Positions 1 to 64,000 of a DNA stretch of 64,000 bases are shown here, one piece after another (the stretch's first letter is position 1; every line of letters starts with the position of its first letter). Where the stretch lies: the NCBI GenBank assembly GCA_902543375.1, contig CACBYE010000003.1:28501-92500 (forward strand). Reading direction: 5' to 3'. This stretch comes from an uncultured Pelagibacteraceae bacterium. GTDB lineage: Bacteria; Pseudomonadota; Alphaproteobacteria; Pelagibacterales; Pelagibacteraceae. The position numbers and the translations under genes are program-made. The notes beneath the pieces were generated by a model. It was not told the DNA's origin, ran no database searches, and saw only the letters and a list, made by a program, of their open reading frames with translations.

Positions 1-642
1 TGTCAACTTGTCATATGATTTTCCAAAATTCTCTATTTTTTCGATTATTTTTGGAGGTATAGTGACTATATGACATCCAAGTTGTTTGGCTTGTAAATAA
101 TTATAAGGTTCTCGGACACTTGCCCAGAGAATCTCTACATTTTTATAATTTTTTGCTAATTTTAAACTATTCTTAAATTCTGGAACTGGATCATTTCCAC
201 AATCAGCAGATCTCCCCGCAAAAATTGAAATAATAACCTGAGTTTTTTTATCTAAACAACTTAATATTCTTTTTGTTTGTTTAGCACTATAAACAGCAGT
301 AATATTCAATTTTATTTTCTTTTTATTCAATTGATTAATTATTTTTCCTGAAAAAACTCCTTTAGAGTTTATAATGGGTATCTTAACAAAAACATTTTTA
401 CCCCAAGTATTTATCTTTAGTGCTTGATCGGTCATTGTTTTATTTGTATCTCCAAATACTTCAAATGAGATGGGCTTTTTTTTACAAACTTTCAGTATTT
501 TTTTACAATATTCTTTATAATTTTTGGCGCCAGCTTTCCTGATTAAACTTGGATTTGTAGTAAAACCTTTAACAATTTTTTTTTGATTAAATTTTTTTAT
601 TAAAGATAAATCTGCAATGTCACAATAAATTTTCGTTTTCAA
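1..642 (-). CDS. Transaldolase, TalC/FSA type (3' part outside window)
   Basis: This gene is missing from the ORF track because it begins with TTG and runs off the left edge; 214 codons are visible. The protein begins MKTKIYCDIADLSLIKKF and carries the family signature KGFTTNPSLI near residue 25 and FVKIPI with the probable Schiff-base lysine near residue 87. Later come ITAVYSAKQ and ILWASVREP, as in small transaldolases and fructose-6-phosphate aldolases. The role would be cytosolic C3 transfer or aldol cleavage in the non-oxidative pentose phosphate pathway. It starts 7 nt after the pntB stop, so it is probably the last visible member of the rpmJ-pnt transcript. Transaldolase and F6P aldolase activity cannot be told apart here. 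Confidence 0.85.
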   Translation of the reverse strand, partial: MKTKIYCDIADLSLIKKFNQKKIVKGFTTNPSLIRKAGAKNYKEYCKKILKVCKKKPISFEVFGDTNKTMTDQALKINTWGKNVFVKIPIINSKGVFSGKIINQLNKKKIKLNITAVYSAKQTKRILSCLDKKTQVIISIFAGRSADCGNDPVPEFKNSLKLAKNYKNVEILWASVREPYNYLQAKQLGCHIVTIPPKIIEKIENFGKSYDKLT

Positions 643-649
643 TGTAAAC

Positions 650-2047
650 CTATAAATTTTTTGTGATATCTTCTGTCATTTTTTTTGCATCTGCAAATAG
701 CATAAGAGTATTTTCTTTATAAAATAAATCATTATCTATTCCTGCATATCCAGGTGATAAACTTCTTTTTACAAAGAGCACTGATTTACACTTCTCTACA
801 TCTAAGACTGGCATTCCAAAAATTGGACTTTGTGGATCAGTTTTTGCAACAGGATTGGTTACATCATTTGCACCAATTACGAATGCAACATCAGCATTTG
901 CAAAATCATTATTGATTTCCTCTAACTCAAAAACCTCATCGTATGGAACATTAGCTTCGGCTAATAATACATTCATGTGTCCAGGCATTCTTCCAGCGAC
1001 TGGATGTATTGCATATGAAACTTTAATATCATTTTTCTTTAATGTATCTACCATTTCTCTCAAAGCATGCTGAGCTTGTGCTACTGCCATCCCATATCCT
1101 GGCACAATAATTACCGATGAGGCATTTTTCATTAAAAACGCTGCATCATCCGCATTACCACTTTTTACTGGTCTCTGTTCTTTTGTTGAAGAGCCTTTCA
1201 CTTCGTCAGTTGCACCCCATCCACCTAAAATCACATTGAAGAATGAACGATTCATACCCTTACACATAATGTAAGATAAAATTGCTCCAGAAGAGCCAAC
1301 AAGGGCACCTGTAATTATTAATGCAGAATTCTCTAAAGTAAAACCAATACCTGCTGCTGCCCAACCAGAATATGAATTAAGCATTGAAATTACCACTGGC
1401 ATATCTGCTCCACCAATTGGAATGATTAAAAGAAAACCAATTAAAAATGAAACTCCTAATAATATCCAAAATAGGTTGCTTGATTGTGTAGAGCAAAGTA
1501 AATAAATTAATAAGACGATTGAAATTAGGATTATTGCATTAAGAGGATGTTGACCTTTAAATGTGATTGGAGACCCTGACATTAATCCTTGAAGTTTTAA
1601 AAAAGCAATTACAGAACCTGAGAAAGTTATAGCTCCTACAGCTGCGCCGATGGACATTTCGATTAAACTCCCAAGTTTAATATTTCCTGGAACTCCAAGA
1701 TTGAATGCTTCGGGGTTTAAAAAAGCTGAAATTGCAACAAAGACAGCAGCAAGTCCTACCAAACTATGAAAGCCTGCCACTAATTCTGGCATAGCAGTCA
1801 TTGGTATTTTATAGGCTATAAAAGCTCCGATCGAACCTCCTACTAAAATAAAAATTAAAACATAAATGAAACCTGTTGAAAAGTTACCTATTAATAAAAA
1901 TGTCACGGTAACAGCAATAATCATTCCCAAAATCCCAAATAAATTACCTTGTCTGGATGTTTCGGGAGAAGATAATCCTCTTAGAGCAAGTATAAATAGT
2001 ACACCTGATACTAAATAAGAAATTGCAGATAAATTTGCTGAGATCAT
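650..2047 (-). CDS. pntB: NAD(P) transhydrogenase subunit beta
   Basis: This is the proton-translocating transhydrogenase beta subunit, which moves hydride between NADH and NADP+ at the inner membrane using the proton gradient. At 465 aa the length is normal for the family. Roughly the first 270 residues hold a series of hydrophobic membrane segments (domain II). The C-terminal third is the NADP(H)-binding domain III, with the diagnostic GYGMAVAQAQHAL near residue 320 and later GANDVTNPVA. The start overlaps the pntAB stop by 4 nt (ATGA), indicating translational coupling. It belongs to the core genome flanking the island rather than to the glycan genes. Confidence 0.97.
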   Translation of the reverse strand: MISANLSAISYLVSGVLFILALRGLSSPETSRQGNLFGILGMIIAVTVTFLLIGNFSTGFIYVLIFILVGGSIGAFIAYKIPMTAMPELVAGFHSLVGLAAVFVAISAFLNPEAFNLGVPGNIKLGSLIEMSIGAAVGAITFSGSVIAFLKLQGLMSGSPITFKGQHPLNAIILISIVLLIYLLCSTQSSNLFWILLGVSFLIGFLLIIPIGGADMPVVISMLNSYSGWAAAGIGFTLENSALIITGALVGSSGAILSYIMCKGMNRSFFNVILGGWGATDEVKGSSTKEQRPVKSGNADDAAFLMKNASSVIIVPGYGMAVAQAQHALREMVDTLKKNDIKVSYAIHPVAGRMPGHMNVLLAEANVPYDEVFELEEINNDFANADVAFVIGANDVTNPVAKTDPQSPIFGMPVLDVEKCKSVLFVKRSLSPGYAGIDNDLFYKENTLMLFADAKKMTEDITKNL

Positions 2048-2355
2048 TTTTTATCTTTCTTCTTTTTTTTATACATTGCTAACATTCTTTGAGTAACTAG
2101 AAATCCACCAAAAATATTTATTGCTGCTAAAGAAATTGCCAAAAAACCAAAAATACTGGAACTATTAAATACTGAATCTGAGTTACCAGATAATCCTGCA
2201 ATTATAGCACCCACAATTATTACTGATGAAATCGCATTAGTAACTGACATTAAAGGTGTATGTAGAGATGGTGTTACGCTCCAAACAACATAATAACCAA
2301 TAAAGATTGATAGAATAAATATACTTAATCTAAATATTAAAGGATCTATTTCCAT
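2044..2355 (-). CDS. pntAB: NAD(P) transhydrogenase subunit alpha part 2 (membrane)
   Basis: A 103-aa hydrophobic protein with three predicted membrane segments, matching the C-terminal membrane part of the transhydrogenase alpha subunit. In many alphaproteobacteria this part is a separate gene, as here. The motif YYVVWSVTPSLHTPLMSVTNAISS around residues 21-44 is characteristic. It completes the domain II channel with PntB. The gene is 4 nt downstream of pntAA and overlaps pntB by 4 nt. Start and length fit the family and nothing is odd. Confidence 0.96.
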   Translation of the reverse strand: MEIDPLIFRLSIFILSIFIGYYVVWSVTPSLHTPLMSVTNAISSVIIVGAIIAGLSGNSDSVFNSSSIFGFLAISLAAINIFGGFLVTQRMLAMYKKKKKDKK

Positions 2356-2359
2356 AATT

Positions 2360-3448
2360 TTATTTTATTAGAGTTTTTTCTATAATTTCGTCTTCTAATT
2401 TAATATTAATTTTTTTGTTTTCTTTATCGAGTAAATTATCTACAAAATTAAAAATATTTTTTGCATATAAACTCGATGCCGACTTTGGCAAATTATTTAG
2501 TATATTACTCTCGCCCATTATTTTTACACCATTTTTTTCAACTATTTTATCTACTTCAGTAAAAGCCGTATTTCCACCCTGTATCGCAGCCAAATCATAT
2601 ATTACTGATCCAGATTGCATATTAGTTACCATATAATCTTTAATAATAACTGGAGCTTTTTTTCCAGGAATAAGAGCAGTACAAATTACAATATCAATTT
2701 TTTTTAAAGTTTCAGATAATAACTCTTCTTGTTTTTTTTTAAAATCCTCCGTTGCTTCCTTTGCATAACCACCTTCTGTCTCCAAATTTTCAGAACCTTC
2801 GACAGTAATAAATTTTCCACCTAAACTTTCTACTTGTTCTTTTGATGCCATTCGAACGTCTGTAGCAAATACTATTGCTCCCATCCTTTTGGCTGTTGCA
2901 ATCGCTTGAAGTCCTGCGACTCCGGCTCCCACAACTAAAACTTTGGCCGCTGGAATTGTTCCTGCCGCTGTCATCATCATCGGAATAGCTTTCTCAAAAT
3001 TTGCAAAAGACTCTATTACTGCTTTATATCCAGCTAGGTTTGCTTGAGATGATAGTATGTCCATTGATTGAGCTCTGGTAATTCTAGGAAGCAATTCTAG
3101 TGAAAAAATATTAATCTTTTTTTTTACTAATTCTTCCAGTTTTTCTTTATTATTGTATGGATCTAAAACACCAATTAATATTTGCTTATCTTTAAGAAGA
3201 GAACTTTTTTCCTCGGATAACATACCCAATTGTAAAATTATGTCAGATGAATTTAAAATTTCTCTATCGTCTTTGTTTATATTTGCACCCATTTTGATGT
3301 AGTCATCATCTTTTATTCCAAGATGAGAACCATAATTTTCGCTTAAATTAATTTTAAATCCAAGAGATATATACTTTTTTACAATTTCGGGTGTAATTGC
3401 TATTCTTTTTTCAATTTTTCGATTTTCTGAAATAGATCCTATTTTCAT
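2360..3448 (-). CDS. pntAA: NAD(P) transhydrogenase subunit alpha part 1 (NAD-binding)
   Basis: The soluble NAD(H)-binding domain I of transhydrogenase, related to alanine dehydrogenase. The 362-aa protein begins MKIGSISENRKIEKRIAITPE. It has the Rossmann motif VVGAGVAGLQAIATAKRMGA near residues 170-190, followed by TDVR, and CTALIPGKKAPVII near residue 258. It supplies NADH for hydride transfer to the PntB-bound NADP+. It lies 7 nt downstream of the small oxidase-subunit ORF and starts the pntAA-AB-B series. No promoter of its own is obvious, so read-through from the 5S/rpmJ side is likely. Confidence 0.97.
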   Translation of the reverse strand: MKIGSISENRKIEKRIAITPEIVKKYISLGFKINLSENYGSHLGIKDDDYIKMGANINKDDREILNSSDIILQLGMLSEEKSSLLKDKQILIGVLDPYNNKEKLEELVKKKINIFSLELLPRITRAQSMDILSSQANLAGYKAVIESFANFEKAIPMMMTAAGTIPAAKVLVVGAGVAGLQAIATAKRMGAIVFATDVRMASKEQVESLGGKFITVEGSENLETEGGYAKEATEDFKKKQEELLSETLKKIDIVICTALIPGKKAPVIIKDYMVTNMQSGSVIYDLAAIQGGNTAFTEVDKIVEKNGVKIMGESNILNNLPKSASSLYAKNIFNFVDNLLDKENKKINIKLEDEIIEKTLIK

Positions 3449-3455
3449 AAAAAAT

Positions 3456-3566
3456 TTATAATAAGAAAATTGCCATTAATATTAGAACAGTTACAACAGC
3501 AACGGATCCCCACAACACAAATTTTGTGAAATTATTCCAGGTTTTTTTATGGCTATCATTATCCAT
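3456..3566 (-). CDS. aa3-type cytochrome c oxidase subunit IV-like small protein
   Basis: A 36-aa gene too short for the ORF track. The translation begins MDNDSHKKTWNNFTKFVLW and continues into one hydrophobic helix, ending FLL. A short polar N-terminus with H, K, T and W ahead of a single transmembrane segment is the pattern of the tiny bacterial aa3-type cytochrome oxidase subunit IV family common in alphaproteobacteria. It would be an inner-membrane accessory subunit of the terminal oxidase. It sits 4 nt after rpmJ and 7 nt before pntAA, in a clean operon spacing that supports it being real. The family assignment is by pattern only. Confidence 0.75.
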   Translation of the reverse strand: MDNDSHKKTWNNFTKFVLWGSVAVVTVLILMAIFLL

Positions 3567-3570
3567 GAAA

Positions 3571-3696
3571 TTACTTTTGTCTTGCTTTAAATTTTGGATT
3601 ATTTTTATTAATTATGTAAACTCTTCCTCTACGTCTAACCAACTTAGAGCCAAGATCTCTTTTTTTTAATGATTTTAAAGAACTTTTAATTTTCAT
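3571..3696 (-). CDS. rpmJ: 50S ribosomal protein L36
   Basis: The ORF track gives a 76-aa frame whose first 35 codons are antisense-free read-through of the 5S rRNA. The true gene starts at the internal ATG (cat at 3694-3696) and encodes 41 aa: [31 protein letters not shown] to FKARQK. This is a bL36 of the long, 41-residue type that lacks the zinc-binding cysteines. It is a structural protein of the large ribosomal subunit. Only 9 nt separate its ATG from the 3' end of the 5S, with no recognisable Shine-Dalgarno sequence. Its mRNA is therefore probably released by 5S 3'-end processing. Confidence 0.95.
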
Positions 3697-3705
3697 AAGA
3701 TTTAA

Positions 3706-3821
3706 TGCCGGCAACGTCCTACTCTTCCATGTCTTAAGACAAAGTACCATCGGCGCATAAAGGCTTGACTTCCGAGTTCGGAATGGGATCGGGTATAACA
3801 CTTTAGCAATAATTACCGGCA
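3706..3821 (-). rRNA. rrf: 5S ribosomal RNA
   Basis: Read on the minus strand the gene begins TGCCGGTAATTATTGC and ends GTTGCCGGCA. The two ends pair (TGCCGG with CCGGCA) to form helix I. Conserved 5S blocks are clear: CCCATTCCGAACTCGGAAG, GCGCCGATGGTAC, and AAGACATGGAAGAGTAGG. The length is 116 nt, and this is one of the few GC-rich stretches in the window. No 23S, 16S or tRNA lies next to it. A 5S separated from the 16S-23S genes by the hypervariable island is a known trait of SAR11 genomes. Confidence 0.97.
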
Positions 3822-3826
3822 GGGGA

Positions 3827-3854
3827 TTTATACTTAAATAAGATAAAATGTAAA
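3827..3854 (-). promoter_or_regulatory. Candidate sigma-70 promoter of the 5S gene
   Basis: On the minus strand TTTACA (3854-3849) is followed after 16 nt by TATAAA (3832-3827). Five nucleotides later comes the mature 5S 5' end. This spacing places the transcription start at or within a base of the 5S terminus, so little 5' processing would be needed. The two boxes also lie in an inverted repeat (ggattta ... taaatcc), which may be coincidental. A private promoter makes sense for a 5S no longer attached to a 16S-23S operon. It is an inference from sequence only. Confidence 0.6.
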
Positions 3855-3893
3855 TCCTAAAAAAGCGCTATTTAATCAAATAAATATCAAATT

Positions 3894-5051
3894 TTAAGCT
3901 TTATTTTCTTGTTTAAAAATTAATTCTTTTAGAAGCAGATAGTGCTTTAACAGCGAGTACTTTCTTATATTCTTTTTAACATTTATTTTCATTTGCTTTA
4001 ATTCCTGATCGTTAGAATTTAGATATCTAGTAATAATTTCTTTAAAAGAACCAATATCATTATTCTTAAATAAAAATCCTCCACTTCCATTTTCTAAAAT
4101 TTCTCTAGGTCCACTTTTACAATCACTAGAAATAATTGAGCAATTATTTATTGCTGATTCTATTAATACAAAACCAGGGTCTTCCCATAATGAAGTCATT
4201 ATAAAAATCTTACTAGTATAATAATATTTGTTTACGTTTTTTTTTGATCCTAACAAAAAAATGCAATCACTCAAATTATAATTTTCTATTAATTTTTTTA
4301 ATTTGTCCATTAGCTCTCCCTCTCCTAGTATATAAACTTTAAAATTCTTTAGCTCTTTATTTCTAAGATCTCTGAAAGCTTTTATCATTAATTCAAAATT
4401 TTTTTGTCTTGTTAGCCGTCCAACTAATAAAATATTATTTTTTTTAAATTTTATGTCAAAATTAGTTTGTTTTCTCTCTTTTAAAATATTTCTAATACTA
4501 AAAATAGGATCGTAAAGAACATCAATTTTTTCTGGTAAAAAAATTTTATTCTTAATTAATTCATCTTTTTGTTCCTTGGTGTTACAAAATATATTTTGGA
4601 TTTTATGACTCGATAATTTCCACAATAATGATCTAATAAAATTTAAATTAGGCTTCCCTGAAACTCTAAATAATAATTTAGTTTTGAAGTTAAATAAAAT
4701 AAATAAAATTAGTGGTAAACTTGAAATTAAATGTATCATTAAGTAATCGGGTTTTTCTTTTAAAATTAATTTTTTTAATTTAAAAAATGATGCAAAAAAA
4801 ATTTGAATAAAAGCTAATCTACTTTTAATAAATCCATATCTAGGCAAACCATCAAATATATTAGGTCCTAGGCTAAGATACTTTACATCTTCATTTTTTT
4901 TCTCATTGTTCCACTCACCAATTGCATTAATAATTACAGCCTCATATGAGGAAGAGTATTTATTAATTGATGTCGCTGAATTTAAGATAGCTTTTTTTGT
5001 ACCGATTCCTTTGTCAGTAAAAGGACCCCAGTAAAATATTTTTTTTTTCAT
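3894..5051 (-). CDS. GT4-family glycosyltransferase
   Basis: A retaining GT-B glycosyltransferase of about 385 aa. The track start is a TTG; the internal ATG at 5051 (MKKKIFYWGPFTDKGIGTKK) begins just before the first beta strand and is preferred. The C-terminal donor domain shows NILLVGRLTRQKNFELMIKAF and then EDPGFVLIESAINNCSIISSDCKSGPREILENG, the usual GT4 E-x7-E region. It would add a sugar to a lipid-linked glycan at the cytoplasmic face of the membrane. It is the first island gene after the 5S and points toward the 5S. Donor and acceptor are unknown. Confidence 0.88.
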   Translation of the reverse strand: MKKKIFYWGPFTDKGIGTKKAILNSATSINKYSSSYEAVIINAIGEWNNEKKNEDVKYLSLGPNIFDGLPRYGFIKSRLAFIQIFFASFFKLKKLILKEKPDYLMIHLISSLPLILFILFNFKTKLLFRVSGKPNLNFIRSLLWKLSSHKIQNIFCNTKEQKDELIKNKIFLPEKIDVLYDPIFSIRNILKERKQTNFDIKFKKNNILLVGRLTRQKNFELMIKAFRDLRNKELKNFKVYILGEGELMDKLKKLIENYNLSDCIFLLGSKKNVNKYYYTSKIFIMTSLWEDPGFVLIESAINNCSIISSDCKSGPREILENGSGGFLFKNNDIGSFKEIITRYLNSNDQELKQMKINVKKNIRKYSLLKHYLLLKELIFKQENKA

Positions 5052-5138
5052 TAAAATTATTAATGAATATATAAATGATAACATATAAAAGTTAAACAAA
5101 CTTTTAAAAAAGTAATTTTAAAAATTAATTAAGAAATT

Positions 5139-6395
5139 GTGAAAAACTTAGATATTTCAGATAATAAGAATTTTAAAAATTTTTTAATTTTAATTTTTTC
5201 ATTATTGCCTGTCAGCATAATTCTTGGAAACGCTGTAATGGAAATTAATATTATATTAATCATTTTTTCTTTTATTGTTTTTATTTTCTCTAATAAAAAA
5301 TTAATTAAAAATATTAAGAATGAAAAATTATTACATTTACTTCTGATATTTTGGGCATATTTAATTTTAAACTCATTTTTTGGGATTGACTTTACAAATT
5401 CAATCAAAAGGAATTTTTTATTTATAAAATTTATTTTATTAATTTTTTCATTTAAATATTTGTTATTACACTTTGACATATTAAGGAAAATTATCTTTTC
5501 CTGGACTATGATCCTATTAATAGTTTGTATTGATGTATTTTTTGAATTTATTTTTGGATTTAATATTTTAGGTTTTGAAAGTTCCATGAAAAACGAACGA
5601 ATTGTAAGTTTTTTTAAAGATGAGTTAATTGTAGGAAGTTTTTTGTTTGCTTTTTTATTTATTATTATCGGATCACTGATATTTGATAACAGAATAAAAA
5701 TAGCATTTTTAATCACTTTTGTAGTTTCACTCGCAATTATTCTAACTGGAGAAAGATCCATAGTAATCAAATTACTATTTAGTTTTTTAATTTTTATTTT
5801 CTTTGTTCAAAATAATTTAAAGATAAAGTTTATCTCAATTTTTCTTTTATTTTTATCTGTTATAGCATTATTGAATCTAGATACTCTTAAAGTGAGATTT
5901 GTTGATCAAGTAAAGAAAGACTTAAACTTCAATCATAATGACATAAAACACAATTTACTTAAAACTAAATATTTAAATCAATCTGTTTTTTCTTATGAAA
6001 TTTTTAAAAATAATATTTTTTTTGGGGTTGGAAACAAAAATTATCATAAAGCTTGTATGAATTTAAAAGATATATCTGAAGATGAGTTAATTAAAGAGAT
6101 GTTTGTTCATTGCTATACCCATCCCCATCAAGTTTATTATGAATTTATTTCTGAACATGGTATTCTAGGAACATTAATTATTTTAGGTATAATTTTCAAA
6201 CTACTTTTTGATAAAGACAATCGTCCATTATTAAAAGAAAATAGGAAACTAATTCTTATTTTCAAAATATATTGTTTATCATCAATTATACCGATCGTTC
6301 CTACGGGTAGTTTTTTTTCAAGTTCTCAATTATTTTTATTTTTTTTAAATTATTCTTTTTATCAAGTTTACATTTTCAAAAAAAACCAAAAATAA
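5139..6395 (+). CDS. O-antigen ligase / polymerase family membrane protein
   Basis: A 418-aa polytopic membrane protein with about ten or more hydrophobic segments. It begins at GTG (MKNLDISDNKNFKNFLILIFSLLPV). A longer polar loop near residues 265-335 contains FFGVGNKNYHKACM and then CYTHPHQVYYEFISEHGILG, the N-H-x-n-x-x-E-type pattern of the WaaL/Wzy ligase superfamily (PF04932). It would join or polymerise undecaprenyl-linked O-polysaccharide in the periplasm. The gene is divergent from the neighbouring GT4 with only 87 nt between them. Ligase and polymerase cannot be told apart by reading. Confidence 0.82.
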   Translation: MKNLDISDNKNFKNFLILIFSLLPVSIILGNAVMEINIILIIFSFIVFIFSNKKLIKNIKNEKLLHLLLIFWAYLILNSFFGIDFTNSIKRNFLFIKFILLIFSFKYLLLHFDILRKIIFSWTMILLIVCIDVFFEFIFGFNILGFESSMKNERIVSFFKDELIVGSFLFAFLFIIIGSLIFDNRIKIAFLITFVVSLAIILTGERSIVIKLLFSFLIFIFFVQNNLKIKFISIFLLFLSVIALLNLDTLKVRFVDQVKKDLNFNHNDIKHNLLKTKYLNQSVFSYEIFKNNIFFGVGNKNYHKACMNLKDISEDELIKEMFVHCYTHPHQVYYEFISEHGILGTLIILGIIFKLLFDKDNRPLLKENRKLILIFKIYCLSSIIPIVPTGSFFSSSQLFLFFLNYSFYQVYIFKKNQK

Positions 6396-6460
6396 ATTTA
6401 ATTTATTTATTTCCATACTCGATCAAATGATCTATAAAATTAAATCTAATTTGAGACTAA

Positions 6461-7444
6461 ATGAAAAAAATTTTAATAGTTGGTGGTGGTGGTTATGTTG
6501 GAACAGAGCTTACGCAAAAGTTATTAAAAAATAATTATGTTACAGTTTATGATTTGTTTTATTTCAATTGGCTTATTAAAAACAAAAATAAGGTTAAAAA
6601 TTCAGAAAGACTTTTTTTAATTAAAAAAGATATTTTAGAAGTAAATAAAAAAGATTTCAAAGATATTGAGATTGTTTGTGATTTAGCTGGAATTGCTAAC
6701 GATCCTTCCTCAGATTTAAATAAAAAATATTCTACAAAGATAAATTATGAAGCAAGATATAAATTTGCAAAAATTGCAAAAGAAAGTGGTGTTAAAAGAT
6801 ATATCTTTAATTCAACCTGTTCAATTTATGGCTTTAATAAAAAAAAAGTATTTGAAAAATCTAAGATTAATCCATTAAGTTGTTATGCAAAAGCAGTTCA
6901 AAAAGCAGAGAGAAAAATTTATTTACTTAAATCAAAAGAATTCAAAGTAAATATTTTAAGAAATGCTACATTATATGGTTTTTCAAATTCTATGCGTTTT
7001 GATTTAGTTATAAATCTATTTACGTATCTTCTATTGAAAAATAAAAATATTTTTATTGATGGTGATGGAAAACAATCAAGACCTTTTTTATCAGTTCAAG
7101 ATATTTCAAGGATGTATTTGCATATAATTCAGACACAGCCAAAATCATTTATAGTAAACGCTCTCTCTTTCAGCACAAACATTTATGATTTAACAAACAA
7201 AATTATAAAAATAATTAAGAAACCAAAAACATTAGTAAAGTTTAATTTGGAAAAAAAAGACCATAGAAATTATAATGTAGGAAGTAAAAATTTTAAGAAA
7301 TATTTTAAAAATTTTAAATTTACAGATTTAGGAAAAGATATAAAAAAAATGATTAAAAATATAAAGAAATTAAATTTAAGACCAAATATAAAAACTATCA
7401 GAGTTAAGTTTTATAAAAAAAAATTAAGTAGATTGAAATATTAA
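6461..7444 (+). CDS. NAD-dependent epimerase/dehydratase (extended SDR), odd active site
   Basis: An extended short-chain dehydrogenase acting on nucleotide sugars, 327 aa. The N-terminus has the dinucleotide motif ILIVGGGGYVGTELTQKL. NSTCSIYG near residue 120 holds the usual serine/tyrosine region. The expected YxxxK reads CYAKAVQKAE, with valine where the catalytic lysine should be. Overall length and order of motifs are otherwise normal, including SRPFLSVQDISRMY. The last 41 nt overlap, tail to tail, with the WecA-like gene. A lysine in a neighbouring position might substitute, or the protein may not be a standard epimerase. Confidence 0.8.
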   Translation: MKKILIVGGGGYVGTELTQKLLKNNYVTVYDLFYFNWLIKNKNKVKNSERLFLIKKDILEVNKKDFKDIEIVCDLAGIANDPSSDLNKKYSTKINYEARYKFAKIAKESGVKRYIFNSTCSIYGFNKKKVFEKSKINPLSCYAKAVQKAERKIYLLKSKEFKVNILRNATLYGFSNSMRFDLVINLFTYLLLKNKNIFIDGDGKQSRPFLSVQDISRMYLHIIQTQPKSFIVNALSFSTNIYDLTNKIIKIIKKPKTLVKFNLEKKDHRNYNVGSKNFKKYFKNFKFTDLGKDIKKMIKNIKKLNLRPNIKTIRVKFYKKKLSRLKY

Positions 7445-8399
7445 TTGTTAATACTAAAGATATTAAATTACTATTATTGATAAAATTTAGAGATATCAAA
7501 AAAATAATAATATTATAAAAATTAATTAAGAATGATGTAAATAAATTTGATTTAAACTCTTTTTCATTTTTATTTAATATTTTTAAAAAAATCTTTTGAT
7601 GTAAATGAGATCTATCAGGTAAAAATGGATTTTTCTTTTTTATTAATTTTCTTATAATTGAAAAAAAGATTTCAAAAGCTGGATACCATAATAATAACAC
7701 TATAAACAAAGATGAAACATTTTGATTTTGATTGTAAAATGAAATCAGAAAACTTCCTATTATAAATGATATTAAGTAAGAACCCGAGTCACCTATGAAG
7801 TTTTTATTTGTAACATTAAAAATAAGTAATATTAAAAGAATTAAAACTAAATTAACCACTAAATCTAAATCGATGTATAAATTAAATAAATTTGATGCTA
7901 GAGTTAATATTGATAAGACAATTATATAATAAGTGATTACTAGGCCATTTAATCCGTCAATAAAATTTGTACCATTGATTAAAATTAATAAACAAAATGC
8001 TGTAAAAAAAATTGAAAAATAATAATTCTCTAAAAATTTATCGATTATATTAATATCTGTAAAAAAAACATTATTTTGAAAAAAAGAAACAAAAAGTAAA
8101 GTAATTATTATCTGTGCAAAAAATCTTAATTTTGGTGAATTAATAAAATTTAAATCTGAAAATAAACCTATAAAAAAAATTAAAGAACCAAATATCTTTA
8201 ATTCAATAAACCCATCAACAAATATTAAAAATAATATTAGAAAAGTAATACCTCCAGTCAGAGGAAGATTTTTATTTTTTGTTAGCTCTTTATGAATAGA
8301 AAAATTAGGATTATCTAGCAAATAATTTTTTTTATTACAAAGAAAATTGGTCAATTGATGAATTATTAATCCTATAAAAAATTTTAAGAATAATATCAT
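7404..8399 (-). CDS. WecA/MraY-like undecaprenyl-phosphate sugar-1-phosphate transferase
   Basis: A 331-aa membrane enzyme of the polyprenyl-phosphate N-acetylhexosamine-1-phosphate transferase family, which starts glycan synthesis on undecaprenyl phosphate. About ten hydrophobic segments are visible. Key motifs are LPLTGGITF near residue 47, NGTNFIDGLNGLV near residue 142, NFIGDSGSYLISF near residue 200 and FLPDRSHLHQKIF near residue 262. These match the catalytic aspartates and the HIHH-like loop of WecA homologues. It overlaps the upstream GT2 by 1 nt, suggesting co-translation. It is the only obvious initiating transferase in the window. Confidence 0.92.
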   Translation of the reverse strand: MILFLKFFIGLIIHQLTNFLCNKKNYLLDNPNFSIHKELTKNKNLPLTGGITFLILFLIFVDGFIELKIFGSLIFFIGLFSDLNFINSPKLRFFAQIIITLLFVSFFQNNVFFTDINIIDKFLENYYFSIFFTAFCLLILINGTNFIDGLNGLVITYYIIVLSILTLASNLFNLYIDLDLVVNLVLILLILLIFNVTNKNFIGDSGSYLISFIIGSFLISFYNQNQNVSSLFIVLLLWYPAFEIFFSIIRKLIKKKNPFLPDRSHLHQKIFLKILNKNEKEFKSNLFTSFLINFYNIIIFLISLNFINNSNLISLVLTINISIYLIFFYKT

Positions 8400-9160
8400 T
8401 AATTATTGATGGCCTGTTTTACCCTTTTTAACAAATAAAAAAAAGATAAACGTAAGGTAAATATAATTGATACCAAAAAATTATAATGCATTTTTTTGTT
8501 ATATAAAATTATTGAATCCTCGATTTTTTGAAAAAAACTTGAAGATAGAGACTCACTTACATTTCTCCACTTTGTCAAAAATTTTTTTATTCCATAGATA
8601 TTATTTTTTTTTGAAAGTTGTAACCAGAGATAATAATCCTCTTTTGTTTTTTGAGATGAAAATTTGTTATTATTTAAAATATTTTTTTTTATCATTACTG
8701 AAGATAGACAAATATCACATGATTTTATTAAATCATTAAAACTTAGATTTTCTTTAATATTCATTTTCCTTAATTTGTGATCATAATTATCAACAATTTC
8801 ATAGGAAGTGTGAGAAAAATAAATTTTATTTTTTTTCATAAACTCGTACTGAAATTTTATTTTATTTTTTTTCCATAAATCATCTGCATCTAGAAAAGCG
8901 ATATATTCACCTTTTGAATTTTTAATTCCTTTATTTCTTGAAAATCCTGCTCCAAGATTTTTTTTATTTATAATCAATTTAATTCGATTATCTTGCAAAC
9001 ATAAACTTTTTATATACTCTAAATCCTCTAAGCTTTCATCGTCATAAATAATGATTATCTCCAAATTTTTATAAGATTGTGATGTAGCTGATTTAATTGA
9101 CGATTTAATAAACTTTTTTTTTTTAAAATATGGTATAATTACTGATACAAGGCTGCTCAT
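8399..9160 (-). CDS. GT2-family glycosyltransferase
   Basis: An inverting GT-A glycosyltransferase of 253 aa. The N-terminus SLVSVIIPYFKKKKFIKSSIKS is the classic GT2 nucleotide-binding start, and EYIAFLDADDLWKKNKI near residue 90 holds the metal-binding DxD. The C-terminal part has a hydrophobic stretch (LVSIIFTLRLSFFYLLKRV) that may sit on the membrane. The stop overlaps the start of the WecA-like gene by 1 nt. Given this pairing it may add an early sugar to the lipid carrier, but that is inference. Confidence 0.9.
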   Translation of the reverse strand: MSSLVSVIIPYFKKKKFIKSSIKSATSQSYKNLEIIIIYDDESLEDLEYIKSLCLQDNRIKLIINKKNLGAGFSRNKGIKNSKGEYIAFLDADDLWKKNKIKFQYEFMKKNKIYFSHTSYEIVDNYDHKLRKMNIKENLSFNDLIKSCDICLSSVMIKKNILNNNKFSSQKTKEDYYLWLQLSKKNNIYGIKKFLTKWRNVSESLSSSFFQKIEDSIILYNKKMHYNFLVSIIFTLRLSFFYLLKRVKQAINN

Positions 9161-9195
9161 GAAAAATTACTATAATCAATTTTAGTAAAATTTAA

Positions 9196-10299
9196 ATGCA
9201 AAATAAAGAAATTGTAATATTTATGCCGTCAATAGAGTCTGGCGGAGTAGAGAAAAATCTCTTTATTATATCCAATTACTTATGTGAAAACTTTAAAAAA
9301 GTATCAATAGTCACTGCTGATAAAAATAGAATAATCTCAAAAAATAAAAAAATTTTAGTTTATGGACCATCTAGTAATTTTTTAATCCCAAAAAACAGAA
9401 TTTTTAAAATCATAATTTCATTGATTTATCTTTTGTTTAAAATTCTATTTTCAAAGAAATTTTTGATTCTTAGTTTTCAATCTAATATTTTTGCAATAAT
9501 CGTATCTACTATATTTAATTTTAAAATTATAATTAGAGCAAATTCTTCTCCAACTATTTGGGCAAAAAATAAATTTAAAAAAAATATTTTTACATTTTTT
9601 TTCCGAAAAGCAGATGCAATAATAGTGAATAGTTATGACTTACAAAAAGAATTTAGGAAAAAATTTAAGTTGAAATCATATTGTATTTATAATCCTCTTG
9701 ATAGACAGAAGATCCTACTTAATTCAAAAAAAAAAAATTATGAAAGTTTTTTTGATAATTGTAAGAATGTGCTTAAAATTGTAAATATTGGCAGATTAAC
9801 CGATCAAAAAAATCAAATAATTATATTAAAAGCTCTCGCAAATTTAAAAGATAAATTAAGTTTTAGGTTTATCATTATGGGAAGCGGAAATTTAAAAAAA
9901 AATTTACAAAATTATATTGATCAAAAAAACCTCAATGAGAATATTAAAATTATCAATTTTAAAAAAAATCCATTTCCTCTTTTAAAATCAGCAGATTTAT
10001 TTATACTTTCCTCAAAATATGAAGGTCTTCCAAATGTTTTACTCGAAGCATTAGTTTTAAAAAAACCAATTATTTCAAGCAATTGTCCTACTGGACCAAG
10101 AGAAATATTGGAAGGTGGAAAATATGGCCTACTATTTAAAAATGATAATAAATCAGACTTACAAAATAAAATTATTGAATTTTCAAATAATAAAAAAAAA
10201 TATTACAAAAAAGTTTTAAAATCACAAAAATCTTTAAATAAATTTAAATACAGCACAAATTTAAGTAAATATAAATTTCTTATTACTAAGCTAATTTAA
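9196..10299 (+). CDS. GT4-family glycosyltransferase
   Basis: A GT-B retaining glycosyltransferase, 367 aa. The N-terminal acceptor domain has FMPSIESGGVEKNLFII, with the GG loop typical of GT4. The donor domain has LKIVNIGRLTDQKNQIIILKAL near residue 195 and SSKYEGLPNVLLEALVLKKPIISSNCPTGPREILEGG near residue 275. It would transfer a sugar from a nucleotide donor during O-antigen or capsule synthesis. It is divergent from the GT2 gene to its left and convergent with the next gene. Specificity is unknown. Confidence 0.91.
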   Translation: MQNKEIVIFMPSIESGGVEKNLFIISNYLCENFKKVSIVTADKNRIISKNKKILVYGPSSNFLIPKNRIFKIIISLIYLLFKILFSKKFLILSFQSNIFAIIVSTIFNFKIIIRANSSPTIWAKNKFKKNIFTFFFRKADAIIVNSYDLQKEFRKKFKLKSYCIYNPLDRQKILLNSKKKNYESFFDNCKNVLKIVNIGRLTDQKNQIIILKALANLKDKLSFRFIIMGSGNLKKNLQNYIDQKNLNENIKIINFKKNPFPLLKSADLFILSSKYEGLPNVLLEALVLKKPIISSNCPTGPREILEGGKYGLLFKNDNKSDLQNKIIEFSNNKKKYYKKVLKSQKSLNKFKYSTNLSKYKFLITKLI

Positions 10300-10311
10300 T
10301 TTTAGATATGT

Positions 10312-11256
10312 TTAATTAGATAAATTTTTTTTTATATTTTTTGTAATTGGGCTGTATCTTATTCTATTAATTACTCTTAAAAATATATTTTTTCTATTAT
10401 AAAAACCTTCATATAAAAAATTGTCATATTTTCTAGAAAAGATTATGTTTGGATTATGCTTTAATGGAAATTTAATGTCTTTTGTAACTAAATTTCTAAA
10501 TTTTTTAGCTCCTTTACCGGTAGGAGCGTTATAATACCCAATATTTTTTATCAAATTTACAGAGGGTAAAACGGTTTTAAAATTATTGAATATACAAGCA
10601 TAAACCCATTGAATATCCCAGGTGATTAACTTTTTTTGTCGAAATCTTTTTAAATAATGTGTGAAGAACCTTTTTTCACCTATCTTTAAATTTTTGTTGT
10701 TTAAAAATTCATAACGCTCTTTTTCCCAGTTTTTTAAATAAGGATCATAATATTTTTGCCATCTGTCTCTCCACGTTGCCCAACCCATGAATTGAGGGTA
10801 TTTAGAAAAAAAATAATCTTTGTCGTTTATTTTTTTTTTTTTTGATCCATAATACAAATTACATCCTGAAATATGGGCAATATCTTTATTTCTTTTGAAT
10901 TTTTTTAACATCAAATCGCAATATCTAAAAAAGCCGACTTCTGGAACACAATCATCTTCTAAAATTATTGTTTTCTCATGTTTTTTAAAAACCTCTTTAA
11001 TTATTTTATATCCAATCAAACTTTGACTTATATTCTCTTTATAAAAAATACTCTTATAGCTATAATTCTTTTTATATTTTAAAATAATTGATTTAGTATC
11101 TTTGTGATTTTGATTTTCTTCTCTAGTAAATCCTTTTTTTTTTCCGTCTTGAAAAACATAAAGATTTTTTGGTTTTAAGTTTAATATAATCTTTAATATT
11201 TTTTCAGTTTCATTAGGTCTTTTATAGGTTAAAAAAATTATTGGACAATTGAACAT
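10312..11256 (-). CDS. GT-A fold glycosyltransferase (GT2/GnT-I-like)
   Basis: A likely inverting glycosyltransferase. I prefer the ATG at 11256 (MFNCPIIFLTYKRPNETEKIL), because the track start adds only six residues before the first beta strand. Motifs are FLTYKRPNET at the N-terminus, LYVFQDGKKKGF, and KTIILEDDCVPEVGFFRYCDLML near residue 110, an E-D-D metal-binding site as in GnT-I-like and related enzymes. QFMGWATWRDRWQKYYDP near residue 160 is typical of a recurring family in marine bacterial glycan loci. The substrate is unknown. Confidence 0.8.
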   Translation of the reverse strand: MFNCPIIFLTYKRPNETEKILKIILNLKPKNLYVFQDGKKKGFTREENQNHKDTKSIILKYKKNYSYKSIFYKENISQSLIGYKIIKEVFKKHEKTIILEDDCVPEVGFFRYCDLMLKKFKRNKDIAHISGCNLYYGSKKKKINDKDYFFSKYPQFMGWATWRDRWQKYYDPYLKNWEKERYEFLNNKNLKIGEKRFFTHYLKRFRQKKLITWDIQWVYACIFNNFKTVLPSVNLIKNIGYYNAPTGKGAKKFRNLVTKDIKFPLKHNPNIIFSRKYDNFLYEGFYNRKNIFLRVINRIRYSPITKNIKKNLSN

Positions 11257-11313
11257 TAAATAAGTAATTAACATAAAAAAATAAATTTAAAAGTATATTT
11301 AATATTAAATTTC

Positions 11314-12594
11314 ATGAAGCTACAGCCTAGATCAAATATTAACGTTATCAAATTCAATAAAAAAAAATTTATAAATAAAAAATTTTGTGTTTTATGTAAT
11401 TCAATTAAGTTAAAAACTGTTTTAGATTTTGGAAAAACGCCTCTTGCGAATTCTTATCCAAAAAAATTTTTACAAAAAGAATTAACTTTTTCACTGAAAG
11501 TAAAAATATGTAAAAAATGTGGTCACCTTCAACTTAGTCAATTAGTTAATCCTAGTCTTATGTTTGATAATTATTTATATGTTTCAGGAACATCTAAAGT
11601 ATTAGTCAAACACTTTGAAGATTATTCAAAAAAAATTATCAAATTAACCAGAAGAGATAGAGAAACAAAAATACTAGATATTGCATGTAATGATGGTACT
11701 TTTTTAAATTTCTTTAAAAACAAATTTGATAAAGTTGTTGGAATTGATCCTGCAAAAAATCTTAAAAATTTAAACTTAAAGAAAAATATAGATATAATTT
11801 CTGATTATTTTTCAATGAAAACTAGCAAAAAAATAAAAAAAAAATTTGGTAAATTTAATGTAATCACAGCTAATAATGTATTTGCGCACAATCCTAATTT
11901 GCAAGATTTTACTCAAGGAGTTAAAAACTTGATGGAACCAAAAGGATTTTTTGTTTTAGAGGTCTCCTATTTACCTGTAGTTCTAAAAAAAAAGACATTT
12001 GATACTATATATCATGAACACATGAGCTATCATTCATTAAAACCTTTGGTAAGTTTCTTTAAAAAATTTAAATTAGAAATATTCGATTTTGAACTTATAA
12101 GTGCTCAGGGTGGATCAATTAGAATATTTGTAGCCAATGAAAATCAAAGAAAAGTAAAAACAAGAAAAATAAACAATCAAATTAAAAAGGAAAATCTTCA
12201 AAAAATATATGAAATTAAAACTTACCAAAACTTTTATAGAGATATTCAATATCAAAAAAATACACTGAGAAAATTAATTAACGAACTTAATTCTAAGAAA
12301 AAAACAATTATAGGATATGGGGCACCTGCTAAACTAACTACACTTAGTCATGTTTTAGATTTTAATTATAAAGATTTTAAAATTGTTATAGATGACAATA
12401 ATTTAAAGCAAAATAGATACGTTCCTGGAACAAAGTTCTTAATTCGTAGTTCTAAATTTTTGACCAAAAAAGATAACTCAACAATTATTATTTTAGCATG
12501 GAATTTTTTTAAAAGTATCAGAGCTAATTGTTTAAAAATTAATAAAAATTTTGATTTTATTAAGCCTTTTCCATTTCCTAGAAAAATTAAGTAA
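11314..12594 (+). CDS. Sugar C-methyltransferase (SAM-dependent, zinc-binding N-terminus)
   Basis: A 426-aa class I methyltransferase with the three-part layout of NDP-sugar C-methyltransferases such as NovU/TylCIII. First comes a zinc-binding domain with CVLCNS and CKKCGHLQL (residues about 25-75). Then comes a SAM domain with ILDIACNDGTFLNFF near residue 125 and TANNVFAHNPNLQDF near residue 188, and YHEHMSYHSL near residue 230. A C-terminal domain carries IIGYGAPAKLTTLSHVL near residue 330. It would add a methyl carbon to a keto-deoxy-sugar nucleotide. A second member of this family is at 61301-62524, so the strain may make two branched sugars. Confidence 0.88.
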   Translation: MKLQPRSNINVIKFNKKKFINKKFCVLCNSIKLKTVLDFGKTPLANSYPKKFLQKELTFSLKVKICKKCGHLQLSQLVNPSLMFDNYLYVSGTSKVLVKHFEDYSKKIIKLTRRDRETKILDIACNDGTFLNFFKNKFDKVVGIDPAKNLKNLNLKKNIDIISDYFSMKTSKKIKKKFGKFNVITANNVFAHNPNLQDFTQGVKNLMEPKGFFVLEVSYLPVVLKKKTFDTIYHEHMSYHSLKPLVSFFKKFKLEIFDFELISAQGGSIRIFVANENQRKVKTRKINNQIKKENLQKIYEIKTYQNFYRDIQYQKNTLRKLINELNSKKKTIIGYGAPAKLTTLSHVLDFNYKDFKIVIDDNNLKQNRYVPGTKFLIRSSKFLTKKDNSTIIILAWNFFKSIRANCLKINKNFDFIKPFPFPRKIK

Positions 12595-12595
12595 G

Positions 12596-13480
12596 TTAGA
12601 TATAACTTTTTATTTTAATACCAAATAAACTTAAAAATGATCCGATAGATCTAAATAAGTACATAATGCTAAATAAAGAATTTTTTTTTGGATTTATTAT
12701 CACTAAGGCAAAATAATTAAAAAAAAATAATAATTCATAAAAAAATTTTAAAATAACGAAAAGTGACCCTTTAAATGATCCATAAGCTTCTTTATAAATT
12801 AAATTTGAGGATATTCCATATCTAAAACTTCTTTTTATAAACCATTTAAAATTTCTTTCTAAATTATTTTGATTTTCGAAAACTTTAGCATTAGAACACC
12901 ATCTTATTTCAAAACCTTTCAAATTTAATTGAGTGAAAAATAATTGATCTGATCCACCAATATTTGCCAATTTAGTTGAAAATTCTATATTGTGCTTATC
13001 TAAAATCTTTTTATCAATTACAACATTGTTTGTTGCAGCCCATCTTAACTTTTGAAAATTGTAAGGTGATTTTGAAAGGATCGAATGATATTGATTTTTT
13101 TGTTTTGGAATTTGAGGTCCTGTAACTATTTCAGATTTAATTTTTTTTTTAAACTCAATAATTTTTTCCATCCAATCTCTACTAATCTCACAATCATCAT
13201 CAAAAAAACATAGATAGCGCGCTTTTATTTTTTTCGATAACCTTAAAGCTTTGTTTCTAGCAAATGGAATACCAATCTTTTTTTCTAAAGAGTATTCAAA
13301 AGGAATATGTTTAATTAAAGTTTTGCCAATCAAAGACTTATGTTTTTTTTTTATTGAGTTTTCAATTATTAATAATTTAATCCTCCTATTTTTTATTTTT
13401 AAATTATTAACGCTTTTCAAAAACTTTGATAAAAATTTACTTTTCTCAGTTGTGCAAATTAAGAAAAGGAAATCATACAT
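12596..13480 (-). CDS. GT2-family glycosyltransferase
   Basis: A 294-aa GT-A glycosyltransferase. FLFLICTTEKSKFLSKFLKSV opens the fold, PFARNKALRLSKK near residue 75 is a nucleotide-contact region, and YLCFFDDDCEISRDWMEKI near residue 95 provides the DxD metal site. NIGGSDQLFFTQLNLKGFEI near residue 172 is the acceptor-side D-x-D/Q block. Two hydrophobic segments at the C-terminus suggest membrane attachment. Its stop lies 1 nt from the stop of the converging methyltransferase. Donor and acceptor are unknown. Confidence 0.88.
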   Translation of the reverse strand: MYDFLFLICTTEKSKFLSKFLKSVNNLKIKNRRIKLLIIENSIKKKHKSLIGKTLIKHIPFEYSLEKKIGIPFARNKALRLSKKIKARYLCFFDDDCEISRDWMEKIIEFKKKIKSEIVTGPQIPKQKNQYHSILSKSPYNFQKLRWAATNNVVIDKKILDKHNIEFSTKLANIGGSDQLFFTQLNLKGFEIRWCSNAKVFENQNNLERNFKWFIKRSFRYGISSNLIYKEAYGSFKGSLFVILKFFYELLFFFNYFALVIINPKKNSLFSIMYLFRSIGSFLSLFGIKIKSYI

Positions 13481-13491
13481 TTTTAAAATTC

Positions 13492-15309
13492 CTAGTTATT
13501 TAATCTATTTCGGTTAAATTCTAACATCATAAGAATAGACCACAAATAAGGGTGAACATCTCTTTTTTTTGATTGGTGAAGAATAAACAATTTTTTAACC
13601 TTATCTTGAATAATCGGTAATTTATTATAATTCTGCTGATCATAAATCAAATCTTTAGACCATTCGTATAAATCGTTTCTCAACCACTCTTTAATTGGTA
13701 TCTCGAAACCTCTCTTTTTTTTATTCAAAAGAAATTTTGGAAGATGTTTGTTTGCATAAGATCTTAAAAATAACTTTTTTCTAAAAAAGGAAATTTTTTG
13801 ATCAGAATTCAAGCTAGACGCAAAATTTGTTATTTTTTTACTTAAAAATGGTAATCTACATTCTAATGAATTATTCATGCTAGCTCTATCTAGTTTTACT
13901 AAATAGTTATCAATTAAATTATTATTGATATCATAATTTAAAATTGAATTTAAGGTATCAAAAGATAGATAATTATCAAAATTTTTAAGTTCTAAATCTT
14001 TTTCATCAAAATTTACCACATTAAAAAAATCTTTTTTTAAACTTTTTAAAAAAGTAAAAGAAGATTCTACATCTTTTTTAGAGAGAAAATTTTTTAAAAG
14101 AAGATATTTATGATTTCTATTTTTAGAAATAAGTTTTTCAATACCCAACCTTATCAAATAAGGTATTTTCAAATATGTAAGTTTATATCTCATTAATGTA
14201 TAATAATTATAGCCCCCAAATAGTTCATCTCCTCCATCCCCTGACAAACAGACATCTACTCCATTTGATTTTGCAAATCTTGTCATTATCAAAGTTGGTA
14301 TTAATGATGGATCAGTTATAGGTTCATCAAACATGCCTTTAATTTTCATTAGCTCACTTAATAAATCTTGTTCACTGATTATCTTTTCATAGTGTTTTGA
14401 TTGAATTAAATTTGCAAATTTTTTTGAAAGACTACTTTCATCATAAATTTTATTTTTAAAACCTATTGAAAAAGTTTTTAGATAGGAGTTTTCTTTTTTT
14501 GAAAGATGAGCAATAAGTGAGCTATCTATCCCACTAGATAAAAAAACACCTACAGGTCTATCAGAATTTAATTTATCTCTAACACTTTCTTTGATAATTG
14601 AGTCAAAATAATTTTTGTCTAAAGTTTTGAGAGTATTTTCTTTTAAATTATTATATTTGTAAAATGTAAATTGATCCCTTGAGTAATTAAAATAACTACC
14701 AGGAGGTAACTTAAATACTTTATCAAAAATAGTTTTTGAATTACTTGTATGACCAAAATTTACAAAATCACTTATTGATGAATTGTCATAATTAAAAAAT
14801 TCGTTGCTAATTGTTTCCAATGAGCTCAGTGAGGATGCAAAATAAAGATAATTATTTTTCTTATAATAAAAAAAAGGTTTCTCCCCATACCTGTCTCTTG
14901 CACAAAAAAGAGTTTTTTTGTTTATATCAAGAATTGCAAAAGCGAACATTCCGTCAAGTTTATTTACAAAATCATCACCCCAATAGATATATGAATTTAA
15001 TAAAACCTCCGTATCAGATTTACTTTTCCATTTGAACTTATCTTTTAATTTTTCAAAAATTTTTTTGTAGTTATATATTTCTCCATTAAAAACACATACA
15101 TATCTTCTGTTATCTGAAATCATTGGTTGGTTTCCAGCTTCTGTCAAATCAAGAATAGATAACCTTCTGAAACCAAAATGAGAAAAATTATTGGAAAAAT
15201 AACCTTCAGAGTCAGGTCCTCTTTTTATCATTAAATCATTTGCAGACTGAATTTTTATTTCATTATTCAAATTCTCTGAAAAATTTACAACCCCTACAAA
15301 TCCACACAT
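13492..15309 (-). CDS. asnB: Asparagine synthase (glutamine-hydrolysing) family amidotransferase
   Basis: A 605-aa glutamine-dependent amidotransferase. The start MCGFVGVVNF gives the nucleophilic Cys2 of the class II glutaminase domain, followed by HFGFRRLSILDL and FNGEIYNYK. The synthetase domain starts near residue 220, with the PP-loop FLSSGIDSSLIAHL and then SGDGGDELFGGYNYY and LPFLSKKI. In surface-glycan loci such proteins amidate uronic acids rather than making free asparagine, and the context supports that here. Housekeeping AsnB activity cannot be excluded. A second, diverged copy is at 20860-22623. Confidence 0.9.
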   Translation of the reverse strand: MCGFVGVVNFSENLNNEIKIQSANDLMIKRGPDSEGYFSNNFSHFGFRRLSILDLTEAGNQPMISDNRRYVCVFNGEIYNYKKIFEKLKDKFKWKSKSDTEVLLNSYIYWGDDFVNKLDGMFAFAILDINKKTLFCARDRYGEKPFFYYKKNNYLYFASSLSSLETISNEFFNYDNSSISDFVNFGHTSNSKTIFDKVFKLPPGSYFNYSRDQFTFYKYNNLKENTLKTLDKNYFDSIIKESVRDKLNSDRPVGVFLSSGIDSSLIAHLSKKENSYLKTFSIGFKNKIYDESSLSKKFANLIQSKHYEKIISEQDLLSELMKIKGMFDEPITDPSLIPTLIMTRFAKSNGVDVCLSGDGGDELFGGYNYYTLMRYKLTYLKIPYLIRLGIEKLISKNRNHKYLLLKNFLSKKDVESSFTFLKSLKKDFFNVVNFDEKDLELKNFDNYLSFDTLNSILNYDINNNLIDNYLVKLDRASMNNSLECRLPFLSKKITNFASSLNSDQKISFFRKKLFLRSYANKHLPKFLLNKKKRGFEIPIKEWLRNDLYEWSKDLIYDQQNYNKLPIIQDKVKKLFILHQSKKRDVHPYLWSILMMLEFNRNRLNN

Positions 15310-15424
15310 ATTAGATAGCTTTTATTATTTAAATTATAACTTTATTTGATACAACTAAATATTATTTAAACTCAAACTTAATTCTAATTTTATAAAAATA
15401 AAGTATAAAATATATTTTTTTCAT

Positions 15425-16522
15425 ATGATTAAGAAAATTAACTTAATTTTTTTCATTTCAAATTTTTCTTTTGGAGGAGCAGGTAACTCAATTGTTAGAC
15501 TTTGTTCACAATTAAGTAAAAAAAGATATTCTATAAATATAATTTGTATTGGTAAATCTGATTATAAAAAAATTCTTCAAAAACATGATATTGATGTAAT
15601 TGAAATTAATAAATCAAAGCTTTTATATTCTCTGTTTGATTTAGTTAGAATTATAAACAAATTAGTCAAAAAAGACGTAAAAAATATTTTAGTGTCCAAT
15701 ATACACTATAGTAACGTGATTATTATTTTAATACGTTACTTTATAAAACCTTTAAAAATTATTTTAGTAGAAAGAACTCCTATAGAAGAATTAGATATCT
15801 ACTTTAATTTAAAAGACTTCCTAAAGAAAAAAATTTTAAAGTTTTTAGTGAAATATACTTATCCTTTTGCAGATTTGATTATTTGTAATTCATTTGGAAT
15901 TAAAAAGGGTTTATATAAATTAATAAATAAAAAAATTTATGTAATTTATCCTCCATCTATTACAAAAGTGTTAAAAGAAAAAAATTTTAAAACTAATAAT
16001 ATTAAATTTTTCAGCTTTTCAAGATTATCAAATGAAAAAAATATCTTGCTAATTTTAAAAGCAATTAATTATTTAAAAAATCAAAATTATAATTACTTTT
16101 TAAATATATACGGCAATGGAAATGAGGAAAGTAATCTCAAACTTTATGTTAAACAAAATAATTTAAAGAAAAATATTAAGTTTAAGGGTTTCAGAAAAAA
16201 TATTAATCAATTAAAAGATCAAATTTATATTTGTGCATCATTATTTGAAGGATGTTGTAATGCAACCATAGAGGCATTAAACAATTCTAAAATTATTTTA
16301 TCTTCGGATTGCCCAGGTGGTAATAGGGAAATTATACTAAATGGTAGAGGAGGTGAATTATTTTTAAATAACAATTTTAAAAGCTTGGCAAGATCCATGA
16401 AATTAATTATCAACAATTTACCTAAGCAAATAAAAAAAGCAAAAATGGCAAGAAAAAATTTATACAGATTTAAATTACAAAACAATAAACTGTCTTATGA
16501 AAATATTTTCCATAATATATGA
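15425..16522 (+). CDS. GT4-family glycosyltransferase
   Basis: A 365-aa GT-B enzyme. The N-terminal domain has FFISNFSFGGAGNSIVRLC, with the glycine loop near residue 17, and LVERTPIEELD near residue 120. The donor domain has FFSFSRLSNEKNILLILKAI near residue 198 and CASLFEGCCNATIEALNNSKIILSSDCPGGNREII near residue 276. It is divergent from asnB across 115 nt of AT-rich DNA that probably carries both promoters, although I cannot place -10/-35 boxes there with confidence. Specificity is unknown. Confidence 0.9.
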   Translation: MIKKINLIFFISNFSFGGAGNSIVRLCSQLSKKRYSINIICIGKSDYKKILQKHDIDVIEINKSKLLYSLFDLVRIINKLVKKDVKNILVSNIHYSNVIIILIRYFIKPLKIILVERTPIEELDIYFNLKDFLKKKILKFLVKYTYPFADLIICNSFGIKKGLYKLINKKIYVIYPPSITKVLKEKNFKTNNIKFFSFSRLSNEKNILLILKAINYLKNQNYNYFLNIYGNGNEESNLKLYVKQNNLKKNIKFKGFRKNINQLKDQIYICASLFEGCCNATIEALNNSKIILSSDCPGGNREIILNGRGGELFLNNNFKSLARSMKLIINNLPKQIKKAKMARKNLYRFKLQNNKLSYENIFHNI

Positions 16523-16644
16523 AGAGTAATTAATCAATATTCTTAATTGATATAATTTAATAAAAATAATAATAAATATTATTAATAAAAGGACTTTCTT
16601 TTCATGTTTATATGAATTAAAGATTATTTTTTATTTTTAGATTT

Positions 16645-17418
16645 ATGAATAAATATAGAGAAATAATAAAAAATATAATTAATAAATTTAATTTCAAAAT
16701 AGAACATAAAAATTCTTGGTATAAAAGAAATGAACATTTTATCGCAGAAATTTCAGACCTAGAACTTGAAATTTTAAAAAATATTTCTTACTATTCAATG
16801 AGTACTCCAGCAAATCATTGGGCTATTATCCAGTCTATAAAACATATCAAAGAAAATTCAATTAAGGGTGATTTAGTAGAATGTGGTGTGTGGAGAGGTG
16901 GTAATTTAATACTTTTCAAAAAATTAATCGATCAACATAAGCTAGACAAAAAAATTTTTGCATTTGATACTTTTGAAGGCATGCCAGAACCTACAATTAA
17001 TGATTATGATTTAAAAGATATTAAAGCTCAACAGATATATGATAATTATAAAACAAAGGATATAAAGTGGTGTTATTCAACTTTAGAAGAAGTTAAAAAA
17101 AATATTTTCAAATTTTATCCTGATTATGATGAATCTTTTAAATTTATAGAGGGTAAAGTAGAAACCACCCTAAAAAACTCAAAAAATTTGCCCGATCAAA
17201 TTTCATTACTGAGATTAGATACAGATTTTTATGAGTCAACTAAGATTGAATTAGAAATTTTATATCCAAAATTATCCAGTGGAGGTGTATTAATCATTGA
17301 TGACTATGGACACTGGAAAGGTTCAAGAAAAGCTGTCGATGAATATTTTGAATTAGATAAAAATTTTATGTGGCTTCATAGAATTGATTATGCAAGTAGA
17401 ATTCTCATAAAAAAATAA
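16645..17418 (+). CDS. TylF/MycF-family O-methyltransferase
   Basis: A 257-aa SAM-dependent methyltransferase of the macrocin O-methyltransferase (TylF) family. Motifs are GDLVECGVWRGGNLILFKKL near residue 75, FAFDTFEGMPEP near residue 113, LLRLDTDFYESTKIELE near residue 190 with metal-binding aspartates, and LIIDDYGHWKGSRKAVDEYF near residue 217. Known relatives methylate sugar hydroxyls in a Mg2+-dependent way, so O-methylation of a glycan residue is likely. It is preceded by 122 nt with no other gene and abuts the stop of the next, converging gene. Confidence 0.9.
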   Translation: MNKYREIIKNIINKFNFKIEHKNSWYKRNEHFIAEISDLELEILKNISYYSMSTPANHWAIIQSIKHIKENSIKGDLVECGVWRGGNLILFKKLIDQHKLDKKIFAFDTFEGMPEPTINDYDLKDIKAQQIYDNYKTKDIKWCYSTLEEVKKNIFKFYPDYDESFKFIEGKVETTLKNSKNLPDQISLLRLDTDFYESTKIELEILYPKLSSGGVLIIDDYGHWKGSRKAVDEYFELDKNFMWLHRIDYASRILIKK

Positions 17419-18552
17419 TTATTCAGTAATTTTTTTAAAAAATTTTACGAAATATTTTAAGCCCTCTTCGGTATAGACACTTTTACAAATATTCTGTGAG
17501 TTTAGTACTAATTCATCTCTTAAAATTTTATCATTTATAGCTAATTCTATTTTTTCAATCAAATCTGAAAAATCAAATTTATAACTAAGATAAGAAAAAT
17601 TGTCTTTATAAATATTCGGCCAAGTTTCAAGATAATCTACATTTGGAAAAACTACGGCCGCTCCCATTTTTACAGCTTCAAACTCTCTGTAACATATCTC
17701 TCCCCATCCAAAAGCTCCAACTGAAACCTTAGATCTTCCCAATCTCTCCAGATAACACTTATGATTTAAACGTTTTAAAGGTAAATCAAAATTTTTTTTT
17801 AAAATTTTGCTAATCTGATTTCTTTGAAAATGAATCGATTTTTTTGGATCGTCACTTCTTAAGTTAAAATTATAAAAAATATCCTGATTTTTAATTAAAT
17901 CTTTATAATAACCTAAAAAATACTTATCCAAAAATTTTAAATTATTATTAATTAATGATTTAGTGATACATCTATACTTTTGAATTTTATTAAATTGTAT
18001 TATGTTAAAATAATTTCCTACACCTATATTCCAGCCTAAAACTAGTTTATTTTCATACTCTTTTAGCAAAGGATAAACCTTAAAATCACTATCTTTTTCA
18101 AGCTGAAATTTTTTTTGGTAAAAATCAGCATAATATCTATCTCTAAAAAAAGTTTTTTTATATAAATTTTTATCCTTGTAAAATTGTTTTTTTACATATT
18201 TTTTCACCATTGGAAGAATTTCAAAAGAAGTATTGCCAGAACTGTCACCTAAATCAAACCAAATGATATTAGGATTTTTTTTTGATATCTTATTTATATT
18301 TTCTAAAAATTCGTTTTGTACATGCAGTCCTAATTTTTTTTTTACCTTATTGAAATTTGAATATTTAAAAAATCTGTTATCAATTATTATTAGATCTGAA
18401 TCGTAAAATTTATCATTAATAGAATTATAAAAATCTATCTGAAAACCATTATCTTTTAATTCTTCTTTAAAGTATTTAATAGGAAACCAATAACCAAAAT
18501 TTTTTCCCCAATTAAAAATTGGTCCTCTATTTAAAATATTTATTTTAATCAT
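17419..18552 (-). CDS. Putative GT-B glycosyltransferase (Glyco_trans_1_2-like)
   Basis: A 377-aa protein I do not recognise by name. The C-terminal third looks like a glycosyltransferase group 1 donor domain: RSKVSVGAFGWGEICYREFEAVKMGAAVVFPNVDYLETWPN near residues 275-315, then a helix-rich end ending in a YTEEGL-type tail. The N-terminus (INILNRGPIFNWGKNFGYWFPIKYFKEEL) resembles an acceptor domain. It overlaps the upstream GT4 by 8 nt, so the two are probably co-translated. A transferase role in the same glycan is the best guess. Confidence 0.65.
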   Translation of the reverse strand: MIKINILNRGPIFNWGKNFGYWFPIKYFKEELKDNGFQIDFYNSINDKFYDSDLIIIDNRFFKYSNFNKVKKKLGLHVQNEFLENINKISKKNPNIIWFDLGDSSGNTSFEILPMVKKYVKKQFYKDKNLYKKTFFRDRYYADFYQKKFQLEKDSDFKVYPLLKEYENKLVLGWNIGVGNYFNIIQFNKIQKYRCITKSLINNNLKFLDKYFLGYYKDLIKNQDIFYNFNLRSDDPKKSIHFQRNQISKILKKNFDLPLKRLNHKCYLERLGRSKVSVGAFGWGEICYREFEAVKMGAAVVFPNVDYLETWPNIYKDNFSYLSYKFDFSDLIEKIELAINDKILRDELVLNSQNICKSVYTEEGLKYFVKFFKKITE

Positions 18553-19660
18553 TTTTAATTTTTTTAAGATAAATATTATGAATTTTTTCAGATCTTTTTT
18601 TCCAAGTATTTTTTTCTGCAGTTGCTAAAGAATTTTTTGAAATATAATTTCTAAGAGAATAATTATTTGATAAATTCAAAATTGCTTTTTTCCAAGCAAA
18701 AGGATTTGTATAATTTTTCACTAGAACAGAATTTTTTTGATCTTTTAAAATTTCCCTTAGTACTTTTAAATCTGAACTGATTATTGGAATACCGGTAGCT
18801 AGATACTCGAACATTTTTAAGGGTGAAATAAATTGTGAAATATCATCATTAAAATTATCTGAATTTATCGAGACCTTTGTCTGATATGGCATTAGGAGAA
18901 GATCTGCTGATTTAATAAGATTAACAGATTCTCTATAGCTTACAACAGGATGTACCTTAAAGTTTTTAGATGAACTTATTTTTTCATCTCTAAGACCATA
19001 TAAATAATAATCTAAATCAGGTGTTAATTTTGACAGTTTTTGAATTATGTCTATTCCCCGTCCCTTATAAAAGCTACCAACATAAAAAATTTTTTTTACT
19101 TTTTTTCTAAGTTTTTTTCTTTCCCTAAAATCTTTTAAATCACAAGCATCATGTAAAATTATAAAATTATTATCTTTTATATCAAAAAATTTAGATAAAT
19201 TATTTGATATAAAGATTACTTTTGTAATATATTTTGAATTTATAAAATTTAAATTAATTAATAAAAATTTTGTAAGACCCTTAATTTCCTGATGGATTTC
19301 TATAAAATGTTTTACTCTGAATAAAGACAAAATGAAACTTGAGATTAAACTTCTTGAAATAATCAAATTATTTTCATTTCTTAATTTTATACCAACTTTA
19401 AGACCAAAAATCAGTCTCCTTAGGAATGAGTTTGAGTAAGCTTTTTTAAATAGATTATGTATTTCAATATCTTTATTGCTGTGTAAATTAAAATATTTTT
19501 TGAAAAATCCTTTTTGAATTTTTTTTTTTAAATTTGGACATATTAAAATTGCTTTATCTGAAAACTGTAAAAAATTATCTAATAATTTGAATATATGAAC
19601 AGCTTGAGCCTTATTTGAAGGTAATGATAAATCGGATATATAAATAATTTTTTTTAACAA
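18545..19660 (-). CDS. GT4-family glycosyltransferase
   Basis: A 371-aa GT-B protein. The N-terminus IIYISDLSLPSNKAQAVHIFKLLDNF has the usual acceptor-domain start. The donor domain shows KIFYVGSFYKGRGIDIIQKL near residue 190, YLYGLRDEKI, and FISPLKMFEYLATGIPIISSDLKVLREIL near residue 280, with the E of the GT4 signature. It is in a run of minus-strand genes (asnB-like, tviB-like, this gene, GT-B) with short spacings of 4 nt or overlaps, suggesting one transcript. It may transfer the uronic acid made by its neighbours. Confidence 0.88.
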   Translation of the reverse strand: MLKKIIYISDLSLPSNKAQAVHIFKLLDNFLQFSDKAILICPNLKKKIQKGFFKKYFNLHSNKDIEIHNLFKKAYSNSFLRRLIFGLKVGIKLRNENNLIISRSLISSFILSLFRVKHFIEIHQEIKGLTKFLLINLNFINSKYITKVIFISNNLSKFFDIKDNNFIILHDACDLKDFRERKKLRKKVKKIFYVGSFYKGRGIDIIQKLSKLTPDLDYYLYGLRDEKISSSKNFKVHPVVSYRESVNLIKSADLLLMPYQTKVSINSDNFNDDISQFISPLKMFEYLATGIPIISSDLKVLREILKDQKNSVLVKNYTNPFAWKKAILNLSNNYSLRNYISKNSLATAEKNTWKKRSEKIHNIYLKKIKND

Positions 19661-19664
19661 AATA

Positions 19665-20879
19665 TCAAAATAAATTTAAATATTTCTTATTAGTTTTTTT
19701 TATTTTTAAAATCTTATTTTTAAATAAATCATGATTTACGAAATTTAATATTAATTCATAATCATCAATATTAAAGTTGTGCAGTACTTTTATATTTTTA
19801 ATATTTTTTTTTGTTAAAAATGGATCGCAAGCTTCAAGATATTTAATCTTTTTTTTTAATAATCTATACAATTTAAGAGCAAAAGAATTTCTAATGTCAG
19901 ATACATTTTTTTTGTAGGTAAGACCTAAAACTAAAATCCTAGACTTTTTTATGTTCAATTTTAAATTTTTGATATCCTTTATAATTTTATTATACATATA
20001 TAGATACATTGAGTTATTAATTTTTCTTCCTGACAAGATCACTTCTGTTTTAATACCTTTTTTTTCAGCAAAATTTGAGAAGTAATAAGGGTCAACTGGT
20101 AGACAATGTCCACCAACTAAGCCTGGATCAAATTTTAAAAAATTCCACTTAGTGGAAGCTAATTTGATTACATTTGAAAAATTTATTTTTGAATTTACGC
20201 ATACTTTATAAACTTCATTCATCAATCCAATATTTAAATCTCTTTGAATATTTTCAATAACTTTTGCACTTTCTGCCTCTTTGATATTTTTATTTGTTAA
20301 AATTTTATTAGCTACTTTCTTATAAATTTTTTTAGCAACTTTTAAGGTATTATTGTTAGTAGCTGAAACAATTTTTACAACTTTTCCAATCGAGTGTTTT
20401 TTATCTCCTGGATTTATTCGCTCAGGTGAGTAACCAACAAAAAAATCTACACCAAGTTTTAAGCCACTTTTTTTTTCTAATAATCTTCCACAAAAGTTTT
20501 CTGTAACACCTGGATAAACAGTTGACTCAAAAAAAACAATGCTATTTTTAACTATAACTTTTCCAATAATCTCACAACTTTTTTTTAAATGAGACAAATC
20601 GGGGATATTTTTTTTTGATATTGGGGTTGGAACAGCCACTATAAAAAAATTGCAGAATTTTAAAAGATTTTTATCAGATGTAATTAAAGATTTTTTTTTT
20701 AAAACTAAATCCTTTTTTTTAAATTCACCATTTACATCTAAAAAAAATTTCAATTCTTTTACTCTTGTATCACTAATGTCGTAGCCAACTGTACTAATTT
20801 TATTTTGCAGTTTTAAAAATAGAGGTAATCCAACATAGCCTAACCCAACTACACAAGGTCTAATTAATGATTTTTTCAT
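19665..20879 (-). CDS. UDP-N-acetylhexosamine 6-dehydrogenase (TviB/WbpA-like)
   Basis: A 404-aa nucleotide-sugar dehydrogenase that oxidises C6 of a UDP-hexose in two NAD+-dependent steps to a uronic acid. Motifs are CVVGLGYVGLPLFLKL near residue 10, IVAVPTPISKKNIPDL near residue 79, FFESTVYPGVTE near residue 115 and YSPERINPGD near residue 150. The catalytic cysteine block is GGHCLPVDPYYF near residue 257. The HCLPVDPYY form is typical of UDP-GlcNAc/ManNAc (TviB/WbpA/WecC) enzymes rather than UDP-glucose dehydrogenase. It overlaps the amidotransferase upstream by 20 nt, hinting at uronamide formation. A broken N-terminal remnant of a relative is at 46624-46692. Confidence 0.9.
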   Translation of the reverse strand: MKKSLIRPCVVGLGYVGLPLFLKLQNKISTVGYDISDTRVKELKFFLDVNGEFKKKDLVLKKKSLITSDKNLLKFCNFFIVAVPTPISKKNIPDLSHLKKSCEIIGKVIVKNSIVFFESTVYPGVTENFCGRLLEKKSGLKLGVDFFVGYSPERINPGDKKHSIGKVVKIVSATNNNTLKVAKKIYKKVANKILTNKNIKEAESAKVIENIQRDLNIGLMNEVYKVCVNSKINFSNVIKLASTKWNFLKFDPGLVGGHCLPVDPYYFSNFAEKKGIKTEVILSGRKINNSMYLYMYNKIIKDIKNLKLNIKKSRILVLGLTYKKNVSDIRNSFALKLYRLLKKKIKYLEACDPFLTKKNIKNIKVLHNFNIDDYELILNFVNHDLFKNKILKIKKTNKKYLNLF

Positions 20880-22623
20880 TAAAATTTTTTTTAATTATTG
20901 ATAAAGATATTAAACTATAAATTTGTTTATTTAATAAAATAAGTTTATTTTTTTTTATATTATTTTTTAAAATACTCCACCTAAAAATCTCACAATCTTG
21001 GTCTGGTATAAAACTTATTATTTTTTCTACAAACTCATCTCTCTTTAACCATTCTAAAGGCGCCGTCCAACCAGTTTTCAATATATTATTGGATATTAAA
21101 GGATGTAATTTTTCTTTATATATTTGTCTTATCTCGGGTTTATTAACTTTTGCAACAAATTTTTCCTTATGCATTCGCTCAAAGAAGTATCTACGTAAAT
21201 CTAAGTCAGAAAAAGGACTTCTGACTTCTAAGCTATTTTTCATACCAAGCTTATCTGCTCTTAGAAAAATTTCATTTGGCAACCAATTAAATTGATCCAA
21301 AAAACAATAATATTTTGAAACATGATCTATTTTGGATGTGTAAAAATTTTCGTAAAATTTTTTTGAATACAGGCTATTTTTAAAAGTAGAATATTTATTT
21401 TTAAGATTCAATAAACTATTTTTGAAATACTGCTGTGGAGTTTCATAACGAAGATATTCCTTAAACCACATAAAAGAGGAAATAACTTTTGAAATTTTAA
21501 AATTATTTATTATCTTTTTCTTTAATCCTATTCTTTTATAATAATCGTATCCAATAAATATTTCATCGCCACCATCACCTGAAAGAATAGATCTATAATT
21601 ATTATTTTTTTGGTTGATATAATTGATATAATAAGCTGGATTATTAATGTTTCTATTTATTTCTTCTATATGTGAAAAAGATTTTTCAAAATTATTTAGA
21701 TAATCATCAAAAGTAATGTTTGTGGTGTATAGATTTAAACCATAGTGCTTAGCAATTTTTTGTGCCAAATAATAGTCATGATTATAAATTTCATTAGGTG
21801 TTTCAAATTTTGTTGAAAATACTGAAATATTTGAATTAAAATTCAGTGATTCATACAAAATTATATTAGAATCTAATCCACCACTTAAATTAATTGCAAT
21901 TTTTTTTTTTGTTAATAAATGATTTCTAATTGTTTCTCTTATAACACCTGATGGATCCTCATTGTCAAACTTTTTCGTTATTTGATCAAAAAAACTTTTA
22001 TGAATTTTTTTTTTATCATCGATGATAAGATGTTCCCCTGGTAAAACTCTGTTAATATTTTTAAATGGTGTAAATTTATTTATTGGATAACCTAAAATTA
22101 AGCTAGAAGGTAAGTTTTGATTATCAAAACTAAAATTTTGTAAGATACTTATAATTGGTTTAATTTCAGAGCAAATAATTAATTCATTATTATTAAGATA
22201 GTAATATAAATGTTTTTGACCTGAGGGGTCTCTAAAGAGATGAATTTTCCTAGTATGAATATCATAAATTAATATTGAAAACATTCCTTTAACAAATCTT
22301 ATAAACTCTAATCCTACCTGATTTATAATTTGAATTAAAATTTCTGTGTCTAAATCAATTTCCTTATTTATAGAAAATCTTATTTTTAATTCTTCTGTAT
22401 TGTATATTTGTCCATTAAAAGAGATTATATATTTACTATTTTTTGCATATTTTGGTTGTTTCGAAGAATTAAACTCACCTCTAATTTGTAATAAATTATG
22501 GCCAATGATCAAGTCATCGGATTGTACATGATTTTCAAAATCAGGACCTCTATGTTTTAATAAATTAAAAGTTTGATTTAATTTATGATTGAATTTTTTT
22601 GATAAACAGATTATTCCACACAT
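20860..22623 (-). CDS. Asparagine-synthase-like amidotransferase, probably uronic-acid specific
   Basis: A 587-aa class II glutamine amidotransferase, with MCGIICLSKKFN giving Cys2 and LLKHRGPDFENH and SFNGQIYNTEEL in the glutaminase domain. The synthetase domain has INLSGGLDSNIILYES near residue 245 (PP-loop) and LSGDGGDEIFIGYDYYKRIG near residue 343. It is the second such protein in the island and is clearly diverged from asnB at 13.5 kb. Its 3' end overlaps the TviB-like dehydrogenase by 20 nt. Known glycan relatives such as WbpS and WbtH are thought to turn hexuronic acids into hexuronamides, which fits this pairing. Confidence 0.88.
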   Translation of the reverse strand: MCGIICLSKKFNHKLNQTFNLLKHRGPDFENHVQSDDLIIGHNLLQIRGEFNSSKQPKYAKNSKYIISFNGQIYNTEELKIRFSINKEIDLDTEILIQIINQVGLEFIRFVKGMFSILIYDIHTRKIHLFRDPSGQKHLYYYLNNNELIICSEIKPIISILQNFSFDNQNLPSSLILGYPINKFTPFKNINRVLPGEHLIIDDKKKIHKSFFDQITKKFDNEDPSGVIRETIRNHLLTKKKIAINLSGGLDSNIILYESLNFNSNISVFSTKFETPNEIYNHDYYLAQKIAKHYGLNLYTTNITFDDYLNNFEKSFSHIEEINRNINNPAYYINYINQKNNNYRSILSGDGGDEIFIGYDYYKRIGLKKKIINNFKISKVISSFMWFKEYLRYETPQQYFKNSLLNLKNKYSTFKNSLYSKKFYENFYTSKIDHVSKYYCFLDQFNWLPNEIFLRADKLGMKNSLEVRSPFSDLDLRRYFFERMHKEKFVAKVNKPEIRQIYKEKLHPLISNNILKTGWTAPLEWLKRDEFVEKIISFIPDQDCEIFRWSILKNNIKKNKLILLNKQIYSLISLSIIKKNFNEKIIN

Positions 22624-22678
22624 AATTAAATTTTAATAATTAATATACATTTTTTTACACATATGCTAATCGTTTATA

Positions 22679-23413
22679 ATGCTAAATTTATCTAATCATT
22701 CATTTGATTATGAACCATATCCTCTAGGACATTTTAAGGAAATTTTTACCAATGATTTATACAAATCCTTATGTGAAGAATATCCAGATGTATCAGAATT
22801 GAAAATTTCTGAAGACAAGAAAAAATACAATATAAATAAATTTAATAAATTTAGTTTAACAAATGACCACACTGAATTTAGTGAGTTGTTAAAAAGAAAA
22901 AAAAATTTTTTTAATCTTTACAACTTTTTGAACAGTAGGGAATTCTTTTTAAAAATTTCTGAAATTCTTTTAAAAAACAATATTGATTTGCAACTAAATT
23001 TTGAAAAAAGAGGGTTCCTCTTAAAAAAAAGAAAATATAATTTATTTTTTGAATTTTCATCAATTCCTTGTAACGGTGGTTTTATTCTCCCTCACACTGA
23101 TGCTCCAAAAAAGATCATTACTTTTATTGTGCCCATTATTAAAGATACTGAAAAAGAAATTGAGAACTTTAAAAAAGTTGGCACATCAATATTATCTATG
23201 ACTGATCCAAAATATTCATTTAATTATTTTAATAGAACTATGAGGCTGGAAGAAACAACTGAAAAAAAATATGTAAGTTTTAGTCCTAACAAAATGTTAA
23301 TGTTCATCAAAACTCATAATTCATTACACAGTGTTGGTCCAGTTGAACCATTAAATGATAATATCAAATTTAGAAACAGTATTACCTTTGCATTTAGAAA
23401 AAATTTTGATTAA
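22679..23413 (+). CDS. 2OG-Fe(II) oxygenase-like protein
   Basis: A 244-aa protein with the double-stranded beta-helix metal site of prolyl-4-hydroxylase-like oxygenases. GFILPHTDAPKKIITFIVPII near residues 137-157 supplies HxD, and KTHNSLHSVGPVEPLNDNIKFRNSITFAF near residues 218-246 supplies the distal His and the basic 2-oxoglutarate contact (R). It would use 2-oxoglutarate and O2 to hydroxylate an unknown substrate. This type is frequent in phage and marine glycan loci. It is divergent from the asparagine-synthase gene, and its stop shares a TTAA palindrome with the next, convergent gene. Confidence 0.8.
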   Translation: MLNLSNHSFDYEPYPLGHFKEIFTNDLYKSLCEEYPDVSELKISEDKKKYNINKFNKFSLTNDHTEFSELLKRKKNFFNLYNFLNSREFFLKISEILLKNNIDLQLNFEKRGFLLKKRKYNLFFEFSSIPCNGGFILPHTDAPKKIITFIVPIIKDTEKEIENFKKVGTSILSMTDPKYSFNYFNRTMRLEETTEKKYVSFSPNKMLMFIKTHNSLHSVGPVEPLNDNIKFRNSITFAFRKNFD

Positions 23414-24630
23414 TACCAAATTTTTCTTTTAATTTTTTCTAATTTATTTTTGCCTTTTTTTGTATTTAATTGATTTTTTAAAATTTTAAATCTTCCTAAC
23501 TGCTGTAATTCAAAAACAGTTTTTTCTTTTAGATAATCTTTTAAATAAAAATTATTATTAGTTAACATAATAGGAAAAACGTTATATAAAGAAGCTTCTA
23601 ATAATGCTGTTGAATAATAAGCAATTAAATATTTAATATTATTTTTATTAACTACATCATAGAACGAGTTTTCTTTTAGGATAACAATCTTTTTTGAATT
23701 TAAAAAATTTATAAAATTTTCTGGATAATTGAGAGTACTTCTAAGTCTTATAAAAACTTTTTTATTTGGGATGTGTTTACAAATTAACTTTATATCTTTG
23801 ATAATTTGATTTATTGGTATTTTTTGTTCACATAAATACAACAAATTGTCAGCATTTTCTTTTGATTTAAGTTTTTTAAATCTAAAATTTAAAATTTTAA
23901 TTTTCTTTTGATTGTAATTTCTATTTATTTTAATTATTTTTTTTTTAAAAAATTTACTCCAGACCACGTACTCATCAAATGTTTTTCCTTTTAAACCAAG
24001 CTGAAATTCATGAAATCTTCCATGTTGATAAGCTACTGTTCTAATTTTTAATTGAATTGATGCATCTAGAAGAGTTTGGATTAACCTATAATCATCAATA
24101 CAAATTAGTTTTTTAATATTTTTTTTTACGAGAAATTTTTGAAGATTTTTTGAGATTGCTCTCTCATTTTTTTCGTAAAATAAGCATTTATTTTTTAAAT
24201 TGTTTAGCATTTTAATTTCGTGAAATGAGTTTATTTTTTGAAATCCGTTTAAAAAAATTATATTTGGTACAGAAAATAATAAGTATAGAGATGAAAAAAG
24301 TGAATTTGTTCTAACTAGATTAATTTGATTTTTTATTAATTTAGTACTTAAAAAATATTTAGATCTATGGTCAATTACATTTTTTGAATTTGATAATGGT
24401 ATCCAATAATGAATCGTTGATAATTTGTTATTTCTAATTTTCAAACCACAAATATAATTAAATAACTTATATAAGAAGATATAAAAATTTTGCTTAAAGT
24501 TAGTTATTCTTGAAATTCGAAAAACTTTATCAAAACTCTCAAAAATATTTTGATGCGAAATATAATTGGTCTTAATATATCCTTTCTTAAGTAAATAATG
24601 ATATTTTTTTAATTTTGAATAATTAGACAA
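23410..24630 (-). CDS. Unrecognised protein, possible GT-B glycosyltransferase
   Basis: A 406-aa protein with no confident family. TVAYQHGRFHEFQLGLKGKTFDEYVVWSKFFKKKI near residues 200-235 resembles the QHG...WS pattern of capsule-type GT-B transferases. KVFIRLRSTLNYPENFINFL near residue 290 and YYSTALLEASLYNVFPIML near residue 340 resemble the HP/PxE and S-x-x-LEA donor-site regions. It is highly basic and isoleucine/lysine-rich like other island genes. Location between glycan genes supports a transferase role, but no substrate can be proposed. Confidence 0.5.
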   Translation of the reverse strand: MSNYSKLKKYHYLLKKGYIKTNYISHQNIFESFDKVFRISRITNFKQNFYIFLYKLFNYICGLKIRNNKLSTIHYWIPLSNSKNVIDHRSKYFLSTKLIKNQINLVRTNSLFSSLYLLFSVPNIIFLNGFQKINSFHEIKMLNNLKNKCLFYEKNERAISKNLQKFLVKKNIKKLICIDDYRLIQTLLDASIQLKIRTVAYQHGRFHEFQLGLKGKTFDEYVVWSKFFKKKIIKINRNYNQKKIKILNFRFKKLKSKENADNLLYLCEQKIPINQIIKDIKLICKHIPNKKVFIRLRSTLNYPENFINFLNSKKIVILKENSFYDVVNKNNIKYLIAYYSTALLEASLYNVFPIMLTNNNFYLKDYLKEKTVFELQQLGRFKILKNQLNTKKGKNKLEKIKRKIWY

Positions 24631-24660
24631 TTTATGTAGATTAAATTTTTATATTTTTAT

Positions 24661-25506
24661 ATGAAAATTTACATTTGTACAAATAAATTTCAAAAGCTAG
24701 CAGCTAAAGTGGCTGCTTACTCATTTTCTAAATTAGGTTATCATGAAATTGAAATTTTAGAATTGGAAAAAAATGAGTTTTTAAAAAGTAAATTGAATTT
24801 AACATATTTGAGAAATGGAAAATTAACAAAGTTTGTGGATGATCTTCAGTCTTTTACATTATTGAGATTTTTACCTTTCACTATAAATAATACTAAAAAA
24901 TGCCTGATAATAGATCCTGATGTATTCGCATTACAAGATCCTAAAAATAGAATTAATAAAATTTTTGATGAAGAAAATTTCCAAATAGCTTGTACCAAGA
25001 TAGGTAATAACTTTAGAAGTGAAGTAATGTTCTTGAAAAATACAAACACAGATTGGAGCTTCGAAGATATTATAAATGATTTGTTTAATCACAAGATTGA
25101 TTATAAAGAATTGATAAATTTGACATCAAAAAGATATTTTTCAAATATTTTTACATTACCAATTTTTTTTAATCATCATGATAAAATTGAAAATGATACA
25201 ATTTTTTTGCATACATCAAAACGAATAACACAACCTTGGAAGGAGGGGCTACAGGTTGATTTCTATAATGAAAATACAACCAAATACTATAAATTTAAAC
25301 AATTCTTAAAAAAAATTTTAAATCTTAGATACGACAAAAGTTCACTTTCAAACCATTATATAAAACATCCAAATATAATTGTAAGTAAGAAAGTACTATA
25401 TTTATTTAAAGAAACGCTTAAGTCAGGCTTTATCAAATCAGACGAACTGGAATCAGCAATAAAAAGTAATTATATTTCAGAAAAATTTATTAACAAACAA
25501 GTTTGA
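24661..25506 (+). CDS. Unrecognised GT-A-like protein (GT8-like)
   Basis: A 281-aa protein that begins MKIYICTNKFQKLAAKVAAYSFSK. FVDDLQSFTLLRFLPFTINNTKKCLIIDPDVFALQDP near residues 58-95 looks like the GT8 core, in which a chain of hydrophobics leads into a DxD metal site (here DPD). FLHTSKRITQPWKEGL near residue 180 resembles the downstream H-x-x-G-x-x-K-PW loop of GT8 enzymes. A glycosyltransferase using an activated hexose is therefore plausible. The gene is intact, and decayed sequence starts directly after it. Confidence 0.55.
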   Translation: MKIYICTNKFQKLAAKVAAYSFSKLGYHEIEILELEKNEFLKSKLNLTYLRNGKLTKFVDDLQSFTLLRFLPFTINNTKKCLIIDPDVFALQDPKNRINKIFDEENFQIACTKIGNNFRSEVMFLKNTNTDWSFEDIINDLFNHKIDYKELINLTSKRYFSNIFTLPIFFNHHDKIENDTIFLHTSKRITQPWKEGLQVDFYNENTTKYYKFKQFLKKILNLRYDKSSLSNHYIKHPNIIVSKKVLYLFKETLKSGFIKSDELESAIKSNYISEKFINKQV

Positions 25507-25522
25507 AATATAAATAATCCTA

Positions 25523-25828
25523 TCATTTTATTAATTTAGAAATTTTTTGTAATAAAATTTCATGTCCTGTACAATTTAAATGATATCCATCTTTTGTAAA
25601 ATGAGTTTTTTTAAATTTGTTGTCTATAAAATTTCTATTAAAAAAATTTTTTAATTCTTTATTATATATCTCGACAGATTTAAAAGTATTTGGTCTTAAC
25701 TTATCTATTTTTTTACTAGTATGGACACCAATCCAAATAATCTTAGATTTAATAAAATTTTTTTTTAGTTTTTTTGCATCCTCTAATAATTTTAAGTAAC
25801 TTACTTTATTTGTGCTTAAAAATTTTGC
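25523..25828 (-). pseudogene. C-terminal remnant of an SGNH/GDSL hydrolase
   Basis: The minus strand of this otherwise gene-free stretch is open for about 100 codons, reading YLKLLEDAKKLKKNF, then KSKIIWIGVHTSKK, and ending HFTKDGYHLNCTGHEIL followed by KISKLIK and a TGA stop at 25523-25525. The D-G-Y-H-L block is the conserved D-x-x-H catalytic block near the C-terminus of SGNH hydrolases (often sugar O-acetyl esterases). The N-terminal GDSL block is absent, because the frame runs straight into an ABC transporter fragment on the opposite strand near 25829. This is a truncated gene left by a deletion. Confidence 0.7.
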
Positions 25829-26255
25829 ATATATTCCCCAAAATTTTTACATTTTAGACAATACTATATTAGAGAACATATTATTTGGTGAATATGAAAA
25901 TAAAATAAATGATAATCTTTTGTCTGAAGCCTTAAAATTTTCATCTTTAGATGAGTTCATTAACAATCTCCCAGAAAAACTTTATACAATTGTAGGTCCT
26001 AATGGAAAGAAACTTTCTGGGGGACAATCTCAAAGATTAGTAATTGCTAGAGCTATTTATCAGAATACTAATATATTAGTTTTTGATGAAGCCACTAACT
26101 CATTAGATAAAAAAACAGAGGAAGAGATAATAAATAAGATTTATAAATTAAAGGGTAATAAAACAATAATCATAATTACTCATAATCCTAAAATCTTACA
26201 TAAATGTGATAAAATTTTTGAAATTCAAGAAGGTATTTTAAAGCTTCAAACTTAA
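25829..26255 (+). pseudogene. C-terminal remnant of an ABC transporter (flippase-type)
   Basis: The track ORF (start 25812) is only the last 140 residues of an ABC exporter ATPase domain. It has the Q-loop (AYIPQNFYILD), the signature LSGGQSQRLVIARAIY, the Walker B ILVFDEATNSLD and the H-loop IITHNPKIL. All membrane segments and the Walker A motif are missing, so it cannot be functional, and the track's ATG is fortuitous. By hand alignment about two thirds of residues match the intact ABC transporter at 46819-48546, so it is a diverged allele or paralogue rather than a recent copy. It converges on an intact gmhA, sharing a TTAA stop palindrome. Confidence 0.85.
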
Positions 26256-26806
26256 TCAACCAAACTACAGAAAATATGTCCAATTAAGTGATGTATTTCT
26301 TGAATGTTAGCAGTTGATGAAGAAGGAACTACGTAGCTATAACTTGAAATTTTCTTACATTGACCTCCAGTTTTTCCAAGCAAAGCTATTGACTTTATCC
26401 TCATTTTTTTTGATTTCTTTAAAAGATTCACAATATTTTTGCTTTGACCTGATGTGGAAAATACAATCAATAAATCTCCTTTTTGCCCAAGACCCTCTAG
26501 TTGTCTTTCAAATATTCTTTCATATCCAAAATCATTCGCGATACAAGTGAGTACTGAGGTATCAGTTGTTAAAGAAATGGCTTTATAAGGTTTTCTATTT
26601 TTTTTATATCTTCCAACCAATTCACCTGCAAGATGTTCACAGTCTGCTGCACTACCTCCGTTACCAGCAAAAAAAATTGTCTTTTTATTATTAAGCGTCT
26701 CTTTTATATCTTTTGCAATTTTCTCAACGCAATCAAAAATATCTTTTTGATTTTCGTTAATGAGTTTGATGTGTTGATATATATGTTTAAAAATTTTTTT
26801 TTTCAT
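26252..26806 (-). CDS. gmhA: Phosphoheptose isomerase (SIS domain)
   Basis: A 184-aa SIS-domain protein of normal GmhA length. It converts sedoheptulose 7-phosphate to D-glycero-D-manno-heptose 7-phosphate. Motifs are IFFAGNGGSAADCEHLAGELVGRY near residues 44-68, TDTSVLTCIANDFGYERIFERQLEGLGQKGDLLIVFSTSGQS near residues 81-122, and IQEIHHLIGHIFC near residue 168, with the His of the zinc site. It is the first step of the GDP-heptose pathway, whose other genes are at 29.6-33.8 kb. It lies 21 nt downstream of the riboswitch-controlled receptor/DUF6580 operon on the same strand, so co-transcription is possible. Confidence 0.94.
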   Translation of the reverse strand: MKKKIFKHIYQHIKLINENQKDIFDCVEKIAKDIKETLNNKKTIFFAGNGGSAADCEHLAGELVGRYKKNRKPYKAISLTTDTSVLTCIANDFGYERIFERQLEGLGQKGDLLIVFSTSGQSKNIVNLLKKSKKMRIKSIALLGKTGGQCKKISSYSYVVPSSSTANIQEIHHLIGHIFCSLVD

Positions 26807-26827
26807 CTTTTTATTTCATCAATTATT

Positions 26828-27349
26828 TCAAATAATATTTTTTTCTATTTTGTAAAAATAATTCTTAATTTTGTCTACACAAGCAAATGTGAGATAACTG
26901 AAAAAAATAGTAGACAAAAGTGTATTTGAAAAAAAAGGAACAGCTAGTAAATAACATTGAATTAGGCCATCGATATTTTTTTCATATAAATCACTGTAAG
27001 TCCAAACGAAAAAATTTGTGACTGAATAAAAAATAAAAGAACCGAAAATTGAATGAAAAATTAGATTTTTGTATGTAATCTTATAAAAAATAAAATAATA
27101 TATTAAACCAATAAGTGTTAAAGCAATATAAGTAAATATCATTCCTGGATATAGACCTATAATAAAATCACTAATAAACATTGAGCTAAAAAAAACAATA
27201 ATTGTCAGAGTAAATGTTTGGAACAAAATTCCACCTAGAATAACGATAGATATAATTGGCGTAAAATTTGGAGGATGCGGTATAAGTCTAGAAAAAACTA
27301 AAAGAGTTATTAAAAAACAAATACTACTATTTTTATTAATTATTTTCAT
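26828..27349 (-). CDS. DUF6580-like membrane protein, putative transport component
   Basis: A 173-aa hydrophobic protein with about five membrane segments. FSRLIPHPPNFTPIISIVILGG near residues 20-42 is the conserved opening that I associate with the DUF6580 family of putative transport proteins, related in layout to ECF S components. SSMFISDFIIGLYPGMIFTYIALTLIGLI and SVTNFFVWTYSDLYEKNIDGLIQCY follow. It lies 35 nt downstream of the TonB-dependent receptor behind a cobalamin riboswitch. A role in moving a corrinoid or B12 precursor across the inner membrane is inferred. The family name is from memory and not checked. Confidence 0.7.
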   Translation of the reverse strand: MKIINKNSSICFLITLLVFSRLIPHPPNFTPIISIVILGGILFQTFTLTIIVFFSSMFISDFIIGLYPGMIFTYIALTLIGLIYYFIFYKITYKNLIFHSIFGSFIFYSVTNFFVWTYSDLYEKNIDGLIQCYLLAVPFFSNTLLSTIFFSYLTFACVDKIKNYFYKIEKNII

Positions 27350-27384
27350 AATTAAATCTTTATCAGATTTAGATAAAATAAGTA

Positions 27385-29313
27385 CTAAAAATTATTCTTA
27401 AAACCAAAATTAAATGTTCTGGGCAATTGCGAATAATCTCTTACTGTTTCATATTTTTCATCAAATAAATTTATAATATTAAAATATAACTTATTATTTT
27501 CTGATAATTTATAATTTATATTCAAATCATTAACAAAATAATCGTCAGTTCTTTCGTCATCAAAAGTTCTATTTCCATTTCCGTAATCTCTTGCTACATC
27601 AGACCACTTAGTACTTAATAAAAAATTAAAATTTTTAAGACCAGATATCTTAAAATTAGTATTTAAATTCAATAAGTTTCTAGGAACTCTTACTAACTGA
27701 GCATTAGTTTGACCTGAGCTCTTATTTGGATTGTCTTGTTCTGCTCCGTCATAAGTAGAGGTATAAGTATAATTTAAATCGAAATTCAAAAATTTGTTTA
27801 ATTTGAAATTTGACATTAATTCTAATCCTTGAGATTTAACTGTGCCTGGATGATTACCAGCGTCCCAGCCTGATGCTTGCCAACCTTCAAGCACATCATG
27901 ATATTTAATATTAAAATAACTCATATCAATTTTTAAACCTATCTCTGGAAATGATTTTTCAATACCGACATCAAAACTCTCGCTATTTTCAGCTTTTTCA
28001 TTTCCGTCATAACCACTTCCTGATTGATAAAAATAAAATTCATATAAAGAGGGATATCTAAAACCTGTGCCGTAAGAGCTTTTTATTTTAGTAAACTTAT
28101 CATCAAAAAGATATGCTAATGTTAGCCTGTGAGAATCCTCATTTCCAGCTAAAGAGTGATTATCAAATCGCGATCCAAATGTTGCAAAAATATTTTCGGA
28201 AAATCTTTTTTGAAAATCGAAATATTTAGAAGTTACGTATGCATCTTTGTAGTCCATTCCTGTCATATTTTTGTTGTAACCAATTGAATCATCCTCTCTT
28301 TCAAGACCAAAAACTATACTATTATCTAAATTCAAATTGTAGTTTCCTTGATATAGAAAGGAGTATCTTTCACCATAATAGCTATCTTGCTTTGTATTGT
28401 TGCTATTAATTGCAGCATTGTAAATTCTTTTTATATACGTATTTGCAACAGTAAATTTATTTTCAAGATTTTTTAATGGTTTGTGTATCAAACTTATATT
28501 TCCAGATGACTCAATTGCATCCACATCTTCAGCATGGTCATAACTAGGTGAACAACCAAACAAATTAGAAACACATGTTGCATCATATTGCAAATATGTA
28601 TCTGCAATCCTGTAATTACTGTTTAACTCAAAATTATCAAAAAAATTATAATTATAACTAGCTATTATACTGTTATTTCTGTACCTATCTTTTTCATCGT
28701 TATGCATCATTTGAGAAATTCCCTCAGTCTGAAATCTTTCAAATCCAACAAAATAATTTTTATAATCATCACCTCCAGAAATTGAAGTCGATAAATTATG
28801 TGTTCCTTCAGAGCCTGTTAAATAATTTAGATTTTTATTAAACCCAGGCTTACCTTTTTTGGTGGTAATATGAATTGTTCCCCCTATAGCTCCACTTCCG
28901 TAAATAGAGCTTTGATTTCCTTTTAATATTTCAACTCTTGATATTTGACTCGTTAAAATATTATTAAAGTCAAAATCGTTTGAAACACTAGACGGATCAG
29001 ACATTTTTACTCCATCAATGTAAACTGTGGAATATCTTTTTGGCATTCCTCTTAGCTGAATTGCAGAAGCTGTTCCATGGCCACCACTTTGAAAAAAATT
29101 CGCACTTGTTGTCTTTGAGGATAAAACATCTCCCAAAAAATATTCAGTACTATTATTCAAATATTCTTCATCAAATATCACAACAGATGTCCCAACAACT
29201 GATAATGATTGAGGTTTTTTATTTGGTGCAATAACAATAATTGGAATTTCTTTTGAATAAGAATTTAAAGGAAAGATTAGCAAAAAAAATAAAATACACA
29301 CTTTTAACAGCAT
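27385..29313 (-). CDS. TonB-dependent outer-membrane receptor, BtuB-like
   Basis: A 642-aa TonB-dependent receptor. The first 20 residues (MLLKVCILFFLLIFPLNSYS) form a signal peptide, and KEIPIIVIAPNK resembles a TonB box. The plug domain follows, with LGDVLSSKTTSANFFQSGGHGTASAIQLRGMPKRYSTVYIDGVKM and GNQSSIYGSGAIGGTIHITTKKG (residues about 60-155). The remainder is beta-barrel, ending in a C-terminal aromatic (FGFKNNF), as outer-membrane barrels do. The cobalamin riboswitch upstream indicates B12 or another corrinoid as ligand. TonB, ExbBD and BtuCDF are not in the window. A clear GAGG ribosome-binding site lies 6 nt before the ATG. Confidence 0.92.
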   Translation of the reverse strand: MLLKVCILFFLLIFPLNSYSKEIPIIVIAPNKKPQSLSVVGTSVVIFDEEYLNNSTEYFLGDVLSSKTTSANFFQSGGHGTASAIQLRGMPKRYSTVYIDGVKMSDPSSVSNDFDFNNILTSQISRVEILKGNQSSIYGSGAIGGTIHITTKKGKPGFNKNLNYLTGSEGTHNLSTSISGGDDYKNYFVGFERFQTEGISQMMHNDEKDRYRNNSIIASYNYNFFDNFELNSNYRIADTYLQYDATCVSNLFGCSPSYDHAEDVDAIESSGNISLIHKPLKNLENKFTVANTYIKRIYNAAINSNNTKQDSYYGERYSFLYQGNYNLNLDNSIVFGLEREDDSIGYNKNMTGMDYKDAYVTSKYFDFQKRFSENIFATFGSRFDNHSLAGNEDSHRLTLAYLFDDKFTKIKSSYGTGFRYPSLYEFYFYQSGSGYDGNEKAENSESFDVGIEKSFPEIGLKIDMSYFNIKYHDVLEGWQASGWDAGNHPGTVKSQGLELMSNFKLNKFLNFDLNYTYTSTYDGAEQDNPNKSSGQTNAQLVRVPRNLLNLNTNFKISGLKNFNFLLSTKWSDVARDYGNGNRTFDDERTDDYFVNDLNINYKLSENNKLYFNIINLFDEKYETVRDYSQLPRTFNFGFKNNF

Positions 29314-29331
29314 TTAGTACCTCATAATTAA

Positions 29332-29349
29332 CTAAACATTAAAGTTTAG
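29332..29349 (-). promoter_or_regulatory. Possible riboswitch expression-platform hairpin
   Basis: Between the aptamer and the ribosome-binding site is an 18-nt inverted repeat, CTAAAC-TTTAAT-GTTTAG on the minus strand, able to form a 6-bp stem with a 6-nt loop. It lies just upstream of the GAGG box of the receptor gene. It has no following U-run, so translational control is more likely than termination. Its role is inferred from position only. Confidence 0.35.
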
Positions 29350-29379
29350 ATTTATTTATTATATGCCGCTGTTAATTTT

Positions 29380-29505
29380 ACATTGCAGAATTAGACTTTT
29401 CCTGGCCTTCATTCAACATCGGACTTTACTGGGTGGCGCTCCGACTTTAACGGTTGCAGGTACAGCCAATGTATTTCACACTGATTTCCCACCATGCATT
29501 TCAGT
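29380..29505 (-). ncRNA. Cobalamin riboswitch
   Basis: The minus strand carries the conserved cobalamin aptamer core in order: GGTGGGAAATCAGTGTGAAA, then TTGGCTGTACCTGCAACCGT (the CCxGCAACxGU block), AAGTCGGAGCGCCACC, then GAATGAAGGCC (GGAAGGC-like block) and AGTC...CTGC as the degenerate B12 box. It is strikingly GC-rich against its surroundings. It would sense adenosyl- or another cobalamin and repress the TonB-dependent receptor downstream. Borders are approximate. The 3' B12-box half is more degenerate than the 5' half. Confidence 0.9.
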
Positions 29506-29513
29506 ATGATTCT

Positions 29514-29542
29514 CTTATAAATTTATTAAAATAGATTGTAAA
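29514..29542 (-). promoter_or_regulatory. Sigma-70 promoter of the cobalamin riboswitch operon
   Basis: TTTACA at 29542-29537 and TATAAG at 29519-29514 on the minus strand are separated by exactly 17 nt. Transcription would begin a few bases before the riboswitch aptamer. The boxes match the consensus at 5 of 6 positions each. The promoter sits between the end of the HddC-GmhB fusion gene and the aptamer, so the receptor operon has its own start even though it lies inside the heptose gene set. Confidence 0.65.
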
Positions 29543-29571
29543 GAGAAAAAATAATAAAACTAATTATTCAT

Positions 29572-30735
29572 TCACCGTAGTTTGGATTCAAAATTAAGTA
29601 TTCTAAATTTAATTTTTGCATTTATCGCTGTTTGTTTGTCAGTCTGACTGTCTCCAATTAAAAAAGACTGGCTCATTTTAATACAAAACTCTTCCCTAGC
29701 TTTTTGAATCATTCCAATATTAGGTTTTCTTAGGTTTTTTTGTAATCGATATTTATTCACTTTTGAGTCTTTGAAATATGGTGCAAAATATATTCTATCA
29801 ATATTTCCACCATGTGATCTTATTTTATCTACCATCCAGCTATGTAATTTGAGCACATCCTTTTCCTTATAATATCCTCTGCCAATGCCTGATTGATTTG
29901 TAATTATGAATATATAAAAATTTTTTTTATTATATTTCTTTATAAAGTTGATTATATTTTTCCTCCAAATAAATCTATTTTTCTCAAAAACATATCCTGT
30001 ATCCTTATTAATTACGCCATCTCTATCAAGAAAAAGAGCGGGTTTAGTAAATATCTTATTAATGAATTTCGGTAATTTTTTTAAAGTAGAAATATGCCCC
30101 ATATCAATAAAATCATCAGAATAGACACTTCCAGATATTTTTTTAATTCTAATTAACTTTGTAAATACATCTTTTTCTAAGGAGCCTAATTTAACTAAAT
30201 ATGGTATAATTTTTTTAGACAAAATACATATACCTGAATTAATTAAATTTAATTTTTTATCACTGTCTTGTGTAAGTAATTTTTTTTTATCAAGGCCAAA
30301 GAAGTCGTAACTTCCTCTAATTTTCATTTTCTTAAGTGCAATAAATGCTATTTTTTTACTTTTGTGATAATTGTAAATTAAATCAGATATATTTATATCA
30401 AAAAAAGTGTCTCCGTTACAAAATAAAAAATCTTTTTCTAATTTTTTTCTAGCATGGTACAGGGCCCCTGAAGAACCTAAAAGTTTTTTTTCTTGAATAC
30501 AAAATACCTTTACTCCAAAAAATATCTTATTATGAAATTTTTTTTCAAATAATGAATACTTATAGTGACCCAATAAAATTACTTTTTTAATTCCAAATCG
30601 ACTTAGGTTTTTAATTATATGTTCCAACACAGTAAGATTTTTAACATTTATTAATGGTTTAGGTGTTTTAAGAGTTAACTTTCCAAGCCTCTTACCGTAG
30701 CCACCACAAACTATTACTGCTTGAGTAATACTCAT
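29572..30735 (-). CDS. Fusion: heptose-1-phosphate guanylyltransferase (HddC-like) + heptose bisphosphatase (GmhB-like)
   Basis: A 387-aa two-domain protein. Residues 1 to about 225 form a sugar nucleotidyltransferase, starting AVIVCGGYGKRLGKLTLKTPKPLINVKN and with FLFCNGDTFFDI near residue 104. Residues from about 230 form a HAD phosphatase, with PALFLDRDGVINKDTGYVF (DxD), IFIITNQSGIGRGYY, and SFLIGDSQTDKQTAINAKI. This pairs two steps of GDP-D-glycero-alpha-D-manno-heptose synthesis that are separate genes in the classical pathway. The N-terminal half could instead be a mannose-1-phosphate-type enzyme, but HddA and GmhA nearby favour heptose. It abuts the next gene by 1 nt. Confidence 0.88.
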   Translation of the reverse strand: MSITQAVIVCGGYGKRLGKLTLKTPKPLINVKNLTVLEHIIKNLSRFGIKKVILLGHYKYSLFEKKFHNKIFFGVKVFCIQEKKLLGSSGALYHARKKLEKDFLFCNGDTFFDINISDLIYNYHKSKKIAFIALKKMKIRGSYDFFGLDKKKLLTQDSDKKLNLINSGICILSKKIIPYLVKLGSLEKDVFTKLIRIKKISGSVYSDDFIDMGHISTLKKLPKFINKIFTKPALFLDRDGVINKDTGYVFEKNRFIWRKNIINFIKKYNKKNFYIFIITNQSGIGRGYYKEKDVLKLHSWMVDKIRSHGGNIDRIYFAPYFKDSKVNKYRLQKNLRKPNIGMIQKAREEFCIKMSQSFLIGDSQTDKQTAINAKIKFRILNFESKLR

Positions 30736-30736
30736 T

Positions 30737-31681
30737 TTAATAATTGTTTTTATTGTCCCTGAAATTAAAGGTATTAAATAAATTTTTTAGTTCAATGATA
30801 CCATCATCTAAAGATATTGAGGGTCGAAAACCTAATTTTTCGATCTTTTTATTACTAACAAAATAATCTCTTTTATCAGGATCTTTTTTATTTTTAAGAA
30901 GATTAATTTTGATACCTTTAATATTTTTTGTTATTCGTTTTGCTAATTGTAATTTTGTTAAATTCGCATTTGATAATCCTACATTATAGATGTTTCCCTT
31001 CATCTTACTAAAATTTTCTAGTGCAAAGATAAAAGCATTTGCAACATCAATTACGTGAATATAATTTCTTCTAAAATGTGGTTCAAAAATAGTTATTTTT
31101 TTATTTCTTATAGCCATATTAACCAAAAAATTAACCAATAAGTCTGTTCTCATTCTATATGAATAACCAAAAACTGTAGCTAATCTAAATACGATAGAAT
31201 TTCTGTGCCTCAAAATAATTTTTTCTGCTTCAACTTTAGTTCTGCCATATAAAGATATAGGCTTTAAAGGGGATTTTTCATCGCAAAATTTATTTTTATC
31301 TCCTATGCCATACCCAGAATTAGTGTTTGGATAGATTATTTTTTGAGAAGTCTTAAGTTTGGATAGAATAAACTTTACGCATTTATAATTTATTTCTAAG
31401 GTTTTTTTCGGATATTTTGCACATAAAGGAGCACCAACGAGAGCAGCTAAAGGAATAATTATATCATTTTTTCTCAACTCCTTGGTCATTAATTTTTTAT
31501 CTCTAACATCACCGTTTATGAATTTAAAATTATTTTTTACAAAAAGATGAGATAAAGAAATTTTATTAAATTCTAAAATATCAATGACAGTCACATCATA
31601 ACCTAAATACACTAATTTGGTTGTTAAAATAGAGCCTAGGTAGCCAGCACCACCGGTTATAAGTATTTTTTGTTTTTTCAT
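30737..31681 (-). CDS. NAD-dependent epimerase/dehydratase (extended SDR)
   Basis: A 314-aa nucleotide-sugar SDR. ILITGGAGYLGSILTTKLVYLGYDVTVIDIL is the Rossmann start, IIPLAALVGAPLCAKYP near residue 76 is the NAD-side loop, YPNTNSGYG near residue 117 contains the serine, and YGRTKVEAEKI near residue 145 is an intact YxxxK. RRNYIHVIDVANAFIFAL near residue 205 is the substrate-side R-x-Y-I-H-V motif. It follows the 4,6-dehydratase gene on the same strand and probably epimerises or reduces the GDP-heptose-derived sugar. Exact chemistry is not readable. Confidence 0.85.
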   Translation of the reverse strand: MKKQKILITGGAGYLGSILTTKLVYLGYDVTVIDILEFNKISLSHLFVKNNFKFINGDVRDKKLMTKELRKNDIIIPLAALVGAPLCAKYPKKTLEINYKCVKFILSKLKTSQKIIYPNTNSGYGIGDKNKFCDEKSPLKPISLYGRTKVEAEKIILRHRNSIVFRLATVFGYSYRMRTDLLVNFLVNMAIRNKKITIFEPHFRRNYIHVIDVANAFIFALENFSKMKGNIYNVGLSNANLTKLQLAKRITKNIKGIKINLLKNKKDPDKRDYFVSNKKIEKLGFRPSISLDDGIIELKNLFNTFNFRDNKNNY

Positions 31682-31760
31682 AAAAGAGGTATAACTCGAT
31701 TAGTATTCTAATTAAATAAGTTTGTAAAAAATTAGAAATATTTTTTTTATTCTAATATTA

Positions 31761-32747
31761 TCATATTTTCTTAGAATTGATTTTTCTCCTATAATTAAGC
31801 AAATCATCCAACGACTCATTTAATTTCATTTTAGGTTTCCATTTAGTATCTTTAAAAAATTTTTTTGAATTTGGTATTTGCAAAGTTACGTCTACTGGAC
31901 GGATCAAAGATTTATCAACTTTTGTCTTGATCTTAATTTTTGAGCGACGAATTAAATCTTTTAAAATTCCTCCCACAGATACAACAGAATTTCCTCCGAT
32001 GTTGTAAATTTCACCTATTTTTCCTTTTTTTGCAACCAACCAATATGCTCTCATTGCATCACTTATACTTATAAAAGTTCTAATACTTTTTAAATTACCA
32101 TGATATAAAAAATTTCCTTTTTTATTTTTTTTTTCTAATTTTGAAATTTGATCAGCAAAACTAGTCTGAAATAAGTTTGTTCTTTTTGGATTTATATAAG
32201 AGAACATTCTTGTTATAATTATTTTTTGTTTATAAACTTTGAAATAAATTTGACTTAGTAGATCTTGATAAACTTTGGATAAAGCATATGGACTAGCAGG
32301 ATTAAACCTCTGGGACTCTTTAATCGGTATATCTTTTTTATTTACTAAACCATAAACTTCTGAGGTACTACATATAATAATTAATGGATTTATTTTACTA
32401 GACCTAATTGCCTCTAATAAATTAATTGTAATTTTATAATTATTATTAATTATTTGCATCGGCTCATCGAAGGATTTTCTTACATCAGCATTTGATGCTA
32501 AATGATATATAAGATCAGGCTTAATTTCATTAATATTTTGCTTAATTTTTTTATAACTCATCAAATCAATTTTCTTAAATTTTATTTTTTTTCGTACTGT
32601 ACTATCAATCATTTCTAATTTTTTTTGATTTCTATAAAAACCATATAATTGGATTTTTTTTTCATATTTGGAAATATATTCTGCTAAATAACTACCTCCA
32701 GATCCTGTAATTCCAGTGATTAAACATTTTTTAAATTTTCTATTCAT
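31761..32747 (-). CDS. GDP-mannose/GDP-heptose 4,6-dehydratase-like
   Basis: A 328-aa extended SDR close to GDP-mannose 4,6-dehydratase. Motifs are CLITGITGSGGSYLAEYI near residue 8, YHLASNADVRKSFDEPMQIINNNY near residues 80-104, CSTSEVYG near residue 125 with the T/S-S-E catalytic trio, and YALSKVYQDLL near residue 152. In the presence of hddA/hddC homologues it may act on GDP-D-glycero-D-manno-heptose like DmhA of Campylobacter and Yersinia, giving the 4-keto-6-deoxy sugar. GDP-mannose is the alternative substrate. The 79 nt downstream hold no gene. Confidence 0.87.
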   Translation of the reverse strand: MNRKFKKCLITGITGSGGSYLAEYISKYEKKIQLYGFYRNQKKLEMIDSTVRKKIKFKKIDLMSYKKIKQNINEIKPDLIYHLASNADVRKSFDEPMQIINNNYKITINLLEAIRSSKINPLIIICSTSEVYGLVNKKDIPIKESQRFNPASPYALSKVYQDLLSQIYFKVYKQKIIITRMFSYINPKRTNLFQTSFADQISKLEKKNKKGNFLYHGNLKSIRTFISISDAMRAYWLVAKKGKIGEIYNIGGNSVVSVGGILKDLIRRSKIKIKTKVDKSLIRPVDVTLQIPNSKKFFKDTKWKPKMKLNESLDDLLNYRRKINSKKI

Positions 32748-32786
32748 TTCACTAAATTTTTTGTATTTATAATATTTGTATTATTT

Positions 32787-33779
32787 TTAAAAACTTTTAT
32801 AAATAATTTCACTTCCTGCTTCATTTCCCGATATCCTAAAATGGACTTTATTTTTAAGACTTTTTACTAATCTTTTTTGATTTTTTTCATTTTCTGTTAA
32901 AAAAAGAATATATCCTCCACCACCAGCGCCTAAAAGTTTTCCACCAACTGCTCCATTATTAATGCCAAAATTATAGAGTTTTTCTATTTTTGAGTTACTG
33001 ACCATGTGAGATAATTTTTTCTTTATATGCCAGCTTCTATTTAATAATTTACCAATTTCAATTAAGAAATCGTTATTGTTTGACTCTAAAATCTTTTTAG
33101 CTTCTTGGGTAATCTTATTGAGTTCAGACAAATTTTTGAAATTCTTCATAATATTTTTTTGTTTATCTTTTTCAATTGGATCTGCTTTTCGTTGAATACC
33201 TGAAAATACTATTAGGCTATTCTTAAAGATTTTTTTTTTTTTACTTGCTAATATTTTTAATGGTCTGACTCCAACATTTCTCTTGGAATATTTAATTACA
33301 TTGAATCCCCCAAAAGCACTTGAATACTGATCTTGATAACCGACAGACTCTTTGAGCATATTTCTTTCTACATAGATTGCTTTTTCAGATATTTTTTTTT
33401 TACTTAAGTGAATATCATTCCATTCGTGAATAGAGTTTATTAAAGAAACTGTAAAAGCAGAACTAGAGCCTAAGCCAGAAAGACCAGGTATGTCTGAACT
33501 ATGATAAATTTCAAAATTACAATCTGTGATGTTATATTTTTTTAAAATAGCTTTTATACTTGGGTGTCTTACATCAGAAATATTTTTTGGTGTTTCGGTT
33601 TTAAAATATCTCAACCTGTACTTAAAAGGAAACGTTTTCGGTAATTCTCTTATTAATATGTAGCAATATTTATCTATTGCCATTGAAATTGTCATTCCGT
33701 TATATTTATTGAACCAAGTTGGAAAGTCTGTACCACCACCAAATAGTGAAACTCTTAAGGGTGTCTTACATAATATCAT
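32787..33779 (-). CDS. hddA: D-glycero-alpha-D-manno-heptose 7-phosphate kinase (GHMP family)
   Basis: A 330-aa GHMP kinase. MILCKTPLRVSLFGGGTDFPTWFNKYNG is the characteristic HddA start. PGLSGLGSSSAFTVSLINS near residue 94 is the GHMP glycine-rich ATP loop. VGGKLLGAGGGGYILFL near residue 278 is motif 3. It phosphorylates C1 of heptose 7-phosphate in the GDP-linked branch, which agrees with the nearby GmhA and HddC-GmhB proteins. The start lies 51 nt from the divergent reductase gene. HddA-like kinases also occur for fucose and mannose, but TDFP and context favour heptose. Confidence 0.9.
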   Translation of the reverse strand: MILCKTPLRVSLFGGGTDFPTWFNKYNGMTISMAIDKYCYILIRELPKTFPFKYRLRYFKTETPKNISDVRHPSIKAILKKYNITDCNFEIYHSSDIPGLSGLGSSSAFTVSLINSIHEWNDIHLSKKKISEKAIYVERNMLKESVGYQDQYSSAFGGFNVIKYSKRNVGVRPLKILASKKKKIFKNSLIVFSGIQRKADPIEKDKQKNIMKNFKNLSELNKITQEAKKILESNNNDFLIEIGKLLNRSWHIKKKLSHMVSNSKIEKLYNFGINNGAVGGKLLGAGGGGYILFLTENEKNQKRLVKSLKNKVHFRISGNEAGSEIIYKSF

Positions 33780-33830
33780 TGATTTGTTTTACTTGATTTG
33801 AATAAATTATTAAATATAAATTATATTATT

Positions 33831-34784
33831 TTGAAAGTTAATAAAATCATTATTTTTGGAGCAAGTGGATTTATAGGAAAAAATATTGCTCTAAATTTTA
33901 AAAAAAAATTTAAAAACACAAAAATTATTGGCACTTATTTTAAAAATAAACCTTATGTAAAAGGGATTCGTTTTATAAAGTGTGATCTTAGGAATAAAAA
34001 AAGTGTAGATAAGATATTAAAAAAAGCTGACATAATTATTCAAGCTGCTGCTATTACTTCTGGCGCAAAAGAAATAATCAATAAACCAAATATACACGTA
34101 AGTCAAAATGCAATTATGAACTCTATAGTCACTCAATCTGCTTTTGAAAACTATGTGAAACATGTAATTTTATTTAGCTGCACCTTAATGTATAAATCTT
34201 CAAATAAAGCACTAAGAGAGATTGACTTTAATGCAAATGAAGAGATGTATCCTAATTATTTTGGGGGTGGATGGATGAAAGTATTTGTTGAGAAGCTTGG
34301 GGAGTTTTATTCTCGATTGAATAGAAACAAATATACACTGATAAGACACTCAAATATTTATGGACCTCATGATAAATTTGATTTAGAAAAATCTCATGTT
34401 TTTGGAGCATCTATTAATAAAGTAGTCAATTCTAATAATAATATGCTTACTGTATGGGGTAAGGGTTTGGAGGGTAGAGATTTATTATATATTGATGATC
34501 TTGTGAGATTTGTAGAATTAGCAATAAAAAATCAAAAAAAACAATTCGGACTTTATAATGTTGGCTATGGAAAACTTATAACTATTAATAATCTGGTAAA
34601 AAGAATTATTAGAATTTATGGTAAAAAAATTGATGTTTATAATGATTTATCAAAAAAAAGTTTAAAAAATAGCGTTTTTTTAAATTGTAATAAGGCTTAT
34701 AAAGAGTTGCGATGGAAAAAAAAAATATCTTTAAATCAAGGTATAAAAAAAACTTTAAAATGGTATTTAGAAAATAATAAATGA
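33831..34784 (+). CDS. GDP-L-fucose-synthase-like epimerase/reductase
   Basis: A nucleotide-sugar SDR of 317 aa. The track start (TTG at 33798) adds an unlikely hydrophobic tail, so I prefer the TTG at 33831, giving MKVNKIIIFGASGFIGKNIAL. IRHSNIYGPHDKFDLEKSHVFGASI near residue 178 is the hallmark of GDP-fucose synthase (Fcl) relatives. The catalytic area reads YPNYFGGGWMKVFVEKLGEFY, which departs from a plain YxxxK. It is a candidate for the C3/C5-epimerase-reductase step after the 4,6-dehydratase. The TGA stop overlaps the next ATG (ATGA). Confidence 0.8.
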   Translation: MKVNKIIIFGASGFIGKNIALNFKKKFKNTKIIGTYFKNKPYVKGIRFIKCDLRNKKSVDKILKKADIIIQAAAITSGAKEIINKPNIHVSQNAIMNSIVTQSAFENYVKHVILFSCTLMYKSSNKALREIDFNANEEMYPNYFGGGWMKVFVEKLGEFYSRLNRNKYTLIRHSNIYGPHDKFDLEKSHVFGASINKVVNSNNNMLTVWGKGLEGRDLLYIDDLVRFVELAIKNQKKQFGLYNVGYGKLITINNLVKRIIRIYGKKIDVYNDLSKKSLKNSVFLNCNKAYKELRWKKKISLNQGIKKTLKWYLENNK

Positions 34785-35314
34785 AAAAAAGTGCAATAAT
34801 TTTATCTGGAAATCTTGTTCAAGATCATGAATTTATCTATCCATTTTATAGGTTATTAGAAGAAGGTTTTAATGTGGAAGTATGTCTGAATGAGGGAAAA
34901 CCTGTAAAAGGAATTCTAGGAACAGATATACCTCCTAATAAAAACCATGCAGTTAAAGATATCAAATCTGTTGACACAAAAAATTACGATTTTTTAGTAA
35001 TACCTGGTGGTGTAAAATCACTCGAAAAAGTTCGTCAAAACAGAGATATAATTAATTTTATATCACAATTTCACAAAGAGAGTAAAATTATTGCATGTAT
35101 TTGCAGCGGTGCCCAATTATTAATATCAGCAAAAATTGTTAAAGGAAAAAAAATATCTGGATACTATAGTATGAAAGATGATATTGAAAATGCAGGAGCA
35201 ATTTATACAGATCTACCAGCAGTAATTGATAGTAAAATAATTACGACTGCTCATTACAAAGACTTGGGTCCATGGATGAAGGCAGCTTTAGATTTGTATT
35301 ATAAAGAAAAATAA
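34781..35314 (+). CDS. DJ-1/PfpI family protein
   Basis: A 177-aa single-domain protein of the DJ-1/PfpI superfamily. FLVIPGGVKSLEKVRQN near residue 67 contains the GG turn. IIACICSGAQLLISAKIVKGKKISGYYSM near residue 105 holds the nucleophile-elbow cysteine, where the common C-H-G is C-S-G. It is translationally coupled with the reductase upstream and followed 4 nt later by the cupin gene. The superfamily covers glyoxalases, amidases, isonitrile hydratases and chaperones. The role here is unknown, though a small-molecule hydrolase or lyase in sugar modification is plausible. Confidence 0.82.
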   Translation: MKKSAIILSGNLVQDHEFIYPFYRLLEEGFNVEVCLNEGKPVKGILGTDIPPNKNHAVKDIKSVDTKNYDFLVIPGGVKSLEKVRQNRDIINFISQFHKESKIIACICSGAQLLISAKIVKGKKISGYYSMKDDIENAGAIYTDLPAVIDSKIITTAHYKDLGPWMKAALDLYYKEK

Positions 35315-35318
35315 TTAA

Positions 35319-35984
35319 ATGAAAAACTTTTTAGTAAAAAAGCCATGGGGAGAGGAATATATTATATGTAAGACTAACAAGGCAGCCACTTGGCATTTGA
35401 AAATTAATCCAAGAAAGAAAACCTCACTACATTGTCATCCAAATAAAAAAACAGGTTTTATTCTTCTAGACGGAAAAGTTGAGGTCATGATTGGCTTTTA
35501 CGAAAAAAGAGTCTTAAAAGCTCCTGATAAATTAATGATAAGACCTGGTTTATTTCACTCAACTAAAGGATTATCAAAAAAAGATAGTGTTGTTCTAGAA
35601 ATTGAAACACCAATTAACAAAAATGATCTAGTTAGATATAAAGACAATTACGGTAGAGAAAACAAACCATATGAGGGGAAAAACTACATGAAAAAATTAA
35701 AAAATGAGATTATTTTTAGAATCCCAAAAAAATTTTCATGTAATATTTATAAATATAAAGATCTAAAAATTACAGTTGAGAAAATTAAAAGTTTAAAAAA
35801 ACTTACTTTAAACAGAAAAAAAGATACAATCTTTGGAATATTGGATGGAGGGTTGGTTGATAAAAATAAAAAGTATGTTTTGTCAGCAGGTGATATAGTG
35901 AGAACAAATACTGTGAGAAAACTAACTGAAGCTTTTAAAATTAACAAACAAATTACGATACTAACTTGTTCAAAAAGTGCATAA
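35319..35984 (+). CDS. Double-cupin protein
   Basis: A 221-aa protein with an N-terminal cupin: KKPWGEEYIICKTNKAATWHLKINPRKKTSLHCHPNKKTGFILLDGKVEVMIG, containing the H-x-H metal ligands and glycine motif near residues 33-55, and MIRPGLFHSTKGLS near residue 75 with the distal His. The second half (ITVEKIKSLKKLTLNRKKDTIFGILDGGL) looks like a second cupin without the histidines. The start WGEE resembles cupins of phosphomannose isomerase/cytidylyltransferase type. It lies between the PfpI and E1 genes and overlaps E1 alpha by 8 nt, so it belongs to that module. Confidence 0.8.
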   Translation: MKNFLVKKPWGEEYIICKTNKAATWHLKINPRKKTSLHCHPNKKTGFILLDGKVEVMIGFYEKRVLKAPDKLMIRPGLFHSTKGLSKKDSVVLEIETPINKNDLVRYKDNYGRENKPYEGKNYMKKLKNEIIFRIPKKFSCNIYKYKDLKITVEKIKSLKKLTLNRKKDTIFGILDGGLVDKNKKYVLSAGDIVRTNTVRKLTEAFKINKQITILTCSKSA

Positions 35985-36819
35985 AAATCTAAGAATAAAA
36001 ATTTTTGAGAAAGCTTCTCTTTGCCGTCATTTTGAGACTAATGCTTACAAATTTTCAGAAAAAAAGTTAATAAAAATACCTATTTATTTATCTGCAGGTC
36101 AAGAGTTTATCTCTGCAAGTCTTGCAACAATAATAAACGACATATATAAAATTAAACCTTTAATTTTTGCTCAACATAGATGTCATTCAACTTATTTATC
36201 TTTTGGAGGGGAAATAGATAATTTAATTGCTGAATTATTAGGAAATTACAGATTAAGTAATACAAAATGTATGGGCGGGTCTGCTTCAATCTATTCAAAA
36301 AAAATAAATATGTTTGGGCATGATGGTCATATGGGAACTCAAGTTCCTATAGGAATTGGGGCCTGTTTTACATCAAAAAAACCCACCATTGTTTTTATGG
36401 GAGACGCGTCTGCTGAAGAAGATTACGTTTTGGGTGCTTTAGGTTGGGCCGCTACAAAAAAACTACCAATATTATTTATTGTTGAAGATAATAACCTATC
36501 AATTTTAACTGAAAAAAAAGTGAGAAGAAATTGGGATATGCACGATGTAGCTAGATCATTCAAAATGAAAGGTTTTAATTTAAAGGATAGTCCTCGTGAA
36601 ATTGAAAAATACAAAAAATTTTTTTTTAAAGAACCAATGCTCTTAAATATAAATACAAATAGAATGTTTTGGCATGCTGGAGCTGGTAAGGATAGTGATA
36701 AGACATTTGATAGATATTTAAAAGAAAAAAAAATTTTAGGTAAAGAGGCAGAAAAAATTGACAAAAAATTCAATTCTATGGTTAAAAAATTATGGGAAAA
36801 ACACTTAAAGAAACAATAA
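35977..36819 (+). CDS. Thiamine-diphosphate dehydrogenase E1 alpha-like subunit
   Basis: A 280-aa E1-alpha-like protein, GTG start. IPIYLSAGQEFISASLATII near residue 34, FAQHRCHSTYLSFGG near residue 68, LLGNYRLSNTKCMGGSASIYS near residue 90, and the ThDP/Mg motif VFMGDASAEEDYVLGALGWAATKKLPILFIVEDNNLSI near residues 130-168 are in the expected order. The usual GDG is GDA. It is shorter than pyruvate E1 alpha. No E2 lipoyl-transferase or E3 gene lies in the window, so the pair may perform a non-oxidative carboligation or transketolase-like step on a sugar. It overlaps the cupin and E1 beta genes. Confidence 0.85.
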   Translation: MHKNLRIKIFEKASLCRHFETNAYKFSEKKLIKIPIYLSAGQEFISASLATIINDIYKIKPLIFAQHRCHSTYLSFGGEIDNLIAELLGNYRLSNTKCMGGSASIYSKKINMFGHDGHMGTQVPIGIGACFTSKKPTIVFMGDASAEEDYVLGALGWAATKKLPILFIVEDNNLSILTEKKVRRNWDMHDVARSFKMKGFNLKDSPREIEKYKKFFFKEPMLLNINTNRMFWHAGAGKDSDKTFDRYLKEKKILGKEAEKIDKKFNSMVKKLWEKHLKKQ

Positions 36820-37700
36820 AAGAAATTATAAGAAAACACCTTAAAAATAAAAAAGGTAAAGTATTTGGACAATGCTTAACTGCAGTTGGATGGGTCGGTG
36901 GTACTTTGCCAGAATTGTATGAAAAAGATGGTATGATTGAGCTGTCTATGGCAGATGTTGCTGGTGGAGGAATTGTTACGGGCTCTGCACTCATGAAAGA
37001 AAAACCTATATATGTAATAAGATATCAGGGCTTTAATTGGTACAATGCTCCTATGATCGTAAACTATGCAGCAAAAAGCAAGGAGATATGGAATACACCA
37101 TGTCCAGTTTTTGTAAGAGGAATTGGAATGGAGGGAGGAATTGGTCCGGTTGCAGGATCATCACACCACTCACTTTATTATAGAATGCCAGGATTGAAAA
37201 TTGTGTCTCCTATGACACCCAACGAATACAAAAAGATTTATGATAGTTTTATGAAAGATAATGAAGTTTATTATGTATCAGAACATCGTGGAAGCTTTAA
37301 TAACAGAATAGAATTAAAAAACGATATTAAGGGAAGAAAGGATTTTGTAATTATTGCGATTTCAATTACTAGATTTGAGGCAATTAAGGCTAAAGAAATC
37401 CTTGAAAAAAAAGGCCTCAAAATTGGAATTATTAATATATTATGGATCAAGCCTTTAAAAGTTTCTAAAGCATCAATTAAATGTATAGCTAACTCTAAGT
37501 TTGGAGCCTTGATACTTGATGATGATTATGTTGATGGAATTTCAAATAGTATTGCAAATAAACTAAGTCATCTTACTAATAAAAAAATATTTACTCTTGG
37601 CTTATCGGATAAAAGTGCTGGCTTCCATAAAAGAGTTGATAATTTACCCCCAAACTCTAGTCAAATAGTCAAAAAAATTATTTCCTTAATCAGAAACTAG
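36792..37700 (+). CDS. Thiamine-diphosphate dehydrogenase E1 beta-like subunit
   Basis: A 302-aa E1-beta/transketolase C-terminal-like protein. QCLTAVGWVGGTLPELYEKDGMIELSMADVAGGGIVTGSALM near residues 27-68 holds the glutamate-type cofactor contact. PVFVRGIGMEGGIGPVAGSSHHSLYYRMPGLKIVSPMTPNEYKKIY follows near residues 108-153. It overlaps E1 alpha by 28 nt, so the two are co-translated and surely form one heterotetramer. Its substrate is unknown. The stop CTAG palindrome is shared with the converging Nudix gene. Confidence 0.85.
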   Translation: MGKTLKETIKEIIRKHLKNKKGKVFGQCLTAVGWVGGTLPELYEKDGMIELSMADVAGGGIVTGSALMKEKPIYVIRYQGFNWYNAPMIVNYAAKSKEIWNTPCPVFVRGIGMEGGIGPVAGSSHHSLYYRMPGLKIVSPMTPNEYKKIYDSFMKDNEVYYVSEHRGSFNNRIELKNDIKGRKDFVIIAISITRFEAIKAKEILEKKGLKIGIINILWIKPLKVSKASIKCIANSKFGALILDDDYVDGISNSIANKLSHLTNKKIFTLGLSDKSAGFHKRVDNLPPNSSQIVKKIISLIRN

Positions 37701-38257
37701 AAAGTTTTTTTCATAATTAAAAAATAAGAAATTGCAGCATACGAGATTAAATCAAAAGTATGAGGCTTTTCTAACATTTTCTTAATTTTTTTAAGATTAA
37801 AGAAATAGATTTTACCTGTACCAACTTCTTTTTGTCTTAATCTAAAATTTGAAGAATCTAAATTTTTTAAGGAGGCAAAATATATTGCTAGCTTTGACTT
37901 TACTAGACTATGCATGGGTAAAATCTTACAAAGATATCTAATATTTTTTTTGTCAATTTTAAGACCAGTTTCCTCTAGTATTTCACGTTTTATTGCAACC
38001 GAAGAAGTTTCATTCTTGTCGCAAAATCCTTGAACAAGAGAATATAAATATTGTTTTAGAATAGGACTATAAACTTTCATAAGACCAATTTTTTTTTTGT
38101 TAGATATTATACAACAAACACCACCAAATCTTTTTCCAGCGACTTCGAGTGTAAGGTAGTCTTTAATAATGTAATGTTTACTTTTAATATAATTTGAGTA
38201 AGCTTTATAAACTTGATTTTTAAAAACCAATTTTTTTTTTTTGATAATTTGCACCAA
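37697..38257 (-). CDS. Nudix hydrolase
   Basis: A 186-aa Nudix-fold pyrophosphohydrolase. The box GFCDKNETSSVAIKREILEETGL near residues 83-105 fits GX5EX7REUXEEXGU exactly. The layout with GGVCCIIS and LVQGFCDKNE resembles ADP-ribose and nucleotide-sugar pyrophosphatases. It could remove a side product or hydrolyse a nucleotide-linked sugar made by nearby genes. It is divergent from the aldo-keto reductase with an 8-nt gap. Confidence 0.88.
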   Translation of the reverse strand: MVQIIKKKKLVFKNQVYKAYSNYIKSKHYIIKDYLTLEVAGKRFGGVCCIISNKKKIGLMKVYSPILKQYLYSLVQGFCDKNETSSVAIKREILEETGLKIDKKNIRYLCKILPMHSLVKSKLAIYFASLKNLDSSNFRLRQKEVGTGKIYFFNLKKIKKMLEKPHTFDLISYAAISYFLIMKKTF

Positions 38258-38265
38258 AAGTTTAT

Positions 38266-39234
38266 ATGAAATATTTTAAATTAGGTAAATATAATATTTC
38301 AAAATATTGTTTAGGAACATGGTCTTTAGGAAGTGATAGGGAAAAAAATATTTCATACGGTACTATATCTGACTCGAAGGTTAACAAAATTCTTGAATAC
38401 TCATATAACAAAGGAATTAATTTTTTTGATACAGCAAATGTTTATGGTGACTCAGAAAAAAAAATTGGAAATTACTTTCATAAAAAAAGGGATAAAGTTT
38501 TTTTTGCTACAAAAGTCGGGTGTGTATCTTTTAAAAAAAAACTTAATTTCTCTAAGAAAATAATTCAATCTCAAATAGACAATTCTTTGAAAAATTTAAA
38601 AAGTGACTACATTGATATAGTTCAACTATATAATCCTGACTCTAACGATAATAATTTGAAATATGCAATTGAGCATCTAGATAATTTAAAGAATAAAAAA
38701 AAGATTAATTTCATAGGTATAAGTCTCGGTCAACCCTCTGATTATATCAAAATAAGAAATCTTTATAAATTTAGTTCTATTCAATGCAACTTCAATATAC
38801 TTGATCAGAGAGTTCTAAATAACAAAATTAATCAAATAATTAAAAAAGATAAAGTAAAAATTTTAGCAAGAACAATTTTAAATTTTGGAATATTCACAGA
38901 AGAATTTTTGATGCGAAAGATTATTAAGTTTAATAAGAATGACCACAGATTTTACTGGGACTTAAAACAGATAAAACTTTGGATAAAATATATAAATAAA
39001 GTTAAGTTAAATTCAAATAGATCAATAGAAAATACTTGCTATAGATTTTGTAATTCATTTAAAATTGACTCATTAATTATTGGTGCAAATAACTTAAGCC
39101 ACTTAAACACAGCACTAAATAAGAATAATGATATAAAACTTAAAAGTAACGAACTTAAGTATATTTCTAAAATTTACAAAGAATATGCAAAAAATAAAAT
39201 GATTAAACCAAAAATTGGGATGAAGTTAACTTAA
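38266..39234 (+). CDS. Aldo/keto reductase
   Basis: A 322-aa AKR-family oxidoreductase using NADPH on a carbonyl. CLGTWSLGSDREKNISYG near residue 14 starts the barrel, and INFFDTANVYGDSEKKIG near residue 48 carries catalytic D and Y. FATKVGC near residue 79 supplies the K, and IDIVQLYNP near residue 113 replaces the usual D-x-x-x-x-H strand, with N instead of H. SLIIGANNLSHLNTAL near residue 277 is the NADP loop. It probably reduces a keto-sugar or related metabolite in this module. Its stop shares a TTAA with the radical SAM gene. Confidence 0.87.
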   Translation: MKYFKLGKYNISKYCLGTWSLGSDREKNISYGTISDSKVNKILEYSYNKGINFFDTANVYGDSEKKIGNYFHKKRDKVFFATKVGCVSFKKKLNFSKKIIQSQIDNSLKNLKSDYIDIVQLYNPDSNDNNLKYAIEHLDNLKNKKKINFIGISLGQPSDYIKIRNLYKFSSIQCNFNILDQRVLNNKINQIIKKDKVKILARTILNFGIFTEEFLMRKIIKFNKNDHRFYWDLKQIKLWIKYINKVKLNSNRSIENTCYRFCNSFKIDSLIIGANNLSHLNTALNKNNDIKLKSNELKYISKIYKEYAKNKMIKPKIGMKLT

Positions 39235-41279
39235 ACTATATAAGGACCTAAAAGTCTCCCTGCATTTTCATCTGTAGCAGTTTCAGCTAAATTTTTTTCT
39301 TTATCATCAATGGTAGTGCTCTCAATTTTTTCAATATTACATAAATATTTACCACTTCTGTGTCCATACCAAATCACTTCTCTCATCCAATGCTGAATAT
39401 CATTAAATTTCATATCGGTTCTAGTAATTTTGACTCTATTATTTTTTGCAATAATATTTGGTTTATTAAGTTTTAGGATGTCTCGATAGCTTTCTATGAT
39501 GTTGTAACTCAAATTTAATATTTCATCATCATCACTCCAAGGTAATCGCATCATTTTTTTGTTTAATTCAACACTTTCTGAAAAAATTCTCTGAGTTTTT
39601 TCACTTTTACAAAATTTTAAAAAATGTTGCTTAAATTCAATGTAAAATTGATCAAGTTTTTTATCAGCCACTAATTTGATATATTCAAATTCTCCTGGAG
39701 GCCAATAAATATCCAAAAAACCTTCTTTATATAAAAATTCACTTTTACCTTTAGATATTTGCTCTGCATGTAGCTCAAAATTACGATTTATTGACTTTAA
39801 GGTTTCGAAATCATCTCCACATTTAGAAAAATGTTCAAACAAATCTCTAAATTTTATTTTTTCTAATTCATTTATTACTAGCAATGGAATTTGAGTAATT
39901 TTATTGAAATATAAAAACTCAGAAATAGATGCATATACTCTTGTTCTTTTCCAATCATTAAATGGTAAAGATTTTGTAGAAATAACTAATTGCTGACTTT
40001 CATTAATATTATCCTCAGGAGTTTCATCTAATGATCCATGAACATTCACTATAGGACAACTAACTGTCATGATTTTATCTTTTTCCATATTTTGTGGTTC
40101 AGCCATTTCAGCATTGGGTAAAATTGACAAATTGTTGAATTGAATCCTATTGTGTTGTCCAGATTGGATTACATTAGATACACCTTCAGCAAATGAAGAA
40201 TATGTGTCACCCGGTAAAGCAAGAATAAATTCAGTGTAGGTAGCAATACCATCGTTTGTAAATCTTTTTTGAAGTTCCTCGTAATCTTCTGTGGAAATAT
40301 TGTCTCTTTTAATTGCTTCAAGTGTGTGTGGATCCACACTTTGCATTGCAAGTGTTACTCCTTTACTCAAACCAGAGTCAGCAAGTAATTTCTGAACTTT
40401 GTAAGCTCTTTCTCTTGCATTTTTTGTATTTTGAACTGAGAGGACATGTGGGTATCCGTACTTTTTTTTATTTTCAGCTGCTCTGAGAGCTATATCATAA
40501 TCCCTTGGAAGCATTCCAAAATTTGCGTCACAACAAAATATAAATTCAACTTTATTTTTTGAGAACCAATCTAGTTCTGCATATACTCTGTCGAGATGCA
40601 TTCTAGAAACCTTGCTATTAGTTGCTGAACCCCAATCACAATATGTACATGAGAATGGGCATCCTCTATTAGTTTCCCAGCTAGCTAACCACTTTTCTTC
40701 TGGATTTTCTTTTATTAGTTCATCAAATATTCCAGTCAGGTAAGGAGAAGGCACCTTATCAAAATCTCTTAACCTCGGTAAATTAGGATTATTTCTATAC
40801 TCTCCATTTTTTGCTATATAACTTATGTTAGGGGTATCCTCAAATTTGTTATTCGGAAATTCATCTAATAGTTTTAAAATCGTTCTCTCACCCTCTTGAT
40901 GTGACAGAACATCAATAAAAGGATATTTTCTAATAAATTCTTCTGCTTTGCCAAATTTATTGTCAGGAACAGAAGGTCCACCAAAAATAATAAATTTATT
41001 TTTGTCGAATTTTTTTAACTTCTCGGCAATAGCTAGAGAAATTTTTTCATTCCATACATAGGTGCTAAATAAAACTACATCTCTATCTTTTAAATGCTCA
41101 AAGCACTCATTTAATAATTTTCTCTTATAAATGATACTATTAAAACTAAATTTTTCAGGATTTTCCGAATTACGAAGAATAAATGCATAAAGCAACCCTA
41201 TTGAATATGGTAAATAAAATTGACCAGAAAAACCATTATTGATCTGTGTTGCACCAATCTTAATTTTTTGTTGTTTCAT
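39231..41279 (-). CDS. Radical SAM enzyme with B12-binding-like N-terminal domain
   Basis: A 682-aa protein with two recognisable domains. Residues 1 to about 170 are a B12-binding-type Rossmann domain: SIGLLYAFILRNSEN, VVLFSTYVWNEKISLAIAEKLKKFD, FIIFGGPSVPDNKFG. It lacks the classical DxHxxG histidine. The radical SAM domain begins near 195 with WETNRGCPFSCTYCDWG (CxxxCxxC cluster ligands) and extends past TEFILALPGDTYSS. The C-terminal 250 residues are not recognisable. Relatives catalyse methylation or other radical rearrangements. Its composition looks less Lys/Asn-rich than neighbouring glycosyltransferases. It may explain a need for cobalamin uptake. Confidence 0.88.
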   Translation of the reverse strand: MKQQKIKIGATQINNGFSGQFYLPYSIGLLYAFILRNSENPEKFSFNSIIYKRKLLNECFEHLKDRDVVLFSTYVWNEKISLAIAEKLKKFDKNKFIIFGGPSVPDNKFGKAEEFIRKYPFIDVLSHQEGERTILKLLDEFPNNKFEDTPNISYIAKNGEYRNNPNLPRLRDFDKVPSPYLTGIFDELIKENPEEKWLASWETNRGCPFSCTYCDWGSATNSKVSRMHLDRVYAELDWFSKNKVEFIFCCDANFGMLPRDYDIALRAAENKKKYGYPHVLSVQNTKNARERAYKVQKLLADSGLSKGVTLAMQSVDPHTLEAIKRDNISTEDYEELQKRFTNDGIATYTEFILALPGDTYSSFAEGVSNVIQSGQHNRIQFNNLSILPNAEMAEPQNMEKDKIMTVSCPIVNVHGSLDETPEDNINESQQLVISTKSLPFNDWKRTRVYASISEFLYFNKITQIPLLVINELEKIKFRDLFEHFSKCGDDFETLKSINRNFELHAEQISKGKSEFLYKEGFLDIYWPPGEFEYIKLVADKKLDQFYIEFKQHFLKFCKSEKTQRIFSESVELNKKMMRLPWSDDDEILNLSYNIIESYRDILKLNKPNIIAKNNRVKITRTDMKFNDIQHWMREVIWYGHRSGKYLCNIEKIESTTIDDKEKNLAETATDENAGRLLGPYIV

Positions 41280-41317
41280 AATTTAACTAAGTTACTAATA
41301 GCACTTTAATACTTATT

Positions 41318-42028
41318 ATGAAAACAATTTTAGTCACAGGTGGTAGTAAAGGGATTGGAAAATCCTTGGTTTTTCAAGCTGCATCGAAAGACTACAAAGT
41401 AATATTTACTTATAATAAGAGTTTTAAAGATGCAAAAAAAATATGCAACAAATTAAAAGACAAATGTAAAGCTCTTAAAATTGACCTTTCAAAAGAAAAA
41501 GAAAGGAATAAAATTTTTAGTTATTTAAAAAAAAATAAGGTCAAAATAGATTGTTTAGTAAATAATGCTGCTTACGACGTTAAAAGAACAAAATTTGATA
41601 AACTTAAATTAACAGAAATTAAAAAAGTTTATGAAGTAAATGTTTTTGCTATTTATGATATTATCAAGAAAAGTATTAAATTTATGAAAAAGAAAAAAAC
41701 ATGGAATTCAATTATTAATATGTCCTCAACTGCAGCCAAATATGGTGGAAAAAATTTTACTCATTATGCACCAACTAAAGCAGCAATTGAAAACTTAACA
41801 ATTGGTTTATCCAGAGAATTAGTGGATAAAAAAATACGAGTTTTGAGTGTATCTCCAGGTGTAATCTCAACAAAATTACAAAATATTAAAAATAAAAACT
41901 TAATAAATTCTATTCCACAAGGAAGATTGGGGACAGCTGATGAAGTTGCTAAGCTTATTTTATGGCTGGACACTCAAGATGCAGAGTATGTAAATGGCAC
42001 AAACATTACTATTTCTGGTGGAAAGTAA
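41318..42028 (+). CDS. SDR family oxidoreductase
   Basis: A 236-aa classical short-chain dehydrogenase. TILVTGGSKGIGKSLVFQA near residue 3 is TGxxxGIG. CLVNNAAYD near residue 84 is NNAG-like. SIINMSSTAAKYGG near residue 132 and HYAPTKAAIENLTIGLSREL near residue 151 give the S-Y-K triad. VSPGVISTKL and the C-terminus YVNGTNITISGGK complete the fold. It is related to FabG-type NAD(P)H ketoreductases. The substrate is unknown; the neighbours suggest a glycan precursor. Confidence 0.9.
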   Translation: MKTILVTGGSKGIGKSLVFQAASKDYKVIFTYNKSFKDAKKICNKLKDKCKALKIDLSKEKERNKIFSYLKKNKVKIDCLVNNAAYDVKRTKFDKLKLTEIKKVYEVNVFAIYDIIKKSIKFMKKKKTWNSIINMSSTAAKYGGKNFTHYAPTKAAIENLTIGLSRELVDKKIRVLSVSPGVISTKLQNIKNKNLINSIPQGRLGTADEVAKLILWLDTQDAEYVNGTNITISGGK

Positions 42029-42033
42029 TTTTA

Positions 42034-42840
42034 TTAATTAAGAAATTTAACTTCTCTTTTTGAATTAAACCCAGGATCAAATTTTTCTCCATAAGGTATA
42101 TAACCCAAAGATAAAAGTGGTCTTGGATCGTTTGAATTATTATTAGAGGATTTATGAACGCACAATCCATGCATAAAAAGTACATCTCCTTTTTTTAATT
42201 CACACGCAACAGGTTTTATATGCTTAATATCAACCTCTTTAACTTTATTTCCTGGCTTTCCATCCTTCTCCCTGTAACTTATTTTTTTTTCTGAATCTAG
42301 ATTGCCTAATTTATGACTTCCAGGAAAAAGAAATAATCCACCATTCTTTTCGCTCATATAATTAAAAGCAACATTTACAGTGACATACAAACCATTTTCA
42401 TTTGAAAGATAATTGTTATCTTGATGAGGTAACCATTCTTGATTTGAATATTTTGTTCCCGGTTCTTTAAAAAATATATTTGTTAACAATCCAGTCATTT
42501 GCCTCGAATATAACCAATCAAGATAATTTGTTATATCTGGATTTTTTAAAAGTTCTTCGTAATGTTTTGAAATTTGTTTAATCTTTTTTATAAATAAAAC
42601 TTTTTCATTTAAATTATTTAAACTTTCAATTTTTTTAGAAGATTGAGAAATCAAATATTCTTCTCTATGCAAGTGCATAATTTGTCCATAGTCATCATCT
42701 GCAACTATTCTGGCTAGTGAATTACTATATTCACAAATTTCAGGGGACAACATGTCTTTAATAATAATAAAACCATCATTCCAATATTTCTCAAAATTAT
42801 CCTTTGAGAATATAGTATTTTCTTGAAATTTTTTTGTCAT
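42034..42840 (-). CDS. Phytanoyl-CoA dioxygenase (PhyH) family protein
   Basis: A 268-aa Fe(II)/2-oxoglutarate oxygenase. WLPHQDNNYLSNENGLYVTVNVAFNYMSEKNGGLFLFPGSHKLG near residues 133-177 supplies the HxD ligands and the NGGL/PGSH block of the PhyH family. KKGDVLFMHGLCVHKSSNNNSNDPRPLLSLGYIP near residues 217-250 supplies the distal His and the Arg that binds 2-oxoglutarate. It would hydroxylate a small molecule or glycan component. It is convergent with the SDR gene, 5 nt apart. Confidence 0.9.
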   Translation of the reverse strand: MTKKFQENTIFSKDNFEKYWNDGFIIIKDMLSPEICEYSNSLARIVADDDYGQIMHLHREEYLISQSSKKIESLNNLNEKVLFIKKIKQISKHYEELLKNPDITNYLDWLYSRQMTGLLTNIFFKEPGTKYSNQEWLPHQDNNYLSNENGLYVTVNVAFNYMSEKNGGLFLFPGSHKLGNLDSEKKISYREKDGKPGNKVKEVDIKHIKPVACELKKGDVLFMHGLCVHKSSNNNSNDPRPLLSLGYIPYGEKFDPGFNSKREVKFLN

Positions 42841-42876
42841 TTTAAAATTTATTCAAATTAGTGTTTATCATATTTA

Positions 42877-44442
42877 TTATAATTTTCTCAACGTTTTTAA
42901 AATAGTTTTTTTAAAAAAGTTACGAAAATTCAGATATATAAAATATACCTTATACAGAAATATATTTGATAGTCTTTTTTTTGTTTTTTGAATGATCAAT
43001 TTCTTATTAAAAAGATCTCTTTTATAATCCTTGTTTATTAAAACTCCATAATCTTCAAAATTCATAAATTCATCAAAACTTTTGAGTTTTGGCTCATTTA
43101 AATGTGTGTTTTTTTTGAATATAATAAAAGATATGAATTTCATATATTTATTAATATCTTGAAAATTCAAATTGTCAAAAAAAACGACAAATGAAAAATT
43201 TTTTTTATTTTTAAAAAGCTTATGAATACTTTCTAACTTTGTAATTTCAAATTTTCCAATTGCATTTTGAGTTTGTAAATAAAGTTTTTTAAAAAAGGAA
43301 TTAGAAAAGAAATCTGAATTTAAGTGTTTCTCCTTTGAACAATGATAAACGTTTAAAATTTTAAAACAATTTTGAATAGATATAACGGAATTTAAATTGT
43401 TTTTTGAAAAGCTTATAAAATCTAAATTCTTTGTATAATTAAATATGTAATAGAATATGATAATTAAAGTTAAGTTTTTAAGTTGAAATGAATTGTCTAC
43501 ATGAGCTGATTTTAAAAATTCTAAAAAATTTTCATTTTCTGGCTCATTTTTGTTATGTAAAAAATTGAAGTTTTGTTTATCTATTTTTTTTAAATTCTTA
43601 TTTTTTACTTTTTGAAAATTATATTCAGGCAAACCCCAATTTTCGTTATTCTTATAATAATCATCCTTTATATAAAATGAACGATTAATTTTAATCAACT
43701 CATTTCTTTTTGATAAATTTAAAGTTGGAAATTTAAAACTATAAACTCCAATATTTCTTCCATCTATAAACCTAGATTTTTCATTAGAAAATTTTAAATG
43801 TATATCGAAATCACATGCAAAGTCTGGCTTTTCATAATACCCTTTTACTCTTTTGATCAACTTACTAGTTGCAACAAACGAACAACCAGAACCTGTATTG
43901 AACTTAAACATTGAACCTTGCTTAAAATTAAAATTTGAATTTAATATATAATTATTAACATCCTCAAAGTCAGGATTTTTGATTAAGAATTCCTTACTAA
44001 TTAAATACCTTGGAAAATATACAACAGTCTTTATCAATTTTTTTTCAAAACTGTTTTTTAAAAATGATAATAAATTATTCCAACAAAATGTTGGTAGAAA
44101 TTGATCATGGGCTAAGTGCATAATAAATTTGCTTTTTGATCTTCTAAAACCAATATTAGCAGCTAAAGATCCATGATAAAAATTCAAAGTTTCTTTTGAG
44201 AATTTTTTTGCTATTTTGTGAGGTACATTTATAAAATCAACTTTGTTTTTATATTTTTTTTCAAATTCAATGCAATTGGAAAAATTTTTTTTACTTCCCC
44301 AGTCTACAATTGTAAATTTTACATCTTTATAAAAATCAGAGTTTTTTAAAAAATGTAGATTGAATTCAAGACTTTTTTGAAAACGTTCTGATAATTTATA
44401 ATGAAAATTATCATTTGTATTTGTGTATAAAATTTCTAACAT
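42877..44442 (-). CDS. Putative GT2-like glycosyltransferase with long C-terminal extension
   Basis: The ATG at 44442 (MLEILYTNTNDNFHYKLSERF) is preferred over the TTG used in the track. The protein is about 521 aa. The first 230 residues resemble a GT-A fold: FTIVDWGSKKNF near residue 45, LAANIGFRRSKSKFIMHLAHDQFLP near residue 92 with an H-D in place of DxD, and NTGSGCSFVATSKLIKRVKGYYE near residue 190. The remainder is Lys/Asn-rich with no known domain, and the end is hydrophobic and basic. It is most likely a glycan transferase of unknown specificity. Confidence 0.6.
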   Translation of the reverse strand: MLEILYTNTNDNFHYKLSERFQKSLEFNLHFLKNSDFYKDVKFTIVDWGSKKNFSNCIEFEKKYKNKVDFINVPHKIAKKFSKETLNFYHGSLAANIGFRRSKSKFIMHLAHDQFLPTFCWNNLLSFLKNSFEKKLIKTVVYFPRYLISKEFLIKNPDFEDVNNYILNSNFNFKQGSMFKFNTGSGCSFVATSKLIKRVKGYYEKPDFACDFDIHLKFSNEKSRFIDGRNIGVYSFKFPTLNLSKRNELIKINRSFYIKDDYYKNNENWGLPEYNFQKVKNKNLKKIDKQNFNFLHNKNEPENENFLEFLKSAHVDNSFQLKNLTLIIIFYYIFNYTKNLDFISFSKNNLNSVISIQNCFKILNVYHCSKEKHLNSDFFSNSFFKKLYLQTQNAIGKFEITKLESIHKLFKNKKNFSFVVFFDNLNFQDINKYMKFISFIIFKKNTHLNEPKLKSFDEFMNFEDYGVLINKDYKRDLFNKKLIIQKTKKRLSNIFLYKVYFIYLNFRNFFKKTILKTLRKL

Positions 44443-44518
44443 AGTATTACTAAACAAAAATTAACTTTGCCTATAGATTAATAACTTCGAATATTTGTAT
44501 AAATTTAAACTTTTTCAT

Positions 44519-45469
44519 TTATTCGTAAATAAAAGATTTTAGATCTACATCAAACTCATCAAATCTCATTTTGATATAGCCTATGTCTTCTTCGCTTAAT
44601 ATATTTTTCCATTTTCCTATTTTTGCATCTTTCAATTGTCTATCTGTTTTATTTTGATACGCTTTACTTATAGGTTCTCCATATGCGTTTTCTAATTTTA
44701 TTATAGACTCTTTGCTGGACAATTTAATTGCTTCATCAAATTTAATTTTTTCGACGTCATGGCCTATAAAATTAAGAACTTTTAAAAAGTTTTCCTGAGG
44801 ATTTTTAACCATATTTTCATAATATAATATTAGTATATTTTCAGGAAAAATATTTTTTAAAAGTTTGAAAGATAAGTAATGCTTCAAATACATATCAATA
44901 CCTGCTTTTCTCAAAAAATCGTGTATATCAAGAAATTTTATTTTTTTTTTTAAAGAAGTATCGTAATAATACTTTAGTTCTTTATCCAAGTGATTTTGTA
45001 TTGCACTAAAATATGAAACATTTTGATCAAAAGGATTTCTTAAATAATATATTATTTTAGCATTTTTATTAACATAAGGATTCAATTTATTTATTACATT
45101 TTTTTTCCTCATAATTTTTGTATATTTGCCTGGTATATGATTAGAGTAAAAATATAAATCATCCCATTTAGATCGATATTCTCCGTTATAATTTAATTCA
45201 AAACCTGGACATAGAAAGTGTTGAATAAAAACCGAGTTATAAGAAAAATTATTTTTTAAATTTATTAAGTATTTTATTTTAATCTTATTTTCAATCATGT
45301 TCTCAATAATATCTTTTGATTTTTCTCCGTTAAGAAGTCTACTGTAAAAGTAAAAAAATTCTCGATTATACCAAGTCCCAGATCTTCCCATCGTGGATAT
45401 AAGAAAAGGATTATAATGTTTTAATTTATCCTTAAATCTATTAAATATTTTTAAAAGAAAGTTGGCCAT
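44519..45469 (-). CDS. Sulfotransferase family protein
   Basis: A 316-aa PAPS-dependent sulfotransferase. PFLISTMGRSGTWYNREFFY near residues 21-40 contains the 5'-phosphosulfate-binding RSGT loop. KIIYYLRNPFDQNVSYFSAIQNH near residue 138 contains the 3'-phosphate-binding R-x-P-x-D-x-x-x-S motif. FPENILILYYENMVKNPQENFLKVLNFIG near residue 212 is the dimer/acceptor region. It would transfer sulfate to a sugar or lipid at the cytoplasmic face. An APS kinase gene at 49.1 kb could make its PAPS donor. Confidence 0.88.
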   Translation of the reverse strand: MANFLLKIFNRFKDKLKHYNPFLISTMGRSGTWYNREFFYFYSRLLNGEKSKDIIENMIENKIKIKYLINLKNNFSYNSVFIQHFLCPGFELNYNGEYRSKWDDLYFYSNHIPGKYTKIMRKKNVINKLNPYVNKNAKIIYYLRNPFDQNVSYFSAIQNHLDKELKYYYDTSLKKKIKFLDIHDFLRKAGIDMYLKHYLSFKLLKNIFPENILILYYENMVKNPQENFLKVLNFIGHDVEKIKFDEAIKLSSKESIIKLENAYGEPISKAYQNKTDRQLKDAKIGKWKNILSEEDIGYIKMRFDEFDVDLKSFIYE

Positions 45470-45492
45470 TTAATTAAAGGTTGATAAAAAAA

Positions 45493-46485
45493 TTAAAATT
45501 TCTTTGCATTATACGCACTTATGCATTTTTTTAGAAAAATTACGCACTCTATTGGATTCTTGCCTATTGCACTTTCTGCTGCTAAAACTAACCCAGAAGC
45601 TCCTTGATTTAAAGTAGAATAAATATCGTGGCTTTCTGCTCTGGTGGGAGAAGAATCCTTAATCATAGTCTCTAGTAAATTTGTAGCAACATATACAGGT
45701 TTTTTGTTTTTTTTAGACTCCTTTATAATGTACTCTTGAGCTAGAGGTATTTTTTCAATCGGGACTTCTCTTGATAAATCGCCACGATCAATTAAAACTG
45801 CATTAGATATTTTTGATATTTCTTTTAAATTATTAATTGCATTTAATGTTTCAATTTTTGAAATCAAAAAACTATCAAATCCAATAATCTCTCTGATTGT
45901 TTTAGTATCATTTCCACTATTAACAAAAGACATTGCAAAATTTTTAATTCCTTGCTTTTTCGCAAATTTAATTGCAGAGCGGTCTTTACTGGTTAAACAA
46001 TCAAGTTTAATTTTTTTTTCAATATGAACTCCTTTATTAGAATCTAAAAAACCAGAATTTAAAACTTTTCCTATCAAGCAATTTTTTTTTAAATCTTTCT
46101 TTATAATCTTTAAAATAATACCATCAAAACCTACGAAAATTTTAGTATTCTTAGGTGTAGATAAAATATTAAATTTTGGATAAAGGTAAATATTATCTTT
46201 ATTTGATAACTTATTTTCGTTAAAAATATTAACAATTTTTTTTTTTTTTATAAAAACTTTTTTTCTCACTAGTGTTGTTCTCAATTGAGCTCCCTCTGTA
46301 TCAATACATATTTTATCTTTACCAACATACTTTTTTAAGTTTTTAAGAATATTTGGTAGTTTTGATAATTTAGTATGAGACATGTTTATCCTAAAGATAT
46401 TCACACCCTCTTTTTTAAGTTTGTTTAATGTAGCTAGGTTGTATGAGGAGGGACCTATGGTACAAATAATTTTAGTTTTTTTCAT
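45493..46485 (-). CDS. Pyruvate-kinase-like protein lacking the C-terminal domain
   Basis: At 330 aa this is far shorter than ordinary pyruvate kinase (about 470). It has the barrel start TKIICTIGPSS, INMSHTKLSKL for NFSHG, and ISKIETLNAINNL with the catalytic Lys. ARGDLGVE becomes DRGDLSREVP, ATNLLETM and SPTRAE are present, and the end is LAAESAIGKNPIE. The usual DTKGPEIR is DTEGAQLR. The whole regulatory C-terminal domain is absent without a frameshift, since a stop follows cleanly. It is probably a specialised PEP-linked enzyme of the glycan locus rather than the housekeeping kinase. Confidence 0.82.
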   Translation of the reverse strand: MKKTKIICTIGPSSYNLATLNKLKKEGVNIFRINMSHTKLSKLPNILKNLKKYVGKDKICIDTEGAQLRTTLVRKKVFIKKKKIVNIFNENKLSNKDNIYLYPKFNILSTPKNTKIFVGFDGIILKIIKKDLKKNCLIGKVLNSGFLDSNKGVHIEKKIKLDCLTSKDRSAIKFAKKQGIKNFAMSFVNSGNDTKTIREIIGFDSFLISKIETLNAINNLKEISKISNAVLIDRGDLSREVPIEKIPLAQEYIIKESKKNKKPVYVATNLLETMIKDSSPTRAESHDIYSTLNQGASGLVLAAESAIGKNPIECVIFLKKCISAYNAKKF

Positions 46486-46542
46486 TAAATATATTTTTTA
46501 ATAAATTTTAGCTCTTTATATTTAAAAAGCTAATAAAGTATA

Positions 46543-46647
46543 GTGATAAACAATTCAAATTATAAAATATTCAAAAAATTAATTAAAATTTTTATTATAA
46601 TACCTTGTATATGTTTAATTTTACTAATAAAGGCCTACATACCCTAG
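46543..46647 (+). pseudogene. Possible N-terminal remnant of a membrane-anchored protein
   Basis: In a 333-nt gap without an intact gene, a GTG-started frame of 34 codons reads VINNSNYKIFKKLIKIF and then a strongly hydrophobic helix up to LLIKAYIP. A basic tail ahead of one signal-anchor helix is a common start for membrane-attached glycosyltransferases. It meets the opposite-strand remnant of a dehydrogenase near 46630, consistent with a deletion that removed the C-terminal parts of two converging genes. It could equally be chance coding in AT-rich DNA. Confidence 0.3.
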
Positions 46648-46692
46648 CCCAATAACAGCATATTTAATTTTTGATTGTTTATAGGTTTGCAT
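46624..46692 (-). pseudogene. N-terminal remnant of a nucleotide-sugar dehydrogenase
   Basis: A 22-codon minus-strand frame starts with ATG at 46692 and reads MQTYKQSKIKYAVIGLGYVGL before a TAG stop. AVIGLGYVGL is the Rossmann signature at the start of UDP-sugar dehydrogenases, followed in intact proteins by PL. It corresponds to CVVGLGYVGLPL of the TviB-like protein at 19665-20879. The rest of the gene is gone. Such a specific motif in the right place behind an ATG is unlikely to be chance. Confidence 0.75.
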
Positions 46693-46694
46693 TG

Positions 46695-46734
46695 TGGATT
46701 TAGTAATGATATTTTTTATAAAATAATAAATCCA
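46695..46734. repeat. Short inverted repeat upstream of the ABC transporter
   Basis: TGGATTTA (46695-46702) and TAAATCCA (46727-46734) form a perfect 8-bp inverted repeat around a 24-nt AT-only loop, extendable by two A-T pairs across a G-T wobble. It sits between the dehydrogenase remnant and the ABC transporter gene. There is no U-run typical of a terminator. It may be a regulatory site or chance in AT-rich DNA. Confidence 0.3.
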
Positions 46735-46818
46735 TAAACTAAATAATTAACGATATAAACGAAAGAAATATTTTTTAAATGTTATGTCTGAAAATTTTTT
46801 TGTAAATTTTATTAATTA

Positions 46819-48546
46819 ATGCTCTTTAAGAAAATAAATAAAATTAAATTAATACTTGGTAAAAGAAATTCTGTATATTTATTATATTATTTTTTGTTTT
46901 CTTCATTTGTAGTTCTGCTAGAGGCCATAGGTATTGGGTTAATACCTGTAATTTTTTCTGGTTTAATGGACCAATCTTTAATTTTAAATAAATTAGATTT
47001 TAATGAGACAGTTTATAATTTTGTATATAACGTTTTTAATAATAAAAATTTTTTTGTATTAATTCCAATTATAATTTTTTTATTTTTTTTAATAAAATTA
47101 TCAATTAACGTAATTTTTATTTTCTTTGAGTCAAAATTTTTTAAATTAATAGTGGTTAATTTGACTACAAATGTTTTTGAAATATATCTTAAAAAAAATT
47201 ATCTATTTCATGCTTTAAATAACCCATTAATATTAGGTAGAAATATTACTGCAGAAGTAAACAATACGATTAATCATATAAGAAATTTTTTACTTATATT
47301 TAGAGAAAGCTTTCAAGTTATCATAATTGGAATGGTGCTTTTGTTTGCTCATTTTAAAGTTACAATTTTAATTTTCCTTATAATCGTTTTTTTTGGAATA
47401 ATTTTTTTTTATTTAACTGGTAATAAGTTGAAGCAAAAAGAAAAGATTTCTTTTTTTGAAAGGGGTGAGAAATCTAAAATTATTAATCAAATTATTAATT
47501 CTATAATAGAGGTTAAACTCTATCAAAAAGCAATTTTTTTCATAGAGAAATATAAAAAATCAACAAATAATGAATTAGACTCAAATTACTTTCAACAAAT
47601 AATTTCAAAATTACCGAAGCAAATAATAGAATTTATAATTGTTTTCGCATTAATTTTAGCTATTTTTTACGCCTCATTTCAAGGATTGAAAATTGAAGCA
47701 ATGATTGCTTTAATATTGTTATATTTTTTTGCTGCATTAAAAATTTATCCTTCAATAAACAATTTATTAATAAATAGACTTGGCTTAATCAAAACTGGTA
47801 TTTCTTTTGATGTAATTCATAAAACAATTAAAAATAAGAATGAAGATTCAGAGCCTATTAAAATAACAAATAAATTTGATTTTCAAGATAAAATAAAACT
47901 AGTTAATGTAAATTTTAGTTATCAAGGAAGAAATAAATCTTTAAAAGATATTAATCTTGAAGTGAAAAAAAATGAAATGATAGGTTTAGTTGGAAAAACT
48001 GGATCAGGCAAAAGTACTTTAATAAAAATAATTATGGGACTTATAACTCCTCATAGTGGTGAATTTACTGTTGATGGAAAAAATATTGAAAACATAAAAT
48101 ATAAATGGCAAAAAAATATTTCTTATATTCCCCAAAATTTTTTTATTTTAGATGATACTATAAAAAAAAATATAATTTTTGGTGAAAATGAAAATGATAT
48201 AAATTATAATCTGCTGGAAAAAAGTATTAAATTTTCTTCATTAGACGCCTTTATATCTCAATTACCAAAAAAACTTGATACTTTTGTTGGTGCGAATGGG
48301 AGAAAAATTTCTGGTGGTCAAGCTCAACGTTTAATAATTGCCAGAGCAATTTATAAAAATACTGACTTAATAATACTAGACGAAGCCACAAATTCTCTTG
48401 ATAAAAAAACTGAATTAGAAATAATGGAAAATATTTATAAGCTAAAAGGAAAAAAAACTATTTTTTTGATTACACACAATCAAAAAATTTTAAATGGTTG
48501 TGATAAAATTTTTGATATTAGTGATGGAAATTTAGTTAAAAAATAA
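46819..48546 (+). CDS. ABC transporter, flippase-type (TM + ATPase)
   Basis: A 575-aa half-transporter of MsbA/PglK layout. About six membrane helices occupy residues 20-310. The ATPase domain has Walker A IGLVGKTGSGKSTLI near residue 392, the Q-loop SYIPQNFFILDDT, the signature ISGGQAQRLIIARAIY near residue 495, Walker B LIILDEATNSLD and an H-loop LITHN. It probably moves a lipid-linked glycan or modified lipid across the inner membrane. A diverged C-terminal fragment of a second copy is at 25829-26255. Here the gmhA that should converge on it is truncated. Confidence 0.92.
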   Translation: MLFKKINKIKLILGKRNSVYLLYYFLFSSFVVLLEAIGIGLIPVIFSGLMDQSLILNKLDFNETVYNFVYNVFNNKNFFVLIPIIIFLFFLIKLSINVIFIFFESKFFKLIVVNLTTNVFEIYLKKNYLFHALNNPLILGRNITAEVNNTINHIRNFLLIFRESFQVIIIGMVLLFAHFKVTILIFLIIVFFGIIFFYLTGNKLKQKEKISFFERGEKSKIINQIINSIIEVKLYQKAIFFIEKYKKSTNNELDSNYFQQIISKLPKQIIEFIIVFALILAIFYASFQGLKIEAMIALILLYFFAALKIYPSINNLLINRLGLIKTGISFDVIHKTIKNKNEDSEPIKITNKFDFQDKIKLVNVNFSYQGRNKSLKDINLEVKKNEMIGLVGKTGSGKSTLIKIIMGLITPHSGEFTVDGKNIENIKYKWQKNISYIPQNFFILDDTIKKNIIFGENENDINYNLLEKSIKFSSLDAFISQLPKKLDTFVGANGRKISGGQAQRLIIARAIYKNTDLIILDEATNSLDKKTELEIMENIYKLKGKKTIFLITHNQKILNGCDKIFDISDGNLVKK

Positions 48547-48555
48547 ATCTTTTGA

Positions 48556-48690
48556 TTAATCAACTAATCTACAAAATATATGACTTATTAAATGATGGAC
48601 TTCCTGTATATTCACAGTAAATGTTGATGGAACTACATATGAATAATCAGATATAATTTTAGATATTCCACCATTGTTCACAAGTAAGCT
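48556..48690 (-). pseudogene. C-terminal remnant of gmhA (SIS domain)
   Basis: The minus strand directly after the ABC transporter reads SLLVNNGGISKIIS, then DYSYVVPSTFTVNIQEVHHL and finally ISHIFCRLVD plus TAA. This matches the end of the intact GmhA at 26.3 kb (SYSYVVPSSSTANIQEIHHLIGHIFCSLVD) almost position by position. Everything before this point is missing, and the frame breaks into a ThDP-enzyme fragment near 48690. The gene therefore lost its N-terminal three quarters by deletion. Confidence 0.88.
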
Positions 48691-48890
48691 GAAGTAATTA
48701 TGTTAGTGGCACCAGGACCGCTCTTATGGATAATACAACTCCTGGCACTATTTTTATCTTGCTATACCACTCAGCCATAAAACCTGCTGTCTATTCATGA
48801 AATGGACAAATATAATCTATTTTCTTGCTTCTAGTAAAAGCGTCAACCAGCTCACTTGTTCCATAAACATAAAAAACTTTATCAATTTTT
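48691..48890 (-). pseudogene. N-terminal remnant of a thiamine-diphosphate enzyme (acetolactate synthase-like)
   Basis: The minus strand reads KIDKVFYVYGTSELVDAF, then IDYICPFHE, an in-frame TAG, TAGFMAEWYSKIK and PGVVLSI. After a frameshift it continues SGPGATNIITSAYL. These match the opening of ThDP enzymes (G-x-x-G...LxDAL, the ThDP-activating glutamate block HE-Q-x-A-x-FMAEGYAR, GVVL-x-SGPGATN). The glutamine codon after HE has become a stop. The first residues and everything after the SGPG block are gone. It is non-functional and is fused to the gmhA remnant. Confidence 0.8.
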
Positions 48891-49089
48891 AGCACTATTT
48901 CAATTTATAATATTTTTAATATTTTTTGATCTAAATATTGAGATTAAAATTTATTTTCAAATTTTAGTATTTGTACCTTTAAGTATATTAATAGGAAATT
49001 ACCTAGTTAAGTATATTTATTAAAAAAGATTTAAGGTTTTAATAGAAATTTTTGGTTTATTTGCATGTACAATTTTATTGATAAAATAA
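48889..49089 (+). pseudogene. C-terminal remnant of a TauE/SafE-type membrane protein
   Basis: The plus strand reads LALFQFIIFLIFFDLNIEI, then FVPLSILIGNYLVKYIY, an in-frame TAA, and KRFKVLIEIFGLFACTILLIK to a final TAA. The pattern P-L-x-x-x-IGNYL-x-K-x-(I/L)-x-KRFK-x-L(I) resembles the last two helices of TauE/SafE (sulfite/organic anion exporter family) proteins. The internal stop and missing N-terminal helices show decay. It abuts the ThDP-enzyme remnant and ends 10 nt from the APS kinase stop. The family call is moderate. Confidence 0.5.
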
Positions 49090-49099
49090 CTGATAAAAT

Positions 49100-49624
49100 C
49101 TAGACAGTTATCTTTTTTAAAATTTTATCAATACTTTTATTTATACTAAGAACATCGGTATTAATTCTAATGTTAGGATAATTCGATTTTTCGTATTTAA
49201 CACTTGAATTAAAACCTATCAAGTTATCAATTTTTTTTTCAATAGCTTTTTTATATAATTTTTTTGTATCTCTATGGATTAATGTTTTTATTCTACAATG
49301 TAAGTAAATTTCAAAATAATCATCTTTAAATTTTTTTTTTGCATGTAATCGGGTTTTTATTAACGGTGATATAACTGATACTAATATATAGTCGAAATTA
49401 TTTTTACGTTTACCTATATATCTTATTATATCAAAATTATTTTCTAAAATATTTTTTCGAGAAAAATTTTTAAAATTTTTTTTTCTTTTCCTGAACTTAT
49501 CGCCATCTAATTTCAAAATTTTATTTTTTTTTTTTAAAATATCGTAAAGTTTATTTGAGAGTGTAGTTTTGCCTACTCCAGAAAGACCTGTGAACCAGAT
49601 TATTTTAGCTTCATTTTTTTTCAT
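49100..49624 (-). CDS. cysC: Adenylylsulfate kinase (APS kinase)
   Basis: A 174-aa CysC-like kinase, short but complete. WFTGLSGVGKTTLSNKLYDIL near residue 10 is the P-loop and LKLDGDKFRKR near residue 38 is the APS-binding DGD. NFSRKNILENNFDIIRYIGK matches the GFS-x-x-x-R-x-EN-x-RR block in degenerate form. ILVSVISPLIKTRLHAKK and EIYLHCRIKTLIHRDTKKLYKKAIEKKIDNLIGFNS follow as in APS kinases. It makes PAPS from APS and ATP. A sulfotransferase at 44.5 kb is the likely user. ATP sulfurylase is not in the window. Confidence 0.87.
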   Translation of the reverse strand: MKKNEAKIIWFTGLSGVGKTTLSNKLYDILKKKNKILKLDGDKFRKRKKNFKNFSRKNILENNFDIIRYIGKRKNNFDYILVSVISPLIKTRLHAKKKFKDDYFEIYLHCRIKTLIHRDTKKLYKKAIEKKIDNLIGFNSSVKYEKSNYPNIRINTDVLSINKSIDKILKKITV

Positions 49625-49661
49625 AAAAATAATTAAATCAATTTACATGGTCATTATTTAT

Positions 49662-50936
49662 CTAAATATAATTGATAATATAATTTGAGAAATTAACTCT
49701 TGAAATTTTTTTGATTTTTTTTGTAAATTTTTCTACATTAATGTCATTCCTATTATTTAGATCATCATAAAATATAATTTCTTCATTTAATAACTTTAAA
49801 AAATAATCGTTTCCATAGCTTTTCATATCTAAAGATTTTAAACAATATACTTGAATATTTTTGCAACTTTTTTTAATGTCACTTAGGGCTGTGCTTAACA
49901 TGCCAAATGCAATTTTATAATTACAAGAAATATTTTCTAAAATAACATCAGATTTAATAAATTTAATTTTAAATTTATTTTTTATTTTATCTTTAAAAAT
50001 TTTATTAATTTTTATGATATTTTTATCCATTGGGTGATGCTTGATATGAAGCTCTTTTTTATTTATATCATTTTTATTTATAGTATAAAAAAAATTAATA
50101 ACTCTATCTATTTGATTAGATAACTCATCAAAGTTTTCGTCCATGAACGACGATAAAAAAAGTATTTTATTTTTATTGGAATTGTTACAAATGCAATTAT
50201 TTTCATGCTTACATAATATCACATCATTTTTATTATATATTTGTTTCCAAAATAAATAATTTGAATAATAGAATACAATTTTTTTTTCAAATTTATCTGT
50301 TTCCATAAGATTCAAATCGTATGTTTTATAATTAAAAACTTTTTTTTGAAACAACAAGCTTAAAATTACTCTATCAACTATAATATCTAAAAATCTTTCT
50401 TTAACATTAGAAAATTTTTTAATTAAATTTTTTTCTTTTTTTCTTCTATTTTCGCTATAAATTCTAAGCTTATGAAGCTTTGTTAAAAACCTTTCCAATT
50501 TTTGACCTTGAAGAATTTTTTTGAAAACTTTTAAATTTAATGCAATAGATCCTGTCGTTATTCCTAATTTTTTACATTCTTTTGAAAGATAGTTTTCAAG
50601 AATAATTCTTTGCCATATAAAAAAATTATTATCAGAAATACAAATCTCAAAATCTTTAAATAATATTTTCTTTTTGATTTTTAAAAGATAAATATGATTA
50701 TAAATTATTCTAAATAAAGATCTTTTATTATCTGTTCCATAATATGGGATAATAAAAATCTTAATATTATTAATTTTTTTTAATGTTATTTTGTTTATTT
50801 TATATTTAGTTGAAAGAGTATTATTACTTGTTAAAATAGTAATATCAAATTTATCTTTTAATTTATTAAGATCATGTAAATAATTTTTAATCATATAAAA
50901 ATTATTCAAACAAAATAATAGTTTTTTTTTCTTCAT
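49662..50936 (-). CDS. Putative GT-B transferase, possible sialyltransferase-like
   Basis: A 424-aa protein with a GT-B-like outline. The N-terminus LLFCLNNFYMIKNYLHDLNKLKDKFDITILTSNN is a Rossmann start. ILFLSSFMDENFDEL lies near residue 260, ELHIKHHPMDKN near residue 300 has the HP motif, and YKIAFGMLSTALSDIKK near residue 345 has an S-T motif. HP and S/T-S motifs in this order are seen in bacterial sialyl- and polysialyltransferases. The nearby neuB and neuA make transfer of a nonulosonic acid a reasonable guess. The assignment is tentative and no family name is secure. Confidence 0.5.
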   Translation of the reverse strand: MKKKKLLFCLNNFYMIKNYLHDLNKLKDKFDITILTSNNTLSTKYKINKITLKKINNIKIFIIPYYGTDNKRSLFRIIYNHIYLLKIKKKILFKDFEICISDNNFFIWQRIILENYLSKECKKLGITTGSIALNLKVFKKILQGQKLERFLTKLHKLRIYSENRRKKEKNLIKKFSNVKERFLDIIVDRVILSLLFQKKVFNYKTYDLNLMETDKFEKKIVFYYSNYLFWKQIYNKNDVILCKHENNCICNNSNKNKILFLSSFMDENFDELSNQIDRVINFFYTINKNDINKKELHIKHHPMDKNIIKINKIFKDKIKNKFKIKFIKSDVILENISCNYKIAFGMLSTALSDIKKSCKNIQVYCLKSLDMKSYGNDYFLKLLNEEIIFYDDLNNRNDINVEKFTKKIKKISRVNFSNYIINYI

Positions 50937-50970
50937 TTTAAATATTAAACTTTATTTTCATGTAATTTAA

Positions 50971-51846
50971 TTATGTAATTTTTAATTCTTTTTTTTTATT
51001 AAACTCTTTTAATTTTTTTAAAAACTCAAAACTTAAAAATGAAATTTTATCATAGTTTGAACCATTTTTTTTCCCTAACGATAAGTAATCTTTTTCTGTT
51101 TTTTTAAAAGCATAAGGAAAATTTATTCTTTGAATAATTTTTTTTTTTTTAAAAACGGTAAACTGACTAAATCTTAATATTAATCTATATCCTTTTAAGA
51201 AAACCATTTTATCATTTTTGTTTTTTGATGTTTGAATTGAAATCTGTTTTTGACTTGTGTTAATTGAAATTTTGCCTAATGCTTCGTGATAACTATTTCT
51301 TTTTGAATTAATTATTCTTTTCAAATTTAAATTTATTTCAATTTTTTGTATTTTTCTAAAACAAAAGTCTAAATAATGAATAGTATTCGATAACAACGTA
51401 CCCTCTGGAACAAAAATTTTTACATTATTATTTTTAATATTTTTTGGAAGTTTTAAATTTCTATATAAATAATCACCCCATGTATTAACCTTAAGAATTA
51501 AATCTTTATAATTTTCAGAAAACTTTGCAAATTTTTTATATTGAACAATTTTGGGAAAAATAAATTTTTCTAAAATTACTTTATTGACTTTATTAAATTT
51601 AAGTATTTTTTTTAATAACAAAAATCTTATATCAGAGGATGTTGCTATTATTACACAATCATATTTTTTTTTCTTTGGAAATTTTTTTAAAAAATTAACT
51701 TTGTTAAAATAATTTGATATTTCAATTTTTGAATAATTTTTTTTATCATAGATTGAAATTTGATATTTATGTTTACTATTTATAAATGAATATAAATGAG
51801 ATTTTCCCATCATCCCAAACCCTATTATTAAAATCCTTTTAATCAT
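50971..51846 (-). CDS. Gfo/Idh/MocA-like oxidoreductase
   Basis: A 291-aa protein with an N-terminal NAD(P)-binding fold, RILIIGFGMMGKSHLYSFINSKHKYQISIYD, and CVIIATSSDIRFLLLKKIL with VILEKFIFPKI in place of EKP near residue 93. The C-terminal half contains VFVPEGTLLSNTIHYLDFCFRKI, where the H-x-x-D-x-x resembles the conserved Gfo/Idh/MocA motif. The EKP lysine is present as EKF. Enzymes of this family oxidise or reduce sugar-nucleotide hydroxyls. It is divergent from a second family member 26 nt away. Confidence 0.75.
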   Translation of the reverse strand: MIKRILIIGFGMMGKSHLYSFINSKHKYQISIYDKKNYSKIEISNYFNKVNFLKKFPKKKKYDCVIIATSSDIRFLLLKKILKFNKVNKVILEKFIFPKIVQYKKFAKFSENYKDLILKVNTWGDYLYRNLKLPKNIKNNNVKIFVPEGTLLSNTIHYLDFCFRKIQKIEINLNLKRIINSKRNSYHEALGKISINTSQKQISIQTSKNKNDKMVFLKGYRLILRFSQFTVFKKKKIIQRINFPYAFKKTEKDYLSLGKKNGSNYDKISFLSFEFLKKLKEFNKKKELKIT

Positions 51847-51872
51847 TAGAGTTTATATATATTGTATAACTA

Positions 51873-52778
51873 ATGTTTAAAATTCTTTTCATTGGATCAT
51901 CTAAAATTGTTGAAGAACACATAAAAGTTGCTCTTGAGTTAAAATTTAAATTATTTAGTCTTAATTCTACTAGATTAAATTCTAAAAATGAATTGTTTAT
52001 TAACAAAAAATATAAATTTGAAAAAAAATTCAATAATTGGAAATCTGCAGTAGATTATTCTGCAAATAAAAAAAATATAGTTTTTTTTATTGCTTCAAGA
52101 ATTGAAGATACTGAGAATATACTAAAATATTGTTCAAAATTTAAAAATAAAATTTTTGTTGAAAAACCAATAACTTATAAGAATAAAATTATTACTTTTA
52201 ATAAGAATATTTTTGTGGGATATAATAGATTATTTTTTAATTCTCTAAAAAAAATTAATAAAACTTATATAAATAAATTTTATTGCAATGTTGTGATTTC
52301 ATATACTATTTTTGATGAAGTGAAAATGAATATTTCTCATCTTCTGTCTATTTTATTATATTTGTTTGGAGATCTTAAAATTTTAAGAAAAATTAAAAAT
52401 GGTAATAATATAAATATTATTTTACGAGATAAAAAAAAAAATCTCATATTTTTTAATATACTGAATACGTCTACTGATAGCTATTCAATAAATATAATTT
52501 CTAAAAAAATTAATTACGTATTTAAACCATTAGAAATATTGAATATTTACAACTCAATTAAAAGAAATTATTTTTCAGGTAATAAGAAAAAACTTTATGT
52601 TACACAACTCTTAATTAAAAAGTTTAATGAATTTGAATCTAATAATTTTAAACCTGGTTTTTTAAATCAAATGATTAATTTTAAAAACTTTTGTTACAAA
52701 AAAAATAAAAAAATTTTTAATAATATTAATTTTGCTAATAAAGTTATAAATCTCTCACACAAAATTCTAAAAAGATAA
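51873..52778 (+). CDS. Gfo/Idh/MocA-like oxidoreductase
   Basis: A 301-aa relative of the divergent gene next door. FKILFIGSSKIVEEHIKVAL opens the Rossmann fold, IFVEKPITYKNKI near residue 92 contains the EKP lysine, and NIFVGYNRLFFNSLKKI near residue 111 is the family G-Y/F-N-R-R-F block. DEVKMNISHLLSILLYLFGDL near residue 155 has the active-site H. The paired divergent arrangement suggests the two act in one pathway, perhaps a sugar reduction or epimerisation. The substrate is not known. The stop lies 3 nt from the neuB stop. Confidence 0.78.
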   Translation: MFKILFIGSSKIVEEHIKVALELKFKLFSLNSTRLNSKNELFINKKYKFEKKFNNWKSAVDYSANKKNIVFFIASRIEDTENILKYCSKFKNKIFVEKPITYKNKIITFNKNIFVGYNRLFFNSLKKINKTYINKFYCNVVISYTIFDEVKMNISHLLSILLYLFGDLKILRKIKNGNNINIILRDKKKNLIFFNILNTSTDSYSINIISKKINYVFKPLEILNIYNSIKRNYFSGNKKKLYVTQLLIKKFNEFESNNFKPGFLNQMINFKNFCYKKNKKIFNNINFANKVINLSHKILKR

Positions 52779-52781
52779 AAA

Positions 52782-53618
52782 TTATTCCCAATATCTAAGT
52801 TTTTTAGCTACTGGCTTTTCACATTCTAATATTTTTTTTTCTTTTGATGAGCCAATGACTATTGGGATTTTTCTTACAATAGAAATAAGTTCATTAAATC
52901 CTTTTTCTTCAAGAGATGCTGCTTGATCACTGCCATACATGGATCTATCTAGAGTTATATGTCTTTCAAGACTTGTTGCTCCCAAACTAACGGCAATAAT
53001 ACTTGGGGAAACAGAGCTTTCATGGCCACTGTAGCCTACATTGCAACCATATCTTTCTCTCATTACTGTAATAAGATTTAAATTAAGTTGGTCTTCAGGA
53101 CACGGATAAGCTGACACTGAATGCATTAATTCATATTTACAATCATTTTTATTAAAAATCTCCACTGCCTTATCAATTACTTTGAAGTCAGACATCCCAG
53201 TAGATATGAAAGTATATTTTTTTCTTTTTGAAAGAGACTCTAAAAATTCTATATTGGTAATCATTGCCGATGCAACTTTTTGATATTCAAGATTATAATT
53301 ATCTAAAAATTCTAAACTTTTCGTATCCCATGCTGATGCGAACCATTGAATTTTAAGACTTTCACAGTAATTATTTATTTCATCATATTCTTTTTTGCCA
53401 AATTCTAACCCTTCTTTTTGTTCCCTAGTAGTGCTACCCCATGGACTTTCCCTGGGTTTGTCTAGCTCTGCTTTGGTATAAACTGTCTCGATATCTCTTT
53501 TTTGAAACTTTACCGCATCAAATCCACATTTCTTTGCAGACTCAACAAGCTTTTTTGCGATAGTTAAATCTCCATTGTGATTAATACCTATTTCAGCAAT
53601 TATCTTACAATTATTCAT
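52782..53618 (-). CDS. NeuB-family nonulosonic acid synthase without SAF domain
   Basis: A 278-aa TIM-barrel synthase that condenses phosphoenolpyruvate with a hexose derivative. IIAEIGINHNGDLTIAKKLV near residue 5, FDAVKFQKRDIETVYT near residue 33, WFASAWDTKSLEFLD near residue 93, VGYSGHESSVSPS near residue 193 and LERHITLDRSMYGSDQAASLEEKGF near residue 216 are all family motifs. Standard NeuB proteins are about 340-350 aa and end in an antifreeze-like SAF domain, which is missing here. It is the last gene of a tight neuA-...-neuB operon. Confidence 0.92.
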   Translation of the reverse strand: MNNCKIIAEIGINHNGDLTIAKKLVESAKKCGFDAVKFQKRDIETVYTKAELDKPRESPWGSTTREQKEGLEFGKKEYDEINNYCESLKIQWFASAWDTKSLEFLDNYNLEYQKVASAMITNIEFLESLSKRKKYTFISTGMSDFKVIDKAVEIFNKNDCKYELMHSVSAYPCPEDQLNLNLITVMRERYGCNVGYSGHESSVSPSIIAVSLGATSLERHITLDRSMYGSDQAASLEEKGFNELISIVRKIPIVIGSSKEKKILECEKPVAKKLRYWE

Positions 53619-53627
53619 AAATTTTTT

Positions 53628-54446
53628 TTACCAAATACTTCTTCCACCATCAATTACTAAATTATGGCCAGTCATATAACTTGAGGCATCTGAACATAAA
53701 AATTTTATAGCAGACTTATATTCAGATTTATGTGCCATTCGATTTAATGGAATAAGTTTTGCTATTTTTTTTTTAAATTTTATTGATTGATTAAGTTCAA
53801 TTCCACCTGGTGAAAGAGAATTACACCTTATATTTGTCTCTGGCCAATAGGTTGACAGATACTTTGTAAGTCCAATTAATCCATGTTTAATAACTGAGTA
53901 AGTTACTGGTTTATAATTTTTATTTTTTTTTGAAGATGAATATAACCTTTGATCAGGAGCTATAACTGAAAGATCTGAGGCTATATTTAATATTACACCT
54001 TTTTTTCTTTTGGACATAGCAGAGCCAAATATTTGTGAACATAACATTGAACCTGTTAATCCAACTGATATTTGCTTCTCCCATTCATTTAATGAAAATT
54101 TTTCAAACGAATTTGAATTTCTAACTACTTTTCCTTTTACTTTTGAGTCAATTGCTGCATTATTAATTAATATTTCAACATATATTTTATTTTTTTTTAA
54201 TTTATTAAAAACTTTTTTAATATCTTTAGTTTTAGTGACATCCATTTTAAAAAATAGGATATTGGCTTTTTTAAATTTATTCTTAATATTTTTTGCCATT
54301 TTTTTTAATTTTTTTGAATCAATATCTGTTAAAATTAAATTGCCGTTAATTTCAAGTATTGCTTCCGCATGTTCATGGCCTAATAACCCTGCTGCTCCAG
54401 TAATAAGACAAAATTTTTTGTTCAATGAAAATTTTTTATCTAACAT
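53628..54446 (-). CDS. SDR family oxidoreductase
   Basis: A classical short-chain dehydrogenase of about 272 aa. The ATG at 54446 is preferred over the TTG of the track. CLITGAAGLLGHEHAEAILEINGNLILTDID near residue 14 is the cofactor start, LINNAAIDSK near residue 95 the NNAG motif, GVILNIASDLSVIAPDQRLY near residue 148 contains Ser, and TYSVIKHGLIGLTKYLS near residue 185 gives the Y-x-x-x-K. It starts 2 nt after the neighbouring SDR stop and belongs to the nonulosonate operon. It may oxidise or reduce a hexose derivative before the NeuB step. Confidence 0.9.
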   Translation of the reverse strand: MLDKKFSLNKKFCLITGAAGLLGHEHAEAILEINGNLILTDIDSKKLKKMAKNIKNKFKKANILFFKMDVTKTKDIKKVFNKLKKNKIYVEILINNAAIDSKVKGKVVRNSNSFEKFSLNEWEKQISVGLTGSMLCSQIFGSAMSKRKKGVILNIASDLSVIAPDQRLYSSSKKNKNYKPVTYSVIKHGLIGLTKYLSTYWPETNIRCNSLSPGGIELNQSIKFKKKIAKLIPLNRMAHKSEYKSAIKFLCSDASSYMTGHNLVIDGGRSIW

Positions 54447-54448
54447 TT

Positions 54449-55204
54449 TTACCAACTTTTAAGTTGACCTCCATCAATTTTAAAAATGGACCCAGTAATA
54501 TATTTTGCTTCATCCGAAGCTAAATAAAGAGTCATGTTTGAAATATCACTTGTTTTGCCAAGAATTTTCAAAGCAACATTTTTATTTATATATTTTTTTG
54601 TATTAGATGGAGATTTTTTCATTTTTTTTGACCAAGTTGAACCATTAAACATAATATTGCCAGGTGCAATAGCATTAATTCTCACTTTAAAATTTCCAAA
54701 AAATTTTGATTGATTTACCACAAACGAATTAAGTGCTGACTTAGCTACAGAATAAGGAATAGGAGCGCCTTTAATATTCTCCAAGCCACATATTGATGAA
54801 ATACAAATTATCGAACTATTTGATTTAATTAGAATTTTTTTTGAACTATTAATAATATTTACTGTACTCCAAAAGTTAATGTCAAATGATTGATGCCATT
54901 CCTTTATATCAGGTATTTTTTTTTTTGCTTTTCCGCTTCCAACATTACAAACAAGAATATCTAATTTTTCAAAATATTTATTAAACTTTTTTATGACCAA
55001 ATTTGCTTCATTGTATTTTGAAACATCTCCTCTTATAGCAACACAGTTGTGCAATCTTTTTTTAGCTATATTTAATTTTGATTGATTTTTACCATTAATA
55101 ACTATTTTACATCCATTGTCCTGTAAAGTTTTTGCAATATCAAAACCTATTCCTTCTGATGAGCCAGTTATTAAAGCATTTTTTCCTTTAAGATTAATTT
55201 TCAT
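54449..55204 (-). CDS. SDR family oxidoreductase
   Basis: A 251-aa SDR, different from its neighbour. ALITGSSEGIGFDIAKTLQDNG near residue 10 is TGxxxGIG, LVCNVGSG near residue 85 is the NNAG equivalent, SSIICISSICGLENIKGAPIPYSVAKSALNSF near residues 131-160 gives S, Y and K, and IAPGNIMFNGS follows. A FabG-like NAD(P)H oxidoreductase is expected. It lies 1 nt from the isomerase gene upstream, so co-translation is certain in practice. It could act with the other SDR on the two carbonyl steps of the pathway. Confidence 0.9.
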   Translation of the reverse strand: MKINLKGKNALITGSSEGIGFDIAKTLQDNGCKIVINGKNQSKLNIAKKRLHNCVAIRGDVSKYNEANLVIKKFNKYFEKLDILVCNVGSGKAKKKIPDIKEWHQSFDINFWSTVNIINSSKKILIKSNSSIICISSICGLENIKGAPIPYSVAKSALNSFVVNQSKFFGNFKVRINAIAPGNIMFNGSTWSKKMKKSPSNTKKYINKNVALKILGKTSDISNMTLYLASDEAKYITGSIFKIDGGQLKSW

Positions 55205-56041
55205 TTAGTAAAACCATTTTTTTAAATAATTGAGATTAATTGAAATTTCTTTTTTATGTTGACCTTTTTTTGCTCTTGCTGTTTGTAAAATAAAGTTTCC
55301 ATTATATTTAATTTTTTTTAAGTTAATAAAAACTTCATGAAAATCTGCATCACCTTTTCCCAATCTAACAGTAGTTCCTTTAAAATGCCTATCTTTTATG
55401 TGAACATTTTTAATGAAATTACCATAAGTTTTGATTTCATCCTTTGATTGGAAGCCAAGTGAAGAGCTATTTCCTATATCATAATTTATTCCAAAATAAT
55501 TTTTATCAAATTTTTTTATAAAACTTAAGGCTTTTGTTGGGTTGAAATTTAATTCGAAAAGTATTTCTTGTTTATTCTTTTTTAAAATAGGAATAAATTT
55601 TTTAAGTGTAGATATTAAAATTTTAAGCTGTTGATTGTTTTTAACTGAACCATTATCTACAAGCGGCAGGATTATTTTTTTTACTCCAATCTTTGAACTA
55701 TTTTGTAAAACCTGTTTAAAAATATTTATTAGTTTATCTTTTTTTTTTCCTTTTTGTTTCCAAAATGGTTTTTGCATAAAACAATCGCCAGTTAATGAAT
55801 TAATATCTATTTTATATTTATTTTTTAAATCAACTATTTCCTTTTTTCCCTCTATAGTATTAATTGGATTTTTAATTATTTCTTTATGATCTAATGTCCA
55901 TTCCATCATATTTATTTTTAATTCACGAATTTTTTTAAATTCATTTCGCCAATGATATTTCGGAAAAGATTGAATTTTATTGTTATATAAAGGAGATAAT
56001 CTTCCTTGCATTATCCCTATTTTTTTTTTGTTAAAATACAT
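55205..56041 (-). CDS. TIM-barrel sugar isomerase/epimerase (AP-endonuclease-2 family)
   Basis: A 278-aa xylose-isomerase-like TIM barrel. KIGIMQGRLSPLYNNKIQSFPKYHWRNEFKKI near residues 7-38 is a distinctive start shared with sugar-phosphate isomerases in glycan clusters. INMMEWTLDHKEI, DINSLTGDCFMQKPFW, INYDIGNSSSLGFQSK and VHIKDRHFKGTTVRLGKGDADFHEVF near residue 212 contain the metal-binding E, D, H residues. It would isomerise or epimerise a sugar intermediate. It abuts the VOC gene upstream without a gap. Confidence 0.87.
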   Translation of the reverse strand: MYFNKKKIGIMQGRLSPLYNNKIQSFPKYHWRNEFKKIRELKINMMEWTLDHKEIIKNPINTIEGKKEIVDLKNKYKIDINSLTGDCFMQKPFWKQKGKKKDKLINIFKQVLQNSSKIGVKKIILPLVDNGSVKNNQQLKILISTLKKFIPILKKNKQEILFELNFNPTKALSFIKKFDKNYFGINYDIGNSSSLGFQSKDEIKTYGNFIKNVHIKDRHFKGTTVRLGKGDADFHEVFINLKKIKYNGNFILQTARAKKGQHKKEISINLNYLKKWFY

Positions 56042-56470
56042 TTATATTTCTTCAACAAGTTCTAAAAATGCTCCTTCTGGAGTTTTACAATATGTCATTA
56101 TAACTTTGCCATCTGCAGAAACTCTTGGCTCTGAGTTGAATCTTATTTTTCTTTTAATCAAGAATTTATAAAGATTGTTAATATTTTTTACTGTTAAAGA
56201 TATATGAGTAATTCCAATTGAATAGGGTTTAATTTTATTTTGCTTAGTTCTTGGTGAGTTTTTGAATGAGAGTAATTCGATTATTAATCCACTAGAATCT
56301 TTTAATTTAATTGTTTTAACTTTTACATCTTTATATAACATTATTTTATCAATAAGTTGACCGCTTTCGTCTGCTTGTTTAAAAATTTTAAATTTTAAAT
56401 ACTTATTCCAAAATAATAGTGACTTCTTAAGATTATTAGTCACTATACCTGTATGTCTAATTTTGCTCAT
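56042..56470 (-). CDS. VOC-family (glyoxalase-like) protein
   Basis: A 142-aa vicinal-oxygen-chelate protein. IRHTGIVTNNLKKSLLFWNKYLKF near residue 4 is a beta-alpha-beta unit with the first metal His. GLIIELLSFKNSP near residue 60 carries a Glu ligand, SIGITHISLTVKNINNLYKFL near residue 84 starts the second repeat with His, and PEGAFLELVEEI near residue 131 ends it with Glu. Such enzymes do isomerisation, epimerisation or ring opening with a divalent metal. It overlaps the aminotransferase by 14 nt. Its role in a sugar pathway is unusual. Confidence 0.87.
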   Translation of the reverse strand: MSKIRHTGIVTNNLKKSLLFWNKYLKFKIFKQADESGQLIDKIMLYKDVKVKTIKLKDSSGLIIELLSFKNSPRTKQNKIKPYSIGITHISLTVKNINNLYKFLIKRKIRFNSEPRVSADGKVIMTYCKTPEGAFLELVEEI

Positions 56471-57797
56471 TTTTAAATATTCTCTCTACACTTTCTTCAA
56501 TAATTTTCAGACCTTCTTTTAGGGCTTCTTTAGTTATAGTTAACGGTGGTCCGATTTTTATAGATTCTCTTCCTGTATAACATAATAAAAGTCCATTTTT
56601 CATAGCATCCTCAACAATTAATTTTAATTTGTAATTAATATTTGGAACCCTTTTATCAAATATCATAGAAGCGATTAAACCCTTCCCATAAACATCAAAT
56701 AAACTTGGAAATTTTCTTTTTATATTATTTAAACCTTTATGCAGATAGGCACCTAATTTTTTTGATTTAAGAGTTAATTTTTTTTTTTGTATTTCTTCTA
56801 TAACTGCAAGACCTGCGCTACAAGCAATTGGGTTTGCAGAATTTGTGCTGCTCATGTTACCCACATCAGGTAAATCCATTATTTTTTTTTTTCCAATTAC
56901 ACCTGACACAGCAATTCCACCACCCATTCCTTTTCCACAACAAACTATGTCTGGCTTTATATTATAATGTTCAAAACCAAAGTTCTTTCCTGTTCTGCTA
57001 AATCCTGCTTGCATTTCATCAAAAGCTATTAAAATATTATTTTTTTTACAAATTTTTGCAAAAAGCTGAACGTATTTTAATGGATAAAAAATAGCACCCC
57101 ACCCTTGGAATGTTTCGAACATTACCCCACAGACATCTTTTTTAAGATTTATTTTTTTCTTTAATTTTTTCAAAGAATTTTCTAAAAATTTTTCTGCTTT
57201 TTTTTCATTTGTTTTCCATGGAAAAGGAAATGGAATATGATGTATATTTTTGTCATGATAACCTATCCATTCACTTTGTTTTTTATTGCCACTCATCATT
57301 TGAGAAGCCATAGTTCTGCCATGCCAGTTACCCTCAAAACAAATTATTCCAAGTTTTCTTTTTTTTTGGTTTTTACCATACATTCTCATTAATTTAAAAG
57401 CTGCCTCAGTTGCTTCTGTTCCAGCTGACATTAGAAATGCTTTTTCTAAACCGTTTCCAGAAAATTTAACTAATTTTTTTAAATATTTTTCCCTTAACTT
57501 ATGTATGTATGCATAACTATGAAGAAAATTATTTTTAAGTGACATTTGAATATATTTTTTAATTCTTGGATTTGAATGACCTGTGTTTGATACAAAAATT
57601 GTAGAAGTGAAATCAATAAACTTATTACCTGCAATATCAAAAATATTAAAATTTTCAGCTTTTGACCATGCAATAGGAATCTGACCATGCATTGATCTGG
57701 ACTCATATTTTTGAATATTTTTAAATATTTTATTAGTTCCAGGTGCAGGTATTTTTGTAAATATCAACCTGTTCTTTGTTCTAATTATTTTTTCCAT
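56457..57797 (-). CDS. Class III PLP-dependent aminotransferase
   Basis: A 446-aa aminotransferase of the GABA/ornithine-type fold. IFDIAGNKFIDFTSTIFVSNTGHSNPRI near residue 53 is the typical opening. FLMSAGTEATEAAFKLMR near residue 120 is the phosphate-binding segment, ILIAFDEMQAGFSRTGK near residue 257 holds the PLP-ring Asp, and DIVCCGKGMGGG near residue 288 holds the catalytic Lys. Class III enzymes are rare in nonulosonate pathways, which usually use DegT-type enzymes. It overlaps neuA by 13 nt and the VOC gene by 14 nt. Substrate unknown. Confidence 0.92.
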   Translation of the reverse strand: MEKIIRTKNRLIFTKIPAPGTNKIFKNIQKYESRSMHGQIPIAWSKAENFNIFDIAGNKFIDFTSTIFVSNTGHSNPRIKKYIQMSLKNNFLHSYAYIHKLREKYLKKLVKFSGNGLEKAFLMSAGTEATEAAFKLMRMYGKNQKKRKLGIICFEGNWHGRTMASQMMSGNKKQSEWIGYHDKNIHHIPFPFPWKTNEKKAEKFLENSLKKLKKKINLKKDVCGVMFETFQGWGAIFYPLKYVQLFAKICKKNNILIAFDEMQAGFSRTGKNFGFEHYNIKPDIVCCGKGMGGGIAVSGVIGKKKIMDLPDVGNMSSTNSANPIACSAGLAVIEEIQKKKLTLKSKKLGAYLHKGLNNIKRKFPSLFDVYGKGLIASMIFDKRVPNINYKLKLIVEDAMKNGLLLCYTGRESIKIGPPLTITKEALKEGLKIIEESVERIFKNEQN

Positions 57798-58465
57798 ATT
57801 TTTTTTAGGTATTTTAAATCATCCTTTGTGTCTATTTCTTGACTAAAAGGAGTAATAAATGCTTTAGATTTTTTTCCTAATAGCAGTTTATTTTTTAAAA
57901 TAAATTTTTTTCTATAAATATCAATGATCCCATTTGGTAAATATGTCTTATTAAAACTTTGTCTTGGCATATTTAAATCGTCTAATGATGAATTTAGGTT
58001 TTTGAGCGGTTCAAGCATACCATTTTTGATCTCAAATGTTTTATATGCTGTTTCTGACATTTCGTGAACAGATCTTAAAGACGAATAGTTTGATTTTATA
58101 AATTCCTTTATTGCTTTTCTCATTTGACTAATTTTTCTTAGCGGGGAAGTGGGTCTTATATGTGCAATAAAGTCGTAAGGTATGTTTATATTTTTCATTG
58201 CGTGGATAATCATTTCATAATCGGTTGATCTACTAGAGCTTATTTTTTTTGGCCTTAAGATTATTTCAACTTTTCCAAAAGTTTTTGCAATTTTTGCATA
58301 TTTTTTTGAGTCTGTTGATAAATAAATTCTAGAAAATAAATTAGATTTTATACAGTGATGTATTGCCCATCCTATTAATGGTTTATTACCCAGATACTTC
58401 AAATTTTTATGTTTGACTCCTTTTGATCCAGATCTAGCAGGAATTATAGCTATTATATTTTTCAT
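57785..58465 (-). CDS. CMP-nonulosonic acid cytidylyltransferase (NeuA-like)
   Basis: A protein of about 226 aa starting MKNIIAIIPARSGSKGVKHKNLKYLGNKPLIGWAI from the ATG at 58465; the track uses a TTG three codons earlier. A purine-rich AGGAG lies 13 nt before this ATG and 4 nt before the TTG, so either start could be used. YLSTDSKKYAKIA near residue 51, SSSRSTDYEMI, FIAHIRPTSPLRK near residue 103 and a C-terminal FSQEIDTKDDLKYLKKI follow the CMP-Neu5Ac synthetase pattern. It activates the NeuB product as a CMP sugar. It heads the six-gene operon that ends with neuB. Confidence 0.93.
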   Translation of the reverse strand: MKNIIAIIPARSGSKGVKHKNLKYLGNKPLIGWAIHHCIKSNLFSRIYLSTDSKKYAKIAKTFGKVEIILRPKKISSSRSTDYEMIIHAMKNINIPYDFIAHIRPTSPLRKISQMRKAIKEFIKSNYSSLRSVHEMSETAYKTFEIKNGMLEPLKNLNSSLDDLNMPRQSFNKTYLPNGIIDIYRKKFILKNKLLLGKKSKAFITPFSQEIDTKDDLKYLKKIWKK

Positions 58466-58559
58466 TATATTCAAAATACTCCTAAGTTTTAACTTATATT
58501 CCTAATAATTAATACATTGAAAAATTTTTTTATAATTATTTAAAAGTTTGAAAATGTAT

Positions 58560-59657
58560 TTAATCACACTCATGATCTAAAATTAAGATTATTCTATTCA
58601 ACTCTAAATGATTTATCATAATATTTTCTGACTCTAAAATATTTATTTTTTTTGATAAGTTTAGTTCTTTTTTTTTAAATTCAATTTTTTTAAAAAAATT
58701 TTTAATTTTTCTAAAGTCAAAAATTTTTAAAATACGAATAATTTTTCTGGGAATTAATTTCGATACTCTTGATAAATATCTAGTGATCATGTTGGTTTTA
58801 TTTAAGTAAATTTTTTTAAAAAATATTTCTAATAATATTGAAATATATTTTTCATCCAATAAATACTTAGAATTTTCTTTAATTTCTTTGCAAGCGTCAC
58901 TCATTATTTTAAAAAAATCTTCACGTTCATGTTGTAGGTTTTGGTCAAACCACCATTTAAGTCTTCCAGAATGAACATTATCCAATGAAGGGCTAGTTCC
59001 TCTTATTGGTTTAACCATAAAATTTCTCATATGCATTAATTCAGGGATAATTTTAGTTTTTCCTGAAAAAGATAATAAGAATTCTATTTGAAGCTCAAAA
59101 GCTGCATATAAAGCAAATTCTTTTTTAAAAACATGTTTGCAAATGACATCCCATTTGCAAGTTCTTATAACTGAATATACATGTGCAACTGTATAATTCT
59201 CCATATGTTTTTTTACTCTTTCTAAGGCACAATTTTCATTTAAAGAAAATTTTTTTAATTCTGTATAAGCATCCCTTCCAACAATTTGATTATTATCTTT
59301 TTTAAAACCAAGTTTTATACCTCCACATGTAGAGTAAGATTGATTATGTATCAAAAAATTTACACATGAGGATAAGGCAGATGGTAAGTAAAATTCATCA
59401 TCACACCCTAGGATCATAAATTCAGTATCAATGTATTCAAAAGAACTTTTTAATCGCTGATAAAGTCCCCTGGGATCATAAACATATTTTATATTTGGTA
59501 ATTGGATAAGTTCATCCTCTAATTTAATAGAACTTCCATCAAGAACTAAAATTTTTATATTATAGCTTGACCAATATTTGAGCGTTCTTTTTAAATACCT
59601 ATGTCTATTATAAGTATAAATAACAATAGTAAGTTTCTCTAGAAATTGTTCTTGCAT
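58560..59657 (-). CDS. GT2-like glycosyltransferase (TIGR00180-like)
   Basis: A 365-aa protein. LTIVIYTYNRHRYLKRTLKYWSSYNIKILVLDGSS near residue 9 is a GT-A start. YVYDPRGLYQRLKSSFEYIDTEFMILGCDDEFYLPSALSSCVNFL near residues 58-102 contains the C-D-D-E-F-Y motif I associate with the TIGR00180 family of glycosyltransferases. The tail is Lys-rich. It is followed downstream (lower coordinates) by the neuA operon and preceded by the CDP-deoxysugar genes, 10 nt after the CmcI-like gene, so it may transfer the deoxysugar. Confidence 0.8.
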   Translation of the reverse strand: MQEQFLEKLTIVIYTYNRHRYLKRTLKYWSSYNIKILVLDGSSIKLEDELIQLPNIKYVYDPRGLYQRLKSSFEYIDTEFMILGCDDEFYLPSALSSCVNFLIHNQSYSTCGGIKLGFKKDNNQIVGRDAYTELKKFSLNENCALERVKKHMENYTVAHVYSVIRTCKWDVICKHVFKKEFALYAAFELQIEFLLSFSGKTKIIPELMHMRNFMVKPIRGTSPSLDNVHSGRLKWWFDQNLQHEREDFFKIMSDACKEIKENSKYLLDEKYISILLEIFFKKIYLNKTNMITRYLSRVSKLIPRKIIRILKIFDFRKIKNFFKKIEFKKKELNLSKKINILESENIMINHLELNRIILILDHECD

Positions 59658-59667
59658 TTTTTATCTA

Positions 59668-60438
59668 TTATGAAACTTTTTTCAAATAACCTTCGGGAGC
59701 AACGCTAATCATTAATTTATTATCAATATTTTTATCAATTTCAAATTCAGGATGGTTCTTTAAATACTCTCTTACAGCGGTTTTTGGATTATCCCCGACA
59801 TCCCAGGCTTTGTCTTCAAATGTACCCTTTGGCATATCTTCAATAATTGTATCAAATACTACGCAGTAACTATTAATACTAGTAAGCGGTGCATAGGCAT
59901 TTAGTTCCAATAAAACATGATTGTGTGTATGATTTGAGTCTAAACATACTAAAATTTTCTTATAATTTTTTGATATACTTTTTACTTTTTCTATTATTTT
60001 TGGATCAATACTTGAGCCTTCTAATAGTTCGATCCTTGAAACCATTGGATGATTTTCAATAGCAGATCTATTATGTTTTCGAATGTCAATGTCAATTCCT
60101 ATAACTTTTCGATTAGATTTATTTGGGTCAAATTTTTGTTTATTTTTTATAGCTTCACAAATATCTAACAAAGCTAGTGCTGATGCAGACATGATAACAG
60201 ATCCACCATGAGCAATACCTGTTTCAATTATTAAATCTGGTTTGACCTCCCATATTAATTCCTGAATTGCTATCATATCTTGGGGATATTGAATAATTGG
60301 ACAACCTAATGCAAAATAATTATATGAATATTTTGGCTTTGTCGATTTAATCATAAAATTTTTCGATGCATCAATTAATGATTGATTAGTACCATTATTA
60401 TTTAATCTTTGAATTACTTCTTTAAAAAATTCACTCAT
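59668..60438 (-). CDS. CmcI/rhamnosyl O-methyltransferase family protein
   Basis: A 256-aa member of the cephalosporin-hydroxylase (CmcI) family, which are SAM-dependent O-methyltransferases despite the name. Motifs are YFALGCPIIQYPQDMIAIQELIWEVKPDLIIETGIAHGGSVIMSA near residues 41-85, VIGIDIDIRKHNR near residue 112, VCLDSNHTHNHVLLELNAYAPL near residue 163, and FDTIIEDMPKG near residue 194. Relatives methylate sugar hydroxyls on rhamnose-containing glycolipids. It fits with the deoxysugar set around it. Confidence 0.9.
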   Translation of the reverse strand: MSEFFKEVIQRLNNNGTNQSLIDASKNFMIKSTKPKYSYNYFALGCPIIQYPQDMIAIQELIWEVKPDLIIETGIAHGGSVIMSASALALLDICEAIKNKQKFDPNKSNRKVIGIDIDIRKHNRSAIENHPMVSRIELLEGSSIDPKIIEKVKSISKNYKKILVCLDSNHTHNHVLLELNAYAPLTSINSYCVVFDTIIEDMPKGTFEDKAWDVGDNPKTAVREYLKNHPEFEIDKNIDNKLMISVAPEGYLKKVS

Positions 60439-60461
60439 CTTAGTATGTGTAATATAATAAT

Positions 60462-61304
60462 TTATAAATTACAATTTGGAACTCCAACTATACAATCTAT
60501 TTTTGAAAAATTGTCACTTTTTTTTTTATAATGCAATAAATGACGTCTATTGTACTTATTAGCAATTTGCTCAGCAAGCTTTTTAATTGTAATTGGTCTG
60601 CCAGAGCAAATATTAATAACTTTCACATTGTCATTATTTATAACTTTTACTATCATCATTGCTGCCTTAGATACATTCAAATAATCACGGATTGAATTAT
60701 AATTTTTTAATTGTACTTTTTTTTTATATCTTAATTTTCTATTAATATAAGGTACAAGCCTATCCTTATGTTCACCTTGACCATATAGATAAAATACACG
60801 ACACCATGAAAATTTAATTAAATTTTTTCCTAAAATTTTTAAAAGTTTTTTGAATAGACTTGTTTTTGTTTTAGCGTAGAGAGTTATTGGCTTTAATGGT
60901 GTATCAATAGAGAGCAAATTATAGGTCAAATCATATTCCAAACAAGTTCCAATACCAATTAATTTTTTAACTTTTGCTTTAACCGCTCCTTTGGCTAAGT
61001 TAATAGATCCTTTCAAGCAATCTTTATTTTTATAAGAGTTCAAATATTTTCCAGGTTTTGTATACCAGGCAGCATGAATAATAACATCCACACCTATACA
61101 GTTTTTTTGCCACCAGGATACATTTTCCTTAAAAATATCTTTAGAAATTACAATTTTCTTTACATGATTGTAATTTTTTAAGTTTATTTTTTTTTCAGAT
61201 CCTGATCGAATTACTAAAATAATATTCATTTTTTTTTGATTTAAAACTTTTAGTATATTTCTTCCTAGAAAACCTGTGGCACCAGTTAAAAGAACTGTTT
61301 TCAT
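60462..61304 (-). CDS. NAD-dependent sugar-nucleotide reductase/epimerase
   Basis: A 280-aa extended SDR. VLLTGATGFLGRNILKVLNQ near residue 4, VIIHAAWYTKPGKYLNS near residue 75, IGIGTCLEYDLTYNLLSIDTPLKPITLYAKTKTSLFKKL near residues 116-155 with Y-x-x-x-K, and VINICSGRPITIKKLAEQI near residue 230 are the motifs. Related proteins reduce the C4 keto group of CDP- or TDP-sugars after C-methylation. It overlaps the C-methyltransferase stop by 4 nt, supporting that order of action. Confidence 0.87.
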   Translation of the reverse strand: MKTVLLTGATGFLGRNILKVLNQKKMNIILVIRSGSEKKINLKNYNHVKKIVISKDIFKENVSWWQKNCIGVDVIIHAAWYTKPGKYLNSYKNKDCLKGSINLAKGAVKAKVKKLIGIGTCLEYDLTYNLLSIDTPLKPITLYAKTKTSLFKKLLKILGKNLIKFSWCRVFYLYGQGEHKDRLVPYINRKLRYKKKVQLKNYNSIRDYLNVSKAAMMIVKVINNDNVKVINICSGRPITIKKLAEQIANKYNRRHLLHYKKKSDNFSKIDCIVGVPNCNL

Positions 61305-62524
61305 AAAATTTTAAGATGAGGTATTGCAACAACAAATTTTGTACGTTTTTTTAAGATAGTTGAGTTTTGTAATTTTACTTCTTTAGAAATATTTCTTGGC
61401 AAAATTAATACAAAATCTGGTTTTGCATTAATTATCTCTTTAGACGGTAAAATAGGGATATGACTTCCGGGCATGAATTTTCCATGTTTAGATTTTGCTA
61501 AATCATAAACATATGGGAGCAAATCGGATTTTATACCCGCATAATTAAGTAATGTGTTTCCTTTTGCAGCTGCACCATATGCTACAACTTTTTTACCTTT
61601 ATTTTTTTGATTAATTAAAAATGAAAGAAGTTTATTTTTAACTAAATCTATTTTGTTTTGAAAATTCTTATAAGTATCTAGTTTATTCAAGCCTTTGTTA
61701 TATTCTCTATTGAGTATTTTATTTACAGATACATTTATACGACGTGTCTCATTTTCATGGCAACCGTAAATTCGTATGCTTCCACCATGAGTAACTATTT
61801 CTTCAACATTGTAAATTTTTAATCCAAAACTTTTGAATATTCTATTTACAGTCAATAAAGATAAATATGAAAAATGTTCATGATATATTGTATCAAATTG
61901 TAAATTGTCTATTAGCTTCATTAAATGCGGAAATTCTAATGTAATTGTTCCCTTTGGTTTTAATAAAACTTTTAACCCTCTGGTAAAATCATTAATATTT
62001 GGCACATGTGCAAATACATTATTGCCTATGATTAAATCAGCTTTTTTATTATTATCAGCTAATTGTTTGGCGAGTTTTTCACTAAAGAATTTTTTAATTA
62101 CTGGAATTTTTAAATTTTCAGCTTCATGAGCAGTGCCTTTTGTTGGCTCTATACCCAAACAAGGAATTTTCATATCTATAAAGTTTTTTAAAAGATAACC
62201 ATCATTTGATGCTATTTCTACAACATGGCTCTGACTACTTAATTGTAGTTCTTTAGTAATTTTTTTTACAAAGTATTTTGCATGTGCCAACCATGTTTTA
62301 GAGGTGCTGGAAAAGTAAGCATAATCATTTTTAAAAATGTTTTTTTTATCAATATAATCTTCTGTTTGAACTAACCAGCATTTATCACAAACTTTAATTC
62401 TAAGTGGCAAATACATTTCGGGAAGTTTCAAATTTTCTTTAGTTAAATAAGAATTAGAAAGTGGAGCAAATCCTAAATCTAAAAATAAGTTTGAAACTAA
62501 TTTTTTACAATGTCTACATTTCAT
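61301..62524 (-). CDS. NDP-sugar C-methyltransferase (zinc-binding N-terminus)
   Basis: A 407-aa homologue of the gene at 11314-12594, with the same three-part structure. The zinc-binding part has MKCRHCKKLVSNLFLDLGFAPLSNSY and CDKCWLVQ. The SAM domain has VVEIASNDGYLLKNF near residue 100 and IIGNNVFAHVPNINDF near residue 160. TIYHEHFSYLSLL lies near residue 213, and the C-terminal domain carries VVAYGAAAKGNTLLNYAG near residue 310. TylCIII/NovU-type enzymes C-methylate the C3 of 4-keto-6-deoxy sugars. It lies between the 3,5-epimerase-like gene (1-nt overlap) and the reductase, a classical order for a branched deoxysugar. Confidence 0.92.
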   Translation of the reverse strand: MKCRHCKKLVSNLFLDLGFAPLSNSYLTKENLKLPEMYLPLRIKVCDKCWLVQTEDYIDKKNIFKNDYAYFSSTSKTWLAHAKYFVKKITKELQLSSQSHVVEIASNDGYLLKNFIDMKIPCLGIEPTKGTAHEAENLKIPVIKKFFSEKLAKQLADNNKKADLIIGNNVFAHVPNINDFTRGLKVLLKPKGTITLEFPHLMKLIDNLQFDTIYHEHFSYLSLLTVNRIFKSFGLKIYNVEEIVTHGGSIRIYGCHENETRRINVSVNKILNREYNKGLNKLDTYKNFQNKIDLVKNKLLSFLINQKNKGKKVVAYGAAAKGNTLLNYAGIKSDLLPYVYDLAKSKHGKFMPGSHIPILPSKEIINAKPDFVLILPRNISKEVKLQNSTILKKRTKFVVAIPHLKIL

Positions 62525-63084
62525 TATAACTCTATGCCTTTAAAATTTTCTGTTAACATGGCATGAGAAATATCTCTTGTTGAGCGCATTGTTATAGGTT
62601 TTGGCCACTTAATATTTATCATTGGATCAAGTGCATTTATTGCTCCCTCTGAAGATTTATTATAATCTTCTGTGTGGAGATATAACATTTCACAATTTGA
62701 AGTCATTGTTTGAAAACCATGAGCAAAACCAGCTGGCACAAAATAACTAGTTAAATCATCTTCAGATAACAAAATTGCATGATATTTTAAAAAAGTTGAT
62801 GATCCTTTTCTTAAATCAACTGCTACATCCCATACTTTGCCTTTTAAACAAGATACAATTTTAATTTCCTGATGTGGTGAATATTGGAAATGTAAGCCAC
62901 GAACTGTACCTTTTTTTTTTGTGAAAGTTTTATTTACCTGTTTAATAGTTTTATTTCCAACTAAATTCTCAAGTTTTTTTTGAGAAAACATTTTTTTGAG
63001 AAATCCACGCTCATCTAAAATTGAAACATATTCAATTACTTTAAGGTCCATTATTGGCGTTTTCTTTATATTGAATTGCTTCAT
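62524..63084 (-). CDS. dTDP-4-dehydrorhamnose 3,5-epimerase-like (RfbC/RmlC family)
   Basis: A 186-aa cupin-fold epimerase. YVSILDERGFLKKMFS near residue 19, QVNKTFTKKKGTVRGLHFQYSPHQEIKIVSCLKGKVWDVAVDLRKGSSTF near residues 49-98 (catalytic His in RGLHFQ), and YFVPAGFAHGFQTMT near residue 113 are family hallmarks. Because the upstream gene is a CDP-glucose dehydratase, the substrate is probably a CDP-4-keto-6-deoxyhexose rather than dTDP sugar. It is 0 nt from rfbG and overlaps the methyltransferase by 1 nt. Confidence 0.92.
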   Translation of the reverse strand: MKQFNIKKTPIMDLKVIEYVSILDERGFLKKMFSQKKLENLVGNKTIKQVNKTFTKKKGTVRGLHFQYSPHQEIKIVSCLKGKVWDVAVDLRKGSSTFLKYHAILLSEDDLTSYFVPAGFAHGFQTMTSNCEMLYLHTEDYNKSSEGAINALDPMINIKWPKPITMRSTRDISHAMLTENFKGIEL

Positions 63085-64000
63085 TTAGCCTAATTGATAA
63101 GATTTAATCTGCTCTAAAGAATATTCATACATAGTATCGACATTTTCATTTGACATTTGGTACCATTTCACTGTCATATCTAAAGCTTTTTCAATAGACC
63201 AACGTGGTTTCCAGCCTAACTTTGATTTAGCTTTAGTTATATCTAATTTGAGCAAATTTGCCTCTTTAAATTTTTTTTGATTTTTTATAAATTTCCACCT
63301 TGTATTTGGAACTAATTTAATTAATTGATTTACTACCCACAAAACTGTTTTTTCACCTAATTGATCGGGTCCAAAATTCCAAGACTCTGAAAAATTATCA
63401 CTAGTCTCAACCATTTTTTCACAAAGCAATAAATATCCAGAAAGTGGTTCAAGTACGTGTTGCCAAGGTCGTATTGAATTAGGAGATCTAATATTTAATG
63501 TTTTATTAGACTTATTAGCTCTAAAAAAATCTGGTATTAATCTATTTTCAGCCCAGTCACCTCCACCTATAACATTGCCTGCACGCACACTAGCTAATTT
63601 AATATTCGAATTATTCAAAAAAGATTCTTTATAAGCTAATGCCACCAATTCCGCACAAGCTTTACTACTTGAATATGGATCTTTTCCGCCAAGCCTATCT
63701 TTCTCAGAATATGGTTTTAGAGTTTCTAAATTTTCATAACATTTATCAGATGTAACATTCAATATTGCTTTTACAGATTTAATGTCTTTAGCAACATCGA
63801 TTACATTTGCCGTACCAATTACATTTGTCATGTAAGTTTCCAAAGGTTCTATAAAAGATTTGCTGACTAATGATTGAGCAGCCATATGAATTATTATTGT
63901 TGGCTTTGAATCATTCATTGACTTAGAAAGAAAGGATTTGTCTGTAATATTGCCAATAATTGATTTATTGATTTTATCTTTTAAATTTGTTTGACTAAAA
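63085..64000 (-). CDS. rfbG: CDP-glucose 4,6-dehydratase (5' part outside window)
   Basis: The track starts this ORF at an internal ATG, but the frame continues without a stop to the window edge (FSQTNLKDKINKSIIGN upstream), so the N-terminal Rossmann motif lies beyond 64000. Visible motifs are IIHMAAQSLVSKSFIEPLETYMTNVIGTANVI, LNVTSDKCYEN with the T/S-D-K triad, and DPYSSSKACAELVALAYKESF with the Y-x-x-x-K. SVRAGNVIGGGDWAENRLIPDFFRA and RPWQHVLEPLSGYLLL follow. These identify RfbG. It forms CDP-4-keto-6-deoxyglucose. RfbF (CDP-glucose synthase) would be expected just outside the window. Confidence 0.93.
   Translation of the reverse strand, partial: FSQTNLKDKINKSIIGNITDKSFLSKSMNDSKPTIIIHMAAQSLVSKSFIEPLETYMTNVIGTANVIDVAKDIKSVKAILNVTSDKCYENLETLKPYSEKDRLGGKDPYSSSKACAELVALAYKESFLNNSNIKLASVRAGNVIGGGDWAENRLIPDFFRANKSNKTLNIRSPNSIRPWQHVLEPLSGYLLLCEKMVETSDNFSESWNFGPDQLGEKTVLWVVNQLIKLVPNTRWKFIKNQKKFKEANLLKLDITKAKSKLGWKPRWSIEKALDMTVKWYQMSNENVDTMYEYSLEQIKSYQLG

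Follow-up and report, generated by a model that had tools for sequence, protein, structure and literature searches.

A pair of genes encoding E1-type ThDP enzyme subunits (E1A and E1B) is overlap-locked with genes for a DJ-1/PfpI-family protein (DJ1) and a double cupin (CUP) on the + strand at positions 34781-37700 of the window, i.e., the whole 64,000-nucleotide stretch of marine SAR11 DNA that was analysed. Judged by their sequences, the two subunits form a separate branch among E1-type ThDP enzymes. The pair was found at 61 loci of cellular genomes, which span some ten groups of phylum rank, and on 67 IMG/VR contigs of uncultured viruses, and no lipoyl E2 or E3 (SucB-/Lpd-like) protein is encoded near any of these copies, which agrees with the E2/E3-less pair described in an earlier note on this DNA. 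The reading that we favour, with slightly better than even confidence, is that the pair acts as an E1-type carboligase that would attach an acyl unit to a GDP-4-keto-(3,)6-deoxy heptose and so yield a C-branched sugar. An E1-type clade of this kind in GDP-heptose loci of very abundant marine bacteria, candidate phyla and phages would mean that this branching chemistry also operates at cell surfaces and where phage and host meet.

Gene order and distribution of the cassette

The gene spacings from the NAD-epimerase through E1B are -4, +4, -8 and -28 nt, all on the + strand (Table 1), so the ORF coordinates bear out the four-gene lock by 8- and 28-nt overlaps and a 4-nt gap that had been described. 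The set sits behind the NAD-epimerase, and a GDP-heptose gene set faces it from the opposite strand. The upstream gene had been called a GDP-sugar reductase in the earlier note; the NAD-epimerase/reductase family stands, whereas the top NCBIfam match of the product, GDP-L-fucose synthase, falls below the cut-off.

Table 1. Features of the window around the E1 pair
Feature	Position	Strand	Evidence
GmhA-like SIS protein	26252..26806	-	PF13580 1e-22
HddC-like nucleotidyltransferase + GmhB-like phosphatase fusion	29572..30735	-	TIGR00213 139 bits (cut-off 149.6); NF049965 102 bits (cut-off 300)
NAD-epimerase (epi1)	30737..31681	-	PF01370 4.7e-32
GDP-mannose-4,6-dehydratase-like (GMD-like) protein	31761..32747	-	PF16363 3.5e-58
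HddA-like GHMP sugar kinase	32787..33779	-	NF049969 181.8 bits, under equivalog cut-off 600
NAD-dependent epimerase/reductase, operon's first gene	33798..34784	+	PF01370 1e-31; 4-nt overlap with DJ1
DJ-1/PfpI-family protein (DJ1)	34781..35314	+	PF01965 (DJ-1_PfpI) 2e-37
Double cupin (CUP)	35319..35984	+	Cupin_2 1e-6
E1alpha-like ThDP subunit (E1A), 280 aa, GTG start	35977..36819	+	PF00676 (E1_dh) 3e-17
E1beta-like ThDP subunit (E1B), 302 aa	36792..37700	+	PF02779 (Transket_pyr) 3e-10; PF02780 (Transketolase_C) 1e-7
NUDIX hydrolase	37697..38257	-	PF00293 1e-7; 7 loci
Aldo-keto reductase (AKR)	38266..39234	+	NCBIfam AKR matches; cluster present in 9 loci

Among the 58 adjacent cellular pairs, 29 share the 28-nt overlap between E1alpha and E1beta, and at least several of the 67 IMG/VR contigs belong to genuine T4-like phage. 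Of 397 genomes sampled from the order, 12 carry the E1 pair and 385 do not; an HddA-like kinase was present in 11 and 64 of these, respectively (Fisher p 6e-8). An artefact or chance adjacency is ruled out by this association test together with the 61 cellular and 67 viral loci. Searches of GenBank phages returned only two matches, both acetoin-dehydrogenase E1, with an E2 adjoining the one inspected; plasmids gave only three, all ordinary E1, with an E2 present in both that were inspected, and PHROGs held no meaningful match to the pair. The NUDIX hydrolase is retained as a neighbour among the closest relatives.

Clade and cofactor residues of the E1 pair

The domains expected of the E1 (alphaKADH2) ThDP superfamily, i.e., E1_dh in the alpha subunit and Transket_pyr and Transketolase_C in the beta subunit, were found with Pfam scores above gathering. 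In the tree, the focal E1alpha proteins form a monophyletic clade (SH-aLRT 99) apart from every other E1alpha sampled. An E1A profile matched only 2-oxoacid-dehydrogenase E1s (PDH/BCKDH) and one AHAS in the PDB, with transketolase absent from the matches, and the transketolase N-terminal family was not matched by the alpha subunit, for which Pfam gave only E1_dh and TPP_enzyme_C. The pair matches PDH E1 distantly, and where metabolism is reconstructed for SAR11 or viruses, this resemblance by homology can lead to wrong conclusions.

The cofactor motif of E1A is GDA...EDN, in which D143, A144, E147, E148 and N172 are invariant in the alignment of 61/61 cellular homologues; the ThDP/Mg residues D143 and N172 (GDx...N) are likewise unchanged in 65/65 viral E1A proteins. 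Alignment of E1B to PDH E1beta structures showed that Asp55 replaces the superfamily's hallmark Glu, which contacts ThDP N1'. Asp occupies this position in 56/56 cellular and 65/65 viral sequences, i.e., in all 121 aligned, whereas Glu is retained in all related E1beta proteins examined outside the focal clade. Because this Glu is absent, the superfamily placement rests on overall homology and the pair is filed as a variant. In the Asp-type E1B, a residue that has long been deemed central to ThDP activation is replaced, an exception that lends itself to testing.

Sugar-nucleotide, DJ-1 and cupin partners

At least one of HddA, HddC, ColD, GMD-like and epi1 genes lies within 8 kb of the pair at 47 of the 61 cellular loci. 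The HddA-like kinase is present in 41, a ColD-like 3-dehydratase in 38, the epi1 NAD-epimerase in 36 and HddC in 22 of the 61, and the recurrent neighbours comprise HddA-like kinase, ColD-like 3-dehydratase, HddC/GmhB, NAD-epimerases, DJ-1 and cupin. The genome search suggested in the earlier note, for a conserved gene set near sugar genes, thus returned 61 loci with a recurrent sugar-nucleotide context, and the conserved context unrelated to sugars that it had allowed for failed to materialise. The HddA-, HddC- and GmhB-like proteins score below their equivalog cut-offs, so that a heptose is likely, short of proof, as the sugar of the locus. The GmhA-like protein is presumed to be a sedoheptulose-7-P isomerase, and the GMD-like protein is presumed to make the 4-keto-6-deoxy sugar.

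Proteins of the DegT cluster match ColD at 1e-51, and in 36/36 readable sequences a His (aligned to Asn of the ColD structure 3b8x) replaces the PLP Lys. The retention of this catalytic His suggests that they should be 3-dehydratases, and a role of the DegT gene as an aminotransferase is ruled out by the loss of the Lys. The ColD-like gene is missing from the window; the copy of the source genome is on another contig.

Among 30 homologues of DJ1, the nucleophile Cys108 and Glu17 are each kept by at least 90%, and the closest solved structures are DJ-1 homolog D and PfpI proteases/deglycases. The cupin has invariant His38, His40 and His80 and, where a Glu ligand is usual, lacks a conserved one (36-sequence alignment A4). 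A sequence search found no PDB match of value for it; its AlphaFold model has a bicupin fold (pLDDT 93), for which a fold search returned generic bicupins only, i.e., OxdC, cysteine dioxygenase, KdgF and phosphomannose isomerase. Gene fusions of cupin and E1alpha in two Omnitrophota (loci L090 and L091), together with the presence of all four genes on 61 of the 67 viral contigs, tie DJ-1 and the cupin to the E1 pair. The cassette hints at possible reactions for both proteins.

At nine loci, the place of DJ-1/cupin is occupied by a JanthE/YerE-like AHAS-type protein with all three AHAS-type Pfam domains. Its best PDB match is JanthE (8rph, 279 bits vs. 233 for AHAS), a YerE-like carboligase that accepts ketones (PMC12188165). 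The protein is thus YerE-like in sequence, with putative ketone acceptance, suggesting that these nine loci carry branching chemistry. The DJ-1/cupin, AHAS-like and aminotransferase/IPMS gene sets occur in 35, 9 and 9 loci, respectively, and together in none, with three changes among them on the tree. The idea that they are interchangeable suppliers of the donor is only a lead, since the AHAS-like protein is nearest to JanthE, itself a carboligase, and loci are cut at contig ends.

Proposed reaction, alternatives and known systems

E1A and E1B would together make up a ThDP enzyme, presumably alpha2beta2 and working without E2, that is akin to the E1 of 2-oxoacid dehydrogenases; in it, a 2-oxoacid would be decarboxylated to an acyl carbanion that attacks the ketone of a nucleotide-linked sugar. 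GDP-heptose would be made by GmhA, HddA, GmhB and HddC and converted by the GMD-like enzyme to a 4-keto-6-deoxy sugar, the predicted acceptor being GDP-4-keto-6-deoxy-heptose here and the 3-deoxy form where a ColD-like enzyme acts. The most likely role of DJ-1 and the cupin is in preparing or processing a donor other than the standard one. The branched product may be reduced by epimerases or by the AKR, which is kept close to the E1 pair across SAR11 and SAR116 loci and could reduce the new ketone; the product would then enter surface polysaccharide or, in phages, serve host or virion glycan modification. A broader proposal, possible and yet held with clearly less confidence, is a previously unrecognised ThDP module, widely exchanged among SAR11, candidate phyla and T4-like phages, in which DJ-1/cupin(/HAD phosphatase) would supply an acyl donor other than pyruvate to an Asp-type E1 pair that makes C-branched, chain-extended GDP-heptoses; this would entail new DJ-1/cupin reactions and phages that alter host or virion glycans.

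The earlier note had considered both carboligation and a transketolase-like two-carbon addition to a keto-sugar. Carboligation to a GDP-keto-sugar stands as the best reading, whereas the transketolase-like option is less likely because the PDB profile matches of E1A are 2-oxoacid-dehydrogenase E1s and AHAS, never transketolase. The same matches make it unlikely that the pair, as a split enzyme of the transketolase or DXS kind, works ahead of nucleotide activation and builds a higher-carbon sugar phosphate for the HddA-like kinase, in the manner of the transaldolase LmbR in the lincosamide octose pathway, even though E1B immediately precedes HddA in many loci and the cupin and HAD phosphatases beside E1A suggest sugar-phosphate chemistry; moreover, the GmhA-like isomerase in the window would take ordinary sedoheptulose-7-P, and 2-oxoacid-type enzymes stand in for DJ-1/cupin at several loci. 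The Asp-for-Glu change, fixed in the clade against Glu in every related E1beta examined, could be a sign of different chemistry and to that extent counts against the carboligase reading. An unusual reaction without the classic ylide route, e.g., acyloin rearrangement or keto-sugar isomerisation, is nevertheless improbable, given that the remaining cofactor residues are retained and that change at this position is tolerated in other ThDP enzymes, such as glyoxylate carboligase, which has Val at the ThDP-activating Glu position.

A partnership with a housekeeping E2 to give acyl-CoA would fit the E1-family domains, the cofactor motifs and the distant PDH E1 match. However, the complete SAR11 genome G001 has two E2s, each with its own operon-encoded E1 (SucA and a single-chain AceE-like protein), viral loci lack E2 and the sugar context is found throughout, so that this partnership is very improbable. 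The single E2 of the source genome (92% complete) is SucB, adjoining SucA and Lpd outside the window. The E2/E3 partners elsewhere that had been anticipated as an objection were thus not encountered, and identity with the housekeeping PDH, whose hallmark is a cognate E2/E3, is ruled out by the G001 pairings. The pair might instead be a dedicated decarboxylase or acyloin synthase supplying a small donor (aldehyde, hydroxyketone) to another enzyme, e.g., a YerE-like carboligase. Nine loci carry both, so one of the two may act otherwise there, and some YerE-like enzymes use hydroxylated C4-C6 2-oxoacids (ErwE; PMC12247030). Such a supplying role also seems unlikely, as most cellular and all viral loci examined have no YerE-like enzyme near the pair, which leaves the E1 pair usually as the sole candidate carboligase.

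The statement in the earlier note that no described pathway was known with this gene set was too strong. E1-type pairs that lack an E2 and attach an acetyl (C2) branch to keto-sugars are described for the actinobacterial antibiotics avilamycin, aldgamycin, paulomycin and kibdelomycin (PMC12247030, PMC4425429). ThDP-dependent sugar branching by YerE is classical for LPS. AviB1/AviB2, the aldgamycin enzyme, Pau11/Pau12 and KbDH-alpha/beta resemble the focal pair as E2-less E1alpha/E1beta proteins in sugar pathways, with acyl transfer onto a keto-sugar proposed or shown (PMC12247030, PMC4425429). According to their descriptions, these are actinobacterial antibiotic genes with pyruvate as the donor and a C2 branch, whereas the focal pair has a GDP-heptose context in Gram-negatives, candidate phyla and viruses, DJ-1 and cupin partners, and Asp for the ThDP Glu. 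Surface glycans have been assigned to the YerE type, which is unrelated to the E1 type (PMC12247030). YerE, ErwE and JanthE, a JanthE-like relative of which is also encoded in the nine focal loci, perform ThDP branching of 3,6-dideoxy-4-keto nucleotide sugars downstream of a 3-dehydratase, giving the branched LPS sugars yersiniose and erwiniose; however, they are single-chain AHAS-type enzymes acting on CDP-hexose, whereas the focal pair belongs to another ThDP superfamily and implies GDP-heptose. The GDP-colitose pathway (GMD, ColD) shares a GMD-like protein and a ColD-like 3-dehydratase with the catalytic His, but the focal loci add heptose genes, and nothing in that pathway corresponds to the E1 pair. 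The lincosamide octose pathway (LmbR, LmbN, LmbP, LmbK, LmbO) leads to a higher-carbon GDP-sugar by steps that resemble those of HddA, GmhB and HddC; its C-C bond comes from the transaldolase LmbR, not a ThDP pair.

The E1 operon and its surroundings

The source genome is SAR11-type (1.07 Mb, 92% complete), and its closest relatives carry the name Pelagibacteraceae. The four genes directly behind an epimerase gene stand where the earlier note placed them, with spacings of −4, +4, −8 and −28 nt, and the note's family calls match Pfam (DJ-1/PfpI, cupin, E1_dh, Transket_pyr/Transketolase_C). On the opposite strand lie genes for an HddA-like kinase, a GMD-like dehydratase, an epimerase and a fused HddC/GmhB protein, with one for a GmhA-like protein about 3 kb beyond them; together, they amount to a putative GDP-heptose set that is complete and includes a 4,6-dehydratase. 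Because the family matches, one by one, fall under the equivalog cut-offs, the substrate is only probable.

The glycan island also holds a TonB-dependent receptor-like protein adjoining a DUF6580 protein. A radical SAM protein that gave no match to B12-binding domains lies close to the E1 pair, and this neighbourhood is conserved in SAR11, SAR116 and some candidate phyla.

Positions of the features discussed (in the window unless a contig or locus is named)
Feature	Position	Length
DUF6580 protein	26828-27349	
TonB-dependent receptor-like protein	27385-29313	642 aa
NAD-epimerase (epi1)	30737-31681	
Epimerase upstream of operon	33798-34784	
DJ-1/PfpI	34781-35314	
Double cupin	35319-35984	
E1A (E1alpha-like)	35977-36819	
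E1B (E1beta-like)	36792-37700	
Radical SAM protein	39231-41279	682 aa
ColD-like gene, source genome (L142)	G000:C4:104588-105751	
Cupin–E1A ORF, Omnitrophota	L090:7155-8825	556 aa
Cupin–E1A ORF, Omnitrophota	L091:5264-6982	572 aa
Viral locus L223	G439:C1:16001-34000	

Active site, phylogeny and partner complex of the E1 pair

The cofactor motif of E1A retains its Asp and Asn and reads GDA rather than GDG. In PDH E1beta structures, a Glu with an established role contacts ThDP N1′. At this site E1B carries Asp in all cellular (56/56) and viral (65/65) sequences, the position being derived from alignment rather than structure; all other E1beta groups examined have Glu. E1A forms one clade (SH-aLRT 99), set off by a long branch from E2-accompanied E1alpha, the lankacidin-plasmid E1 and a second E1 group of SAR11 sugar loci, some outgroups being long branches themselves and the exact placement unsure.

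The single E2 of the source genome is SucB, together with SucA and Lpd, and most near-complete relatives of the genus have two E2s. In G001, a SAR11 genome carrying the E1 pair (single contig, rated 100% complete), the first E2 accompanies SucA and the second lies directly behind a single-chain E1, labelled AceE-like from its C-terminal sequence. Because none of the cellular or viral E1 loci holds a SucB- or Lpd-like protein, and the E2s of G001 are already paired, a partner complex for the E1 pair is, as judged from gene content, absent.

A distinct E1alpha/E1beta group (~320/350 aa, Glu kept, without E2) occurs in L047-L054 (SAR11) and L148 (Azospirillum plasmid), often adjoined by NAD-epimerase or DegT genes, and is matched in ~34/397 order genomes at 25–37% identity. 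Directly behind E1B, a miniature second pair (200-aa E1_dh; 178-aa Transket_pyr with Glu, without Transketolase_C) is found in L061, L066, L067, L074-L076, L087 and L105, and also in L188 and L208.

Distribution, gene context and viral copies

Close homologues of the E1 pair occur in 12 of 397 sampled genomes of the order (45–100%), and scanning 84,980 species genomes turned up 60 loci, from SAR11, SAR116, Betaproteobacteria, Colwellia, Nitrospira, Omnitrophota, several candidate phyla, Planctomycetota, Verrucomicrobia, Chloroflexi and others. The neighbours among 61 loci, counted as lower bounds since loci end at 8 kb or contig ends, are HddA-like kinase (41), DegT protein (38), epi1 (36), cupin (34), DJ-1 (30), a B12-radical-SAM protein (27) and HddC/GmhB (22). 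HddA is present in 11/12 carriers vs. 64/385 other order genomes (p 6e-8); for a close ColD-like gene the figures are 8/12 vs. 15/385 (p 1.5e-8), both tests being uncorrected for shared ancestry. In two Omnitrophota, cupin and E1A are one ORF, the cupin part being identified via sequence motifs and under the Pfam threshold. Small HAD phosphatases repeatedly adjoin the cupin.

The pair was also found in 67 IMG/VR contigs (L150-L216, notably L223; 52 distinct at 95% E1A identity), 61 of which combine E1A and E1B with both DJ-1 and cupin. The cassette, laid out as DJ1-CUP-(HAD)-E1A-E1B-ColD(-HddA-epi1), was absent from the GenBank phages searched. A T4-type major capsid protein is present in 9/44 tested contigs and a terminase domain in 8/44. 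In L223, the cassette comes directly after genes for a head protease, scaffold, capsid, tail tube and helicase (CUP-HAD-radical SAM-DJ1-E1A-E1B-x-HddA-ColD-epi1). The cassette consists of true phage genes at least in contigs with phage hallmarks; for the others, viral status is taken from the IMG/VR classification.

Relation to known carboligases

Among known systems, the closest in mode of action is the E1-type carboligase that serves antibiotic-sugar synthesis, which decarboxylates pyruvate and transfers the acetyl onto a keto-sugar (PMC12247030, PMC4425429, PMC4753412); for KbDH, ketone coupling was demonstrated in vitro (PMC12247030). We lean slightly towards carboligation to a GDP-keto-sugar by the E1 pair. 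The earlier note proposed an undescribed sugar-branching module; its exact gene set was not found in the literature searched, but the principle is already described in these antibiotic carboligases. What is new is an E1-type clade within GDP-heptose glycan loci and phages, because a review allots surface glycans to YerE-like enzymes and connects E1-type enzymes chiefly with antibiotics (PMC12247030).

The DegT protein resembles ColD: its top solved relatives are ColD (1e-51), and CDP-4-keto-6-deoxyglucose 3-dehydrase is also matched. In 36/36 readable sequences the HH motif keeps its first His, which is replaced by Asn in structure 3b8x, and many loci should therefore, on this sequence evidence, yield a 4-keto-3,6-dideoxy sugar, which is the kind of acceptor that YerE uses (PMC12247030). 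The source genome's ColD-like gene lies on a different contig and may be part of the window's pathway. It sits in another island, and its adjoining genes have homologues in the E1 locus L058.

In nine loci, an AHAS-like protein replaces DJ-1/cupin; its top solved match is JanthE (8rph), a YerE-like enzyme coupling 2-oxoacids to ketones (PMC12188165). Nine others have an isopropylmalate-synthase-like protein, a class I aminotransferase or both. The three partner states are mutually exclusive (35, 9 and 9 loci, 0 mixed; 8 more without a call) and changed three times on the tree. This exclusivity and the HAD phosphatases fit either a variable acyl-donor supply or, for the YerE-like protein, a role as second carboligase. 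The JanthE/YerE-like loci (L072-L078, L080, L087) hold two putative ThDP carboligase types within one sugar locus, with a ColD-like gene too where the contig extends.
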